The translations under genes and the position numbers were made by a program. 42,619 nucleotides of DNA from Candidatus Anaerobiospirillum merdipullorum. GTDB lineage: Bacteria; Pseudomonadota; Gammaproteobacteria; Enterobacterales; Succinivibrionaceae. The stretch is from assembly GCA_018883895.1 (NCBI GenBank), contig JAHLFG010000039.1:1-42619 (forward strand), given 5' to 3'. Positions within the stretch are counted from its first letter, which is position 1; every line of letters starts with the position of its first letter. Below, one piece after another: positions 1 through 42,619 of the stretch. The notes under the pieces are model-generated. The model made no database searches. It saw nothing but the letters and a program-made list of their open reading frames with translations, and had not been told where the DNA came from.

Positions 1-33
1 TTGGATCAACATTCCGCGGTGCCTGTTTCCTGA
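1..33 (+). CDS. C-terminal tail of a TnpB-type transposon nuclease (partial)
   Basis: The first frame reads LDQHSAVPVS and then a TGA stop at 31-33. Only ten residues are visible, so the family cannot be read from the protein. The call rests on what follows: a folded end at 41-127 of the kind that trails tnpB genes of IS200/IS605 elements, where the omega RNA overlaps the gene's 3' end. TnpB is an RNA-guided nuclease, ancestral to Cas12. It could also be the end of an unrelated gene. Confidence 0.35.
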   Translation: MDQHSAVPVS

Positions 34-40
34 TAAGCGC

Positions 41-127
41 AGTCCCCTGCGGGACTTAGGCTAGTCAACCTGGGCTTAAAGCTCTGCAGCTTCAAGCCCC
101 CGCCTCTTTAGGCGGGGGTAGTTGACC
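41..127 (+). ncRNA. omega-RNA-like right end of an IS200/IS605 (TnpB) element
   Basis: Three nested hairpins are visible. AGTCCC (41-46) pairs with GGGACT (51-56). AAGCT (79-83) pairs with AGCTT (88-92). CCCCCGCC (97-104) pairs with GGCGGGGG (111-118) around a TCTTTA loop. GTCAAC (64-69) can also pair with GTTGAC (121-126), closing the last two hairpins. A G/C-rich hairpin then a short GTTGAC-like end, directly after a stop codon, is the usual look of TnpB-element right ends from which guide RNA is made. If so, the guide would begin at about 127, in host flank. The alternative is a plain intrinsic terminator, but there is no U-run after the 97-118 hairpin. Confidence 0.55.
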
Positions 128-367
128 TTTAAAATCCTTGACCACCGTCTTAAGTTAACCTATGCTAACTCAACTTTTTACTCCGGGCTAGCCATGAGGG
201 TCACTTATTTTTAAAATTTTACTTAAATTCAATGGTGTACATTTATACGATTGAACATATATAAAACTGTAAAATTGATTGTAGCACTTTAATGCTCCGC
301 AAGGCAAAAATAGTGCTTTAAGCCTATAATAGGCACGGCAAAACCGCGTAATAACTTAAGTAACTTA
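128..367. other. AT-rich intergenic stretch upstream of the dnaT-like gene
   Basis: No gene is visible. The stretch is A/T-rich and carries the promoter at 322-334. AGCACT near 283 and AGTGCT near 311 could form a loose hairpin around it. Nothing else is recognisable. Confidence 0.4.
322..334 (+). promoter_or_regulatory. -10 box inside a 13-bp palindrome
   Basis: A consensus TATAAT at 325-330 is embedded in GCCTAT-A-ATAGGC, a perfect 13-bp inverted repeat. It lies 34 bp upstream of the dnaT-like start. No good -35 box is seen. A protein bound to the dyad would block the promoter, but palindromy around TATAAT can arise by chance. Confidence 0.45.
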
Positions 368-994
368 ATGAATAATATTGAATTTACTAAACTGCAAGAC
401 CGCTTTCTTTCCCATGAAGCGCGCTCCCTTTATCTCTTTTTTATCCGCCCGCGCGCCGAGCGCGGCCTGTATAGTGCGCCGCTGGGAGAAATGATTATGG
501 CCTTGCAAAATAACTCGCCAGTTTGCCCATTTAATGCCAGTCCGCAAATCTGCCTGCAACTTATACAGGAGCTGATGCACTGTGGTTTAATGGCTCCGGC
601 CTCAGATACTGAGCGCGCCCACGGTAAGGAATATCGCCTGCCATTGGTCGAGGCAGAAATGACCGCGCTTCCGGCCCTGCCCTTTGCCATGCACAGTGCC
701 TGGCGCCCCTCTGCAGCCTTTGCCCAAACCGCGCTCTTGGCAGGCCTTGATAGTGCTGACTTTAGCGATCAGGAATTGCGCGCCTTTGTAAGTTACTGGC
801 AAGGCCGTCCGGAAAAACGCAATCAACATGCCTGGGAGCGCGCCTTTGCCCAACGCTTAAGTAAAAATCGTGAGGCACGCGTCAGACCCCAACAGACGCC
901 AGCTTCACAGGCGGTAGGTACCGCCGCGCGCGTCAGCGGCGTGGCCGAAGGTTATGTGCCACGCGCGATCCCCCTGCCGCCGCATAAAGATTAA
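368..994 (+). CDS. DnaT-like primosome / ssDNA-binding protein
   Basis: The product is 208 aa. Residues about 112-185 match the DnaT DNA-binding domain: a WRPS start, then ELRAFVSYWQGR and NQHAWERAFAQRL. In E. coli DnaT this domain binds single-stranded DNA during PriA-dependent replication restart. The N-terminal part (about 10-95) looks like a small helical or winged-helix module, as in other DnaT-type proteins. The C-terminal about 25 residues are Pro/Ala-rich and probably disordered. No clear Shine-Dalgarno precedes the ATG at 368. folP follows 25 bp downstream on the same strand, so the two are probably co-transcribed. The domain call is strong; that it is the functional DnaT orthologue is inferred. 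Confidence 0.75.
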   Translation: MNNIEFTKLQDRFLSHEARSLYLFFIRPRAERGLYSAPLGEMIMALQNNSPVCPFNASPQICLQLIQELMHCGLMAPASDTERAHGKEYRLPLVEAEMTALPALPFAMHSAWRPSAAFAQTALLAGLDSADFSDQELRAFVSYWQGRPEKRNQHAWERAFAQRLSKNREARVRPQQTPASQAVGTAARVSGVAEGYVPRAIPLPPHKD

Positions 995-1019
995 AACTAC
1001 TGTCACTTAAAGGGAAAAC

Positions 1020-1877
1020 ATGATCTTAAATTTTAAAACGCAGTCCTTGGACTTGGCCACGCCCCGCATCATGGGGATCTTAAATGTAACCCCGGATTCT
1101 TTTTCCGATGGCGGAGAGCATAATACTGTCGCCACGGCCATTGATCATGCAGCCAAGATGATTGCCGAGGGTGCTGATATCATCGACATTGGCGGCGAAT
1201 CAACCCGCCCCTTTGCCACGCCGCTGTCTACTACGCAGGAATTAGAACGTGTCATTCCAGTAGTTGAGGCTTTGCATGCGCGTTTTGCCACCCCCTTATC
1301 CTTAGATACTTCCACCCCTGAGGTGATGCGCGCTGGCATTGCCGCCGGCGCCGACATGATTAATGATGCGCGCGCGCTGCAGCGTCCCGGAGCTTTGGCC
1401 ATGGCCGCTTCTTTACACGTGCCAGTCTGTCTCATGCACAGCCAAGGAGAGCCGCAACAGATGCAAGTAAGTCCTCACTATATACATTGCCCGGCGGAAG
1501 TGACGCACTTTTTATTAGCCCGTGCCGCGCAATGTGAACAAGCAGGTATCGCCCGTGACCAGCTTATCTTAGACCCAGGCTTTGGCTTTGGTAAAAGAGT
1601 ACAACATAACTATGAGCTACTCGCTTCCTTAGAGCATTTGTGTACGCTCGGTTATCCCGTGTTAATTGGCCTGTCGCGCAAGAGCATGATAGGCAAGGTA
1701 ATTGATGCCCCGCAGGTGCACGATCGTATAGCCGCCTCAGCGGCAGCGGCGATGCTGTGCGTGGAGCGCGGAGCGCGCATCGTGCGCGTACATGATGTGG
1801 CAGTGACCAAACAAATGCTGCAGGTATTGCAGGCGGTGCAGAATGCCAAAAAAGCTTTGGAGGTGGCATGCTCATAA
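1020..1877 (+). CDS. folP: Dihydropteroate synthase
   Basis: The 285-aa product condenses p-aminobenzoate with hydroxymethyl-dihydropterin diphosphate in folate synthesis and is the sulfonamide target. Both family signatures are present: GILNVTPDSFSDGG at residues 19-32 and DIIDIGGESTRP at 53-64. DPGFGFGK and the SRKSMIG loop (about 219-225) are also seen. Length is normal. AAGGGA stands just upstream of the ATG. The gene ends in TAATG, overlapping the ZIP transporter start, so the two are translationally coupled. It is not beside ftsH/glmM as in E. coli. Confidence 0.96.
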   Translation: MILNFKTQSLDLATPRIMGILNVTPDSFSDGGEHNTVATAIDHAAKMIAEGADIIDIGGESTRPFATPLSTTQELERVIPVVEALHARFATPLSLDTSTPEVMRAGIAAGADMINDARALQRPGALAMAASLHVPVCLMHSQGEPQQMQVSPHYIHCPAEVTHFLLARAAQCEQAGIARDQLILDPGFGFGKRVQHNYELLASLEHLCTLGYPVLIGLSRKSMIGKVIDAPQVHDRIAASAAAAMLCVERGARIVRVHDVAVTKQMLQVLQAVQNAKKALEVACS

Positions 1878-2587
1878 TGTTATTGGCGGCAGCTAGCTCC
1901 TCACTGTGCGCCATTGCCGCCTTACTCTTAATTGGTCTGCAACGCATTGAGCGCCTGGCCAAGCCCTTGGCCTTAATGGCAGCCGGCATGCTGTTGACCC
2001 TCGCTTTTGCCCACTTATTGCCCGAGGCCTTACATGGGGAGGCTGACAGTCATGATTTGGGCTTGGTGGCCTTGGGGACTATCTTGGTGCTCACCGCACT
2101 GGAGATGTTAAGTGGGCATGATCCTGCGCATGAGCACAGCGCAAGTAGCGGCGCGACCGGACTTTTAAGCGGCACCTTAGTGCACACCTTTTGTGATGGC
2201 ATTATGTTGGCCACCGCCTTTGCCACCGATATGCATGTGGGCCTGGCGGTTACCGCGGCGATTTTTATCCATGAATTGCCGCAGGAAATGGGCGATTATG
2301 CGCTCTTACTTGAATGCGGCTATAGTAAAAAACGCGCCTTTGTGGTCAATGTGGTCGCCCTAGGCGGCATGGTGGGCGGCGCTTTGTGCTCCAGTCTTAT
2401 CTTACAAGAGCTCACGCTCCTCTTGCCCTATGCGCTTACCATCGCGGGAAGTAGCTTTATCTATGTGGCCTTAAGTGCGCTCTTACCACGCCTTAAAGCA
2501 AGCGGCAGCACCAAGAGTGCGCTGTGGCGCCTTACGTGCCTCCTTTTAGGAGCGCTCCTTGCTTTGCTCCTCGTCCATCACCACTAA
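1868..2587 (+). CDS. ZIP-family divalent metal transporter
   Basis: The 239-aa membrane protein has about eight hydrophobic segments. It has the two ZIP metal-site motifs: HTFCDG (about residue 104-109, transmembrane helix 4) and HELPQEMGD (about 134-142, helix 5). A short His/Asp/Glu-rich loop (GHDPAHEHS) precedes helix 4, as is usual for zinc/iron uptake proteins. The start may be the ATG at 1868 or the one at 1877, which overlaps the folP stop as TAATG. Relation to ZupT/GufA is likely; the metal cannot be told from sequence. The run ends in HHH at the C terminus. Confidence 0.88.
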   Translation: MLIMLLAAASSSLCAIAALLLIGLQRIERLAKPLALMAAGMLLTLAFAHLLPEALHGEADSHDLGLVALGTILVLTALEMLSGHDPAHEHSASSGATGLLSGTLVHTFCDGIMLATAFATDMHVGLAVTAAIFIHELPQEMGDYALLLECGYSKKRAFVVNVVALGGMVGGALCSSLILQELTLLLPYALTIAGSSFIYVALSALLPRLKASGSTKSALWRLTCLLLGALLALLLVHHH

Positions 2588-2613
2588 GGCCTCTTTTGAC
2601 GTCTGTAATGTAG

Positions 2614-2659
2614 TGCCTTAAAAATAAGGGCGCTTAGAGCTTTAAAGCCCTAAGCGCCC
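2614..2659 (-). terminator. Intrinsic terminator between convergent genes
   Basis: GGGCGCTTAG (2628-2637) pairs with CTAAGCGCCC (2650-2659). On the minus strand the hairpin is followed by TTATTTTT (from 2627 down to 2620), so it best terminates the sulfhydrylase gene. It may also stop ZIP transcripts from the other side. Confidence 0.8.
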
Positions 2660-2685
2660 GGTAAGCTTTCTGCCTTAAACTAAAC

Positions 2686-3954
2686 TTAGATGGCAGCTAA
2701 AGCTTGCGTCAAATCAGCGATGATATCCTTGACGTTCTCCAAGCCCACCGACAGGCGGATAAGACCCGGGGTAATGCCGCACTCTACCAATTGCTCGTCG
2801 GTTAATTGACGATGCGTGGAGCTAGCCGGATGGAGCACGCAGGTGCGGATATCGGCCACATGGACCTGCAAGGAGGTCATCTTTAAGCTGTCGATAAACT
2901 TCGCGCCGGCCTCACGCCCGCCCTTTAACTCAAAGGAGATCACGCCCGAGGCGCCATTCTTTAAGTACTTTTGCGCCAGCTTAAAGTTAGGCGAGCTTTC
3001 AAGGCCCGGATAACGGACCTCACTAATCTTATCTTGCGTACTTAAGAACTTGGCCACCTCTAAGGCGTTTTCGCAATAACGCGGCATGCGTAAGGCCAAG
3101 GTCTCCAGGCCCAAATTAATATAGAAGGCACCTTGGGCAGTCTGGCAACAGCCCAAGTCACGCATTAACTGCGCGCGGGCCTTGACGATATAGGCCGCCT
3201 TGCCAAAGGTCTTGGTATAGACGATGCCGTGATAGGACGGATCGGGGGTGACAAATTCCTCAAAGCGCGGACTTGCCGTCCAGTCAAACTTACCTGAGTC
3301 AACAATCACGCCGCCTACCTGCAGCGCATGGCCATCTAAATACTTGGTGGTCGAATGCACCACGATATCGGCGCCAAATTCAAACGGGCGGCACAAGATC
3401 GGGGTGGCAAAGGTATTGTCGACAATAAGCGGCAAACCGGCCTCATGGGCAATATTGGCAATGCGCTCAATATCGAGCACATCCATCGACGGATTGGCAA
3501 TGGTCTCACCGAAGATAGCCTTGGTGTTCGGTCGAATCGCGGCCTTAATCTCCTCATCGCTTGAGCGCTCATCGATAAAGGTCACCTCAATGCCAAAGCG
3601 CTTTAAGGTCACGGCAAATAAATTAAAGGTGCCGCCATAAATACTGCTCATCGATAAGACATGATCGCCAGCCTTAGCTAAGGTCATGATGGAAATGAGG
3701 CTGGCGGCCTGACCTGAGGAGGTGCACATCGCGCCGACACCACCTTCTAAAGCGGCAATTTTCTGCTCCACCGCATCCACGGTCGGATTGCTCAAACGCG
3801 AATAGAAAAAGCCCGGTAACTCTAAGTCAAACAGCTGCGCCACCTGCTTGGTGGAGCTATAAGTAAAAGTAGTGCTCTGCACAATCGGCAGTACGCGCGG
3901 CTCGCCATTTTTCGGCGTATAACCGGCATGTAAACATAAAGACTCTAATTCCAT
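2686..3954 (-). CDS. metY: O-acetylhomoserine sulfhydrylase (PLP enzyme)
   Basis: The 422-aa protein belongs to the Cys/Met-metabolism PLP family. The PLP lysine is in HSTTKYLDGH (about residue 207). The YSRLSNPT cofactor loop, SSGQAA and IVDNTFATP segments are all present. Length (about 420-430) and the long insertions favour MetY, which makes homocysteine from O-acetylhomoserine and sulfide, over MetB/MetC (about 385 aa). It stands alone, and the stretch upstream shows no SAM riboswitch fold I could recognise. A MetZ-like O-succinylhomoserine use cannot be excluded. Confidence 0.9.
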   Translation of the reverse strand: MELESLCLHAGYTPKNGEPRVLPIVQSTTFTYSSTKQVAQLFDLELPGFFYSRLSNPTVDAVEQKIAALEGGVGAMCTSSGQAASLISIMTLAKAGDHVLSMSSIYGGTFNLFAVTLKRFGIEVTFIDERSSDEEIKAAIRPNTKAIFGETIANPSMDVLDIERIANIAHEAGLPLIVDNTFATPILCRPFEFGADIVVHSTTKYLDGHALQVGGVIVDSGKFDWTASPRFEEFVTPDPSYHGIVYTKTFGKAAYIVKARAQLMRDLGCCQTAQGAFYINLGLETLALRMPRYCENALEVAKFLSTQDKISEVRYPGLESSPNFKLAQKYLKNGASGVISFELKGGREAGAKFIDSLKMTSLQVHVADIRTCVLHPASSTHRQLTDEQLVECGITPGLIRLSVGLENVKDIIADLTQALAAI

Positions 3955-4300
3955 GAATCCATACCTTATCTGACTAACTAAATTTAAGTTCTAAAGCAAT
4001 AATAGAGCGTTCCATGTTAATCCAAGCGCCAAGCTTGGTGTTAGTAGAGATCGTTACTGCACCTTTTTAAGGCAAGATTGCACTGTAAGCATGCTCCAAT
4101 TGTGCGCAAAGAGCGTAAATTGGCCGCCTATAGCGCCCACCATCCCGCTTTACCTGCCTAGCTTACGCACCAAAATTAAGCAATGCCCCCGTCCTGACCT
4201 GCGATCGGCACTTAAAGCTTGCACCATAAACAGACAGCTCTACAATAAACTACATTTTTAGTTAACTTGATTGTATTAACCATTTTCCAAGGAGATAACT
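3955..4300. promoter_or_regulatory. Divergent intergenic region with promoter for the binding-protein gene
   Basis: The 346-bp gap separates two divergent genes. For the + gene, TTGCAC (4219-4224), a 16-bp spacer and TACAAT (4241-4246) form a plausible sigma-70 promoter. A strong AAGGAGA Shine-Dalgarno lies at 4289-4295. The minus strand has TATTAT-like sequence near 4003 that could drive metY. I see no MetJ boxes or riboswitch. Confidence 0.45.
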
Positions 4301-5071
4301 ATGTTTTCACTCAAGGCCCTGCGGACTGCCGCCGGCATCGCTCTGTTAAGCGCCGGTGCTCTGTTCTCCTCTGTGCAAGCAGCTGAGGGTCAGGTACTCC
4401 GCGTTGGTGCCGAGCCGTCTTATGCCCCCTTTGAGTTCATGGACGAGCAAACCAAGCAATTAACCGGTTTTGACATTGAACTTATCGAAGCGATTGCCAA
4501 GGCCGAAGGTTACAGTATGGAAGTCTCCACCATGCCCTTTGATGCCTTAATCCCGGCCCTCTTTACCAATACCATCGATGTGGCGCTGTCGGCGATGACG
4601 ATTACCGAAGAGCGTCTCAAGCGCGTCGATTTCTCCGAGCCCTACTATGAATCTGGTCTTACCATCTTAATTCGTCAAGAGGATAAGGATAAGATTAAGA
4701 GCGTGGCCGATTTGAAGAATGAAACCATTTGCGTGCAAATCGGCACCACCGGTGCGTTCTATGCTGAAGAGCAAATTGAAGGCTCCACGGTCAAGCAGTT
4801 CAACTCCGCTCCGGAATCTTATTTAGAGCTCAAAGCCGGCGGTTGCCGCGCGGCCATCAATGACCGTCCGGTCAATGACTACTATTTGGCCACTAATCAG
4901 TCCGCCGGCATTATGTCGCTGCCGGGCACTTTATCGGCCGAGAATTATGGTATTGCGGTCAACAAGGGCAATAGCGAGATCTTAAATTTAGTCAACTCCG
5001 GCTTTGCCAAGATTAAGGCCGACGGCACTTACGACAAGCTCTATCAAAAGTGGTTTGGTGCCAAGCAATAA
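4301..5071 (+). CDS. Periplasmic amino-acid-binding protein of an ABC transporter
   Basis: The 256-aa protein has a signal peptide (residues 1-27, cleaved after SSVQA) and the family-3 solute-binding fold. VGAEPSYAPFEFMDEQTKQLTGFDIEL opens the ligand lobe, MPFDALIPAL and DVALSAMTITEER line the pocket, and GTTGAFYAEE marks lobe 2. These resemble GlnH/ArtJ/HisJ-type polar amino acid receptors; ligand identity is not decidable. No permease or ATPase gene is adjacent, so the partners must be elsewhere. A strong intrinsic terminator follows, so it is probably monocistronic and highly expressed. Confidence 0.88.
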   Translation: MFSLKALRTAAGIALLSAGALFSSVQAAEGQVLRVGAEPSYAPFEFMDEQTKQLTGFDIELIEAIAKAEGYSMEVSTMPFDALIPALFTNTIDVALSAMTITEERLKRVDFSEPYYESGLTILIRQEDKDKIKSVADLKNETICVQIGTTGAFYAEEQIEGSTVKQFNSAPESYLELKAGGCRAAINDRPVNDYYLATNQSAGIMSLPGTLSAENYGIAVNKGNSEILNLVNSGFAKIKADGTYDKLYQKWFGAKQ

Positions 5072-5098
5072 GATTTTCACAACGTAAATCTTAACTGT

Positions 5099-5126
5099 AG
5101 CCGGCAAGAGAGCCGGCTTTATTTTT
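5099..5126 (+). terminator. Intrinsic terminator after the binding-protein gene
   Basis: AGCCGGC (5099-5105) and GCCGGCT (5112-5118) form a G/C-rich stem with a 6-nt loop, followed by TTATTTTT (5119-5126). Confidence 0.9.
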
Positions 5127-5128
5127 GC

Positions 5129-5158
5129 TTGAGTTAAGGCGCAATTTAGGTTTATAGT
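5129..5158 (+). promoter_or_regulatory. Sigma-70 promoter for lolCDE
   Basis: TTGAGT (5129-5134) and TATAGT (5153-5158) are separated by 18 bp, immediately after the preceding terminator and 36 bp before the lolC ATG. Confidence 0.6.
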
Positions 5159-5194
5159 AAGCCGTCATATTCTTGCCATGAGCTCAACGTTTGC

Positions 5195-6391
5195 ATGCTA
5201 CGCTACCATCTTACTTGCAGTATTGCCCTGCGTTATGCCTTTTCGCGTCAGGCCCATAAATTTGCCTTCTTTGTGGCCATCTTAGCTGCCTTAGGCATCG
5301 CCATTGGCGTTAGTGCCTTAATTACCGTCTCTGCCGTCATGCAAGGCCTGCAAGATAGGTTAAAAAGCGCCATTCTCGCCACCACCCCGCATGTGGTGGT
5401 TACCTTAAAGCAAGAGAGCGATCTCAAGACCCTCTTAGAACTTCCGCAAGTAAGTGCCGCCCTGCCCTTTGTGCAAGGCGAGGTCTTATTGCAAAGCCCG
5501 CAGGGTTTGCAACTTGCCACCTTGCAGGGCTATGAACTAGATAAGTTACAGCCAAGTGCAACGTCTCCTACTCTCACCGTTAAAGATCTAGGGCTCCTGA
5601 CGCCCCCGACCGCGCAAAGCTATGCCCTGCTCGTACCGCAAAACTTTATGCTCCAACACAGCCTCGTGCCGGGGATGAAGATCCGCCTTATTGCCACACA
5701 AAATGCCCGTTATACCCCGTTAGGCCTCACCCCCACGCAGCGGCTATTTACCATTGAGCGTCCGGTGGCGCTGCCCTTGCCAGCAGGAACGCCGGTGACC
5801 TTAATTGGCGCCTATGACGATGTGCGCCGCCTGTTGCGCACCAATACCTTAAGCGTGCGTCTTTTTTTACACGATCCTTTTTTAATTGAGGACTTAAGCC
5901 CACGCCTGCAGGCCATGGGCTTTACATTTAGCGATTGGCGCGCCACACAGGGCGACTTTTTTAAGGCCGTGGCCTTAGAGAAATTGTCGATGTCAGTCAT
6001 GCTGTGCCTTATCATTGTCACCGCGGCCTTTAACATCCTCTCGGCGCTTACCATGTTAGTCAGCGCCCGTTTACATGAAATTGCGGTACTCAAGACCTTA
6101 GGTTTAACCCGCGGGAAAATCCTTACCATCTTTATGTGCCAGGGCCTCATTTGCGCCGCTTGCGGCGTTATCTTGGGAATTATCCTTGGTCTGCCCTTGG
6201 CCTTAAACGCGCAAAGTCTGCTGACGCTGTTTAATATCAGCATTATTCAAGGCACCCTGCCGGTGACCTTAAATGTCGGGCAAATTGTGGTAATTGCCTT
6301 AAGTTGCCTGGCTCTTGCGGCATTGTGTACCCTTTATCCAGCCTTAAAGGCCGCCGCCTGTGACCCCTCACGCCATTTGGCTAGTTTATAG
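5195..6391 (+). CDS. lolC: Lipoprotein-releasing ABC transporter, membrane subunit LolC
   Basis: The 398-aa protein has one N-terminal transmembrane helix (about 22-48), a large periplasmic domain (about 50-265), and three C-terminal helices, the FtsX/MacB fold. The N-terminal LRYAFSRQAHKF followed by AALGIAIGVSALITVSAVMQG is typical of LolC/LolE. With LolD and LolE it extracts lipoproteins from the inner membrane and passes them to LolA. Only 9 bp separate it from lolD. The Shine-Dalgarno is weak. Assignment to LolC rather than LolE rests on gene order. Confidence 0.88.
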   Translation: MLRYHLTCSIALRYAFSRQAHKFAFFVAILAALGIAIGVSALITVSAVMQGLQDRLKSAILATTPHVVVTLKQESDLKTLLELPQVSAALPFVQGEVLLQSPQGLQLATLQGYELDKLQPSATSPTLTVKDLGLLTPPTAQSYALLVPQNFMLQHSLVPGMKIRLIATQNARYTPLGLTPTQRLFTIERPVALPLPAGTPVTLIGAYDDVRRLLRTNTLSVRLFLHDPFLIEDLSPRLQAMGFTFSDWRATQGDFFKAVALEKLSMSVMLCLIIVTAAFNILSALTMLVSARLHEIAVLKTLGLTRGKILTIFMCQGLICAACGVILGIILGLPLALNAQSLLTLFNISIIQGTLPVTLNVGQIVVIALSCLALAALCTLYPALKAAACDPSRHLASL

Positions 6392-6400
6392 GAGAAAGAC

Positions 6401-7102
6401 ATGACCCCCATCTTGCAGGCCATTGAGCTTACGCGCACCTTTCATGAAGGCGCGATTGCCACCCCGGTCTTAAAGGGGCTGACCATGGCTATCCCCGATC
6501 ACAAACTTACCGCCATTATCGGTAAATCAGGCTCGGGCAAGAGCACCTTATTGCATATTTTGGGTACGCTAGACACTCCCAGCTCCGGCCAATTACTGTT
6601 CAAAGACATAGACGTACTCAAGCTTTCAGACAAGGCCAAGGCGCAATTGCGCGCCACCCATTTGGGCTTTGTCTATCAATTCCATCATTTGCTCATGGAC
6701 TTTAGTGCCCTAGAAAACGTCGCCCTGCCCTTGCTTATTGCCAAAGTGCCACGTGATACGGCCTATGCCCGCGCTACGGAGTATTTAGAAAAAGTGGGCC
6801 TGCAAGATAAGCGCCATGCGCGCCCCTCTGAGCTTTCAGGCGGCCAAAGACAGCGCGTAGCCATTGCCCGTGCTCTCTGCCCGCAACCTGATTTAATCTT
6901 AGCCGACGAGCCTACCGGCAATTTGGATGAGGAAAATGCCGCCACTGTTTTTGCCCTGTTTGAAAAACTGGTGCGCAGCGAAGAGCGCGCAGTGGTGATG
7001 GTAACGCATGATTTAAGTTTAGCAAGGCGTTGCGATACCATCTTTGCGCTGGAAAACGGCAGTGGCCACTTTATTGAGGATAAGACATGTCCTGCCCTTT
7101 AA
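6401..7102 (+). CDS. lolD: Lipoprotein-releasing ABC transporter ATPase LolD
   Basis: The 233-aa ATPase has Walker A GKSGSGKST (residues 41-49), signature LSGGQRQR (about 145-152), and Walker B LILADEPTGNLD (about 163-174), then the H-loop in MVTHD. YQFHHLLMDFSALENV is the characteristic Q-loop stretch of the LolD/MacB group. GGAGAAAGAC precedes the ATG. Its last 16 bases overlap lolE, so the products are coupled. Confidence 0.95.
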   Translation: MTPILQAIELTRTFHEGAIATPVLKGLTMAIPDHKLTAIIGKSGSGKSTLLHILGTLDTPSSGQLLFKDIDVLKLSDKAKAQLRATHLGFVYQFHHLLMDFSALENVALPLLIAKVPRDTAYARATEYLEKVGLQDKRHARPSELSGGQRQRVAIARALCPQPDLILADEPTGNLDEENAATVFALFEKLVRSEERAVVMVTHDLSLARRCDTIFALENGSGHFIEDKTCPAL

Positions 7103-8370
7103 GCCTCAATCTGGCACTGCGTTTTTATCGCTCTAAACGTAAGGCGGCGCTGGCCAAATTCATGTCCTTTGCCGCCACGGCCGGCATTGCAGTAGGAGTC
7201 TTTGCGCTCATTGTCGGTCTGTCGGCCATGAACGGCTTTGAGCGTGAGCTAAATAATCGTGTGTTAAACCTCATTCCGGCGGCGCAAATTAAAGCTACCC
7301 ACGTTAGTTTCACCGATGCCTACGGTTTTGCTCAGCGCTTACGTCAAGAGCCGGGCATTGTCGCAGCCCTGCCATGTTTAGAGCTTGAAGTCGTCTTCAG
7401 CAATGGCCGCGATTTGGCCCCGGGACTTGTCTATGGCGTTGACAGTAAAGCGCAATTACAGCTCACCCCCATAAGTCCCTTCCTCTCGGTGCCTTTAAGT
7501 ACGCTCGATACCACCGCACCAACAAGCTTAGCGACCTCTGACGCGCCCGCCACTTTGCCGGTTATCTTAGGGCGCGGGCTCATGGACAAACTGCACTTAG
7601 AAGTAGGCGCTATTTGCTATCTTTATGTCAGCACCGGGGCGCGCGCTGATACTAGCGCGACCTTCAAAGCCCCGCAAAGTGTGGCCCTGCGCATTGTGGG
7701 GGTGCTGCACAGTGGCGGGCAACTTGATAATGCGGTGGGCTTTGTGGCCTTAGATAAGGCTTTAACGCGCTTTAATTTGGCCGGGCCCAATCAAATTCAA
7801 CTTAAAGTCACCGACTTAATGCAGGCGCAAAGCATTGCCTATCAGGCTGCGGCGGCCACCGCGCAAGAGGCCTGTTTCGTTGAGTCATGGCTCTTTTCCC
7901 AGGGCAAGCTCTATCATGATATACAAATGGTGCGCGGCTTAATGTATTTGGCGATGATCTTGGTGCTTGCCGTGGCCTCCTTTAATATCGTCTCCACCTT
8001 GGTGATGGTGGTAAGTGAGAAAAAACGCGAGATTGCCATTTTACTTACCATGGGCTCCCCCCGCCCGCTTATCGTGCGCACCTTTTGTTTATTGGGGCTG
8101 CTCTCGGCTATAAAGGGCCTGACGGTAGGCCTCATCCTGGGGCTTGCCGTTGCCTGGGGACTTACGCCCTTAACGCGCTTTATCGAAACGCAGTTTAACT
8201 TTAAGTTTTTAAACCCGGAGATCTACTTTATTGACTTTATACCGTCAAGTTTGCAGCTTGGTGACGTGCTCTTGGTGATGGGCTGTGCCCTCTTGATGAG
8301 TGTGCTTGCCGCGCTCTATCCAGCCTGGCGAGCCGCTAAGGTGCAACCGGCGCTGGAATTAAATGGTTAA
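7087..8370 (+). CDS. lolE: Lipoprotein-releasing ABC transporter, membrane subunit LolE
   Basis: The 427-aa protein has the same layout as LolC. Helix 1 (about 20-46) carries GIAVGVFALIVGLSAMNGFERELNN, the hallmark of the Lol membrane subunits. A periplasmic domain follows, then three C-terminal helices with SFNIVSTLVMVVSEKKREIAILLTMG, the ATPase-coupling loop. Two different membrane subunits, rather than a single LolF, mean the LolCDE type of system. The gene overlaps lolD by 16 bp. Confidence 0.93.
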   Translation: MSCPLSLNLALRFYRSKRKAALAKFMSFAATAGIAVGVFALIVGLSAMNGFERELNNRVLNLIPAAQIKATHVSFTDAYGFAQRLRQEPGIVAALPCLELEVVFSNGRDLAPGLVYGVDSKAQLQLTPISPFLSVPLSTLDTTAPTSLATSDAPATLPVILGRGLMDKLHLEVGAICYLYVSTGARADTSATFKAPQSVALRIVGVLHSGGQLDNAVGFVALDKALTRFNLAGPNQIQLKVTDLMQAQSIAYQAAAATAQEACFVESWLFSQGKLYHDIQMVRGLMYLAMILVLAVASFNIVSTLVMVVSEKKREIAILLTMGSPRPLIVRTFCLLGLLSAIKGLTVGLILGLAVAWGLTPLTRFIETQFNFKFLNPEIYFIDFIPSSLQLGDVLLVMGCALLMSVLAALYPAWRAAKVQPALELNG

Positions 8371-8456
8371 CCAATTTGCCAGAACGAAGCGCTTGTCGGC
8401 ATAATAGACTGGTAAACCTTGATTTCTTTTTAAGATGCAGTTTAAGGGGAAAAATT

Positions 8457-9014
8457 ATGACTTGCGCTTTAGTTTGCTATGCCAATGGCTCTGAAGATCT
8501 TGAAGTTACCGCCGCCGCCGATATCTTAGCGCGCGGTGGCGTGCAGGTGGTCAAGGCCGCCGTCGTAGAGGAAGGCCTGACCGTCACCCTCGCCCATGGC
8601 ACCCAGGTAGTCTGCGATGCCAATATTGCCGACTGTAAAGATCAATATGACGTCATCGTCATCCCCGGCGGTTTGCAGGGCGCGGAAAACTGCCGCGATT
8701 GCCCGATCTTATTGCAGTTATTGCAAAAGCAGCAGGCAGAGGGGCGTTATATCGCCGCCATCTGCGCCGCCCCGGGCTTCGTGCTGGCCCATCACGGCAT
8801 TATTACCGATAAGGTCAAGGCTACCGGTTACCCGGGATGTGCCGATAATATCAAGTGCTATTGTGAAGATGGCGCGGTGGTAGATGAGGACGCCAAAATC
8901 ATTACCGGCAAGGGCCCGGCTTTTGCCATGGACTTTGCCTTTAAGATTTTAGACTGCCTGCAAGGCCCGGCCGTAACGGCGCAGGTAAAACAAGGCATGC
9001 TCTATCAGGGCTAA
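8457..9014 (+). CDS. yajL: DJ-1/PfpI family protein (YajL-like)
   Basis: The 185-aa product has the DJ-1 core: Glu in GSEDLEVTAA (about residue 13), VIVIPGG, and the nucleophile cysteine in the elbow AAICAAPGFVLA (about residue 104), with TGYPG and ITGKGPA after it. YajL/DJ-1 proteins are linked to oxidative and carbonyl stress protection and protein repair. The reading frame is open from 8376, but the ATG at 8457 has AAGGGGA at 8444-8450 and matches the family start, so I use it. It lies 86 bp after lolE. Confidence 0.88.
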   Translation: MTCALVCYANGSEDLEVTAAADILARGGVQVVKAAVVEEGLTVTLAHGTQVVCDANIADCKDQYDVIVIPGGLQGAENCRDCPILLQLLQKQQAEGRYIAAICAAPGFVLAHHGIITDKVKATGYPGCADNIKCYCEDGAVVDEDAKIITGKGPAFAMDFAFKILDCLQGPAVTAQVKQGMLYQG

Positions 9015-9040
9015 ATTTAACTTACCTTTCTATACCGGGA

Positions 9041-9068
9041 CCGGGGCTTAAGGCCCCGGTTTACTTTA
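9041..9068 (+). terminator. Intrinsic terminator after yajL
   Basis: ACCGGGGC (9041-9048) pairs with GCCCCGGT (9054-9061) around TTAAG. TTACTTT follows at 9062-9068. It lies between convergent genes. Confidence 0.8.
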
Positions 9069-9082
9069 AGGAATCTTAAGTC

Positions 9083-10858
9083 TTAGGCCTTAAGCGTAGC
9101 CCAATTCCAGTTGCGGCTGTCCACACAGCTTAAGCTAAATTCATGTTGCGCCACCAAGGTCTGCCGATGACCGACACTTACCAAGATACTATGCGGCAAC
9201 TCTTGATGGATAAGCTCATAGCACAGCTTCTCAGTAGGCTCATCTAAGGCCGAAGAGGCCTCATCTAAAAACAGCACTTGCGGCTTTAAGATTAAGGCGC
9301 GCACAAAGGCCACACGCTGTTGCTCACCTAAGGAGAGAATATGATCCCACAGATCTACCTTATCAAGTAGCGGGATTAAATGACTTAAGCCCAAGGCGGC
9401 AAAATAACGCTCGGTCTGTCCCGCATGCTCCGGCGCGCCGGGGTAACCTGCGGCCTGGCGTAATGAGCCTTGCGGCAAATACGGACGTTGACTTAAAAAG
9501 AGCACCCGGCCGTTGTCCGGCATCGTCACCTCACCATGGGCATACGGCCAAATGCCGGCAATGGCACGCATTAAGGTCGACTTGCCACAGCCAGATTTAC
9601 CGCGAATAAGTAGCGACTGCCCAGGCTGTAATTTAAAGCTAATATCCTGCGCCAAGATCTCTTGGCGTGAAGTACTAACCTGCAAATGCGCAACGCTAAA
9701 GTCATTTCCGCCATAGTGAGGCTTAAGGCAGGCAATGTTTTCCGTTTGCTCCATGCCATCATAGAATAAAGCCAGACGGTCAACTACTGCCTTTAAGGCC
9801 GCCCATGAGGAGAAGTTATTGACCAAGGTGGACAACGCACTTTGCACATTACCAAAGGCCGAATTAATCTGCATGATGGAGCCCATGGTAATAATCTTGG
9901 CAAAGTAGAGCGGAGCGGCAATTAAAATCGGGAAGAGTACCGCCGTTTGCGCATAACCTAAGATAAGAAAGTTCAATCGCTTTTGGCAGTTAATAAGCAA
10001 GATATAGTTTTTCACCACCGCCGCAAAGCGCTCCCGTAAGGTTAAGTTCTCCTCTTTTTGCCCCTGATAGAGCGCAATGGACTCGGCGTTTTCACGCACG
10101 CGAATGAGCGAGAAACGAAAATCTGCTTCATAGCGCTGTTGTCTAAAGTTAAGTTTGACTAAGGGCTTACCTAAAAGGAAGGTCACCGCGGTACCGACAA
10201 TGGCATAAATTAAGGCCAAATAGAACAGATAGCCATCTGGCAGATGAAGCACATAGCCATTCCATAAAGTAAAGTCGACCGCAGTTGACAGATCCCACAG
10301 CACAATTGAAAAGGTCACCACCATCGCCAAGTCGGTGGCCGTACCCAAGAAGAGCGCAATGGTGGAAGTGACATAGAGATTTAAGTCATCGGCAATACGC
10401 TGATCGGGGTTATCGGTATTTTTATCGGTAAGTTGCAATTTGTAATAGGTGCTATGCTCCAGCCACTCATTCATCACCTTACCGGTAAGCCAGCGACGCC
10501 AATCGATGGCCAGCTTCGAGCACAGATAGCTCTTATATACCGACACTAACACATGCACTGAGGCCAGACCCACAAAGACCAGGATCTGACTGCCAAAAGC
10601 ATCGACATCATATTGCTGAATGGTATCCCAAAATTCCTTATACCAAGTGTTAATCGAGGTGGCAATAAAGATGGAGCCGGCGGTCAGGGCAATGATAAGG
10701 CCCATCACCACCCACGATTTGATACTATCGCGGCTGGTCCAAAAAGGAGTCAAGATGCGTAAAAAGGATTGCAAAGAGATCTTAAGGGGCAGACTGTCCA
10801 CGCGTCTTTCCTGAAGCTCTTGACGCTCGGTACGGGAAAAAAGGGAAAATTTAAACAT
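9083..10858 (-). CDS. YddA/SbmA-type ABC transporter (fused permease-ATPase)
   Basis: The 591-aa protein fuses an SbmA/BacA-like membrane domain (about 20-350, six helices) to an ATPase domain. The membrane part has NTWYKEFWDTIQQYD and TDNPDQRIADDL, markers of the YddA/SbmA group. The ATPase part has Walker A GKSGCGKST (about 415-423), signature SLGEQQR (about 505) and Walker B VLFLDEASSALDE (about 522-534). Relatives move vitamin B12-like compounds or peptides; the substrate here is unknown. It lies 3 bp after the HAD gene, so the two are one operon. Confidence 0.85.
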   Translation of the reverse strand: MFKFSLFSRTERQELQERRVDSLPLKISLQSFLRILTPFWTSRDSIKSWVVMGLIIALTAGSIFIATSINTWYKEFWDTIQQYDVDAFGSQILVFVGLASVHVLVSVYKSYLCSKLAIDWRRWLTGKVMNEWLEHSTYYKLQLTDKNTDNPDQRIADDLNLYVTSTIALFLGTATDLAMVVTFSIVLWDLSTAVDFTLWNGYVLHLPDGYLFYLALIYAIVGTAVTFLLGKPLVKLNFRQQRYEADFRFSLIRVRENAESIALYQGQKEENLTLRERFAAVVKNYILLINCQKRLNFLILGYAQTAVLFPILIAAPLYFAKIITMGSIMQINSAFGNVQSALSTLVNNFSSWAALKAVVDRLALFYDGMEQTENIACLKPHYGGNDFSVAHLQVSTSRQEILAQDISFKLQPGQSLLIRGKSGCGKSTLMRAIAGIWPYAHGEVTMPDNGRVLFLSQRPYLPQGSLRQAAGYPGAPEHAGQTERYFAALGLSHLIPLLDKVDLWDHILSLGEQQRVAFVRALILKPQVLFLDEASSALDEPTEKLCYELIHQELPHSILVSVGHRQTLVAQHEFSLSCVDSRNWNWATLKA

Positions 10859-10861
10859 CGT

Positions 10862-11707
10862 TTACGCCTCAAGTAAGCGCTCTAAGAACACCGCTACGCC
10901 ATCTTCATCACAGGAGGTGGTAACCACCTGTGCCATCTCCTTGAGCTGAGCTGTAGCATTACCCATCGCTACGCCCAGGCCCGCAAGCTTAATCATCTGC
11001 TCATCATTTTCCGCATCGCCGATGGCAATGGTCGCTTGCGGATCAATATGCAATAAAGCGCATAAGTGCATGAGGCCGCTCCCCTTAGTTGACGAGCCAG
11101 CCACAAACTCCAGGAAATAGCTGTCCGTGCGCATCACTGCAAATTGCTCCCCAATATGCGGCGGCAAGGAGGCGCGCATTTTATCTAATTTGTCAGCCTC
11201 ACCCACCGCAATGGCCTTATAGATAGGCTCATCATCGGGGATGGTGGCAAAGTCCACCTCCACAAAAGGCGAGAGTGAATGATCTATTTCCTTTTGCGAG
11301 TAGACATTGTGATCTTCTACCAGTAAGGCTCTATCTTGACTGTAGGCATGTAATTTAGCGCCACAGCGATGAGCTAGTGCGGCAATTTCTTTAATGGCGC
11401 TCCCCGGGGCCGTCACTGCCGACAGCTCCTTGCCCTGCCCTAAGATGCATACGGCCGCGCCGTTATAGCACACGGCATAGGTATGATTGAGATCAATGCC
11501 AATACTATCGGCATAGCGCAAGACCCCGCTGGGGCAACGTCCGGTTTCAATCACAATGGCATAGTTGCGACGCTGTAATTCCTGTAATACCGCCTGGGTG
11601 CGCGGGGAGATGGTCTTGTCACGGCGCAATAAAGTGCCGTCCATATCTAAGGCAATGAGTCGATACTGATTAGGTACAAGCGGAAATTCATCATAGCGGT
11701 AAGGCAT
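10862..11707 (-). CDS. HAD-superfamily Cof-type phosphatase
   Basis: The 281-aa protein has the HAD motif I DMDGTLL (residues 21-27) with nucleophile Asp21, followed by RRDKTISPRT. Motif IV is IGDAENDEQM (about 229-238). The large C2-type cap between them marks the Cof/YbiV/YidA subgroup, which dephosphorylates sugar phosphates or cofactor precursors such as FMN or PLP. The substrate is not predictable. It is the first gene of the pair with the YddA-like exporter. Confidence 0.88.
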   Translation of the reverse strand: MPYRYDEFPLVPNQYRLIALDMDGTLLRRDKTISPRTQAVLQELQRRNYAIVIETGRCPSGVLRYADSIGIDLNHTYAVCYNGAAVCILGQGKELSAVTAPGSAIKEIAALAHRCGAKLHAYSQDRALLVEDHNVYSQKEIDHSLSPFVEVDFATIPDDEPIYKAIAVGEADKLDKMRASLPPHIGEQFAVMRTDSYFLEFVAGSSTKGSGLMHLCALLHIDPQATIAIGDAENDEQMIKLAGLGVAMGNATAQLKEMAQVVTTSCDEDGVAVFLERLLEA

Positions 11708-11768
11708 CTTTTATCCCCGTGAACGTGAAAAAGTTAACTTGCAGCCGGGTAGTTCCCAGCTTAATGAA

Positions 11769-11784
11769 CGTGATTTATATCACG
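11769..11784. promoter_or_regulatory. CRP-like dyad between HAD gene and cutC
   Basis: CGTGAT-TTAT-ATCACG is a symmetrical dyad whose GTGA-N6-TCAC core fits the Crp/Fnr family. It lies 62 bp upstream of the minus-strand HAD start and 105 bp upstream of the + cutC start, where it could act on either promoter. Confidence 0.5.
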
Positions 11785-11888
11785 CTTTTGCCGGGCGCGC
11801 CATAGCCTACAACCTACCGGGCACTTTTTTGCTTAAACTACTGCCTATCTGACCGCCACCGCGTGCAAAAGTTTCTTTCGGAGTTAAC

Positions 11889-12650
11889 ATGAGCCACTAT
11901 ATGCTTGAGGTATGCGCCGCCAATTTACGCAGTGCCATCAATGCCGCACAAGCAGGCGCCACCCGCATCGAACTGTGCTCCGCCCTACCTGAAGGTGGCC
12001 TGACGCCAAGTCCTGGGGTGCTCACCGTCTGTAGAGCGCTGTTGCCGCAACTTAAAATCAACGTCATGATCCGCCCGCGCGGAGGGGACTTTGTCTACGA
12101 TAAAGACGATATCGCCTGCATGCTTACCGATATCAAATTTGCCAAGGCCCAGGGCGCCGATGGTCTGGTGTTTGGTTGTTTAACGACCACAGGTGAAATT
12201 GACCTGCCGACCTTAGAGCTTCTCATGCAAGCCTCCGCCCCCTTGCCTATCACCTTTCATCGCGCCTTTGACCTCTGTCGCGATCCATTTTTAGCCCTTG
12301 AGCAATTGATAGAGGCTAAGGTGACCCGAGTGCTGACCTCGGGGCAAGCGCCGCAGGCTCTGTTAGGGGCACATTTGATTGCGCGACTGCAGGAAAAAGC
12401 GCGCGGGCGCATTATTCTAATGCCGGGGGCTGGGATCAATGCACACAATATCATAAAGCTTGCTACCCTCACCCATTGCCAGGAATTTCATCTCTCAGCT
12501 AAAAAACGCCAACCCTCGCCGATGCGCTATCGTAAGGATAAGGCCTTACTTAGCGGAACCTATTACATTGACGAGCATGAGCAGGATATCTCCGATAGTA
12601 TGGAGATAGTGGCAGCGCTACAGGCTTTAAATGCCGGCGCTATTGCCTAA
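11889..12650 (+). CDS. cutC: CutC family protein
   Basis: The 253-aa TIM-barrel protein opens with MLEVCAANLRSAINAAQAGATRIELCSALPEGGLTPSPG, the standard CutC start. VMIRPRGGDFVY, GADGLVFGCL and ITFHRAFD follow. CutC was named for copper tolerance in E. coli. Its biochemical role is unsettled, and part of the original phenotype was later attributed to the small RNA MicL, which is transcribed from within cutC in E. coli. Start is supported by GGAG at 11879-11882. It appears monocistronic. Confidence 0.93.
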   Translation: MSHYMLEVCAANLRSAINAAQAGATRIELCSALPEGGLTPSPGVLTVCRALLPQLKINVMIRPRGGDFVYDKDDIACMLTDIKFAKAQGADGLVFGCLTTTGEIDLPTLELLMQASAPLPITFHRAFDLCRDPFLALEQLIEAKVTRVLTSGQAPQALLGAHLIARLQEKARGRIILMPGAGINAHNIIKLATLTHCQEFHLSAKKRQPSPMRYRKDKALLSGTYYIDEHEQDISDSMEIVAALQALNAGAIA

Positions 12651-12758
12651 AAAAATGGCTCCTGCCTACCTTAAACAGGAGCCGACAAGCAACCACCTAA
12701 AGTGAAATTGCGACATGCAAGGAGCAGCTTCAGAACACGTGGAAGTTGTTACCGCTGC

Positions 12759-12778
12759 CAGTTAGCCCTGGCTAACTG
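12759..12778. promoter_or_regulatory. 20-bp palindrome, dyad 1
   Basis: CAGTTAGCCCTGGCTAACTG is an inverted repeat with 9-bp arms and a 2-bp centre. A second, related dyad lies 45 bp away (centre to centre) at 12805-12822. Two near-identical dyads at this spacing look like operator sites for a dimeric repressor, upstream of the small-RNA promoter at 12897. It could instead be a hairpin in RNA. Confidence 0.5.
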
Positions 12779-12804
12779 TTGTTTAGTTTACGGCAAAAAT
12801 TCTC

Positions 12805-12822
12805 AGTTAGCAAGGGCTAACT
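12805..12822. promoter_or_regulatory. 18-bp palindrome, dyad 2
   Basis: AGTTAGC-AAGG-GCTAACT repeats the arms of dyad 1 with a different 4-bp centre. The kept arms and the changed centre argue for a recognised half-site, TTAGC. Confidence 0.5.
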
Positions 12823-12896
12823 ATAAAGTTTAATTGCTTAAAATTCAAATAATTAAAAAATTTTTTAAAATTTTTATAAAAAAGTTTAACTTTATT

Positions 12897-12924
12897 GGAA
12901 CTTTTTTAGCCCCGCAGGCTCTAA
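12897..12924 (+). promoter_or_regulatory. Sigma-E (RpoE) promoter, copy A
   Basis: GGAACTT (12897-12903), a 16-bp spacer, and TCTAA (12920-12924) match the E. coli RpoE consensus in both boxes and spacing. A/T tracts at about 12850-12895 stand where an UP element would lie. The same arrangement recurs at 17603 and 18870. Confidence 0.75.
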
Positions 12925-12929
12925 GTATC

Positions 12930-13018
12930 AGTTTCGCAAGGAACGCCGAATTTTAGTTTGCTTCTTCTGAATACCAAATCCCATTGCGCCAGGCCCCAGC
13001 AAAGCCTGGCTTTTCTTT
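12930..13018 (+). ncRNA. Sigma-E-dependent small RNA, family copy A
   Basis: The predicted RNA of about 89 nt starts 6 bp after the -10 box. Stem 1 is GTTTC-GCAA-GGAAC (12931-12944), with a U-G wobble where B and C have C-G. Stem 2 is GTTTG / CAAAT (12956-12960 / 12975-12979) with a 14-nt loop. Stem 3 is GCCAGGC / GCCTGGC (12988-12994 / 13004-13010), followed by TTTTCTTT, an intrinsic terminator. No open reading frame of note lies inside. It does not match a named small RNA that I know. Confidence 0.7.
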
Positions 13019-13166
13019 GCCCGTACGCTACGTCCCCCACACGCTTACTTGTATACCCAAGCGTTCCTACTTGTACACTAAATTATTGTTTTAAATTAAA
13101 TTTTCTTGTCAATTTTGCTAGCTGACGCATAGATTTCCCTTTTGTCTGCCGCTATACTACCCTTAC
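13019..13166. promoter_or_regulatory. GntR-gene control region with ACTTGT-type sites
   Basis: Three related elements lie upstream of the regulator. ACGCTT (13041-13046) and AAGCGT (13059-13064) form an inverted repeat around ACTTGTATACCC. ACTTGTACAC lies at about 13069-13078. A perfect palindrome lies at 13165. GntR/UTRA regulators often bind dyads containing CTTGTATACAAG-like cores. A TATACT -10 candidate is at 13153-13158, with no clear -35. Confidence 0.5.
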
Positions 13167-13180
13167 TTGTTTAAACAAGT
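13165..13180. promoter_or_regulatory. Palindromic operator for the GntR gene
   Basis: ACTTGTTTAAACAAGT is a perfect 16-bp inverted repeat sharing the ACTTGT half-site with the upstream elements. It begins about 7 bp after the TATACT -10 box, so a bound repressor would cover the transcription start. This suggests self-regulation by the regulator that follows. Confidence 0.6.
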
Positions 13181-13235
13181 TGTAAACTTAGCTCTAAGCT
13201 TATGGCAGATCACCCTTATTTTAAGTAAGAAGCAT

Positions 13236-13961
13236 ATGAGTGAACTTAACGCCCCGCGTCGTACCGGCACTACGCCTAGTAGTTTCTATGTGACCATCGC
13301 ACTGACCTTAAGGCGTGAAATCCTGCAAGGTCTGTGGGATGAGCGGCCTTTTGCCACCGAGCAAGAATTAAGCACCCGCTTCCACGTCACTCGTACCACC
13401 GTGCGCCGGGCATTGGACAGACTCAAAGAAGAAGGCCTTATCATTAAACATCAAGGCAAGCGTCTGCAAATTGCGCTCCAACCCCTAAAGCGTACTTCGT
13501 GGAATTTCAGCTCCTTTTCTGAAAGCATGCGCTCGCGCCACGATACCCCCTATTCGCGCGTGGATGTGGCCCAAATTGAAGAGTTAGCTGACGGCACCTA
13601 TTTTCACTTAGTGCGCACCCGGGGCATCTGTCGCGCCCGCAGCGTGCAGTATCTGACGCGGGAAGATTCTCATCTGCCTTTAAACCTCTTTCCCCATGTC
13701 GAGCGCTTTGATTTTGCCACGCTCTCACTGTATGACATCATGCGCCGGGAATATCACATTTATCCCACGCGTGGCCTGTCACGTTTGACCGCCATTTTAC
13801 CGGATGACAGTTTATGTCGCGATTTTGCCATTACAGCGCAACAACCGCTGCTACAGGCCCATCAGGAAATTTGCGATCAGGAAGGCCGGTTAATTGAGCG
13901 AGTCATCATCACCTATGCCCCAAGTTTGGAAATTTGTATCGCCCGCGATGCTGGACATTAG
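13236..13961 (+). CDS. GntR-family regulator, UTRA (HutC) subfamily
   Basis: The 241-aa protein has an N-terminal winged helix-turn-helix (about residues 15-80; LRREILQGLW, TEQELSTRFHVTRTTVRRALDRLKEEGLI) and a C-terminal UTRA ligand domain (about 95-238). UTRA regulators usually sense small sugar- or nucleoside-type metabolites and repress a neighbouring catabolic operon. The frame stays open from 13167, but that start falls in the operator and gives a non-conserved leader, so the ATG at 13236 is chosen. The gene lies 74 bp before an operon like E. coli yegU-yegV, whose regulator YegW is of the same type. Its ligand is unknown. Confidence 0.85.
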   Translation: MSELNAPRRTGTTPSSFYVTIALTLRREILQGLWDERPFATEQELSTRFHVTRTTVRRALDRLKEEGLIIKHQGKRLQIALQPLKRTSWNFSSFSESMRSRHDTPYSRVDVAQIEELADGTYFHLVRTRGICRARSVQYLTREDSHLPLNLFPHVERFDFATLSLYDIMRREYHIYPTRGLSRLTAILPDDSLCRDFAITAQQPLLQAHQEICDQEGRLIERVIITYAPSLEICIARDAGH

Positions 13962-14035
13962 AAATATCTCAGCACCGCTGGTAGCACACTGCTGATCCTA
14001 ATATTTGATAAGCATATTTTAAGGAGAATATTTAT

Positions 14036-15049
14036 ATGACACAGCGCAATCTTGAGCAACATATCGCCGGAGCTTTGGCCGGCATGGTCTTAGGCGATGC
14101 CTTTGGCGTGCCCGGTGAATTGTGGCCGCGCCAAAAGGTGCGCCAACGTTTTGGGGATATCACCACCTTTTTAGACGGGCCGCAAGATAATATCGTCGCC
14201 TGCTACTTCAAAGCCGGGCACTATACCGACGATAGCGCACAAGCCTTGGTCATCTTGCATGATTTGCTCAAATACGGCCGCGTGCCGGAGGTTAAAATCC
14301 TCGCTCAAGATTTAATTGCCTGGGTAGAGTCGATGAACGGCTTTGAGATAAATCTCTTGGGACCTAGCTCCAAGGCCGCCCTTTTGGCTCACGTTAAAGG
14401 CGAAGACTACACCGTCTACACCAAGACGGCGCTAACCAATGGGGCGGCGATGCGCATTGCCCCGGTAGGCTGCTTTTTCAATCAAGGAGAGGAAGAGAGC
14501 CTTTCTCGTACCGTTGCCAAGGTAAGCGCCGTCACCCATGGCACCGATGTCGCCATTGCCGGCGCCTCGATGGTCGCCGCGGCAGTAGCTGCCTTTTTAC
14601 ATAGTGACGATCGTCAAGCGGCCATCCACGCGGTCAAACAGGCCTATCATGCAGCCATGCCGCTAGGCGAGCCTACATGGGCAGCTGACCTACTAGCCCG
14701 CTTTGAGTTAAGCCTAAAGAAAATTGAGGAGCACCCTAGTGAAGAGCAAATGTCGCTGTGGGTCTATCAAGTCTTAGGCACCGGCACCATGACCTCAGAG
14801 TCAGTCAGTGCCGCTTTGGCCATAGCCTTTTACTGTGATACCCCGCAACAGGCAGCGCACTTATGTGCCAACCTCGGGGGCGATACCGATACCATCGGGG
14901 CGATGGCCTGTGCCATCGTCGGCGCACGTTGTGGCTTAAGTGGTTTTGCCAAAGAGACGATAGCTTATCTTGAAAAGACCAATCAACTTGATTTTAAGGC
15001 CCTAGCTGCCACCATCGTGGCTGCGCGGGATAGTTTTATCAAGGAATAA
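14036..15049 (+). CDS. ADP-ribosylglycohydrolase family protein (YegU-like)
   Basis: The 337-aa protein has the DraG/ARH fold motifs. They are ALAGMVLGDAFGVPGE (about 14-29), the metal-binding YTDDSAQ (about 63-69), and the C-terminal GGDTDTIGAMA (about 281-291). These supply the Asp/Thr ligands of a binuclear Mg2+ site. Family members cleave N-glycosidic bonds to ribose; many bacterial ones act on substrates other than ADP-ribosylated protein. AAGGAGAA precedes the start. It is first in a three-gene run with a sugar kinase and an NCS1 permease, which argues for import and cleavage of a nucleoside-like compound. Confidence 0.87.
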   Translation: MTQRNLEQHIAGALAGMVLGDAFGVPGELWPRQKVRQRFGDITTFLDGPQDNIVACYFKAGHYTDDSAQALVILHDLLKYGRVPEVKILAQDLIAWVESMNGFEINLLGPSSKAALLAHVKGEDYTVYTKTALTNGAAMRIAPVGCFFNQGEEESLSRTVAKVSAVTHGTDVAIAGASMVAAAVAAFLHSDDRQAAIHAVKQAYHAAMPLGEPTWAADLLARFELSLKKIEEHPSEEQMSLWVYQVLGTGTMTSESVSAALAIAFYCDTPQQAAHLCANLGGDTDTIGAMACAIVGARCGLSGFAKETIAYLEKTNQLDFKALAATIVAARDSFIKE

Positions 15050-15068
15050 TCTAAGAGGCCTAAAGCTT

Positions 15069-16046
15069 ATGCAGTTATCATCTCTGCTTACGCGCCTGCA
15101 ACCTAAACGCAAAGTGCTCATCATCGGCTCGGTACTGGCCGATGTCTTGGTTAAAGTGGACACTATGCCGGTATCAGGTGGCGATTTAACCGGACACGAT
15201 CCGCATATTAAAATCGGCGGATGTAGTTTTAATGCCGCCGATGTCTTAGTCAAATTAGGCCTGCCGCTTACCAGCCTATTACCCATCGGGGAAGGACCGT
15301 GGGCACGTACCATCACCGCCGAATTTATGCGCCGCAAGCTCAATCCCTGCATTTTTGAAGGCTGTGGCGATAACGGCTGGTGTTTGACCTTAATTGAGCC
15401 CAATGGCGAGCGCACCTTTATCACCATGCCCGGCATCGAAACGCATTTCCATCCCCAATGGCTGCAGGCCTTGGATATTGCCAGCTACGATCTTATTTAT
15501 CTTTCCGGTTATCAAACTGAAGGAGAGAATGGCGAGGTTATCGTCCAAAGTTTGCAAGCCATGCGGCAAGATGCGCGTCTTATCTATGACCCAGGTCCCC
15601 GTACCCCGTATATATCCCAGCGTTTACTTAACAAACTCGAGGCGCTGCCACTGTTATATGCGGTAAATGAACACGAGGCGCAGCAACTTACCGCTAAAGC
15701 TACCCCCGCGCAAGCTGCCTGGGCTTTGGCGGCACGCACCTGTGGACAGGCGGTGGTTACCTGTGGCGCGGCTGGCGCTATCTGTGTGGACGGGGGCAAA
15801 ATAGAGAAGATCCCGTCCTTTAACATCACCCCCATCGATACCGTAGGCTCAGGCGATGCGCACTCCGGCGGCTTAATGGCGGGGCTTATGTGTAATCTCA
15901 GTCTCAATGAAGCCACGCTTCTGGCCAATGCCTGCGCTGCGTCGGTCACAGCACAGGAAGGAGCGGCTTGTTGTGGCGATCGGACACAATTACGGCACTT
16001 GCCCGGGGCGGAGGCTGAACTTATGCCCACGCCAATTCCCCTCTAA
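15069..16046 (+). CDS. PfkB-family carbohydrate kinase (YegV-like)
   Basis: The 325-aa kinase has the N-terminal IGSVLADVLVKVD strand, the substrate-side GGCSFNAADV (about 50-59), and the C-terminal PfkB signature DTVGSGDAHSGG (about 257-268). The catalytic Asp is about residue 263. Relatives phosphorylate ribose, nucleosides or related sugars. It starts 20 bp after the ARH gene, so the two are in one transcript. Likely role: trapping the sugar released by the glycohydrolase. The true substrate cannot be read from sequence. Confidence 0.88.
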   Translation: MQLSSLLTRLQPKRKVLIIGSVLADVLVKVDTMPVSGGDLTGHDPHIKIGGCSFNAADVLVKLGLPLTSLLPIGEGPWARTITAEFMRRKLNPCIFEGCGDNGWCLTLIEPNGERTFITMPGIETHFHPQWLQALDIASYDLIYLSGYQTEGENGEVIVQSLQAMRQDARLIYDPGPRTPYISQRLLNKLEALPLLYAVNEHEAQQLTAKATPAQAAWALAARTCGQAVVTCGAAGAICVDGGKIEKIPSFNITPIDTVGSGDAHSGGLMAGLMCNLSLNEATLLANACAASVTAQEGAACCGDRTQLRHLPGAEAELMPTPIPL

Positions 16047-16100
16047 AGCGCCATCGGTTATATAATTTTTGGCCTTAAACATCCTTATGCGAGGTAATTT

Positions 16101-17561
16101 ATGACTAGCAAAGCAAGCTCAATTGAGCAAAACGGCATCAACGCCGTGCCGGATGCCGAGCGTTACGGCAAACCTGCCGACCTTTTCCCGGTATGGTTTT
16201 CATGGAATATTTCCATTTTTGGTATCACCTGTGGCATGTATGTGTTCGGCTTGGGCCTCTCGGTTTGGCAGGCCATGGCCGCAGGCGTGCTGGGGTATTT
16301 CCTCTCCTGCTTTTTAGTAGGTGTGCTGGCGGTAGGCTCCGTACGCACCGGCCTACCGACCCTAACCCAATCGCGTTTTTGCTTTGGCACAGACGGCAAT
16401 CGTATCCCGGCTTTCTTTGGTTATACCGCCAATATGGGCTGGAAGATCACCATGCTCTCGATGGCCTCGACGACCTTAGCAGATCTCATGGCCAATCTCT
16501 GCCCGCCGCTTGCCGCCACCCCGGGCATGCCGTCGACCTTTTGTTTGCTCCTGGCCTTTGTCATTGTCATCGTCCTTACCATGGTAGGCGCAGTCTATGG
16601 CTATCAGCTCATCATTAAAGTTGAGCGCTGGATTGCCATCATTACCGGCGTGATGACGGCCATTTACCTGTTCTTCTTTATCCCGCAGATTGATTTTTCG
16701 CAGTTAAATTCCGCGCCGTCAGGCTCGTGGGGCACCTTTATTGGCGGTGTGGTCTTGGCCATGACCATGGTGGGCCTTGGGTTTTTAAACTATGGTGGTG
16801 ACTATTCGCGCTATCTGCCGCGCAATTCAAGCTCCGCCTCAGTGATCTTCTGGACTACCACCGGTATTGCGTTGCCGGTCTCGGTGCTACTTATTTTAGG
16901 TGTGATGCTCTCGGTAGGTAACCCGGAACTTTTAGACAAGGCTGCCCACGAACCCTTAGCGGCCCTGACCGGTATTTTGCCGTTTTGGTTCTATGTACCC
17001 TTCTCCCTTGTCATCATTATCTCCCTGATCTCGGCGGGTATGACCGGTGTATATAGCTCAGGCCTGGCTCTATTGGCTGTCGGCGTGCCGCTCTCGCGTG
17101 CTGCCACCACCCTGTTAAATGCGGTCATCATTGCCTTAGGGTGCTTCTACCTGACCTTTATTTCCGACAGCTTCCTGTCCACCTTCTCATCCTTCTTGGC
17201 TACCATTTCCGTCATCATGGGCTCATGGGGTGCCATTGAAATTGTGGATCTGCTCCGCCAAAAGCGCCTTAACTGGGATGTGACGATGGCCAACGGCTAT
17301 GGAGAGGGCGGGCGTAATTACCGCTGGACAGCAATGGCGTCCTTAATTATCGCCACTATTATTGGCCTGGGAACCATTACCTCGTCCGATCCCTATATTG
17401 CCAAAATTACCTCCTTCTTATTAAGTGATGAAGTAGCCAGCGGTACCTTTGCCAAGGCCAATATCGGCCTGCTTGCGGCAATGATCAGCGCAGCCATCAT
17501 CTACTATGTGCTCACCTTTGTGCTAAAACAGGATGTTCCCCCGGTAAAAAAGTCTAAATAA
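16101..17561 (+). CDS. NCS1 nucleobase/cytosine-type permease
   Basis: The 486-aa protein has about 12 transmembrane segments and belongs to the NCS1 purine/cytosine permease family. DAERYGKPADLFPVWFSWNISI opens the first helix. NYGGDYSRYLPR (about 230-241) is the family marker between helices 6 and 7. Members such as CodB and PucI import cytosine, allantoin or other bases with Na+ or H+. GAGG lies before the ATG, and a TATAAT at 16061-16066 could add an internal promoter. In E. coli the matching cluster has the MFS nucleoside transporter YegT instead. Confidence 0.87.
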   Translation: MTSKASSIEQNGINAVPDAERYGKPADLFPVWFSWNISIFGITCGMYVFGLGLSVWQAMAAGVLGYFLSCFLVGVLAVGSVRTGLPTLTQSRFCFGTDGNRIPAFFGYTANMGWKITMLSMASTTLADLMANLCPPLAATPGMPSTFCLLLAFVIVIVLTMVGAVYGYQLIIKVERWIAIITGVMTAIYLFFFIPQIDFSQLNSAPSGSWGTFIGGVVLAMTMVGLGFLNYGGDYSRYLPRNSSSASVIFWTTTGIALPVSVLLILGVMLSVGNPELLDKAAHEPLAALTGILPFWFYVPFSLVIIISLISAGMTGVYSSGLALLAVGVPLSRAATTLLNAVIIALGCFYLTFISDSFLSTFSSFLATISVIMGSWGAIEIVDLLRQKRLNWDVTMANGYGEGGRNYRWTAMASLIIATIIGLGTITSSDPYIAKITSFLLSDEVASGTFAKANIGLLAAMISAAIIYYVLTFVLKQDVPPVKKSK

Positions 17562-17602
17562 ACCGTAGGTTAAGGCGGGGTAAAAATTTTTTAAAATTTT
17601 TG
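17562..17602. other. A/T tracts and dyad arm upstream of small-RNA promoter B
   Basis: GGCGGGG (17574-17580) is complementary to CCCCGCC (17615-17621). The arms enclose A/T tracts (17582-17601) and the -35 box of the next promoter. No U-run follows, so it is not a clear terminator for the permease. Confidence 0.45.
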
Positions 17603-17630
17603 GGAACTTTTAGGCCCCGCCCTACTCTAA
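17603..17630 (+). promoter_or_regulatory. Sigma-E (RpoE) promoter, copy B
   Basis: GGAACTT (17603-17609), a 16-bp spacer, and TCTAA (17626-17630). The spacer sequence differs from copy A while both boxes are identical, which points to selection on the promoter. Confidence 0.75.
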
Positions 17631-17635
17631 GTATC

Positions 17636-17723
17636 AGTTCCGCAAGGAACGCAGATTTTTTAAGTTTGCTCTGAATTCCAAATCCATTTGCGCCAGGCTC
17701 AAATGAGCCTGGCTTTTTCTTTT
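17636..17723 (+). ncRNA. Sigma-E-dependent small RNA, family copy B
   Basis: The RNA is about 88 nt. Stem 1 is GTTCC-GCAA-GGAAC (17637-17650). Stem 2 is GTTTG / CAAAT (17664-17668 / 17679-17683) with a 10-nt loop, shorter than in A and C by loss of 3-4 nt. Stem 3 is GCCAGGCTC / GAGCCTGGC (17692-17700 / 17705-17713), two base pairs longer than in A, followed by TTTTTCTTTT. Confidence 0.7.
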
Positions 17724-18176
17724 AATACGGCCAGCTATTTATCGCTAAAGATCTAAACACCCCCACCAATCAGGCCACCGCTTAACTTAGCTTAAAAGAG
17801 CGTTCTCCATGCAGTAGCTCAAGCTTCACCGCTATACCTCGTGCCCAACATATGGTGCCGCGGTTAAGCTTTATCCTTAACCATTCTTTCCATGGCGTGG
17901 CCGGCCCCTCAAATAAGCGCCCAGCCGGACAGAATAAAGTTGGTGGGCGGGGATATTAGCGCAAATACTATGGGCAAAATGCCCGCTTAATTTTATATTT
18001 ACCCCATTCATCGCTTGTGGCATCAAGCTTAAATTATTTGACTTTTTAAGCGCAAAAGCAAAATTCAAGCGAATTATCGCATAAATAAGCAACCCGATAG
18101 CACTGAATAAAATGTCTTAAGATCAACATAATTTACGTAATTTAATTTTTTTTTGCTATAGTATTTTTCAGTTACT
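17724..18176. other. Gene-free stretch and CRISPR leader
   Basis: No protein gene is supported. GGGC-AAAAT-GCCC (17972-17984) is a small hairpin. The last about 70 bp are very A/T-rich, with TATAGT at 18157-18162, as expected for an array leader and promoter. The rest shows nothing I recognise. Confidence 0.45.
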
Positions 18177-18379
18177 ATCTGCCCCACACAGGGACGGGAA
18201 ATACTTTAGTTTGAATTAGCAAACGATACGCGTTGTCATCTGCCCCACATAGGGACGGGAAATACTGCCGCTTGATGATAATTTTTTGCTAAAATCACAT
18301 CTGCCCCACACAGGGACGGGAAATACTGCAACGACTCATCAATCTGGTGGAGTTTGAGGATCTGCCCCACACGGGGACG
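18177..18379 (+). CRISPR. Orphan CRISPR-like mini-array, 29-bp repeat, 32-bp spacers
   Basis: Repeats begin at 18177, 18238, 18299 and 18360, a constant 61-bp period. Copies 1 and 3 are identical and copy 2 differs at one base. The repeat begins ATCTGCCCC and ends GGGAAATACT. Copy 4 matches for only about 20 bases, with CCCCACACGGGG restoring a 4-bp stem, and then diverges, like a degenerate terminal repeat. The three spacers (18206-18237, 18267-18298, 18328-18359) are unrelated and each 32 bp. The 29/32 layout is that of type I-E, but no cas gene is in the window. The A/T-rich left flank and decayed right repeat suggest left-to-right transcription. Confidence 0.8.
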
Positions 18380-18869
18380 CATGGATGCTCGGCGTTACCG
18401 CCACAGCAATTGTCGCCGGGCAAAATAAACGTGCCACTTAACCTGCGCAACCGTGACTGCAAATCCTTTAAGCTCGCGTCTGCCCGCCAGGAATAGCGCA
18501 CGGCGCGGACAGGGGTTTCATCCCGGGAGGATCTAAGCTTGATTTGCTGAAATAAGTATGAGTTATCAGCGCCTGAGGATGAGACTTAAATATCTATGGC
18601 GATGCAAGTAAAAGTGTCATTATGACGATGGCACCGGGCCAGGGGAGCGCTTTTAAGGTGCCCCCTTATATCTTTGGCGCTCCGGCAATGCCCGGGCAAG
18701 AGGACGCTTTGGCACCTTGCATAGCTTTCTGTAAAATAAATTATTAAAATTACAGCGTTTTTAATTAAATTGGCGCTCGGGTAGGCTTTATGCCCAGCGC
18801 TTTCCTTAGCCCGGCACGGTTGGATTTGGGCGGTGCGCAAAAATTTTTAAAAAATTTTTTAATTTTTAT
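18380..18869. other. Gene-free stretch between array and small RNA C
   Basis: No supported gene is found. A/T tracts at about 18839-18868 belong to the next promoter. GTGCG (18834-18838) and CGCAC (18888-18892) could pair around it, echoing the larger dyad at copy B. The stretch is otherwise unexplained. Confidence 0.4.
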
Positions 18870-18897
18870 GAAACTTTTTGCTGTGGCCGCACTCTAA
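18870..18897 (+). promoter_or_regulatory. Sigma-E (RpoE) promoter, copy C
   Basis: GAAACTT (18870-18876), a 16-bp spacer, and TCTAA (18893-18897). The -35 box has one change from copies A and B, so this promoter may be weaker. Confidence 0.7.
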
Positions 18898-18902
18898 GTA
18901 TC

Positions 18903-18993
18903 AGTTCCGCAAGGAACGCCGAATTTTTTATTTGCTCTTCTGAATTCCAAATCCCATTGCGCCAGGCTAAAACAGCCTGGCATTTTCTTTTTT
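18903..18993 (+). ncRNA. Sigma-E-dependent small RNA, family copy C
   Basis: The RNA is about 91 nt. Stem 1 is GTTCC-GCAA-GGAAC (18904-18917). Stem 2 is ATTTG / CAAAT (18930-18934 / 18948-18952) with a 13-nt loop; the A-U pair replaces the G-U of A and B. Stem 3 is GCCAGGCT / AGCCTGGC (18961-18968 / 18974-18981), followed by a U-rich tail to 18993. It ends 27 bp before the convergent tilS stop. Confidence 0.7.
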
Positions 18994-19019
18994 AGCGCCC
19001 GCGCTGTGCTGTCCTGCCG

Positions 19020-20429
19020 TCAGATACCTGACGTAAAATTTAAGTATTGCTCCCGCGTCTGCCAATAGACCTTAAGGGTATAAAGAGGGCCGGAGGTGTC
19101 GGCAGCGGCACAACAAAAGGCAGCCGCCAGCCCCAGCGTGTGACCGCTAACATCGGCAAAGAGCGGTAAGGCCGGACGGAGCCAGCTTGGAATGTGGTAC
19201 TCGCCATACAGTTTCTTTAAGCTGCGCCGATGCGCGCGCCCCCGCGGCTGTAACATAGTCTGCCCCGGCGCCTTGAAGATAAGGGTCAGCTCCGGTGTAG
19301 GTAAACTAAAGGTCAGCCCTTCATCGTCCGTCGCCTCTTGCAGGCTATAGCAAAAATCACCGGATTGCAGTGTTTGCCCCGGTTGCAGTTTTACCCCAAC
19401 TTTTTGCTCGGTGGGACTTAACTTAGGTAAGTGCAAAGGCGGCACCAGGTAAAGATAGTTGCCACTGCGCCGTAGGGTATAACCGTCTTCCAGGCTGATA
19501 AGGCCCACTGCGCCGTTTTGCCCTTGCATCAAGCGTATAGCTTCACGCAAGCGATTTAACTCCGGCGGTAGCCTGAGCTTTTCCTGGCAAAAACTGCGCA
19601 AGAGCATCAAGCACAGATGCTCATCCTGAAAATCAAGTCCACTGCAATCAAAGCGCACGGCCTTATCATCGACGCGAGCTTGCAACTGTGGTGCAATAAA
19701 GCGCAGTGCCAAGTCATGCTCAAGCGCGCATAGCTCTTGTGAGCGCGCCACCGCCTGCTTAATCTTAGCAAAGCGCGTTTGCATTAAGGGCAAAACCTGC
19801 AAGCGCACAAAATTGCGCTCAAATTTAAGATAGGTATTGGAAATGTCAAAGACCGTCGGCAGATTAAGCGCCTGCGTTAAAGCCTCCACCTGAGCGCGTG
19901 ACAAAGTAAGGAGCGGGCGGGCAATCAAACCGCGCGCATCACGTGTGACAAGGCGCATCCCGGATAGCCCCTGTGGGCCTGAGCCGCGCTTTAAGGCCAA
20001 AAAGAAGTTTTCACAATTATCATCGGCCTGATGCCCCAGACACAGACAACCGTCTCCCACTTCCTCGAGCAGCGCACGATAGCGCTCTTGGCGCGAACTG
20101 TCCTCAGGAGAAATGCGCTTTTGATAGACGATATTAAGCTTTTTGACCGTAAGCTTAACTTTCAGGTGGGCACAGAGCTTTTGACAGTGCGCAAGCCAAA
20201 TAGGATCGTCTGCATCTAGGCCGTGAATACAGTGCACTGCCTTGACGCTAAAGCCTACATGGCGGGCACACAGCTCCCGACAAAGATAAAGTAGCAGAGT
20301 GGAATCGGGGCCGCCGGACAGACCAACGCACAGACAAGTTGGCCGCACTGCGGCGGCCAATTTATCGGCAAGGCGCCAGACAATTTCCTGCGCCTTAGCT
20401 TTGCTGTACTGCTCTTTAGCAGTAGCCAT
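19020..20429 (-). CDS. tilS: tRNA(Ile)-lysidine synthetase
   Basis: The 469-aa protein has the N-type ATP pyrophosphatase PP-loop SGGPDST (about 38-44). [21 protein letters not shown] follows, as in TilS. A C-terminal domain ends with [27 protein letters not shown]. It adds lysine to C34 of the CAU-anticodon tRNA-Ile so that it reads AUA, an essential reaction. Its start overlaps the accA stop by 14 bp. In E. coli tilS also lies downstream of accA, but several genes away. Confidence 0.93.
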
Positions 20430-21372
20430 AACTCATCAAGCGGGCAAAGCGCTGCTCAATTAAGCGATCGGTAGGCAGACCCTTTAAAATCTGCAATTGC
20501 TCAGTTAAGGTCTGGGCAATGGCCTTAGAGGTAGCGTCATAATCACGATGCGCACCGCCTAAGGGCTCCTTAATCACCGCATCGATAAGGCCTAAAGCCT
20601 TAATCTTATCGGCAGTAATATTCATCGCCTCGGCCGCCAGCGGTGCCTTATCAGCACTCTTCCACAAAATGGAAGCGCAACCTTCAGGGGAGATCACCGA
20701 ATAGGTGGAGTACTGCAACATATTGACGCGATCGCCGACGCCAATGGCCAAAGCACCACCCGAGCCGCCTTCACCGATGACGGTACAGATAATCGGGGTC
20801 TTTAATTGCGCCATTAGTTTTAAGCTTTCGGCAATAGCACCGGCCTGCGAGCGCTCCTCGGCGCCCACTCCCGGATAGGCACCCGGGGTATCGATAAAGG
20901 TGATAATCGGCAGACCAAAACGCTCAGCCATGCGCATTAAACGCATAGCCTTGCGATAGCCCTCCGGACGCGGCATACCGAAATTACGTAAGGTACGCTC
21001 ACGCACGTCACGGCCCTTTTGATGGCCAATCACCATTACCGGCATGCCATTAAAGCGCGCCACGCCACCGACAATAGCTTTATCATCGGCAAAGGCACGA
21101 TCACCGGCCAATTCTTGGAAATCCGTAAAGATACGCTCAATATAATCTAAGGTATACGGGCGCATCGGATGACGCGACAATTGCGAAATCTGCCAGGAGC
21201 TTAAAGAGGAATAAATTTTCTTGGTGAGCTCTAAGTTCTTCTTCTCCAGCTGCGCCAATTCCTTTGACATATCAACATCGCTTCCAACCGTACTGCTGAT
21301 GCGCTTGAGTTCCTCAATATGCGCCAACAGTTCAGCAATCGGTTGCTCAAAATCCAAATAATTGATATTCAT
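20416..21372 (-). CDS. accA: Acetyl-CoA carboxylase, carboxyltransferase alpha subunit
   Basis: The 318-aa protein is the usual length. It begins with the AccA N-terminal helix ([20 protein letters not shown]) and has [36 protein letters not shown] and [13 protein letters not shown]. With AccD it transfers carboxyl from biotin to acetyl-CoA, the first step of fatty acid synthesis. AAGGAGC precedes the start. It follows rnhB by 64 bp; dnaE, normally between them in E. coli, is absent. Confidence 0.97.
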
Positions 21373-21436
21373 GAAAGCTCCTTCATAAATGCGTTCTGAC
21401 CGTCACTTTACCCCAAGTGACGGCAGATTTCCACCC

Positions 21437-22078
21437 CTAGACCGCGCCCTGCCGCTGTGTAAGCAGCCGTTTCACCGGGCCGTAACTGCGCCGATAACAA
21501 TCAAGAATAGGCAGATTTTCCAAAGCCTTAAGATGGGCGGCGGTAGGATAACCCTTATGCTTGGCAAAGCCATAGGCCGGGTACTTAGCATCCAGGGCAA
21601 TAAGTTCACGATCGCGTGTGACCTTGGCCAAAATCGAGGCGGCAGCAATTTCTGCCACTCGCGCATCGCCTTTGACCACCGCCTGCATCGCAAGCGGCAA
21701 ATCCCCCGGCACGCGATTGCCGTCTACCAACATCAATTGGCACGGCATATCCATCGCGATGTAGGCCCGGCGCATGGCCAACATCGTCGCCTGCAGAATA
21801 TTAAGGTCATCAATTTCCTGCGGACTACATTGCCCGATGCCGTAGGCCAAGGCATCGCGCACAATGATGTCATACAGCTCTTCCCGGCGCTTGGCAGTAA
21901 GCTTCTTGGAATCGTTAAGTCCTACAATGGGTTTTAACGGATCTAAGATCACACATGCGGCCACGACATTGCCCATCAAAGGGCCGCGCCCGGCCTCATC
22001 AACCCCACAAATCAGATTTTTTGAGGGGTCAAGTGGATAGACAAAGGGTGCCAACTCAGGCTTGGCTTTGCTCAACAT
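21437..22078 (-). CDS. rnhB: Ribonuclease HII
   Basis: The 213-aa protein removes ribonucleotides from [20 protein letters not shown] carries the first catalytic Asp-Glu pair. LNDSKKL and the second Asp of MLVDGNR follow, then [16 protein letters not shown]. The ATG at 22078 has GGAGG at 22082-22086; an upstream in-frame ATG at 22120 would add an Arg-rich leader inside lpxB and is less likely. It overlaps lpxB by 23 bp, so translation is coupled. Confidence 0.93.
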
Positions 22079-23285
22079 GCTCCTCCGCCGGCGCCTTATT
22101 CTCAGGCTCCACCTTGACATGCTTTAACACTGCCTTGGCCGCTAGCTCATCACTGTTCATGCGCATCTGCTGATGTAAGGAGAGAAATTCCTTTTTAAGC
22201 AGTAAGTTATCAGAGCGGATGAGCTTTAACATTTCAGCGCATAAACGCTGCGGCTCGCAATTTTCTTGAATGAACTCGCCCACAATACGTCTTTTGGCCA
22301 AAAGATTGGGCAAAGAGTACATATCAATTTTCAGCAAACGCCGCGCAATAGCCGCCGACAGTGCGTTGACCTTATAGGCCACTGCCATCGGTCGCTTGAG
22401 TAGCATGGTCTCAAAGGCCACCGTACCACAGGTAAGGAGCACCGCATCAGTGGAGGCGATGACTTCATGACTGCGGCGAATATAGATGGTAAGCGAGAGA
22501 TCAGGGGCATTTTCCAGCCACAGATCTTTCATCAGCAGTGCGCGATCTTCATTGACGGCCACTGAAATAAAGACCACCTGTTTGAGCTCTTGCTTTAAAA
22601 GCCGCGCCGTCTTGGCAAAAATAGGCAGCATGCGCGTAATCTCACCCTTACGTGAGCCGGGCAAAATGCCAATGACCTTGGTGACATGGCGGTCAATGTG
22701 CTCCACGCTATTGTGGTAGAGGTCAATGCGTGCACGCGCCTCTTCCTTATCTACCTCGAGCGGAATTTCATTGGCCAAGGTATGCCCAACATAGGTACAG
22801 GGCATGCCAGCACGGTCATAAAACTCTTTTTCAAAGGGTAAGAGCGCCAAAACTTCATCGCATGAGCGCGCAATGGTCTTCATCCGCCCTTCACGCCAGG
22901 CCCAGACGGAGGGACTGACATAATGTAAGGTCGGAATACCTGCTTGCTTTAATTTGCGCTCCACCGTTAAGTTAAAGTCCGGGGCATCGATACCGACCAT
23001 CACGCAAGGACGGGCCGCCAAGAGCTTTTTGATAAGCAAGCGCCGCAACTTTAAAATCGGGATTAAATGGGAGATAACTTCAGTAAGTCCCATCACCGCC
23101 AGCTCATCCATCGGGAAGGCCGAGTTAAAGCCCTCGGCTATCATCTTCGGGCCGCCGATACCAATAAATTGCGCCTTAGCATCAAGACGACGAATAGCGC
23201 GCATTAAACCTACCCCTAAGGTATCTCCCGAGGCCTCTCCGACCACAAGCGCATAGAGGTGGGCATTAGTTTCTACAGCTGCCAT
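22056..23285 (-). CDS. lpxB: Lipid A disaccharide synthase
   Basis: The 409-aa inner-membrane-associated glycosyltransferase (GT19) joins UDP-2,3-diacylglucosamine and lipid [38 protein letters not shown] and [14 protein letters not shown] are the LpxB hallmarks. The C-terminal about 30 residues are Lys/Glu-rich and lie beyond the usual end. It starts on the lpxA stop (TAATG, 1-bp overlap). Confidence 0.97.
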
Positions 23286-24073
23286 TAGCGCACAATTCCA
23301 CGCCCGGAGGCCTCAAGGAAGTCCACTAAGGGTTGCACCGCACTTTCCTGCGCGGCCATCTCCCGTAACTTCACTAAAGCCTGTTCAATGGTATTGTGCT
23401 GATGGTAAATCACCATATAAGCGCGCCGCAGGGTATTGACCTGCTCTTCAGTAAAGCCGCGGCGTAATAAACCCACGCGATTGATGCCATGAGCCTTAGC
23501 ATAATGCCCAGCGGCCATCACATAGGGCGGTACATCCATGTTCAGCGCTGCCATGCCGGCAATAAAGGCATGATCACCGACGCGACCGAACTGATGAATG
23601 GCTGACAGACCACCAAAGATGACGTAATTGCCAATCACCACATGCCCTGCCAAGGTCGCATTATTGGCAAAAATGCAATTGTCGCCGATGATGCAATCAT
23701 GCGCCACATGCACATTGACCATAAAGAGGTTATGGTTGCCCACAGTGGTGACATTGTGCCCCTGCACCGTACCGCGATGCATGGTGCAATGCTCGCGAAT
23801 GACATTGTCATCGCCAATTACCAGGCGGGTAGGCTCATTTTTGTACTTTAAGTCCTGACAGGCCTCACCAATGGAGCAGAACTGATAGATGTGATTGCGC
23901 TTACCGATAGTCGTCGGGCCACGTAAGACACAAAAAGGCTCCACCACGGTATCTTCCCCAATGGTGACCTCGCCTTCAATAATCACATGGGCCTTAATGA
24001 CCACATTAGGGCCAATTACCGCCTGCGCGCTTACTTTTGCTAAAGGATCAATCTTTGCCGTAGGGTCAATCAT
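23285..24073 (-). CDS. lpxA: UDP-GlcNAc O-acyltransferase
   Basis: The 262-aa left-handed beta-helix protein has hexapeptide repeats through about residue 190 and a helical C-terminal end. It contains [14 protein letters not shown], with the catalytic His at about 125, and IHQFGRVG. It starts lipid A synthesis by transferring a hydroxyacyl chain from ACP to UDP-GlcNAc. It lies 12 bp after fabZ, with lpxB overlapping its stop. Confidence 0.97.
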
Positions 24074-24085
24074 TATGCGTCCCCC

Positions 24086-24553
24086 TTATGACTTTACTTT
24101 AGCGCACATTAAATCGGCAGAGCAGACTACATTGCCATCGACCGTGGCCACGCCCTTAAAGGAGGCGATACCGCGCTTTTCCTTTAAAAATTCCACATCA
24201 AGCACCAGCTGATCGCCAGGCACCACCGGATGACGGAAGCGGGCATGATCGATGGAGGCAAAATAGTAAAGCTCACCAGGCTCTGGCTTACCTACCATGG
24301 TAAAGGCCAATACACCGGTAGCTTGCGCCATGGCCTCTAAAATGAGCACTCCGGGCAATACCGGCTTACCCGGGAAATGCCCCTGAAAGAACGGCTCATT
24401 AAAGGAGATGTTTTTAATGGCCTTTAAGGTCTTATGCTCCTCAGTAATGGAGTAGTCAATTACTCTATCCACCATTAAAAACGGATAACGGTGCGGGAGC
24501 AGACTCATGATCTCTTCAACATTTAAAGTTTTCTTCTCGGCTGCATCAGTCAC
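24086..24553 (-). CDS. fabZ: 3-hydroxyacyl-ACP dehydratase
   Basis: The 155-aa hotdog-fold enzyme dehydrates hydroxyacyl-ACP in fatty acid synthesis, competing with LpxA for substrate. [14 protein letters not shown] and the catalytic His in [20 protein letters not shown] are present. A GTG at 24553 is preferred because AGGAG lies at 24561-24565, 7 bp upstream. A TTG at 24571 would leave no ribosome site. Confidence 0.94.
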
Positions 24554-24586
24554 TTTGCGTCTCCTGTACAAAAATTCTGCCGTAAT

Positions 24587-25630
24587 CTAATCCTGCTTTG
24601 CCGTAGGCGCTGCGCTTAAGGCCTGTACTTTTTTCTCTAAGTCTGCCAAACGATGGTACATCTCATTGATGTGCAACACGCGCGAAGCCGTCAAACGCCA
24701 TTCTTTATTGCTCTGCGCCGGAATACCGGAGGAATAAATCCCCGGCTTATCAATTGAACGCATCACCATGCACATCCCGCTAATGGTCACCTGATCGCAA
24801 ATGGTAATATGGCCATTAAATACCGAGGTGCCGCCAATAATGCAGTAACGACCAATCTTGACACTGCCAGCAAAGGTGGTACCACCTGCCACAGCCGTGC
24901 CGCTACCGATGATGACATTATGCGCAATCTGGCACAGATTATCGATGATGACATTATCCTCAATAATGGTGTCATCTAGCGCGCCTCTATCAATACAAGT
25001 GCACGCGCCAATCTCGACAAAATTACCAATTTTAACATGACCAGTCTGCGGGATCTTGAGCCAGCGGCCACGTTCGTTGGCATAGCCAAAGCCATCACCG
25101 CCAATCACACTGCCCGATTGAATTAAACAGTGCTCACCAATGCTCACATCATGATAGACACTGACATTGGCATACAGCTTGGTATAAGCCCCAATCTTAG
25201 TCCCCTGTCCGATAGTCACCCCAGGGCCTAATTGCACCCCATCGCCTAACACGGCATGGGGACCTACATACACATGCGCCCCTAAGGCCACATCCTTACC
25301 TAAGGTGGCTGTAGGATCGACCACCGCCGTCGGATGCACCCCCACGGCAATGGGTGGAGTGGTATCGAGTAGTTGCGCCGTTTTGGCAAAAGCCACATAA
25401 GGATCGGGGGTAACTAAAGCCGCCTTTTGCCCTATATGCGGAACATCAGCTTCCCGCACAATCACCGCGCTGGCTGCACTTTGAGACAAAACCTCACGAT
25501 AACGCGGATCGGAAAGAAAGGAAATTTCTCCTGCCTGTGCGGTTTTTAAATTGGCAATACGTTTTATCTCCAGGTTGCCGTCACCAATTAAGGTGGCGCC
25601 AATGCGTTCGGCGATGGAGCTTAGCTGCAC
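24587..25630 (-). CDS. lpxD: UDP-3-O-(3-hydroxyacyl)glucosamine N-acyltransferase
   Basis: The 347-aa protein has an N-terminal uridine-binding domain (about 1-100) and a hexapeptide-repeat beta-helix with VIGGDGFGYANERGRW and IAHNVIIG, carrying the active His near 240. It adds the second hydroxyacyl chain in lipid A synthesis. It starts with GTG at 25630, preceded by AGGAGA. A terminator-like hairpin separates it from skp. Confidence 0.96.
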   Translation of the reverse strand: MQLSSIAERIGATLIGDGNLEIKRIANLKTAQAGEISFLSDPRYREVLSQSAASAVIVREADVPHIGQKAALVTPDPYVAFAKTAQLLDTTPPIAVGVHPTAVVDPTATLGKDVALGAHVYVGPHAVLGDGVQLGPGVTIGQGTKIGAYTKLYANVSVYHDVSIGEHCLIQSGSVIGGDGFGYANERGRWLKIPQTGHVKIGNFVEIGACTCIDRGALDDTIIEDNVIIDNLCQIAHNVIIGSGTAVAGGTTFAGSVKIGRYCIIGGTSVFNGHITICDQVTISGMCMVMRSIDKPGIYSSGIPAQSNKEWRLTASRVLHINEMYHRLADLEKKVQALSAAPTAKQD

Positions 25631-25648
25631 TTTCGTTCTCCTTAAACC

Positions 25649-25677
25649 AAAAAAGCTCCTGCCTTTCAGGAGCTTTT
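25649..25677 (-). terminator. Intrinsic terminator or attenuator between skp and lpxD
   Basis: On the minus strand AAAAGCTCCTG and CAGGAGCTTTT form an 11-bp stem with a 5-nt loop, followed by a six-U run (25649-25654 on the +). It would end most skp transcripts before lpxD, so the lpx genes may need read-through or their own promoter. Confidence 0.75.
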
Positions 25678-25716
25678 ACAGTGTATCAAATTTACTGGCG
25701 TCTGCCCGTGCAGATC

Positions 25717-26241
25717 TTACTTCTTCGTCGAGTTCTGCTGCGCCGCAACACGTTTGATCACATCTTGTGAAATATCAAGTGCCGAGACGGCATAGACCAC
25801 ACCGGTCTCACGGATCACTAACTGTAAACCACGCTCCTTGGCAATGGCATCGACCGCCTGCTGCACTAAGGTGGCTAAGTGGCGCTGCTCTTCTTGCCCG
25901 CGCTTATTCATATCTTCCTGCAGCGCACGGCCCTTTAAGGTATAGTCTGACTGCAACTGTGCCAAATGACGCTGTGCCTCGGTAGCCTTTTCCCCGGTGA
26001 GCTTGCCTTGCTGTAAGTCTTGTGCCAGCTTCTGCCCTTCTTGCCCTAAGGTGCGCAATTCCTGCTCACGCGGGCCAAATTCCTTGGCCATAGCTTCCTG
26101 CGAGGCCTTAGCCTGCGGGATCTCGTGCATGATAAGCGGCACATTAATCACCGCAATGGAAGTGATATTGTCAGCTGCCTGTACGGCAGTGCTACTTACG
26201 GCCGCGGCAAAAGCGGCGGCAATTAAGGTCTTTGCAAACAT
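25717..26241 (-). CDS. skp: Periplasmic chaperone Skp/OmpH
   Basis: The 174-aa protein has a signal peptide (residues 1-22, ending VQA) and long coiled-coil arms (about 45-130; Glu/Lys/Gln-rich). Beta segments VINVPLIM and ALDISQDVIKRV form the trimer body. Skp holds unfolded outer-membrane proteins on the way to BamA. It lies just after bamA, as in E. coli. Confidence 0.93.
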   Translation of the reverse strand: MFAKTLIAAAFAAAVSSTAVQAADNITSIAVINVPLIMHEIPQAKASQEAMAKEFGPREQELRTLGQEGQKLAQDLQQGKLTGEKATEAQRHLAQLQSDYTLKGRALQEDMNKRGQEEQRHLATLVQQAVDAIAKERGLQLVIRETGVVYAVSALDISQDVIKRVAAQQNSTKK

Positions 26242-26269
26242 GTTTGATCCTAATTTCGATAAAACGTTA

Positions 26270-26297
26270 AGGCCTTAAGGTGCAAAACTTAAGGCCT
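26270..26297 (-). other. Strong hairpin between bamA and skp
   Basis: AGGCCTTAAG (26270-26279) and CTTAAGGCCT (26288-26297) form a 10-bp stem with an 8-nt loop. On the minus strand only a poor U tail follows (TAACGTTTTAT), so it may be an RNA-processing or stability element rather than a full terminator. Confidence 0.6.
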
Positions 26298-26310
26298 CGT
26301 GATCACTTAA

Positions 26311-28713
26311 TTAGAAGCGACCACCGATGTTAAAGTTAAAGGTTTGTGTCTCATCGCCAGAGTAATCCTTGACCGGACGGGCCAGCGAGAAGACTAAAGG
26401 TCCAATTGGCGACAGCCACGAGAGCGACACACCCACCGAGGCGCGATACTTTGACGGATCGGCAGAATCGCCGGCATCGGCATAATCGTCATCATGCGTA
26501 TCCCACAGCGCACCGGCATCAAAGAAGAATGAGGTTCTGACCTGACGCTTATAGGCCTCAGCGACAATCGGCGTCGGGACGACAAATTCAGCCGATACCG
26601 TCCATAAGGCATTACCACCTACCGGGGTATCGGAGGTATAGGCATGAGATCCTGAAACGTAGATGGCACGCGGACCGATAGAGTTGTGGTCAAAGCCGCG
26701 CATCCATTCTGAGCCACCTAAGTAGAAGTTAGCAAAGAACGGCAGACGTTCTTGATCGCCATAACCATCACCATAAGCGGCGCGGCCACGCAGCGCAAAG
26801 ACATAATCGTGTTCACTATCAAGCGGCAGATAATGATAAGTTTCAGCCGATAACTTGTAGTATTCCAAATCCGACACCGACGGCAACGTCATATAGGCCG
26901 ATAAGACCTGACGCGAACCTGAAGTCGGGAACACCGAGCGGTCTAAATTATTGCGCGTAAAGCGTACCGAGGCATTGAAATTATTAAAGGTATCCGACCA
27001 ATCACCCCATTGCCCCTGATCTTCCCAGAACACTAAGGCCTGCGAGAACAAATCATCGCCTGAATCAATGCGATTTTGTTCAAAGCCCAAGCTATAGCTC
27101 ATGTTCATATTCTCGGCGATGGGATAGCCGGCATTTACTTCAATACCCGTGGTCTCATTTTCATAACGCACCACATCGGCATCATCACCTTGGAACTTAT
27201 CGTAGTAAATGCGTCCGCCTAAGCTGACATTATCGACGGTGTAATACGGATCGGTATAGCTCACTTCTGCATGATCACGATAGTCATTGGAGTAGGCCGA
27301 CAAGGATGCCCGTGAGCCCCAACCAAAGACATTGGCCTGCGAGACACCACCTTGAATCATCAGACCCGAGTCCGTACCGTAACCGATACCACCGGAGATG
27401 GAGCCGGTCGGCTGCTCTTTAACATTGACATCTAAGTTGACCGTATCCGGGGTATTGCCCGTCCGCTTGGGTTCAACCGTAACCGTCTCAAAGAAGCCGG
27501 TACGATTTAAACGCGCCTCGGAGGCATCTAAGGCTTCATTGGACAGCCAGGTACCATCCATCTGGCGTAACTCACGGCGAATGACGGTATCATCCGTGCT
27601 GTTATTACCGGTAATGAGCACCTGACTTACATAGACGCGAGAGCCGGGCTCAACATTAAACTCTAAGTTCACCACCTTATTTTCTTCATCAAAGGTGGGG
27701 AAGGCGCGCACCTGCGAATAGGCATAACCGTATTTGCCCAAATAATCGCGCAAGGCCTCTTCAATGGCAGTTACCTTAGCTGCAGAATAGGTTTCCCCTT
27801 CTTCAAAGGTCAGCAACTGCTGCATCTGCTCACCATACTTTAAGGTATTACCGCGTAAGCTTGCTTTACCTACGGTATAGCAATCACCTTCATCCACGCC
27901 AATGGTAAGGTAAAGGCCCTTTCTGTCCGGGGTCATCTCCACGGAAGTGTCGGTGATGCGGAACTTCACATAACCGCGATCCATATAGTAGGAGCGTAAA
28001 GACTCTAAGTCGGCGCCAAACTTTTGCGTGTCATAACGCTGATTGGCAATAAAGTTCCACCACGGGACATCGTCACGCAATTGCATTTGCGCCAATAACA
28101 CATCCTCGGGGAAGGCCTTATTACCGACGATATTGATCTGTTCAATCTCCGCGCCTTCACCTTCGGTGAACTCAATTTTCACGTCCACACGATTACGCGG
28201 CAGATAGGATAAAACGGTACGCACGCGTGCCTGATACATACCGGCACTGTGATAGAAATCTTCTAAAGACTGCTGAATGGTATTTAAAGTCTGTACATTA
28301 AGGGGCTCACCGGCGCGCAGTCCCTGCTGTTCAATCACATTACGCAGGGCATCTTCAGCTATCTGCTCATTACCGGCAAACTCGACATTACCGATGGTCG
28401 GACGCTCTTTGACCGTCACGATAAGCTTATTGCCATCACGTGACAGCGCCACATCATCAAAGTTGCCCGTGGCATAGAGGCGTTTTAAGGCCAAAGCGCT
28501 TTGCTCTGCGTTCATCACCTCACCCTGCGCTACCGGCAATGCTAATAACACGGCACCTAAAGACACGCGATTTAAGCCACGTACTTCAATGTCCTGCACC
28601 GTAAAGCTTTGATCCGCCGCGGCCGCTATGGCACTTGACGGCATAAGCAGTGCCGTGCTTAAGGCCCAGCTCAGGCCCAAAGCCAAAGCGGTCTTTCGTC
28701 TTACACCTTTCAT
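26311..28713 (-). CDS. bamA: Outer-membrane protein assembly factor BamA
   Basis: The 800-aa protein has a signal peptide (about 1-32), five POTRA domains (about 35-425) and a 16-strand beta-barrel (about 430-800). The barrel ends in the aromatic C-terminus NFNIGGRF needed for its own insertion. GGIGYGTDSG opens the barrel region. Typical gammaproteobacterial BamA is about 800 aa. It is essential for folding all outer-membrane beta-barrels. It stands 43 bp after rseP and before skp. Confidence 0.97.
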   Translation of the reverse strand: MKGVRRKTALALGLSWALSTALLMPSSAIAAAADQSFTVQDIEVRGLNRVSLGAVLLALPVAQGEVMNAEQSALALKRLYATGNFDDVALSRDGNKLIVTVKERPTIGNVEFAGNEQIAEDALRNVIEQQGLRAGEPLNVQTLNTIQQSLEDFYHSAGMYQARVRTVLSYLPRNRVDVKIEFTEGEGAEIEQINIVGNKAFPEDVLLAQMQLRDDVPWWNFIANQRYDTQKFGADLESLRSYYMDRGYVKFRITDTSVEMTPDRKGLYLTIGVDEGDCYTVGKASLRGNTLKYGEQMQQLLTFEEGETYSAAKVTAIEEALRDYLGKYGYAYSQVRAFPTFDEENKVVNLEFNVEPGSRVYVSQVLITGNNSTDDTVIRRELRQMDGTWLSNEALDASEARLNRTGFFETVTVEPKRTGNTPDTVNLDVNVKEQPTGSISGGIGYGTDSGLMIQGGVSQANVFGWGSRASLSAYSNDYRDHAEVSYTDPYYTVDNVSLGGRIYYDKFQGDDADVVRYENETTGIEVNAGYPIAENMNMSYSLGFEQNRIDSGDDLFSQALVFWEDQGQWGDWSDTFNNFNASVRFTRNNLDRSVFPTSGSRQVLSAYMTLPSVSDLEYYKLSAETYHYLPLDSEHDYVFALRGRAAYGDGYGDQERLPFFANFYLGGSEWMRGFDHNSIGPRAIYVSGSHAYTSDTPVGGNALWTVSAEFVVPTPIVAEAYKRQVRTSFFFDAGALWDTHDDDYADAGDSADPSKYRASVGVSLSWLSPIGPLVFSLARPVKDYSGDETQTFNFNIGGRF

Positions 28714-28756
28714 AAATCACAAACCTTATAACTGCAAAAAATCTGCTACCTATGAG

Positions 28757-30121
28757 TTACAGTGCACGCAAATCATTAAACACTGCAAATAGCGACAGTG
28801 AAATGATACAACATAAACCAAAGAGCGTAAGCACGTACTGCACTTTCGGACTTGGTGTGCGGCCGGTTAGCGCCTGATAGGCGATAAAAAGTAACTGACC
28901 TCCGTCTAAAACCGGGATGGGTAGTAAATTTAAGATACCTAAGTTTACACTAATAGCTGCTAAAAAGCTTAGAAAGAATACAAAGCCAAAGGAAGCGCTT
29001 TCCCCTGCCCCTTTGGCGATCGCAATGGGTCCTGAAATATTGTCCGCCGAAATTTGCCCGGAGATGAGTTTATAGGTCGAGCTGACAATAAACAGCGACA
29101 TGCGCGCGGTATTAATTCCCGCCTGCCATAGCGCATCAAGCGGGCCATAGCTCTTAGTTGTAAAGAGATCTTTGATAGGTTCAATGCCCACCCCGACCCC
29201 GATATAAGGCCGACATTGCGTGCCTTCGGCATTGCACCGTTGCTCCGGATAAATCTCCGCCTGATAGGTATTACCGTCACGTAAAATTTGCACCTTAATG
29301 GTGCCTTCACTGCGGGCGATGGCATCTTGTATGCGATACCAATTGTCCATCTTAGCGCCATTTAAGCTTACTATCTTATCGCCAGGAGATAGTCCTGCCG
29401 CATAGGCCGGGCCATCGGAGGCCACATGCGTAAGCACATCAGACACCTTACCCGAGCACGGACGTAGCCCAATTAAAGTTAACAAATCTTGCGTGGGATG
29501 TAACTCTAGACCTGCAAGGTTTAAACTTATCTCCCGCCCTTCACCATCACCTAAGTTGGAGACTACTTGCAAGCTAAGCGGGGTGTCCTCATTTAAATGC
29601 CCCACCAAGAGCATCGCCGCATCTGACCAATCATTAACGGGCGTGCCGTCAATGGACTTAATTTCATCATAGACCTGAAGTCCGGCCATAGCGGCACGAC
29701 TTTGCGGGATGACATCACCTACCACCGGACGAAGGACATTGACGCCGATAAGATTGACGATGACATAGAGTAAAAAGGCCAGCACAATGTTAAAAGCAGG
29801 CCCCGCGGCAATGATTAGGGCGCGCTGCTTTAAAGATTTGGCCATAAAGGAATCGGGACGTAGTTTTGCCTGCGGGCTGTGCTTGTCCGGCAGCTCCTCA
29901 TCTTGCATCTTGACATAACCACCAAGCGGAATGGCCGAGATGGCAAATTGACAGCCATCCTTAAGGGTGCGGGCAAAGAGCACCGGTCCAAAGCCGAGGG
30001 AAAAACGCAATACGCGTACCCCACAATAACGCGCGGCTAAAAAGTGCCCCAATTCATGAATCGTAATTAAGATGCCTAAGGCAACAGCAAAAAAGAGTAA
30101 ATTCCACAAACCTGACAGCAT
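28757..30121 (-). CDS. rseP: Site-2 metalloprotease RseP
   Basis: The 454-aa membrane protease has the zinc motif HELGH (residues 22-26), a GYVKM loop, two PDZ domains (about 130-220 and 225-310), and the second metal motif NLLPIPVLDGG (about 400-410). In E. coli it cuts RseA to free sigma-E in response to envelope stress. Its start overlaps the dxr stop (TGATG). Confidence 0.96.
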   Translation of the reverse strand: MLSGLWNLLFFAVALGILITIHELGHFLAARYCGVRVLRFSLGFGPVLFARTLKDGCQFAISAIPLGGYVKMQDEELPDKHSPQAKLRPDSFMAKSLKQRALIIAAGPAFNIVLAFLLYVIVNLIGVNVLRPVVGDVIPQSRAAMAGLQVYDEIKSIDGTPVNDWSDAAMLLVGHLNEDTPLSLQVVSNLGDGEGREISLNLAGLELHPTQDLLTLIGLRPCSGKVSDVLTHVASDGPAYAAGLSPGDKIVSLNGAKMDNWYRIQDAIARSEGTIKVQILRDGNTYQAEIYPEQRCNAEGTQCRPYIGVGVGIEPIKDLFTTKSYGPLDALWQAGINTARMSLFIVSSTYKLISGQISADNISGPIAIAKGAGESASFGFVFFLSFLAAISVNLGILNLLPIPVLDGGQLLFIAYQALTGRTPSPKVQYVLTLFGLCCIISLSLFAVFNDLRAL

Positions 30122-31320
30122 CAGGCCAACTCCTGTAAATAAGCCTGCGCCTGCCTACGGGCGGCAGCATCAAGCGCGAAGATATCCTCCAGACTATGGG
30201 CATCAAAGTCATGCGGCACGCCTTTATCTAAGACCTGCGCACAAAGGTCACTTATGCGCTTATAGCCGATGCGTCCTGCTAAAAAGGCCTGCACCGCACA
30301 TTCATTGGCAGCATTTAATTGCACACATTGCCCTTGCCCGGCGCTGCTTGCCTCAATGGCAAGCTTGAGGCACGGATAGCGCTGAAAATCGGGGTGAAAG
30401 AAGGTCAGTTGCCCCAGCTTAGTAAAATCCAAGGGCTCCACTGCCGCATTAATGCGTGTGGGGTAGGCAAGCGCCCGGGCAATCGGCGTTTTCATATCAG
30501 GACGGCCTAATTGTGCCAACACCGCCCCATCTTGATAGGAAACCATCGAATGGACCACCGACTGCGGATGAATGACAATTTCAATGTCCTCGGCACGGGC
30601 ATTAAATAAAAAGCGCGCTTCAATAAACTCCAGCCCCTTATTCATCATCGTTGCGCTGTCGATGGTAATTTTAGGTCCCATCGACCAGGTCGGATGACAG
30701 AGGGCTTGTGCGGCCTTGACATGCGCCAATTCTTCAAGCGGCAAGGTGCGAAAAGGACCACCAGAGCCGGTAAGTAAAATCTTATTGACCCCAGCTGCCT
30801 TAAGATCGCAGCGGCCCAATTCTTGTTGGCAACGCTCAGTTAAGCATTGGAAAATGGCACTGTGCTCACTGTCAATCGGCAATACCTGCGCCTGCCTTGC
30901 TTTAGCGGTAGCAAAGAACAGCTGCCCGGTCATCACCAAGGCCTCTTTATTGGCAAGCCCCACCCGCGCGCCCGAGTTTAAAGCCGCCAGCGCAGGTTTA
31001 AGCCCGGCAGCGCCGACAATGGCGGCAATAGTAAAATCGTGAGGCGCGCCAGCTAGCGCACAGACTCCTTCCTGCCCAGAAAGCACCTCACATTTAAGCC
31101 CCGCCTCTTTTACCAAGGCGCGCAATTGCCTGGCAGCCTCTTCATCATATAAAGCGGCTGCTTCGAGATTAAACTCTTTAATAATCTCAAAAAGCTTTTG
31201 ATAGTTACACCCGGCACAGGCAGAAACTAAGCGATAGCGCTCACGATTGTGACGCAGCACCTCCAGCGATGAAGAGCCAATAGAGCCAGTGGCTCCAAGC
31301 AAACACACGCGCTCCAACAT
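30121..31320 (-). CDS. dxr: 1-deoxy-D-xylulose-5-phosphate reductoisomerase
   Basis: The 399-aa protein begins LLGATGSIGSSSLEVLRHN, the NADPH-binding GATGSIG, then has PIDSEHSA (metal ligands), LLTGSGGPFR and HPTWSMGPKITIDSATMMNKGLE, the active-site segments. It makes MEP, the second step of non-mevalonate isoprenoid synthesis. It lies 32 bp after cdsA. Confidence 0.97.
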   Translation of the reverse strand: MLERVCLLGATGSIGSSSLEVLRHNRERYRLVSACAGCNYQKLFEIIKEFNLEAAALYDEEAARQLRALVKEAGLKCEVLSGQEGVCALAGAPHDFTIAAIVGAAGLKPALAALNSGARVGLANKEALVMTGQLFFATAKARQAQVLPIDSEHSAIFQCLTERCQQELGRCDLKAAGVNKILLTGSGGPFRTLPLEELAHVKAAQALCHPTWSMGPKITIDSATMMNKGLEFIEARFLFNARAEDIEIVIHPQSVVHSMVSYQDGAVLAQLGRPDMKTPIARALAYPTRINAAVEPLDFTKLGQLTFFHPDFQRYPCLKLAIEASSAGQGQCVQLNAANECAVQAFLAGRIGYKRISDLCAQVLDKGVPHDFDAHSLEDIFALDAAARRQAQAYLQELA

Positions 31321-31352
31321 ATCCTCCGTAAAAACCCTTCTGGCGCGGTGGC

Positions 31353-32210
31353 TTAGGCCAAGCGCTCTAAAATAAAGTGTAGCCCCAAGAAACAGGGTAA
31401 GGCGGCCAGCTGCGAATCAATGCGATCAAGCATGCCCCCGTGGCCAGGGAAGATGCGTCCAGAATCCTTAATGCCGGCATGGCGCTTTAACATGCTTTCG
31501 ACCAAATCGCCTTCTACCGAAAAGAGAATGGCCGCAATCCCAGCTAAGGTTAAGGCTAATTTATCATTGCCATAATCGCCAAAGAAACCAAAGTAATCAA
31601 TCAGGCTTAAAGCTAATAAGGCCAAGACCAAACCACCATACAGACCCTCGCGAGTCTTATTGGGGCTAACAGCAGGAATGAGTTTATTTTTGCCCATCGC
31701 CCTACCGGTAAAGTAAGCGCCACTGTCTGCCGCCCACACCAAGACCATGACTGATAACAGTAAGTAAGCCCCGGAATTGTAGTCAGCGGCAAAATGATGG
31801 GAGCGGAGCACCAAGAGGGCCATTAAAAAAGGGAGCAATAAAATAAGTCCAAAGGCAAAGTTGACCCCCGGACGCGTCCAGAAACCTGAATAAGTGGGAA
31901 AAACCTTAACTAAGGGGAACATCGCCACCCAAAAGACTAAGGACAGTACCATTAAATAATTAACCCACTGCGGAATAACATCGGTGACATAGAGCCCTGG
32001 CGGGGCAAAGAAGAAACAGAGGCTAGCGCCCATGGCTGCGACAATTAAAAAGGGCCAGCGATTTTTAAAGCCCAAGAGCGGCGCCAACTCATTGGCCGCT
32101 ACCGCGTAGGCTGCCAGCGCGCCGATGGTAAAAATGGGATAATCCGCGACAAAGAGCCACAGCATGACAATGGCAATTAACACAATGGCTGTAGCAATGC
32201 GAGTGCCCAT
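31353..32210 (-). CDS. cdsA: Phosphatidate cytidylyltransferase
   Basis: The 285-aa protein has about eight transmembrane helices and the CdsA signature ending HAGIKDSGRIFPGHGGMLDRIDS (about 240-262). It makes CDP-diacylglycerol for phospholipid synthesis. SPNKTREG (about 180) is also typical. It sits between uppS and dxr, as in E. coli. Confidence 0.95.
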   Translation of the reverse strand: MGTRIATAIVLIAIVMLWLFVADYPIFTIGALAAYAVAANELAPLLGFKNRWPFLIVAAMGASLCFFFAPPGLYVTDVIPQWVNYLMVLSLVFWVAMFPLVKVFPTYSGFWTRPGVNFAFGLILLLPFLMALLVLRSHHFAADYNSGAYLLLSVMVLVWAADSGAYFTGRAMGKNKLIPAVSPNKTREGLYGGLVLALLALSLIDYFGFFGDYGNDKLALTLAGIAAILFSVEGDLVESMLKRHAGIKDSGRIFPGHGGMLDRIDSQLAALPCFLGLHFILERLA

Positions 32211-32270
32211 AATGTTCTTTCCTAAAAAATTTACTAACGATTACGCCACAAAGTCTAACGCCTAAGCGTG

Positions 32271-33017
32271 CTACTTAGCAAGTTGCGCCGAGGTCATGCC
32301 AAAACGTCGCTCCCGCCCTGCATAAAACTCTAAAGCCCGCGTCAGCTCGGCCTCATCAAAATCCGGCCATAACACCTCACTGACATAGATTTCTGCATAG
32401 GCACATTGCCACAAGAGGAAATTGGAGAGTCTAAACTCTCCGCCGGTGCGAATTAAGAGATCGACATCCTGCGGCACATAGAGTGCCTGACTAATCGTCG
32501 TGGCATCGAGGTCCTCAAGCTTAAGTCTTCCTGCTACCACTTGCGCCGCCACCTGCTTTAAAGCCTGTGTTAGCTCCAAGCGGGCACCATAATTAATAGC
32601 AATATTAAGCGTCATGCTACGATTGTGGCAGGTCTTAGCCTCCACTTGCGCGATGGTACGTTGTAGCGTGGGACTTAATGCACTGACATCCCCGACAATG
32701 CGGATTTTAATGTCATAGCTGTGCAGCTCATCGACATGCTCGGCAAGCGCCATACCTAAAAGCTGCATTAAAGCTGAAACTTCCGTGGCCGGACGTTTCC
32801 AGTTTTCACTGCTAAAGGCATAGAGAGTAAGAATCGGGATACCGCGCGTACGCGCAGCTTTAATGATAGTACGAACAGCATTAGCGCCCGCCTGATGCCC
32901 TTTAATCCGCATCTGTCCGCGCGCTTGGGCCCAGCGGCCATTGCCATCCATAATCACGGCAAGATGGCGCGGCAATTTAGCCGCGCCGGGGGACAATTGT
33001 GAGCTAACTTCGGTCAC
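32271..33017 (-). CDS. uppS: Undecaprenyl diphosphate synthase
   Basis: The 248-aa cis-prenyltransferase starts HLAVIMDGNGRWAQARG, with the catalytic Asp, followed by GHQAGANAVR. LTLYAFSSENWKRP, DLLIRTGGEFRLSNFLLWQ and LWPDFDE complete the family motifs. It makes the C55 carrier lipid for peptidoglycan and O-antigen. A GTG at 33017 begins one base after the frr stop. Confidence 0.97.
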   Translation of the reverse strand: MTEVSSQLSPGAAKLPRHLAVIMDGNGRWAQARGQMRIKGHQAGANAVRTIIKAARTRGIPILTLYAFSSENWKRPATEVSALMQLLGMALAEHVDELHSYDIKIRIVGDVSALSPTLQRTIAQVEAKTCHNRSMTLNIAINYGARLELTQALKQVAAQVVAGRLKLEDLDATTISQALYVPQDVDLLIRTGGEFRLSNFLLWQCAYAEIYVSEVLWPDFDEAELTRALEFYAGRERRFGMTSAQLAK

Positions 33018-33018
33018 C

Positions 33019-33576
33019 TTAAACCTGCATTAACTCTTTTTCCTTGCCCGATAAGATTTCATCGCACTTTTTGACGAAGCTGTCGGTGAGCTTTTGCACC
33101 TGCTCTTCGCCCGTGCGCTGCTCATCTTCGGAGATGCTCTTATCTTTTTGCATCTTCTTGAGCTGATCGTTGGCATCGCGACGGATATTGCGGATTTCGA
33201 CGCGGGTCTGCTCAGCCTCACCGCGAACCACCTTCACTAATTCCTTACGGCGATCCTCAGTTAAAGGCGGCAGCGGCACACGAATATCAGTGCCCGCAGT
33301 CACCGGATTTAAGCCTAAATCAGACTTCTGAATGGCGCGCTCCACTTCCTTGATCGCATTGCGGTCAAAGACGGTGAGTTTTAAGGTACGGGCATCTTCC
33401 ACGTTAACCTGTGCGACCTGACGCAAAGGGGTGGCAGAGCCATAATAATCGACCATGATACCGTCAAGCAGACCGGGTTGTGCTCTGCCGGTACGGATCT
33501 TGGACAGACGGCTTACCAGCGAATCAAGCGCTTTTTGCATGCGTTCGTTGGCTTGCTGTTTAACCTCGTTAACCAT
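33019..33576 (-). CDS. frr: Ribosome recycling factor
   Basis: The 185-aa protein splits post-termination ribosomes with EF-G. A three-helix bundle with [23 protein letters not shown], and [34 protein letters not shown], identifies it. Length is exactly that of E. coli RRF. Confidence 0.97.
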
Positions 33577-33591
33577 GTTTTCTCCTCAGGT

Positions 33592-34308
33592 TTAGTCCGA
33601 GACTAAGGTACCCTCGTTGCCGCCGAGGGCTGCATTGCGCAGGGCACCTTCCTTATTGAGATTAAATACTCTAATCGGCATATGATAGTCGCGCGCGAGG
33701 GCAAAGGCTGTCAAGTCCATAACTTGCAGTTCTTTGACCAAGGCCTCTTTATAGGTCAAATGCGTATAGAGTTTTGCCTCCGGATGGGTCACCGGATCAG
33801 CATCATAAATTCCGGCAACCTTGGTGCCCTTAAAGACTTCATGGCAATTAAGCTCAATGGCGCGTAAGACGGCAGTGGTATCCGTAGTAAAGAACGGGCT
33901 ACCGGTACCGCCGGCGGCAATTAAGACGTTACCCTTGGCAAGGAGTTCACGTCCTAAGGTGGCCTGATATTGCATGGTAATAGAATCGATACCATAGGTG
34001 CTCATCAGCACACACGGCACGCCCTGACGACGAATGGCATCCTGCATAGCCAAACCATTCATAATGGTGGCCAGCATGCCCATTTCGTCCCCGACCACGC
34101 GATCAAGCCCGGCCTTTTGCAAGGCGGCCCCACGAAAGAGATTGCCGCCGCCAATCACTAAGGCGCACTGCACCCCTTCACGAGTTAAGTCAGCAATTTC
34201 CGCAGCTTTTTTATCTAATAAAGCCGGATCAATGCCAAAACCGGCACTGCCCCCTAAAGCCTCACCGGAGAGCTTAATTAAAACGCGACGCGTCTTCCCT
34301 GAAGTCAT
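33592..34308 (-). CDS. pyrH: Uridylate kinase
   Basis: The 238-aa amino-acid-kinase-fold enzyme phosphorylates UMP. The LIKLSGEALGG start, VIGGGNLFRG, GTGSPFFTTDTTAVLRA and KVAGIYDADPVTHP are diagnostic. It follows tsf by 12 bp, in the conserved tsf-pyrH-frr order. Confidence 0.97.
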   Translation of the reverse strand: MTSGKTRRVLIKLSGEALGGSAGFGIDPALLDKKAAEIADLTREGVQCALVIGGGNLFRGAALQKAGLDRVVGDEMGMLATIMNGLAMQDAIRRQGVPCVLMSTYGIDSITMQYQATLGRELLAKGNVLIAAGGTGSPFFTTDTTAVLRAIELNCHEVFKGTKVAGIYDADPVTHPEAKLYTHLTYKEALVKELQVMDLTAFALARDYHMPIRVFNLNKEGALRNAALGGNEGTLVSD

Positions 34309-34320
34309 CTAGATGCGCTC

Positions 34321-35202
34321 CTACTTGCTAGCTGCAGCGATCTGAGCCTGCACTTCATCGGCGAAGTTATCCACCTTCTTCTCGATGCCTTCGCCTACCT
34401 CTAAGCGCACGAAGGAAATCACATCAGCGTTGCCGTGCTCTTTGAGCATCTGGCCTACGGTGATGTTAGGGTCGCGAATGAAGGCCTGACCAGTTAAAGC
34501 CACCTCACCGGTGAACTTCTTCATACGGCCGGCAACCATCTTCTCGGCAATTTCCTTAGGCTTGCCGGAGTTCATGGCGATCTCGATCTGAATCTGACGC
34601 TCGCGCTCGACCACTTCAGCCGATACATCTTCCGGATGGACGAAGTCAGGCTTGGCAGCGCAGACGTGCATGGCCACATCCTTGGCCACTTCCTCATTGC
34701 CACCCTTTAAGGAGGCAATCACACCGATGCGGTGGTTGGAGTGCAGATACACACCTAAGTTGTCACCCTCAACGAAAGCCACACGACGCAGCTCTAAGTG
34801 CTCGCCAATCTTGGCAGTTAAAGCAGTTAAAGCATCCGCTAAGGTCTGGCCATCCACGGTCTGAGCCTTTAAGCTCTCAGCATCGGTGCAACCATTGGCT
34901 AAGGCGACATCGGCAGCCTTCTGGGCAAAAGCGGTGAACTCAGCGTTCTTGGCGGCAAAGTCGGTCTCAGAGTTAACTTCCACTAAGACGGCCTTGTTAC
35001 CCTCACGGGCAACCGCAATCACACCCTCAGCAGCAGTACGGCCAGCCTTCTTGGCAGCCTTAACCGCGCCGCTCTTTCTCATCTCTTCGATGGCAACTTC
35101 CATATTGCCATCAGCGGCCACTAAGGCCTTCTTGCAATCCATCATGCCGGCGCCGGTACGGTCGCGCAGCTCTTTGACCATGGCAGCAGTTACGTTGGCC
35201 AT
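34321..35202 (-). CDS. tsf: Elongation factor Ts
   Basis: The 293-aa factor exchanges GDP on EF-Tu. The N-terminal UBA-like domain with [17 protein letters not shown], and the core [13 protein letters not shown], are standard. It is 135 bp after rpsB; two hairpins in that gap may set the S2/EF-Ts ratio. Confidence 0.97.
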
Positions 35203-35256
35203 TTTTACATCCTCTTAAATAAGCTTTAGCATGACGCGGGGGCGATATGCTCTCAC

Positions 35257-35309
35257 CTCCGCTGTAAATAGGAGGATGCCCTACAAAAGCACGTCAAGCT
35301 TTGCAGGGC
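35257..35309 (-). other. Hairpins in the rpsB-tsf gap
   Basis: CCTCC / AGGAGG (35257-35261 / 35271-35276) and GCCCTAC...GCAGGGC (35278-35309, with G-U pairs) can fold in the transcript. E. coli has a structured spacer here too. No U-run follows, so full termination is unlikely. Confidence 0.5.
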
Positions 35310-35337
35310 AATCCAAAATGAGCTTTATTAGGCTAAA

Positions 35338-36111
35338 TTAAGCCTGCTCAGCCGGGGCAGCGGCCTCAGCTTCAGCCGGGGTCTCAACGGCGGCAGCATT
35401 AGCAGCAGCCTCAACCTCAGCACGGGTCATCTCAGCGCGGGCAGCGTTGATGGTCTCGACCACGCCCTTTAAGTACAGATCAACGGCACGAATAGCGTCG
35501 TCATTGCCCGGGATGACGTAGTTCACGCCGTCCGGATCAGAATTGGTATCGACCACTGCCACTACCGGAATACCTAAGTTGTTAGCTTCCTTAATGGCGA
35601 TGTGCTCAACTTCAGCGTCAATGACGAACAGGGCATCAGGTAAACCACCCATGTCCTTAATGCCGCCTAAAGAGCGGTTTAACTTCTCCAGCTCACGGGT
35701 ACGCAGCAGCGCTTCCTTCTTGGTCAGCTTATCAAAGGTACCGTCGGTGGACTGAACCTCAAGCTCCTTTAAGCGCTTAATGGACTGACGCACGGTCTTC
35801 CAGTTAGTGAGCATGCCGCCCAGCCAGCGGTGATCGACGTAGAACTGACCGCAAGCGGTAGCAGCCGGGCCGACCTTATCGCAGGCAGCGCGCTTGGTGC
35901 CGACAAACAGGATCTTGCCCTTGTGAGCTACGGTTGAGCTTAAGAAGTTCAGGGCTTCGTCATAGCACTGCACAGTCTTCTCTAAGTTGATGATGTGCAC
36001 ACCATTACGCGCACCGAAGATGAAAGGCTTCATCTTAGGATTCCAGTAACGGGTCTGATGGCCGAAGTGAACGCCTGCCTGCAGCATGTCGCGCATAGTA
36101 ATAGATGACAT
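35338..36111 (-). CDS. rpsB: Ribosomal protein S2
   Basis: The 257-aa protein begins [23 protein letters not shown], with [18 protein letters not shown] and [36 protein letters not shown]. The C-terminal about 35 residues are Ala/Glu-rich, longer than in E. coli S2 (241 aa). It is first in the long minus-strand cluster. Confidence 0.97.
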
Positions 36112-36419
36112 AATTTACCTCAGATTTTGGGTTAAGCCTCCACTGCTCCGCAAGTCCAAACCGTGGTCTAAAACCGCCACGGCACCCTAAACTTACGTTA
36201 GTGGGCAGTGTGTGTTTTCCAAAATAAAATAAGTTAAACAACAAAAAGTTACACCTTTTTCATCCCCAGCTATAAAGCTAGTTGATAAAAAGGCGGCCTA
36301 TTTTACCATAAGCTTTAACTAAAATACGCGTTTTTATCGGTAAATCCGCGCAGTTTACGGCAGATAAATTTAAGCTTACTCACCTGACGACAGACCCGCT
36401 GTATCCAGGTCAGAAAAGG
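36112..36419. promoter_or_regulatory. Divergent rpsB / map control region
   Basis: The stretch has no gene. CCTTTTTCATC and GATAAAAAGG (36254-36264 / 36284-36293) form an imperfect inverted repeat around an AGCTATAAAGCT core. It could be a promoter-side operator or a hairpin in the rpsB leader. A/T-rich sequence at about 36215-36250 may hold the rpsB promoter. Confidence 0.4.
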
Positions 36420-36425
36420 TATAAT
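36420..36425 (+). promoter_or_regulatory. -10 box for map
   Basis: A perfect TATAAT, 50 bp before the chosen map start. An ATG at 36424 overlaps it and would lie upstream of transcription, which rules out that longer start. No good -35 is visible. Confidence 0.6.
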
Positions 36426-36474
36426 GGCGCAAACAAAATTAAGAGCAAGAATGTTATTTGAGGATAAGGCAACT

Positions 36475-37284
36475 ATGGCAGGGAATAAACTTGAGATCAT
36501 TTTAAAGTCGCCCAGTGAAATTGAAAAAATGCGGGTGGCCGGGCGTTTGGCAGGGCAAGTGCTTGAAATGATCGCCCCCTACGTCAAGCCCGGGATTTCT
36601 ACCTTGGAGCTTGATGAAATTATGCGCGATTATATCGAAAACAAAGAGCAGGCCATTTCCGCTTGCTTTAACTATCAAGGCTATCCGCGCTATACCTGCA
36701 TTAGTGTCAATGAAGAGGTCTGCCACGGCATTCCGTCACCGGCCCATCATCTGCGCGAGGGCGATATCGTCAATATCGATGTCACGGTGATTAAGGAGGG
36801 CTTTCATGGCGATACCTCGATGATGTTTATTGTCGGGGACAAGACCACTCCGCTGCGCCAACGCGTCTGCCAATGCGCCCAAGAGTCGATGTATGCCGCC
36901 ATTCGTGCGGTAGGCCCGGGACGCAACTTACAGATAGTAGGTCAAACCATTGCCCCGCTGGCCCATAAATACGGTTTTTCCATTGTGCGTGATTACACCG
37001 GCCACGGCATTGGCCAGGGCTTTCATGAAGATCCGCCGGTATTCCATCATGTCAATCACGTGTCGGTGATCTTAGAGCCGGGTATGACCTTTACCATTGA
37101 GCCAATGATCAATGCCGGCACCTGGAAGTGCCGCGTCAATCATAAAAACGGCTGGACCGTGACTACGCGCGATAAGATGCCCTCGGCTCAATATGAGCAC
37201 ACGGTTTTAATCACTGATGATGGTGTGGAAGTGCTGACCTTACGTGAGCATGAAGACTTCCCGCGCATCCTGCACACGGTATAA
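36475..37284 (+). CDS. map: Methionine aminopeptidase, type I
   Basis: The 269-aa metalloprotease removes initiator Met from nascent proteins. YPRYTCISVNEEVCHGIP, NIDVTVIKEGFHGDTS (Asp ligands), GHGIGQGFHEDPPV (His) and the Glu of TIEPMI make the dinuclear metal site. The ATG at 36475 agrees with family length and lies downstream of the promoter. glnD begins 8 bp after it. Confidence 0.96.
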   Translation: MAGNKLEIILKSPSEIEKMRVAGRLAGQVLEMIAPYVKPGISTLELDEIMRDYIENKEQAISACFNYQGYPRYTCISVNEEVCHGIPSPAHHLREGDIVNIDVTVIKEGFHGDTSMMFIVGDKTTPLRQRVCQCAQESMYAAIRAVGPGRNLQIVGQTIAPLAHKYGFSIVRDYTGHGIGQGFHEDPPVFHHVNHVSVILEPGMTFTIEPMINAGTWKCRVNHKNGWTVTTRDKMPSAQYEHTVLITDDGVEVLTLREHEDFPRILHTV

Positions 37285-37292
37285 GCGCACGC

Positions 37293-39968
37293 ATGTACGA
37301 AAAGCTCGCCATCCCCAAGGACTTTAGTAAGGACGCCCCGGCCTTGGTGTGCCCGTTTAAGCGTAAGCTTGACGAGATCTCCATTAAAGCCGGGCGCGAA
37401 TATTTAAAAGCTTTTTCCGAGCACCTCTGTCAGCTCTTTGACGATGGCTTTGCCATCTCCCAATTATTGACTCTCCGCTCGGACTTTACCGATGCTCTGT
37501 TAAAGCAGATCTATACCCACTTTAATTTGCAACAGTTCCCCTATTTGGCCTTAATCGCCGTCGGCGGTTATGGGCGGCGGGAGCTGTTTTTAATGTCCGA
37601 TATCGATATCTTGGTGCTCTCCTCAGTCGATCCGCTGCCCGATGAGGCTAAGGCGGCCATTGAGCCCTTTATCTCCTTTTTATGGGATTTGAAGTTGGAT
37701 ATCGGCTCGTCGGTGCGCACCATCCCGGAAACGGTGCTAGAAAGTAGGCAAGATCTCACCATTGAAACTAATCTCTTAGAGCGCCGTTTGGTCGCCGGAT
37801 CCTATTTGACCTTAACCTTATTAAAAGATGCCTTAGATAAGGATACCTATTGGGATCCCAAGCGCTTTTTGCGCGCCAAGATTCACGAGCAAATTGAACG
37901 CCATCATTTGTATAAGGACACGGCCTATCTCTTAGAGCCGGATATTAAAAATAACCCCGGGGGCCTGCGCGACATACAAGTCATGCAATGGATTGCCAAT
38001 TTCCATTTCAACGCGCGCACCCTTGAGGATATGTACAAGCAAGGGCTACTTGAGCCTGAAGAATTTGAAGAGCTCTGTTTGTGCCGTCATGTCCTAGGGG
38101 CGGTACGTTATGCGCTACATATCACCACGCGCCGCGAGGACAATCGTTTGACGCTGGACAGTCAAAAGAATGTCGCCGCACTGTTGGGCTTTGGCACTGA
38201 AGGTAATCTGCCCGTAGAGCGTTTAATGCGCGTGTTCTTTCGTACGGTAAGGCGGGTGCGCGAACTTAACTCCATGACCTTGCAGTTAGAAACCTTGCGC
38301 ATTACGGGTCATTTGGGCGATGATAGGCCGCTGTATTTAGACGGTTGCTTTATCAAACGCGGTCCTTTAATTGACATTGCCGATCCCGATATCTTTACCG
38401 TCGAGCCTTGGCGCATGTTAGAGCTTTTTTATGTCATCGCCAAACAAGATGATGTCTTGGGACTGCATGTAAATTGCCTGCGTCATCTGCGCGCAGCAAG
38501 AAGAGCCATTAACTTTTATTTAATTGAAATCCCACGCTGTCGCGCTATCTTCAAGCAAATTTTAGAAGATCCAGATTGTCTTTCCACCGCCCTGCCCTTA
38601 ATGCATGAGCATCGCATTTTATCGGCCTATATGCCCCAATGGGAGAGCATTGAAGGACTGTCACAATTTGATATGTTCCACACCTATACCGTCGATGAAC
38701 ATATCATCCGCGTCCTCAAAAACATCGCCCTTTTTGCCCAAAGCACCGAGCAACGCCATTTACTCTTTCGCAATATCTTCCATCAGATCTCCGAGCCCAT
38801 CATTTTAATTACCGCCGCCTTTTTACATGATATTGCCAAGGGGCAAGGCGGGCATCATGCTGAGCTTGGCGCCAAGGAAGCCCTCTATTTCTGTCAGTTA
38901 CAGGGCTTTACTAAATATCAAAGTAAACTTATCTCGTGGCTGGTGGCTCATCATTTAGTGATGTCCGCGACCGCCTTGCGCCGTGATATTACCGATCCTG
39001 AGGTCATCAATAACTTTGCGCGCATGATGCAAGATGAAGAGCATTTGGATTTGCTCTATTGCCTCAGTGTGGCCGATATTGCCGCCACGAATGATAGAGA
39101 ATGGAACTCGTGGAAAGACAGTATCTTTCGTAAGTTCTACTTTGCCGTGCGCCAGGCTCTGCGCCAAGGCCTCGAGCAGCCGCAGGATTTGAGCTTACAT
39201 GTACTTGAAAATAAGCAACAGGCCTTAAAGCTGTGTCGGCATATTAGTGAAGAGCGTGCGCAAATGTGGTGGGCACAATTGCCACCTACCTACTTTATTC
39301 AATACACCCCGCCGGAAATTGCCTGGCATACGCGCAATATCTTGCAACATGAGCGCGAGCAAGAGCCCTTAATTCTCTTTGCCCAGCATCAGGATTTGGG
39401 CACCGAGCTTTTTATCTATCAAAAATACGGCCGCTTTGACTTTGCGCGTGCCGCCTGCGTGATGGCCGGCAAGCGTTTGAGTGTCAGCTCAGCGGAGATC
39501 GTGCAAAGCCACGATCACGGCACTTTATGCACCATAAAGTTCCATACCCCGCAAGGCACGTGCTTAGATAACGATCGTTTGCACAATTTACGCCGCTCGC
39601 TCTTGACTGGACTTACGCAAGAGCCCAATTTGTCAAAGCTCAAGCTACCGCGCTTTAGTAGTCCCTTCGACATTCCGCCACAGGTGGAATTTCTCAATCA
39701 TGCCGAAAGCAAACACACCAGCATCGAGATTTCAACTCTTGACACCCCGGGCCTATTGGCTAAGATTGGGATCACTTTGAAAAATTTAGGCTGCTCCATT
39801 CTTTCAGCCCGCATCACCACCACCGGTGAACGCGCCGATGACTTCTTTACCTTAGTAAGTAGCGCCGGCACGGCCTTAAATCAAGAAGAGCAGCGTCAAG
39901 TCAAGGGCGCCCTGCTCACGGCACTTGCCTCCCCAGGCGGCAAACCTCATAGCAGCGCCACGACCTAA
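37293..39968 (+). CDS. glnD: PII uridylyltransferase/uridylyl-removing enzyme
   Basis: The 891-aa sensor of glutamine modifies PII. It has a nucleotidyltransferase domain with [17 protein letters not shown] (about 91-107). An HD domain with [18 protein letters not shown] (about 508-525) removes UMP. Two C-terminal ACT domains follow (about 700-780 and 810-885; [13 protein letters not shown]). Length matches E. coli GlnD (890 aa). It implies a PII-based nitrogen control circuit. Confidence 0.97.
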
Positions 39969-39984
39969 CATATTGGAGAAAAGC

Positions 39985-40833
39985 ATGTCCGAGCAAACCT
40001 TACAGAGCATTATTGAAACTGCTTTTGACAATCGCGCACAAATTAGCGCCAAGACCGCCGATGAGAATCTGCGCGCCGCCATCGCCGATGTAATTTCCGG
40101 CCTTGATGATGGTACCTTACGCGTCGCCGAAAAAATTGATGGCGATTGGCAGGTCAATCAGTGGGTAAAGAAGGCTGTACTGCTCTCTTTTCGCTTAGAG
40201 GACAATAAAATCACCCCGGGTGCCGGGTGCAATTTCTATGACAAGGTGCCGCTGAAGTTTGAAGGCTGGACGGCCAAGCAATTTGATGAAGCCGGTTTAC
40301 GTGCCGTGCCGGGGGCGGTGGTGCGTCGTGGCTCCTACTTAGAACGCGATGTGGTCTTAATGCCGTCCTTTGTTAATATCGGTGCGCGTGTCGGTGAAGG
40401 CACCATGGTTGATACCTGGGCTACCGTCGGCTCTTGTGCACAGGTAGGTAAGCATGTGCACTTATCCGGTGGCGCCGGCATTGGCGGTGTGTTAGAGCCC
40501 ATTCAGGCAGGTCCTACCATTATTGAAGACAATTGCTTTATCGGTGCGCGCTCGGAAATCGTTGAAGGCGTGATCGTCGGTGAAGGCTCGGTGATTTCAA
40601 TGGGTGTCTTTATTGGTAAGTCCACCCGCATCTATGATCGTCAGACTGGGGAAATCTTCTACGGTCGCGTGCCGCCGCGCTCTGTGGTGGTAGCAGGCTC
40701 CCTGCCGTCAAAGAGTGGCAATTGCTCACTTTATGCCGCCATCATCGTCAAGCGCGTGGATGAGAAGACCTTATCTAAGATTAACCTCAATGAGCTCCTG
40801 CGTACTGCGCAAGAAGAGGCAACTGAGCTCTAA
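39985..40833 (+). CDS. dapD: Tetrahydrodipicolinate N-succinyltransferase
   Basis: The 282-aa hexapeptide-repeat enzyme makes N-succinyl-2-amino-6-oxopimelate in the lysine/diaminopimelate pathway. [46 protein letters not shown] and [24 protein letters not shown] are diagnostic. The ATG at 39985 with GGAGAA at 39975-39980 is chosen over 39925, which overlaps glnD and lacks family support. It shows the succinylase branch is used. Confidence 0.97.
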
Positions 40834-40870
40834 GCGCAAGCTTAATTTTTAATCATCCTTGTTTTTGTGT

Positions 40871-40897
40871 ATGCCGCTTAAAAGCGGCATTTTTGTT
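40871..40897 (+). terminator. Intrinsic terminator after dapD
   Basis: ATGCCGCTT (40871-40879) and AAGCGGCAT (40882-40890) form a 9-bp stem with a minimal loop, followed by TTTTGTT. Confidence 0.9.
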
Positions 40898-40930
40898 GCA
40901 CACCCAAGCCCTGCTACCGCGCTCTGACGC

Positions 40931-41614
40931 TTAGCGCTTGGCGCTTAAATTAAGCAATAGGCGCGTTAAAATGGCGCCTATGAACATGCAGGCGACCACT
41001 TGCGCCGCCCCATCGATAAGGCCAAAGATTTTGGGGGCGTCATAATCAAAAAACGAAAAACTTGCCTGCAAGGTAAGTTTATCTAACATCTCCCAAGTAC
41101 AAAGCTTACTTAAACCATACAGCGCCGCAGGAAACAAACAAATGGCGCACAGTATCGCCACCGTGCTGCCCAAATTATCCTTTAAAAGTGCATAGAGTTT
41201 GCTGACATGGACCCCACCGTGCAAACCTACAAAAATAAGAAAATAAGCGGCGCCGGCATTGTGCAAGGTACGCATATCAGGCCCTGCAGAAAGATTTAAA
41301 AAGGCAAAGACATGTTGGGAGATGGCAATGCCGCTTACCATGGTCACGATAAAAGCAAGCATCAGCCCTAAGGCAATAAAATTGCGATAGAGCATATAGG
41401 GACTTATATGCTCCGGCCACAGATGGGCGATGCTCCAACGATTAACCCAGAGATGATGGATGGTCAGGAGGGCTACAATCACCGCAACATATTCATGCAC
41501 CAAGACGTCAGTTAGGCGCTCAAGTAATACTGTCAGCCACAGCAGACCCAACAAGATAAAAAAGACACTGCGCCGCATAAAAGCGGCGCATAATTTTTGT
41601 CCGACATTGGCCAT
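40931..41614 (-). CDS. DUF4405-like membrane protein, probable b-type cytochrome
   Basis: The 227-aa protein has about six transmembrane helices. His40 and His53/54 in LVHEYVAVIVALLTIHHLWVNRW, and His118 and His132/136 in TLHNAGAAYFLIFVGLHGGVH, are spaced like axial heme ligands on helices. This pattern is seen in DUF4405 proteins, thought to be membrane cytochromes. It lies 16 bp after an exported flavodoxin, so the two likely form an electron-transfer pair across the inner membrane. Heme binding is inferred, not shown. Confidence 0.65.
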   Translation of the reverse strand: MANVGQKLCAAFMRRSVFFILLGLLWLTVLLERLTDVLVHEYVAVIVALLTIHHLWVNRWSIAHLWPEHISPYMLYRNFIALGLMLAFIVTMVSGIAISQHVFAFLNLSAGPDMRTLHNAGAAYFLIFVGLHGGVHVSKLYALLKDNLGSTVAILCAICLFPAALYGLSKLCTWEMLDKLTLQASFSFFDYDAPKIFGLIDGAAQVVACMFIGAILTRLLLNLSAKR

Positions 41615-41630
41615 TAAATCACCGCCTTAC

Positions 41631-42245
41631 TTATTGCGGCAGCTCTAAGTCCTGCAAGAACTCTTGCATCTCAGTTTTCACGTCCTCATCAAAGACGCTC
41701 CGGCCACGATGCTGATAGCCCTCTAAGATAGTGCTTTGCGGTAGGGCTGCCTGTAAGTCTTGTATCGAGTGCCCCCAACGGCTTCCTTCGTGAGTGGTAA
41801 GCGGGATCACGACCTTGCCATTTAAAGCGCCGGTGTCAAATAAGGTGGCAAAGGCCATCGGGTAGGAGCCCCACCAGCACGGATAGGCCACAAAGACCAC
41901 ATCATAGGAACTTAAATCCGGAATGCTCTTAAGCTTAGGGCGAACATTTTGCTCTTGCTCGCTACGCGCCTTATCGACCACCGCATCATAGTCATTGCCA
42001 TAGGGCTCGACCTGCTCTAAGCTAAACTTGTCCGCGCCGGTCATAGTGACCACCAAATCGGCCAAATGCTCGGTATTGCCGACGGTACGATCGCCATAAT
42101 AATCGTCCCCGCCTTCACGATTGTGAATTAAAGAATAGAAGACGACGGCCGTTTTGTGTTGTGAAAAGTCAGCCGCCTGCGCGCCCACGGCCGTAACCGT
42201 GGCGGCCACTAAGCCCGCTGCCATTAATAACTTCTTAAAAAACAT
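41631..42245 (-). CDS. Exported flavodoxin-like protein
   Basis: The 204-aa protein has a clear signal peptide (residues 1-24, ending GAQA), then a flavodoxin fold. VVFYSLIHNREGGDDYYGDRTVGNTEHLADLV holds the phosphate-binding loop, and VVFVAYPCWWGSYPMAF holds the flavin-ring loop. Flavodoxins are normally cytoplasmic, so export is unusual. It is the first gene of the pair with the membrane protein. It may carry electrons to or from periplasmic partners. Whether it binds FMN is inferred. Confidence 0.8.
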   Translation of the reverse strand: MFFKKLLMAAGLVAATVTAVGAQAADFSQHKTAVVFYSLIHNREGGDDYYGDRTVGNTEHLADLVVTMTGADKFSLEQVEPYGNDYDAVVDKARSEQEQNVRPKLKSIPDLSSYDVVFVAYPCWWGSYPMAFATLFDTGALNGKVVIPLTTHEGSRWGHSIQDLQAALPQSTILEGYQHRGRSVFDEDVKTEMQEFLQDLELPQ

Positions 42246-42492
42246 TTTGCTATCTCCTCATGAATGATAAATGCCGCCCCTTGCTTACTGGCAAGTTTGC
42301 GATAGTTTGAGTATAACGAGGAAGCTAGCTTAATGAAAAATACTATCTTGCTATCTGCCCTTATACCTAAAACGTATGACTGTGGCTCTCAGGGCTAACT
42401 TTATCATTTAGCGTTAGTTTTTGCTAAGGTGTGGCAAAATCGTGCTATTACCCTCACCAGGCGCGGCGGAAAAATTTTTCTGCTGCCTTAAA
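42246..42492. promoter_or_regulatory. Upstream region of the flavodoxin gene
   Basis: On the minus strand TTATACT at about 42311-42317 is a -10 candidate. TAACTTTATCATTTAGCGTTA near 42396-42417 contains inverted CTAAC / GTTAG arms, related to the TTAGC dyads at 12759. No gene is seen. Confidence 0.4.
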
Positions 42493-42619
42493 ATCGGGTA
42501 GGGAGGATTTTACTCGCCCCTCCCACACCGCATTACCGGCGTGCCGTTCGGCACCGGGCGGTTTCTCAATCTTATCGAGCAGTGCCCCAATCCCGGGCAT
42601 TGCTCAGCCAGGTCCATCC
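42493..42619 (-). mobile_element. 3' end of a group II intron (partial)
   Basis: On the minus strand a domain V-like hairpin lies at 42527-42562: ACCGC, CCGG, TGCC around GAAC, GGCA, a 2-nt CG bulge, CCGG, then a 4-nt TAAT insert, and GCGGT. A domain VI-like stem GGGAGG / CCTCCC (42519-42524 / 42501-42506) follows, ending in TACCCGAT at 42493, an AT end as group II introns have. The rest, including any intron-encoded reverse transcriptase, lies beyond the window. The TAAT insert may mean decay. The alternative is an unrelated structured repeat. Confidence 0.55.

Follow-up and report, generated by a model that had tools for sequence, protein, structure and literature searches.

Orphan CRISPR arrays are common, and a foreign origin of the spacers is usual for CRISPR arrays without being strictly defining. 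Among the described systems closest to the locus considered here, Racrs are defined as expressed repeat mimics that inhibit the cognate effector (PMC10651486), and CreTA (PMC9458426) and CreR elements are defined by an effector that is guided to a toxin or cas promoter and represses it. Self-targeting spacers are also on record, making up about 6% of known spacers (PMC8616872). Here, we analysed a 42,619-nucleotide stretch (the window) of contig JAHLFG010000039.1 from Candidatus Anaerobiospirillum merdipullorum (GCA_018883895.1, our genome G000), which holds a four-repeat mini-array at positions 18177-18379. We consider this locus to be, more likely than not, an orphan array with self-derived spacers and with its machinery gone, belonging to a class 1 system (III-A-like or I-E-like) that our searches did not detect in the genome.

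The four repeats lie on the forward strand and start at 18177, 18238, 18299 and 18360, each 61 bp from the next, with an exact 12-mer recurring four times at this constant spacing. Repeat 1 (18177-18205) and repeat 3 (18299-18327) have the same sequence over 29 nt, ATCTGCCCCACACAGGGACGGGAAATACT, and repeat 2 (18238-18266) differs from it by one base. Repeat 4 (18360-18379), the leader-distal one, keeps 20 nt with one change that creates a perfect CCCC-N4-GGGG stem, in which repeats 1-3 have one broken pair, and is divergent afterwards; 18379, the end coordinate given by an earlier sequence-only reading, is the position where its match ends. Three mutually unrelated spacers of 32 bp each (18206-18237, 18267-18298 and 18328-18359, forward strand) separate the repeats. 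The period, the spacers and the better stem of the last repeat were thus as the sequence-only reading had described them, and its view of the unit as CRISPR rather than part of a longer non-CRISPR tandem repeat also held, as we found no such longer repeat. When the window was resampled 200 times with a first-order Markov model, no resample contained any 9-, 12- or 16-mer in at least three copies at a constant spacing of 45-80. Near-identical repeats, constant spacing and unrelated spacers are accompanied by two further CRISPR traits, a leader adjoining the first repeat and a degenerate last repeat.

The gap that holds the mini-array is 1.46 kb long and is bounded by an NCS1-type permease gene and a tilS-like gene; no Rfam family matched the array. 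Tests of ten neighbouring proteins recognised no cas gene, and no phage gene or toxin was recognised among the tested neighbours either. An element of about 145 bp occurs three times in the window (12867-13018, 17570-17730 and 18848-18991) and in pairs in genomes G002, G004 and G006; it has a conserved CTCTAAGTATCAGTTCCGCAAGGAACGC core, a strong terminator-like hairpin closes both copies scanned, no Rfam family matched it, and it resembles a small RNA family present in multiple copies. Copies of this element flank a cluster at 13167-17561 that encodes a GntR-type regulator, an ADP-ribosylglycohydrolase, a PfkB kinase and the NCS1 permease.

An A+T-rich leader (18109-18176, forward strand) precedes repeat 1, and a homologous block stands before a lone repeat on C58, another contig of this genome. 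This second locus (C58:14473-14561, L033), located downstream of rpoD, spans the A+T-rich pre-repeat sequence and one repeat core, matches the mini-array at 79% over 89 nt and is an array reduced to one repeat. Because of the leader-like block on C58 and the degenerate fourth repeat, we place the leader on the left. By eye, an extended -10-like TGCTATAGT is present at 18154-18162, and both leaders of this genome carry TGCTATAGT about 14 nt ahead of the repeat, but a sigma-70 consensus scan of the window did not list this leader promoter. With a leader model built from the two G000 leaders and two leaders of G016 (uncultured Succinivibrionaceae BRZ_RI__bin27, L133), a member of another genus, only those four loci exceeded 60 bits in 56 family genomes (65.1 bits for the C58 locus), followed by 31.8 bits for an inner repeat of a G016 array and then 26.6; since 90 candidates were scored per genome, this search may have missed loci. 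Spacer 2 together with repeat 3 resembles the leader together with repeat 1 (25.3 bits with the leader model), so the captured spacer 2 might serve as a promoter within the array.

G016 carries two mini-arrays on one contig (C11, L082), with six cores at 181-489 and two at 5692 and 5754. Like the G000 mini-array, they have the same core, a leader that aligns with the G000 leaders and no adjoining cas genes. Unlike it, they comprise six and two repeats at spacings of 60-63 bp, and the six-repeat array lacks clear self spacers (best E 0.39). The spacers of this six-repeat array gave no phage match. The two G016 arrays stand either side of a 1585-aa ORF, which was ruled out as an effector because it is an autotransporter gene. 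The cas locus of G016 is type I-C, with an unrelated repeat. In both G016 arrays (L082 176-503 and 5691-5770), the outer repeats decay and the CCCC/GGGG hairpin is retained.

Allowing up to two mismatches, the 18-nt core matched in 11 of the 56 family genomes, in array form in G000 only, and backward controls gave similar numbers in the other genomes. Six viral-contig matches to this core were single sites, at about the number that we estimate for chance, and were discarded. A scan of genome contigs returned no instance of the strict repeat pattern and 44 stretches with a loose paired core, about 10 of which are real arrays by eye (L131, L133, L134, L139, L147, L152, L154, L160, L173 and L174), the rest being GC-rich or coding repeats. 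The array of Faecalibacterium longum (L134 5700-6000) has five repeats with GGGGACGGAAAC-type ends, lies near a weakly CARF-like protein and shows TATAGT close before its first repeat.

To assign a subtype, we compared repeats by alignment score against 500 shuffles, and on this repeat comparison the assignment is ambiguous. The III-A arrays of the G037 csm locus (Csm1-Csm4 and Csm6) and of the Oscillospiraceae locus L147 (Csm1 and a RAMP) have the same CCCC-N4-GGGG-ACG hairpin core as the mini-array, in which repeats 1-3 have their one stem pair broken, and the same G/A-rich 3' end. The period of the L147 array (59-62 bp) is also like that of the mini-array, whereas that of G037 has a repeat of greater length (about 35 nt) and a period of 68-74 bp. 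The sequence of repeats 1 and 3 scored 20 against the L147 repeat (reached by 4 of 500 shuffles) and 15 against the G037 repeat (19 of 500), while repeat 4 scored 22 against L147 and 21 against the I-C repeat of G016 (0 of 500 in both cases). The C58 repeat scored 19 against L147 (2 of 500), and the G016 mini-array repeat scored 24 against G037 (1 of 500). Csm RAMP proteins, however, were not found in G000 at 92.6% completeness. The sequence-only reading had called the array type I-E-like, a label that we regard as doubtful and that would require an orphan I-E array read from the minus strand, which we think unlikely. The 61-bp period and constant 32-bp spacers do recur in the I-E array of G024, and repeats 1-3 scored 23 against its repeat (0 of 500) on the opposite strand, where the C58 repeat also scored 19 (3 of 500). 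This likeness is confined to the reverse strand, however, while the leader-like block and the degenerate terminal repeat place the leader on the left; in leader orientation III-A scores better for repeat 4 and equally for the C58 repeat, and cse2 is absent from G000 at its 92.6% completeness. Given a leader on the left, III-A is the better label, with I-E as a less likely alternative. Where the same reading had suggested looking for a cas-linked array in the genome and its relatives, cas linkage of the core was seen in the csm-linked arrays of G037 and L147.

Our cas searches covered Cas1, Cse2, RAMPs and Cas3. Cse2 was detected in 5 of 59 genomes and RAMPs in 14 of 56, G000 being in neither set and G016 having no RAMP either. 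No Cas3 match exceeded the cut-off in the five genomes of the genus, and the best match in G000, below the cut-off, is a DEAD-box helicase. Because the G000 assembly (1.95 Mb) is 92.6% complete and in 96 contigs, a cas operon could be absent from it. Cas1 is encoded in 25 of 56 family genomes, and the sole copy in G000 lies on C32, adjoining a Cas12c of 1352 aa (NF033950, 434.7 bits against a cut-off of 250). The orphan status proposed by the sequence-only reading therefore stands, as the neighbours include no recognised cas gene and the only genomic Cas1 belongs to a Cas12c locus with an unrelated repeat.

This type V-C locus (Cas12c, Cas1) is complete in G000 (L078 9793-15201 and L089 8400-8832), with its leader and array divided between C32 and C54. 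As assembled, the array has six repeats and five spacers of 17-18 nt at a period of 42-43 bp, and an array of about 43-bp period near Cas1 is found in two of four same-genus relatives (G003 and G004), with Cas12c confirmed in G004. C32 breaks exactly after the first V-C repeat, a hint that strains may differ in their first spacer; as the contig ends precisely on this repeat, either strain variation or a graph break at the V-C array may be responsible. Membership of the mini-array in the resident V-C array is ruled out by the differing repeats and periods (61 versus about 43 bp), the V-C repeat occurring within spacer 3 only, but we retain the idea of cross-talk between the two.

The sequence-only reading had looked to phages and plasmids for the origin of the spacers, yet for none of the three did we find a convincing match among phage, plasmid or viral sequences, the phage hits being weak throughout, and two are identical wholly or largely to DNA of the genome itself, which it had not foreseen. 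Spacer 1 (18206-18237) has no convincing source: it gave no match to its own genome at E<=10 and only weak matches to phage and plasmid sequences (best phage match 19 nt, E 0.3), and two exact parts of it had no match in viral contigs. Spacer 2 (18267-18298) is identical to C38:15588-15619 of the same genome (32/32, or 33/33 counting the preceding T, the last repeat base), and the end of this match lies about 37 nt upstream of the probable start codon (ATG) of a YidE/AspT-type transporter gene. By eye, the spacer contains TGCTAAAAT, a candidate -10 element for that gene. A match of spacer 2 to LR756504 (96.2%, about 26 nt, E 0.7) was taken as chance, the perfect self-match being stronger. Spacer 3 (18328-18359) consists of 7 nt, GCAACGA, and 25 nt (18335-18359, forward strand) that are an exact copy of the V-C repeat, CTCATCAATCTGGTGGAGTTTGAGG, in sense direction and ending precisely at the spacer edge. 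The first 7 nt match no spacer end in the assembled V-C array.

Given the share of self-targeting spacers cited above, two self spacers out of three are unusual (about 1% by our own arithmetic), but because self spacers are already known (PMC8616872), they do not disqualify the locus as CRISPR. By our own arithmetic, a random self-spacer would hold a full V-C repeat with an expectation of about 2.5e-5 (8 registers x 6 repeats / 1.95 Mb), and the repeat in spacer 3 therefore calls for bias or selection. CRISPR loci are a favoured source for adaptation systems. The sharing of a 25-nt repeat between two loci, and the end of C32 exactly on that repeat, would also suit an assembly chimera at the common V-C repeat, just as a chance or structural tandem repeat would dispense with CRISPR altogether; we judge such explanations very improbable, as none of the 200 resamplings reached the observed pattern and the 61-bp period continues without interruption across spacer 3, where a random mis-join would have disrupted it.

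Based on the sources of spacers 2 and 3, the array could be regulatory, akin to CreTA or CreR, with transcribed guides that would bring a DNA-binding Cas complex to two targets, the promoter region of the transporter gene and the V-C array, and so repress both. Spacer 2 covers the region upstream of the transporter ATG, spacer 3 could address six V-C repeats, and a promoter-like element is seen by eye in both G000 leaders. Such a role is nevertheless unlikely in our view: the Cse2, Cas1, Cas3 and RAMP searches of G000 yielded no cognate effector, the 7 nt of spacer 3 adjoin no V-C repeat in the assembly, the six-repeat array of G016 has no clear self-match, and the leader promoter is missing from the sigma-70 list.

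Alternatively, the leader transcript might bind Cas12c through its solitary V-C repeat, acting either as a sink in the manner of Racrs or as an unusual crRNA that would use the adjoining mini-array repeat, ATCTGCCCCACACGGGG, as its 17-18-nt guide. A decoy role of this kind is possible by analogy with Racrs (PMC10651486), in which solitary repeat units inhibit other subtypes, and it would fit the exact, sense-oriented V-C repeat that terminates at the spacer boundary and the complete Cas12c locus in the same genome. We nonetheless hold it to be improbable. The end alignment would arise by accident about once in eight cases, no phage genes were recognised among the tested neighbours, and V-C and Cas12c are unmentioned in the main text of the Racr paper (PMC10651486). 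Trimming of pre-crRNA by Cas12c2 is described as using the first six bases of the downstream repeat (PMC9522604); none follows here, so that normal crRNA maturation from spacer 3 is unlikely. A cross-type regulator, in which the V-C repeat of the transcript would recruit or titrate Cas12c, the mini-array hairpin repeat would serve as the guide and spacer 2 would address the transporter promoter, seems to us quite improbable; if true, one small RNA would wire two CRISPR types together in one cell.

We return to an orphan class 1 array as the probable explanation. An ordinary class 1 Cas1-Cas2 integrase would have captured spacers from self DNA, with spacer 3 plausibly stemming from the V-C array through breakage or nicking there, and the effector and integrase genes would have been lost or would never have been adjacent to the mini-array. 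The array would then persist as an effector-less orphan, possibly still transcribed, and transcription from the left would put a sense V-C repeat in the spacer-3 RNA. Without its cognate effector, the mini-array should be inert in immunity. Two observations count against a mere relic: four loci in two genera have retained the hairpin core and the leader, a conservation not required of a pure relic, and decay is little advanced, as three repeats are near-identical.

Like the ectopic repeats of CreTA (PMC9458426), those described here are few, degenerate and outside the cas locus, but no toxin gene was seen among the tested neighbours and the searches made found no Cascade in the genome. In the literature searched, we found no spacer with a complete repeat of a different CRISPR type from the same genome, and the V-C repeat inside spacer 3 points to the sampling of one CRISPR locus by the adaptation machinery of another. 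As in Racrs and other solitary repeat units (PMC10651486), there is one lone repeat of a resident CRISPR type; in contrast to these, the V-C repeat here is chromosomal and lies inside the spacer of another array, and with the mini-array one could ask directly whether solitary V-C repeats bind Cas12c or inhibit it.
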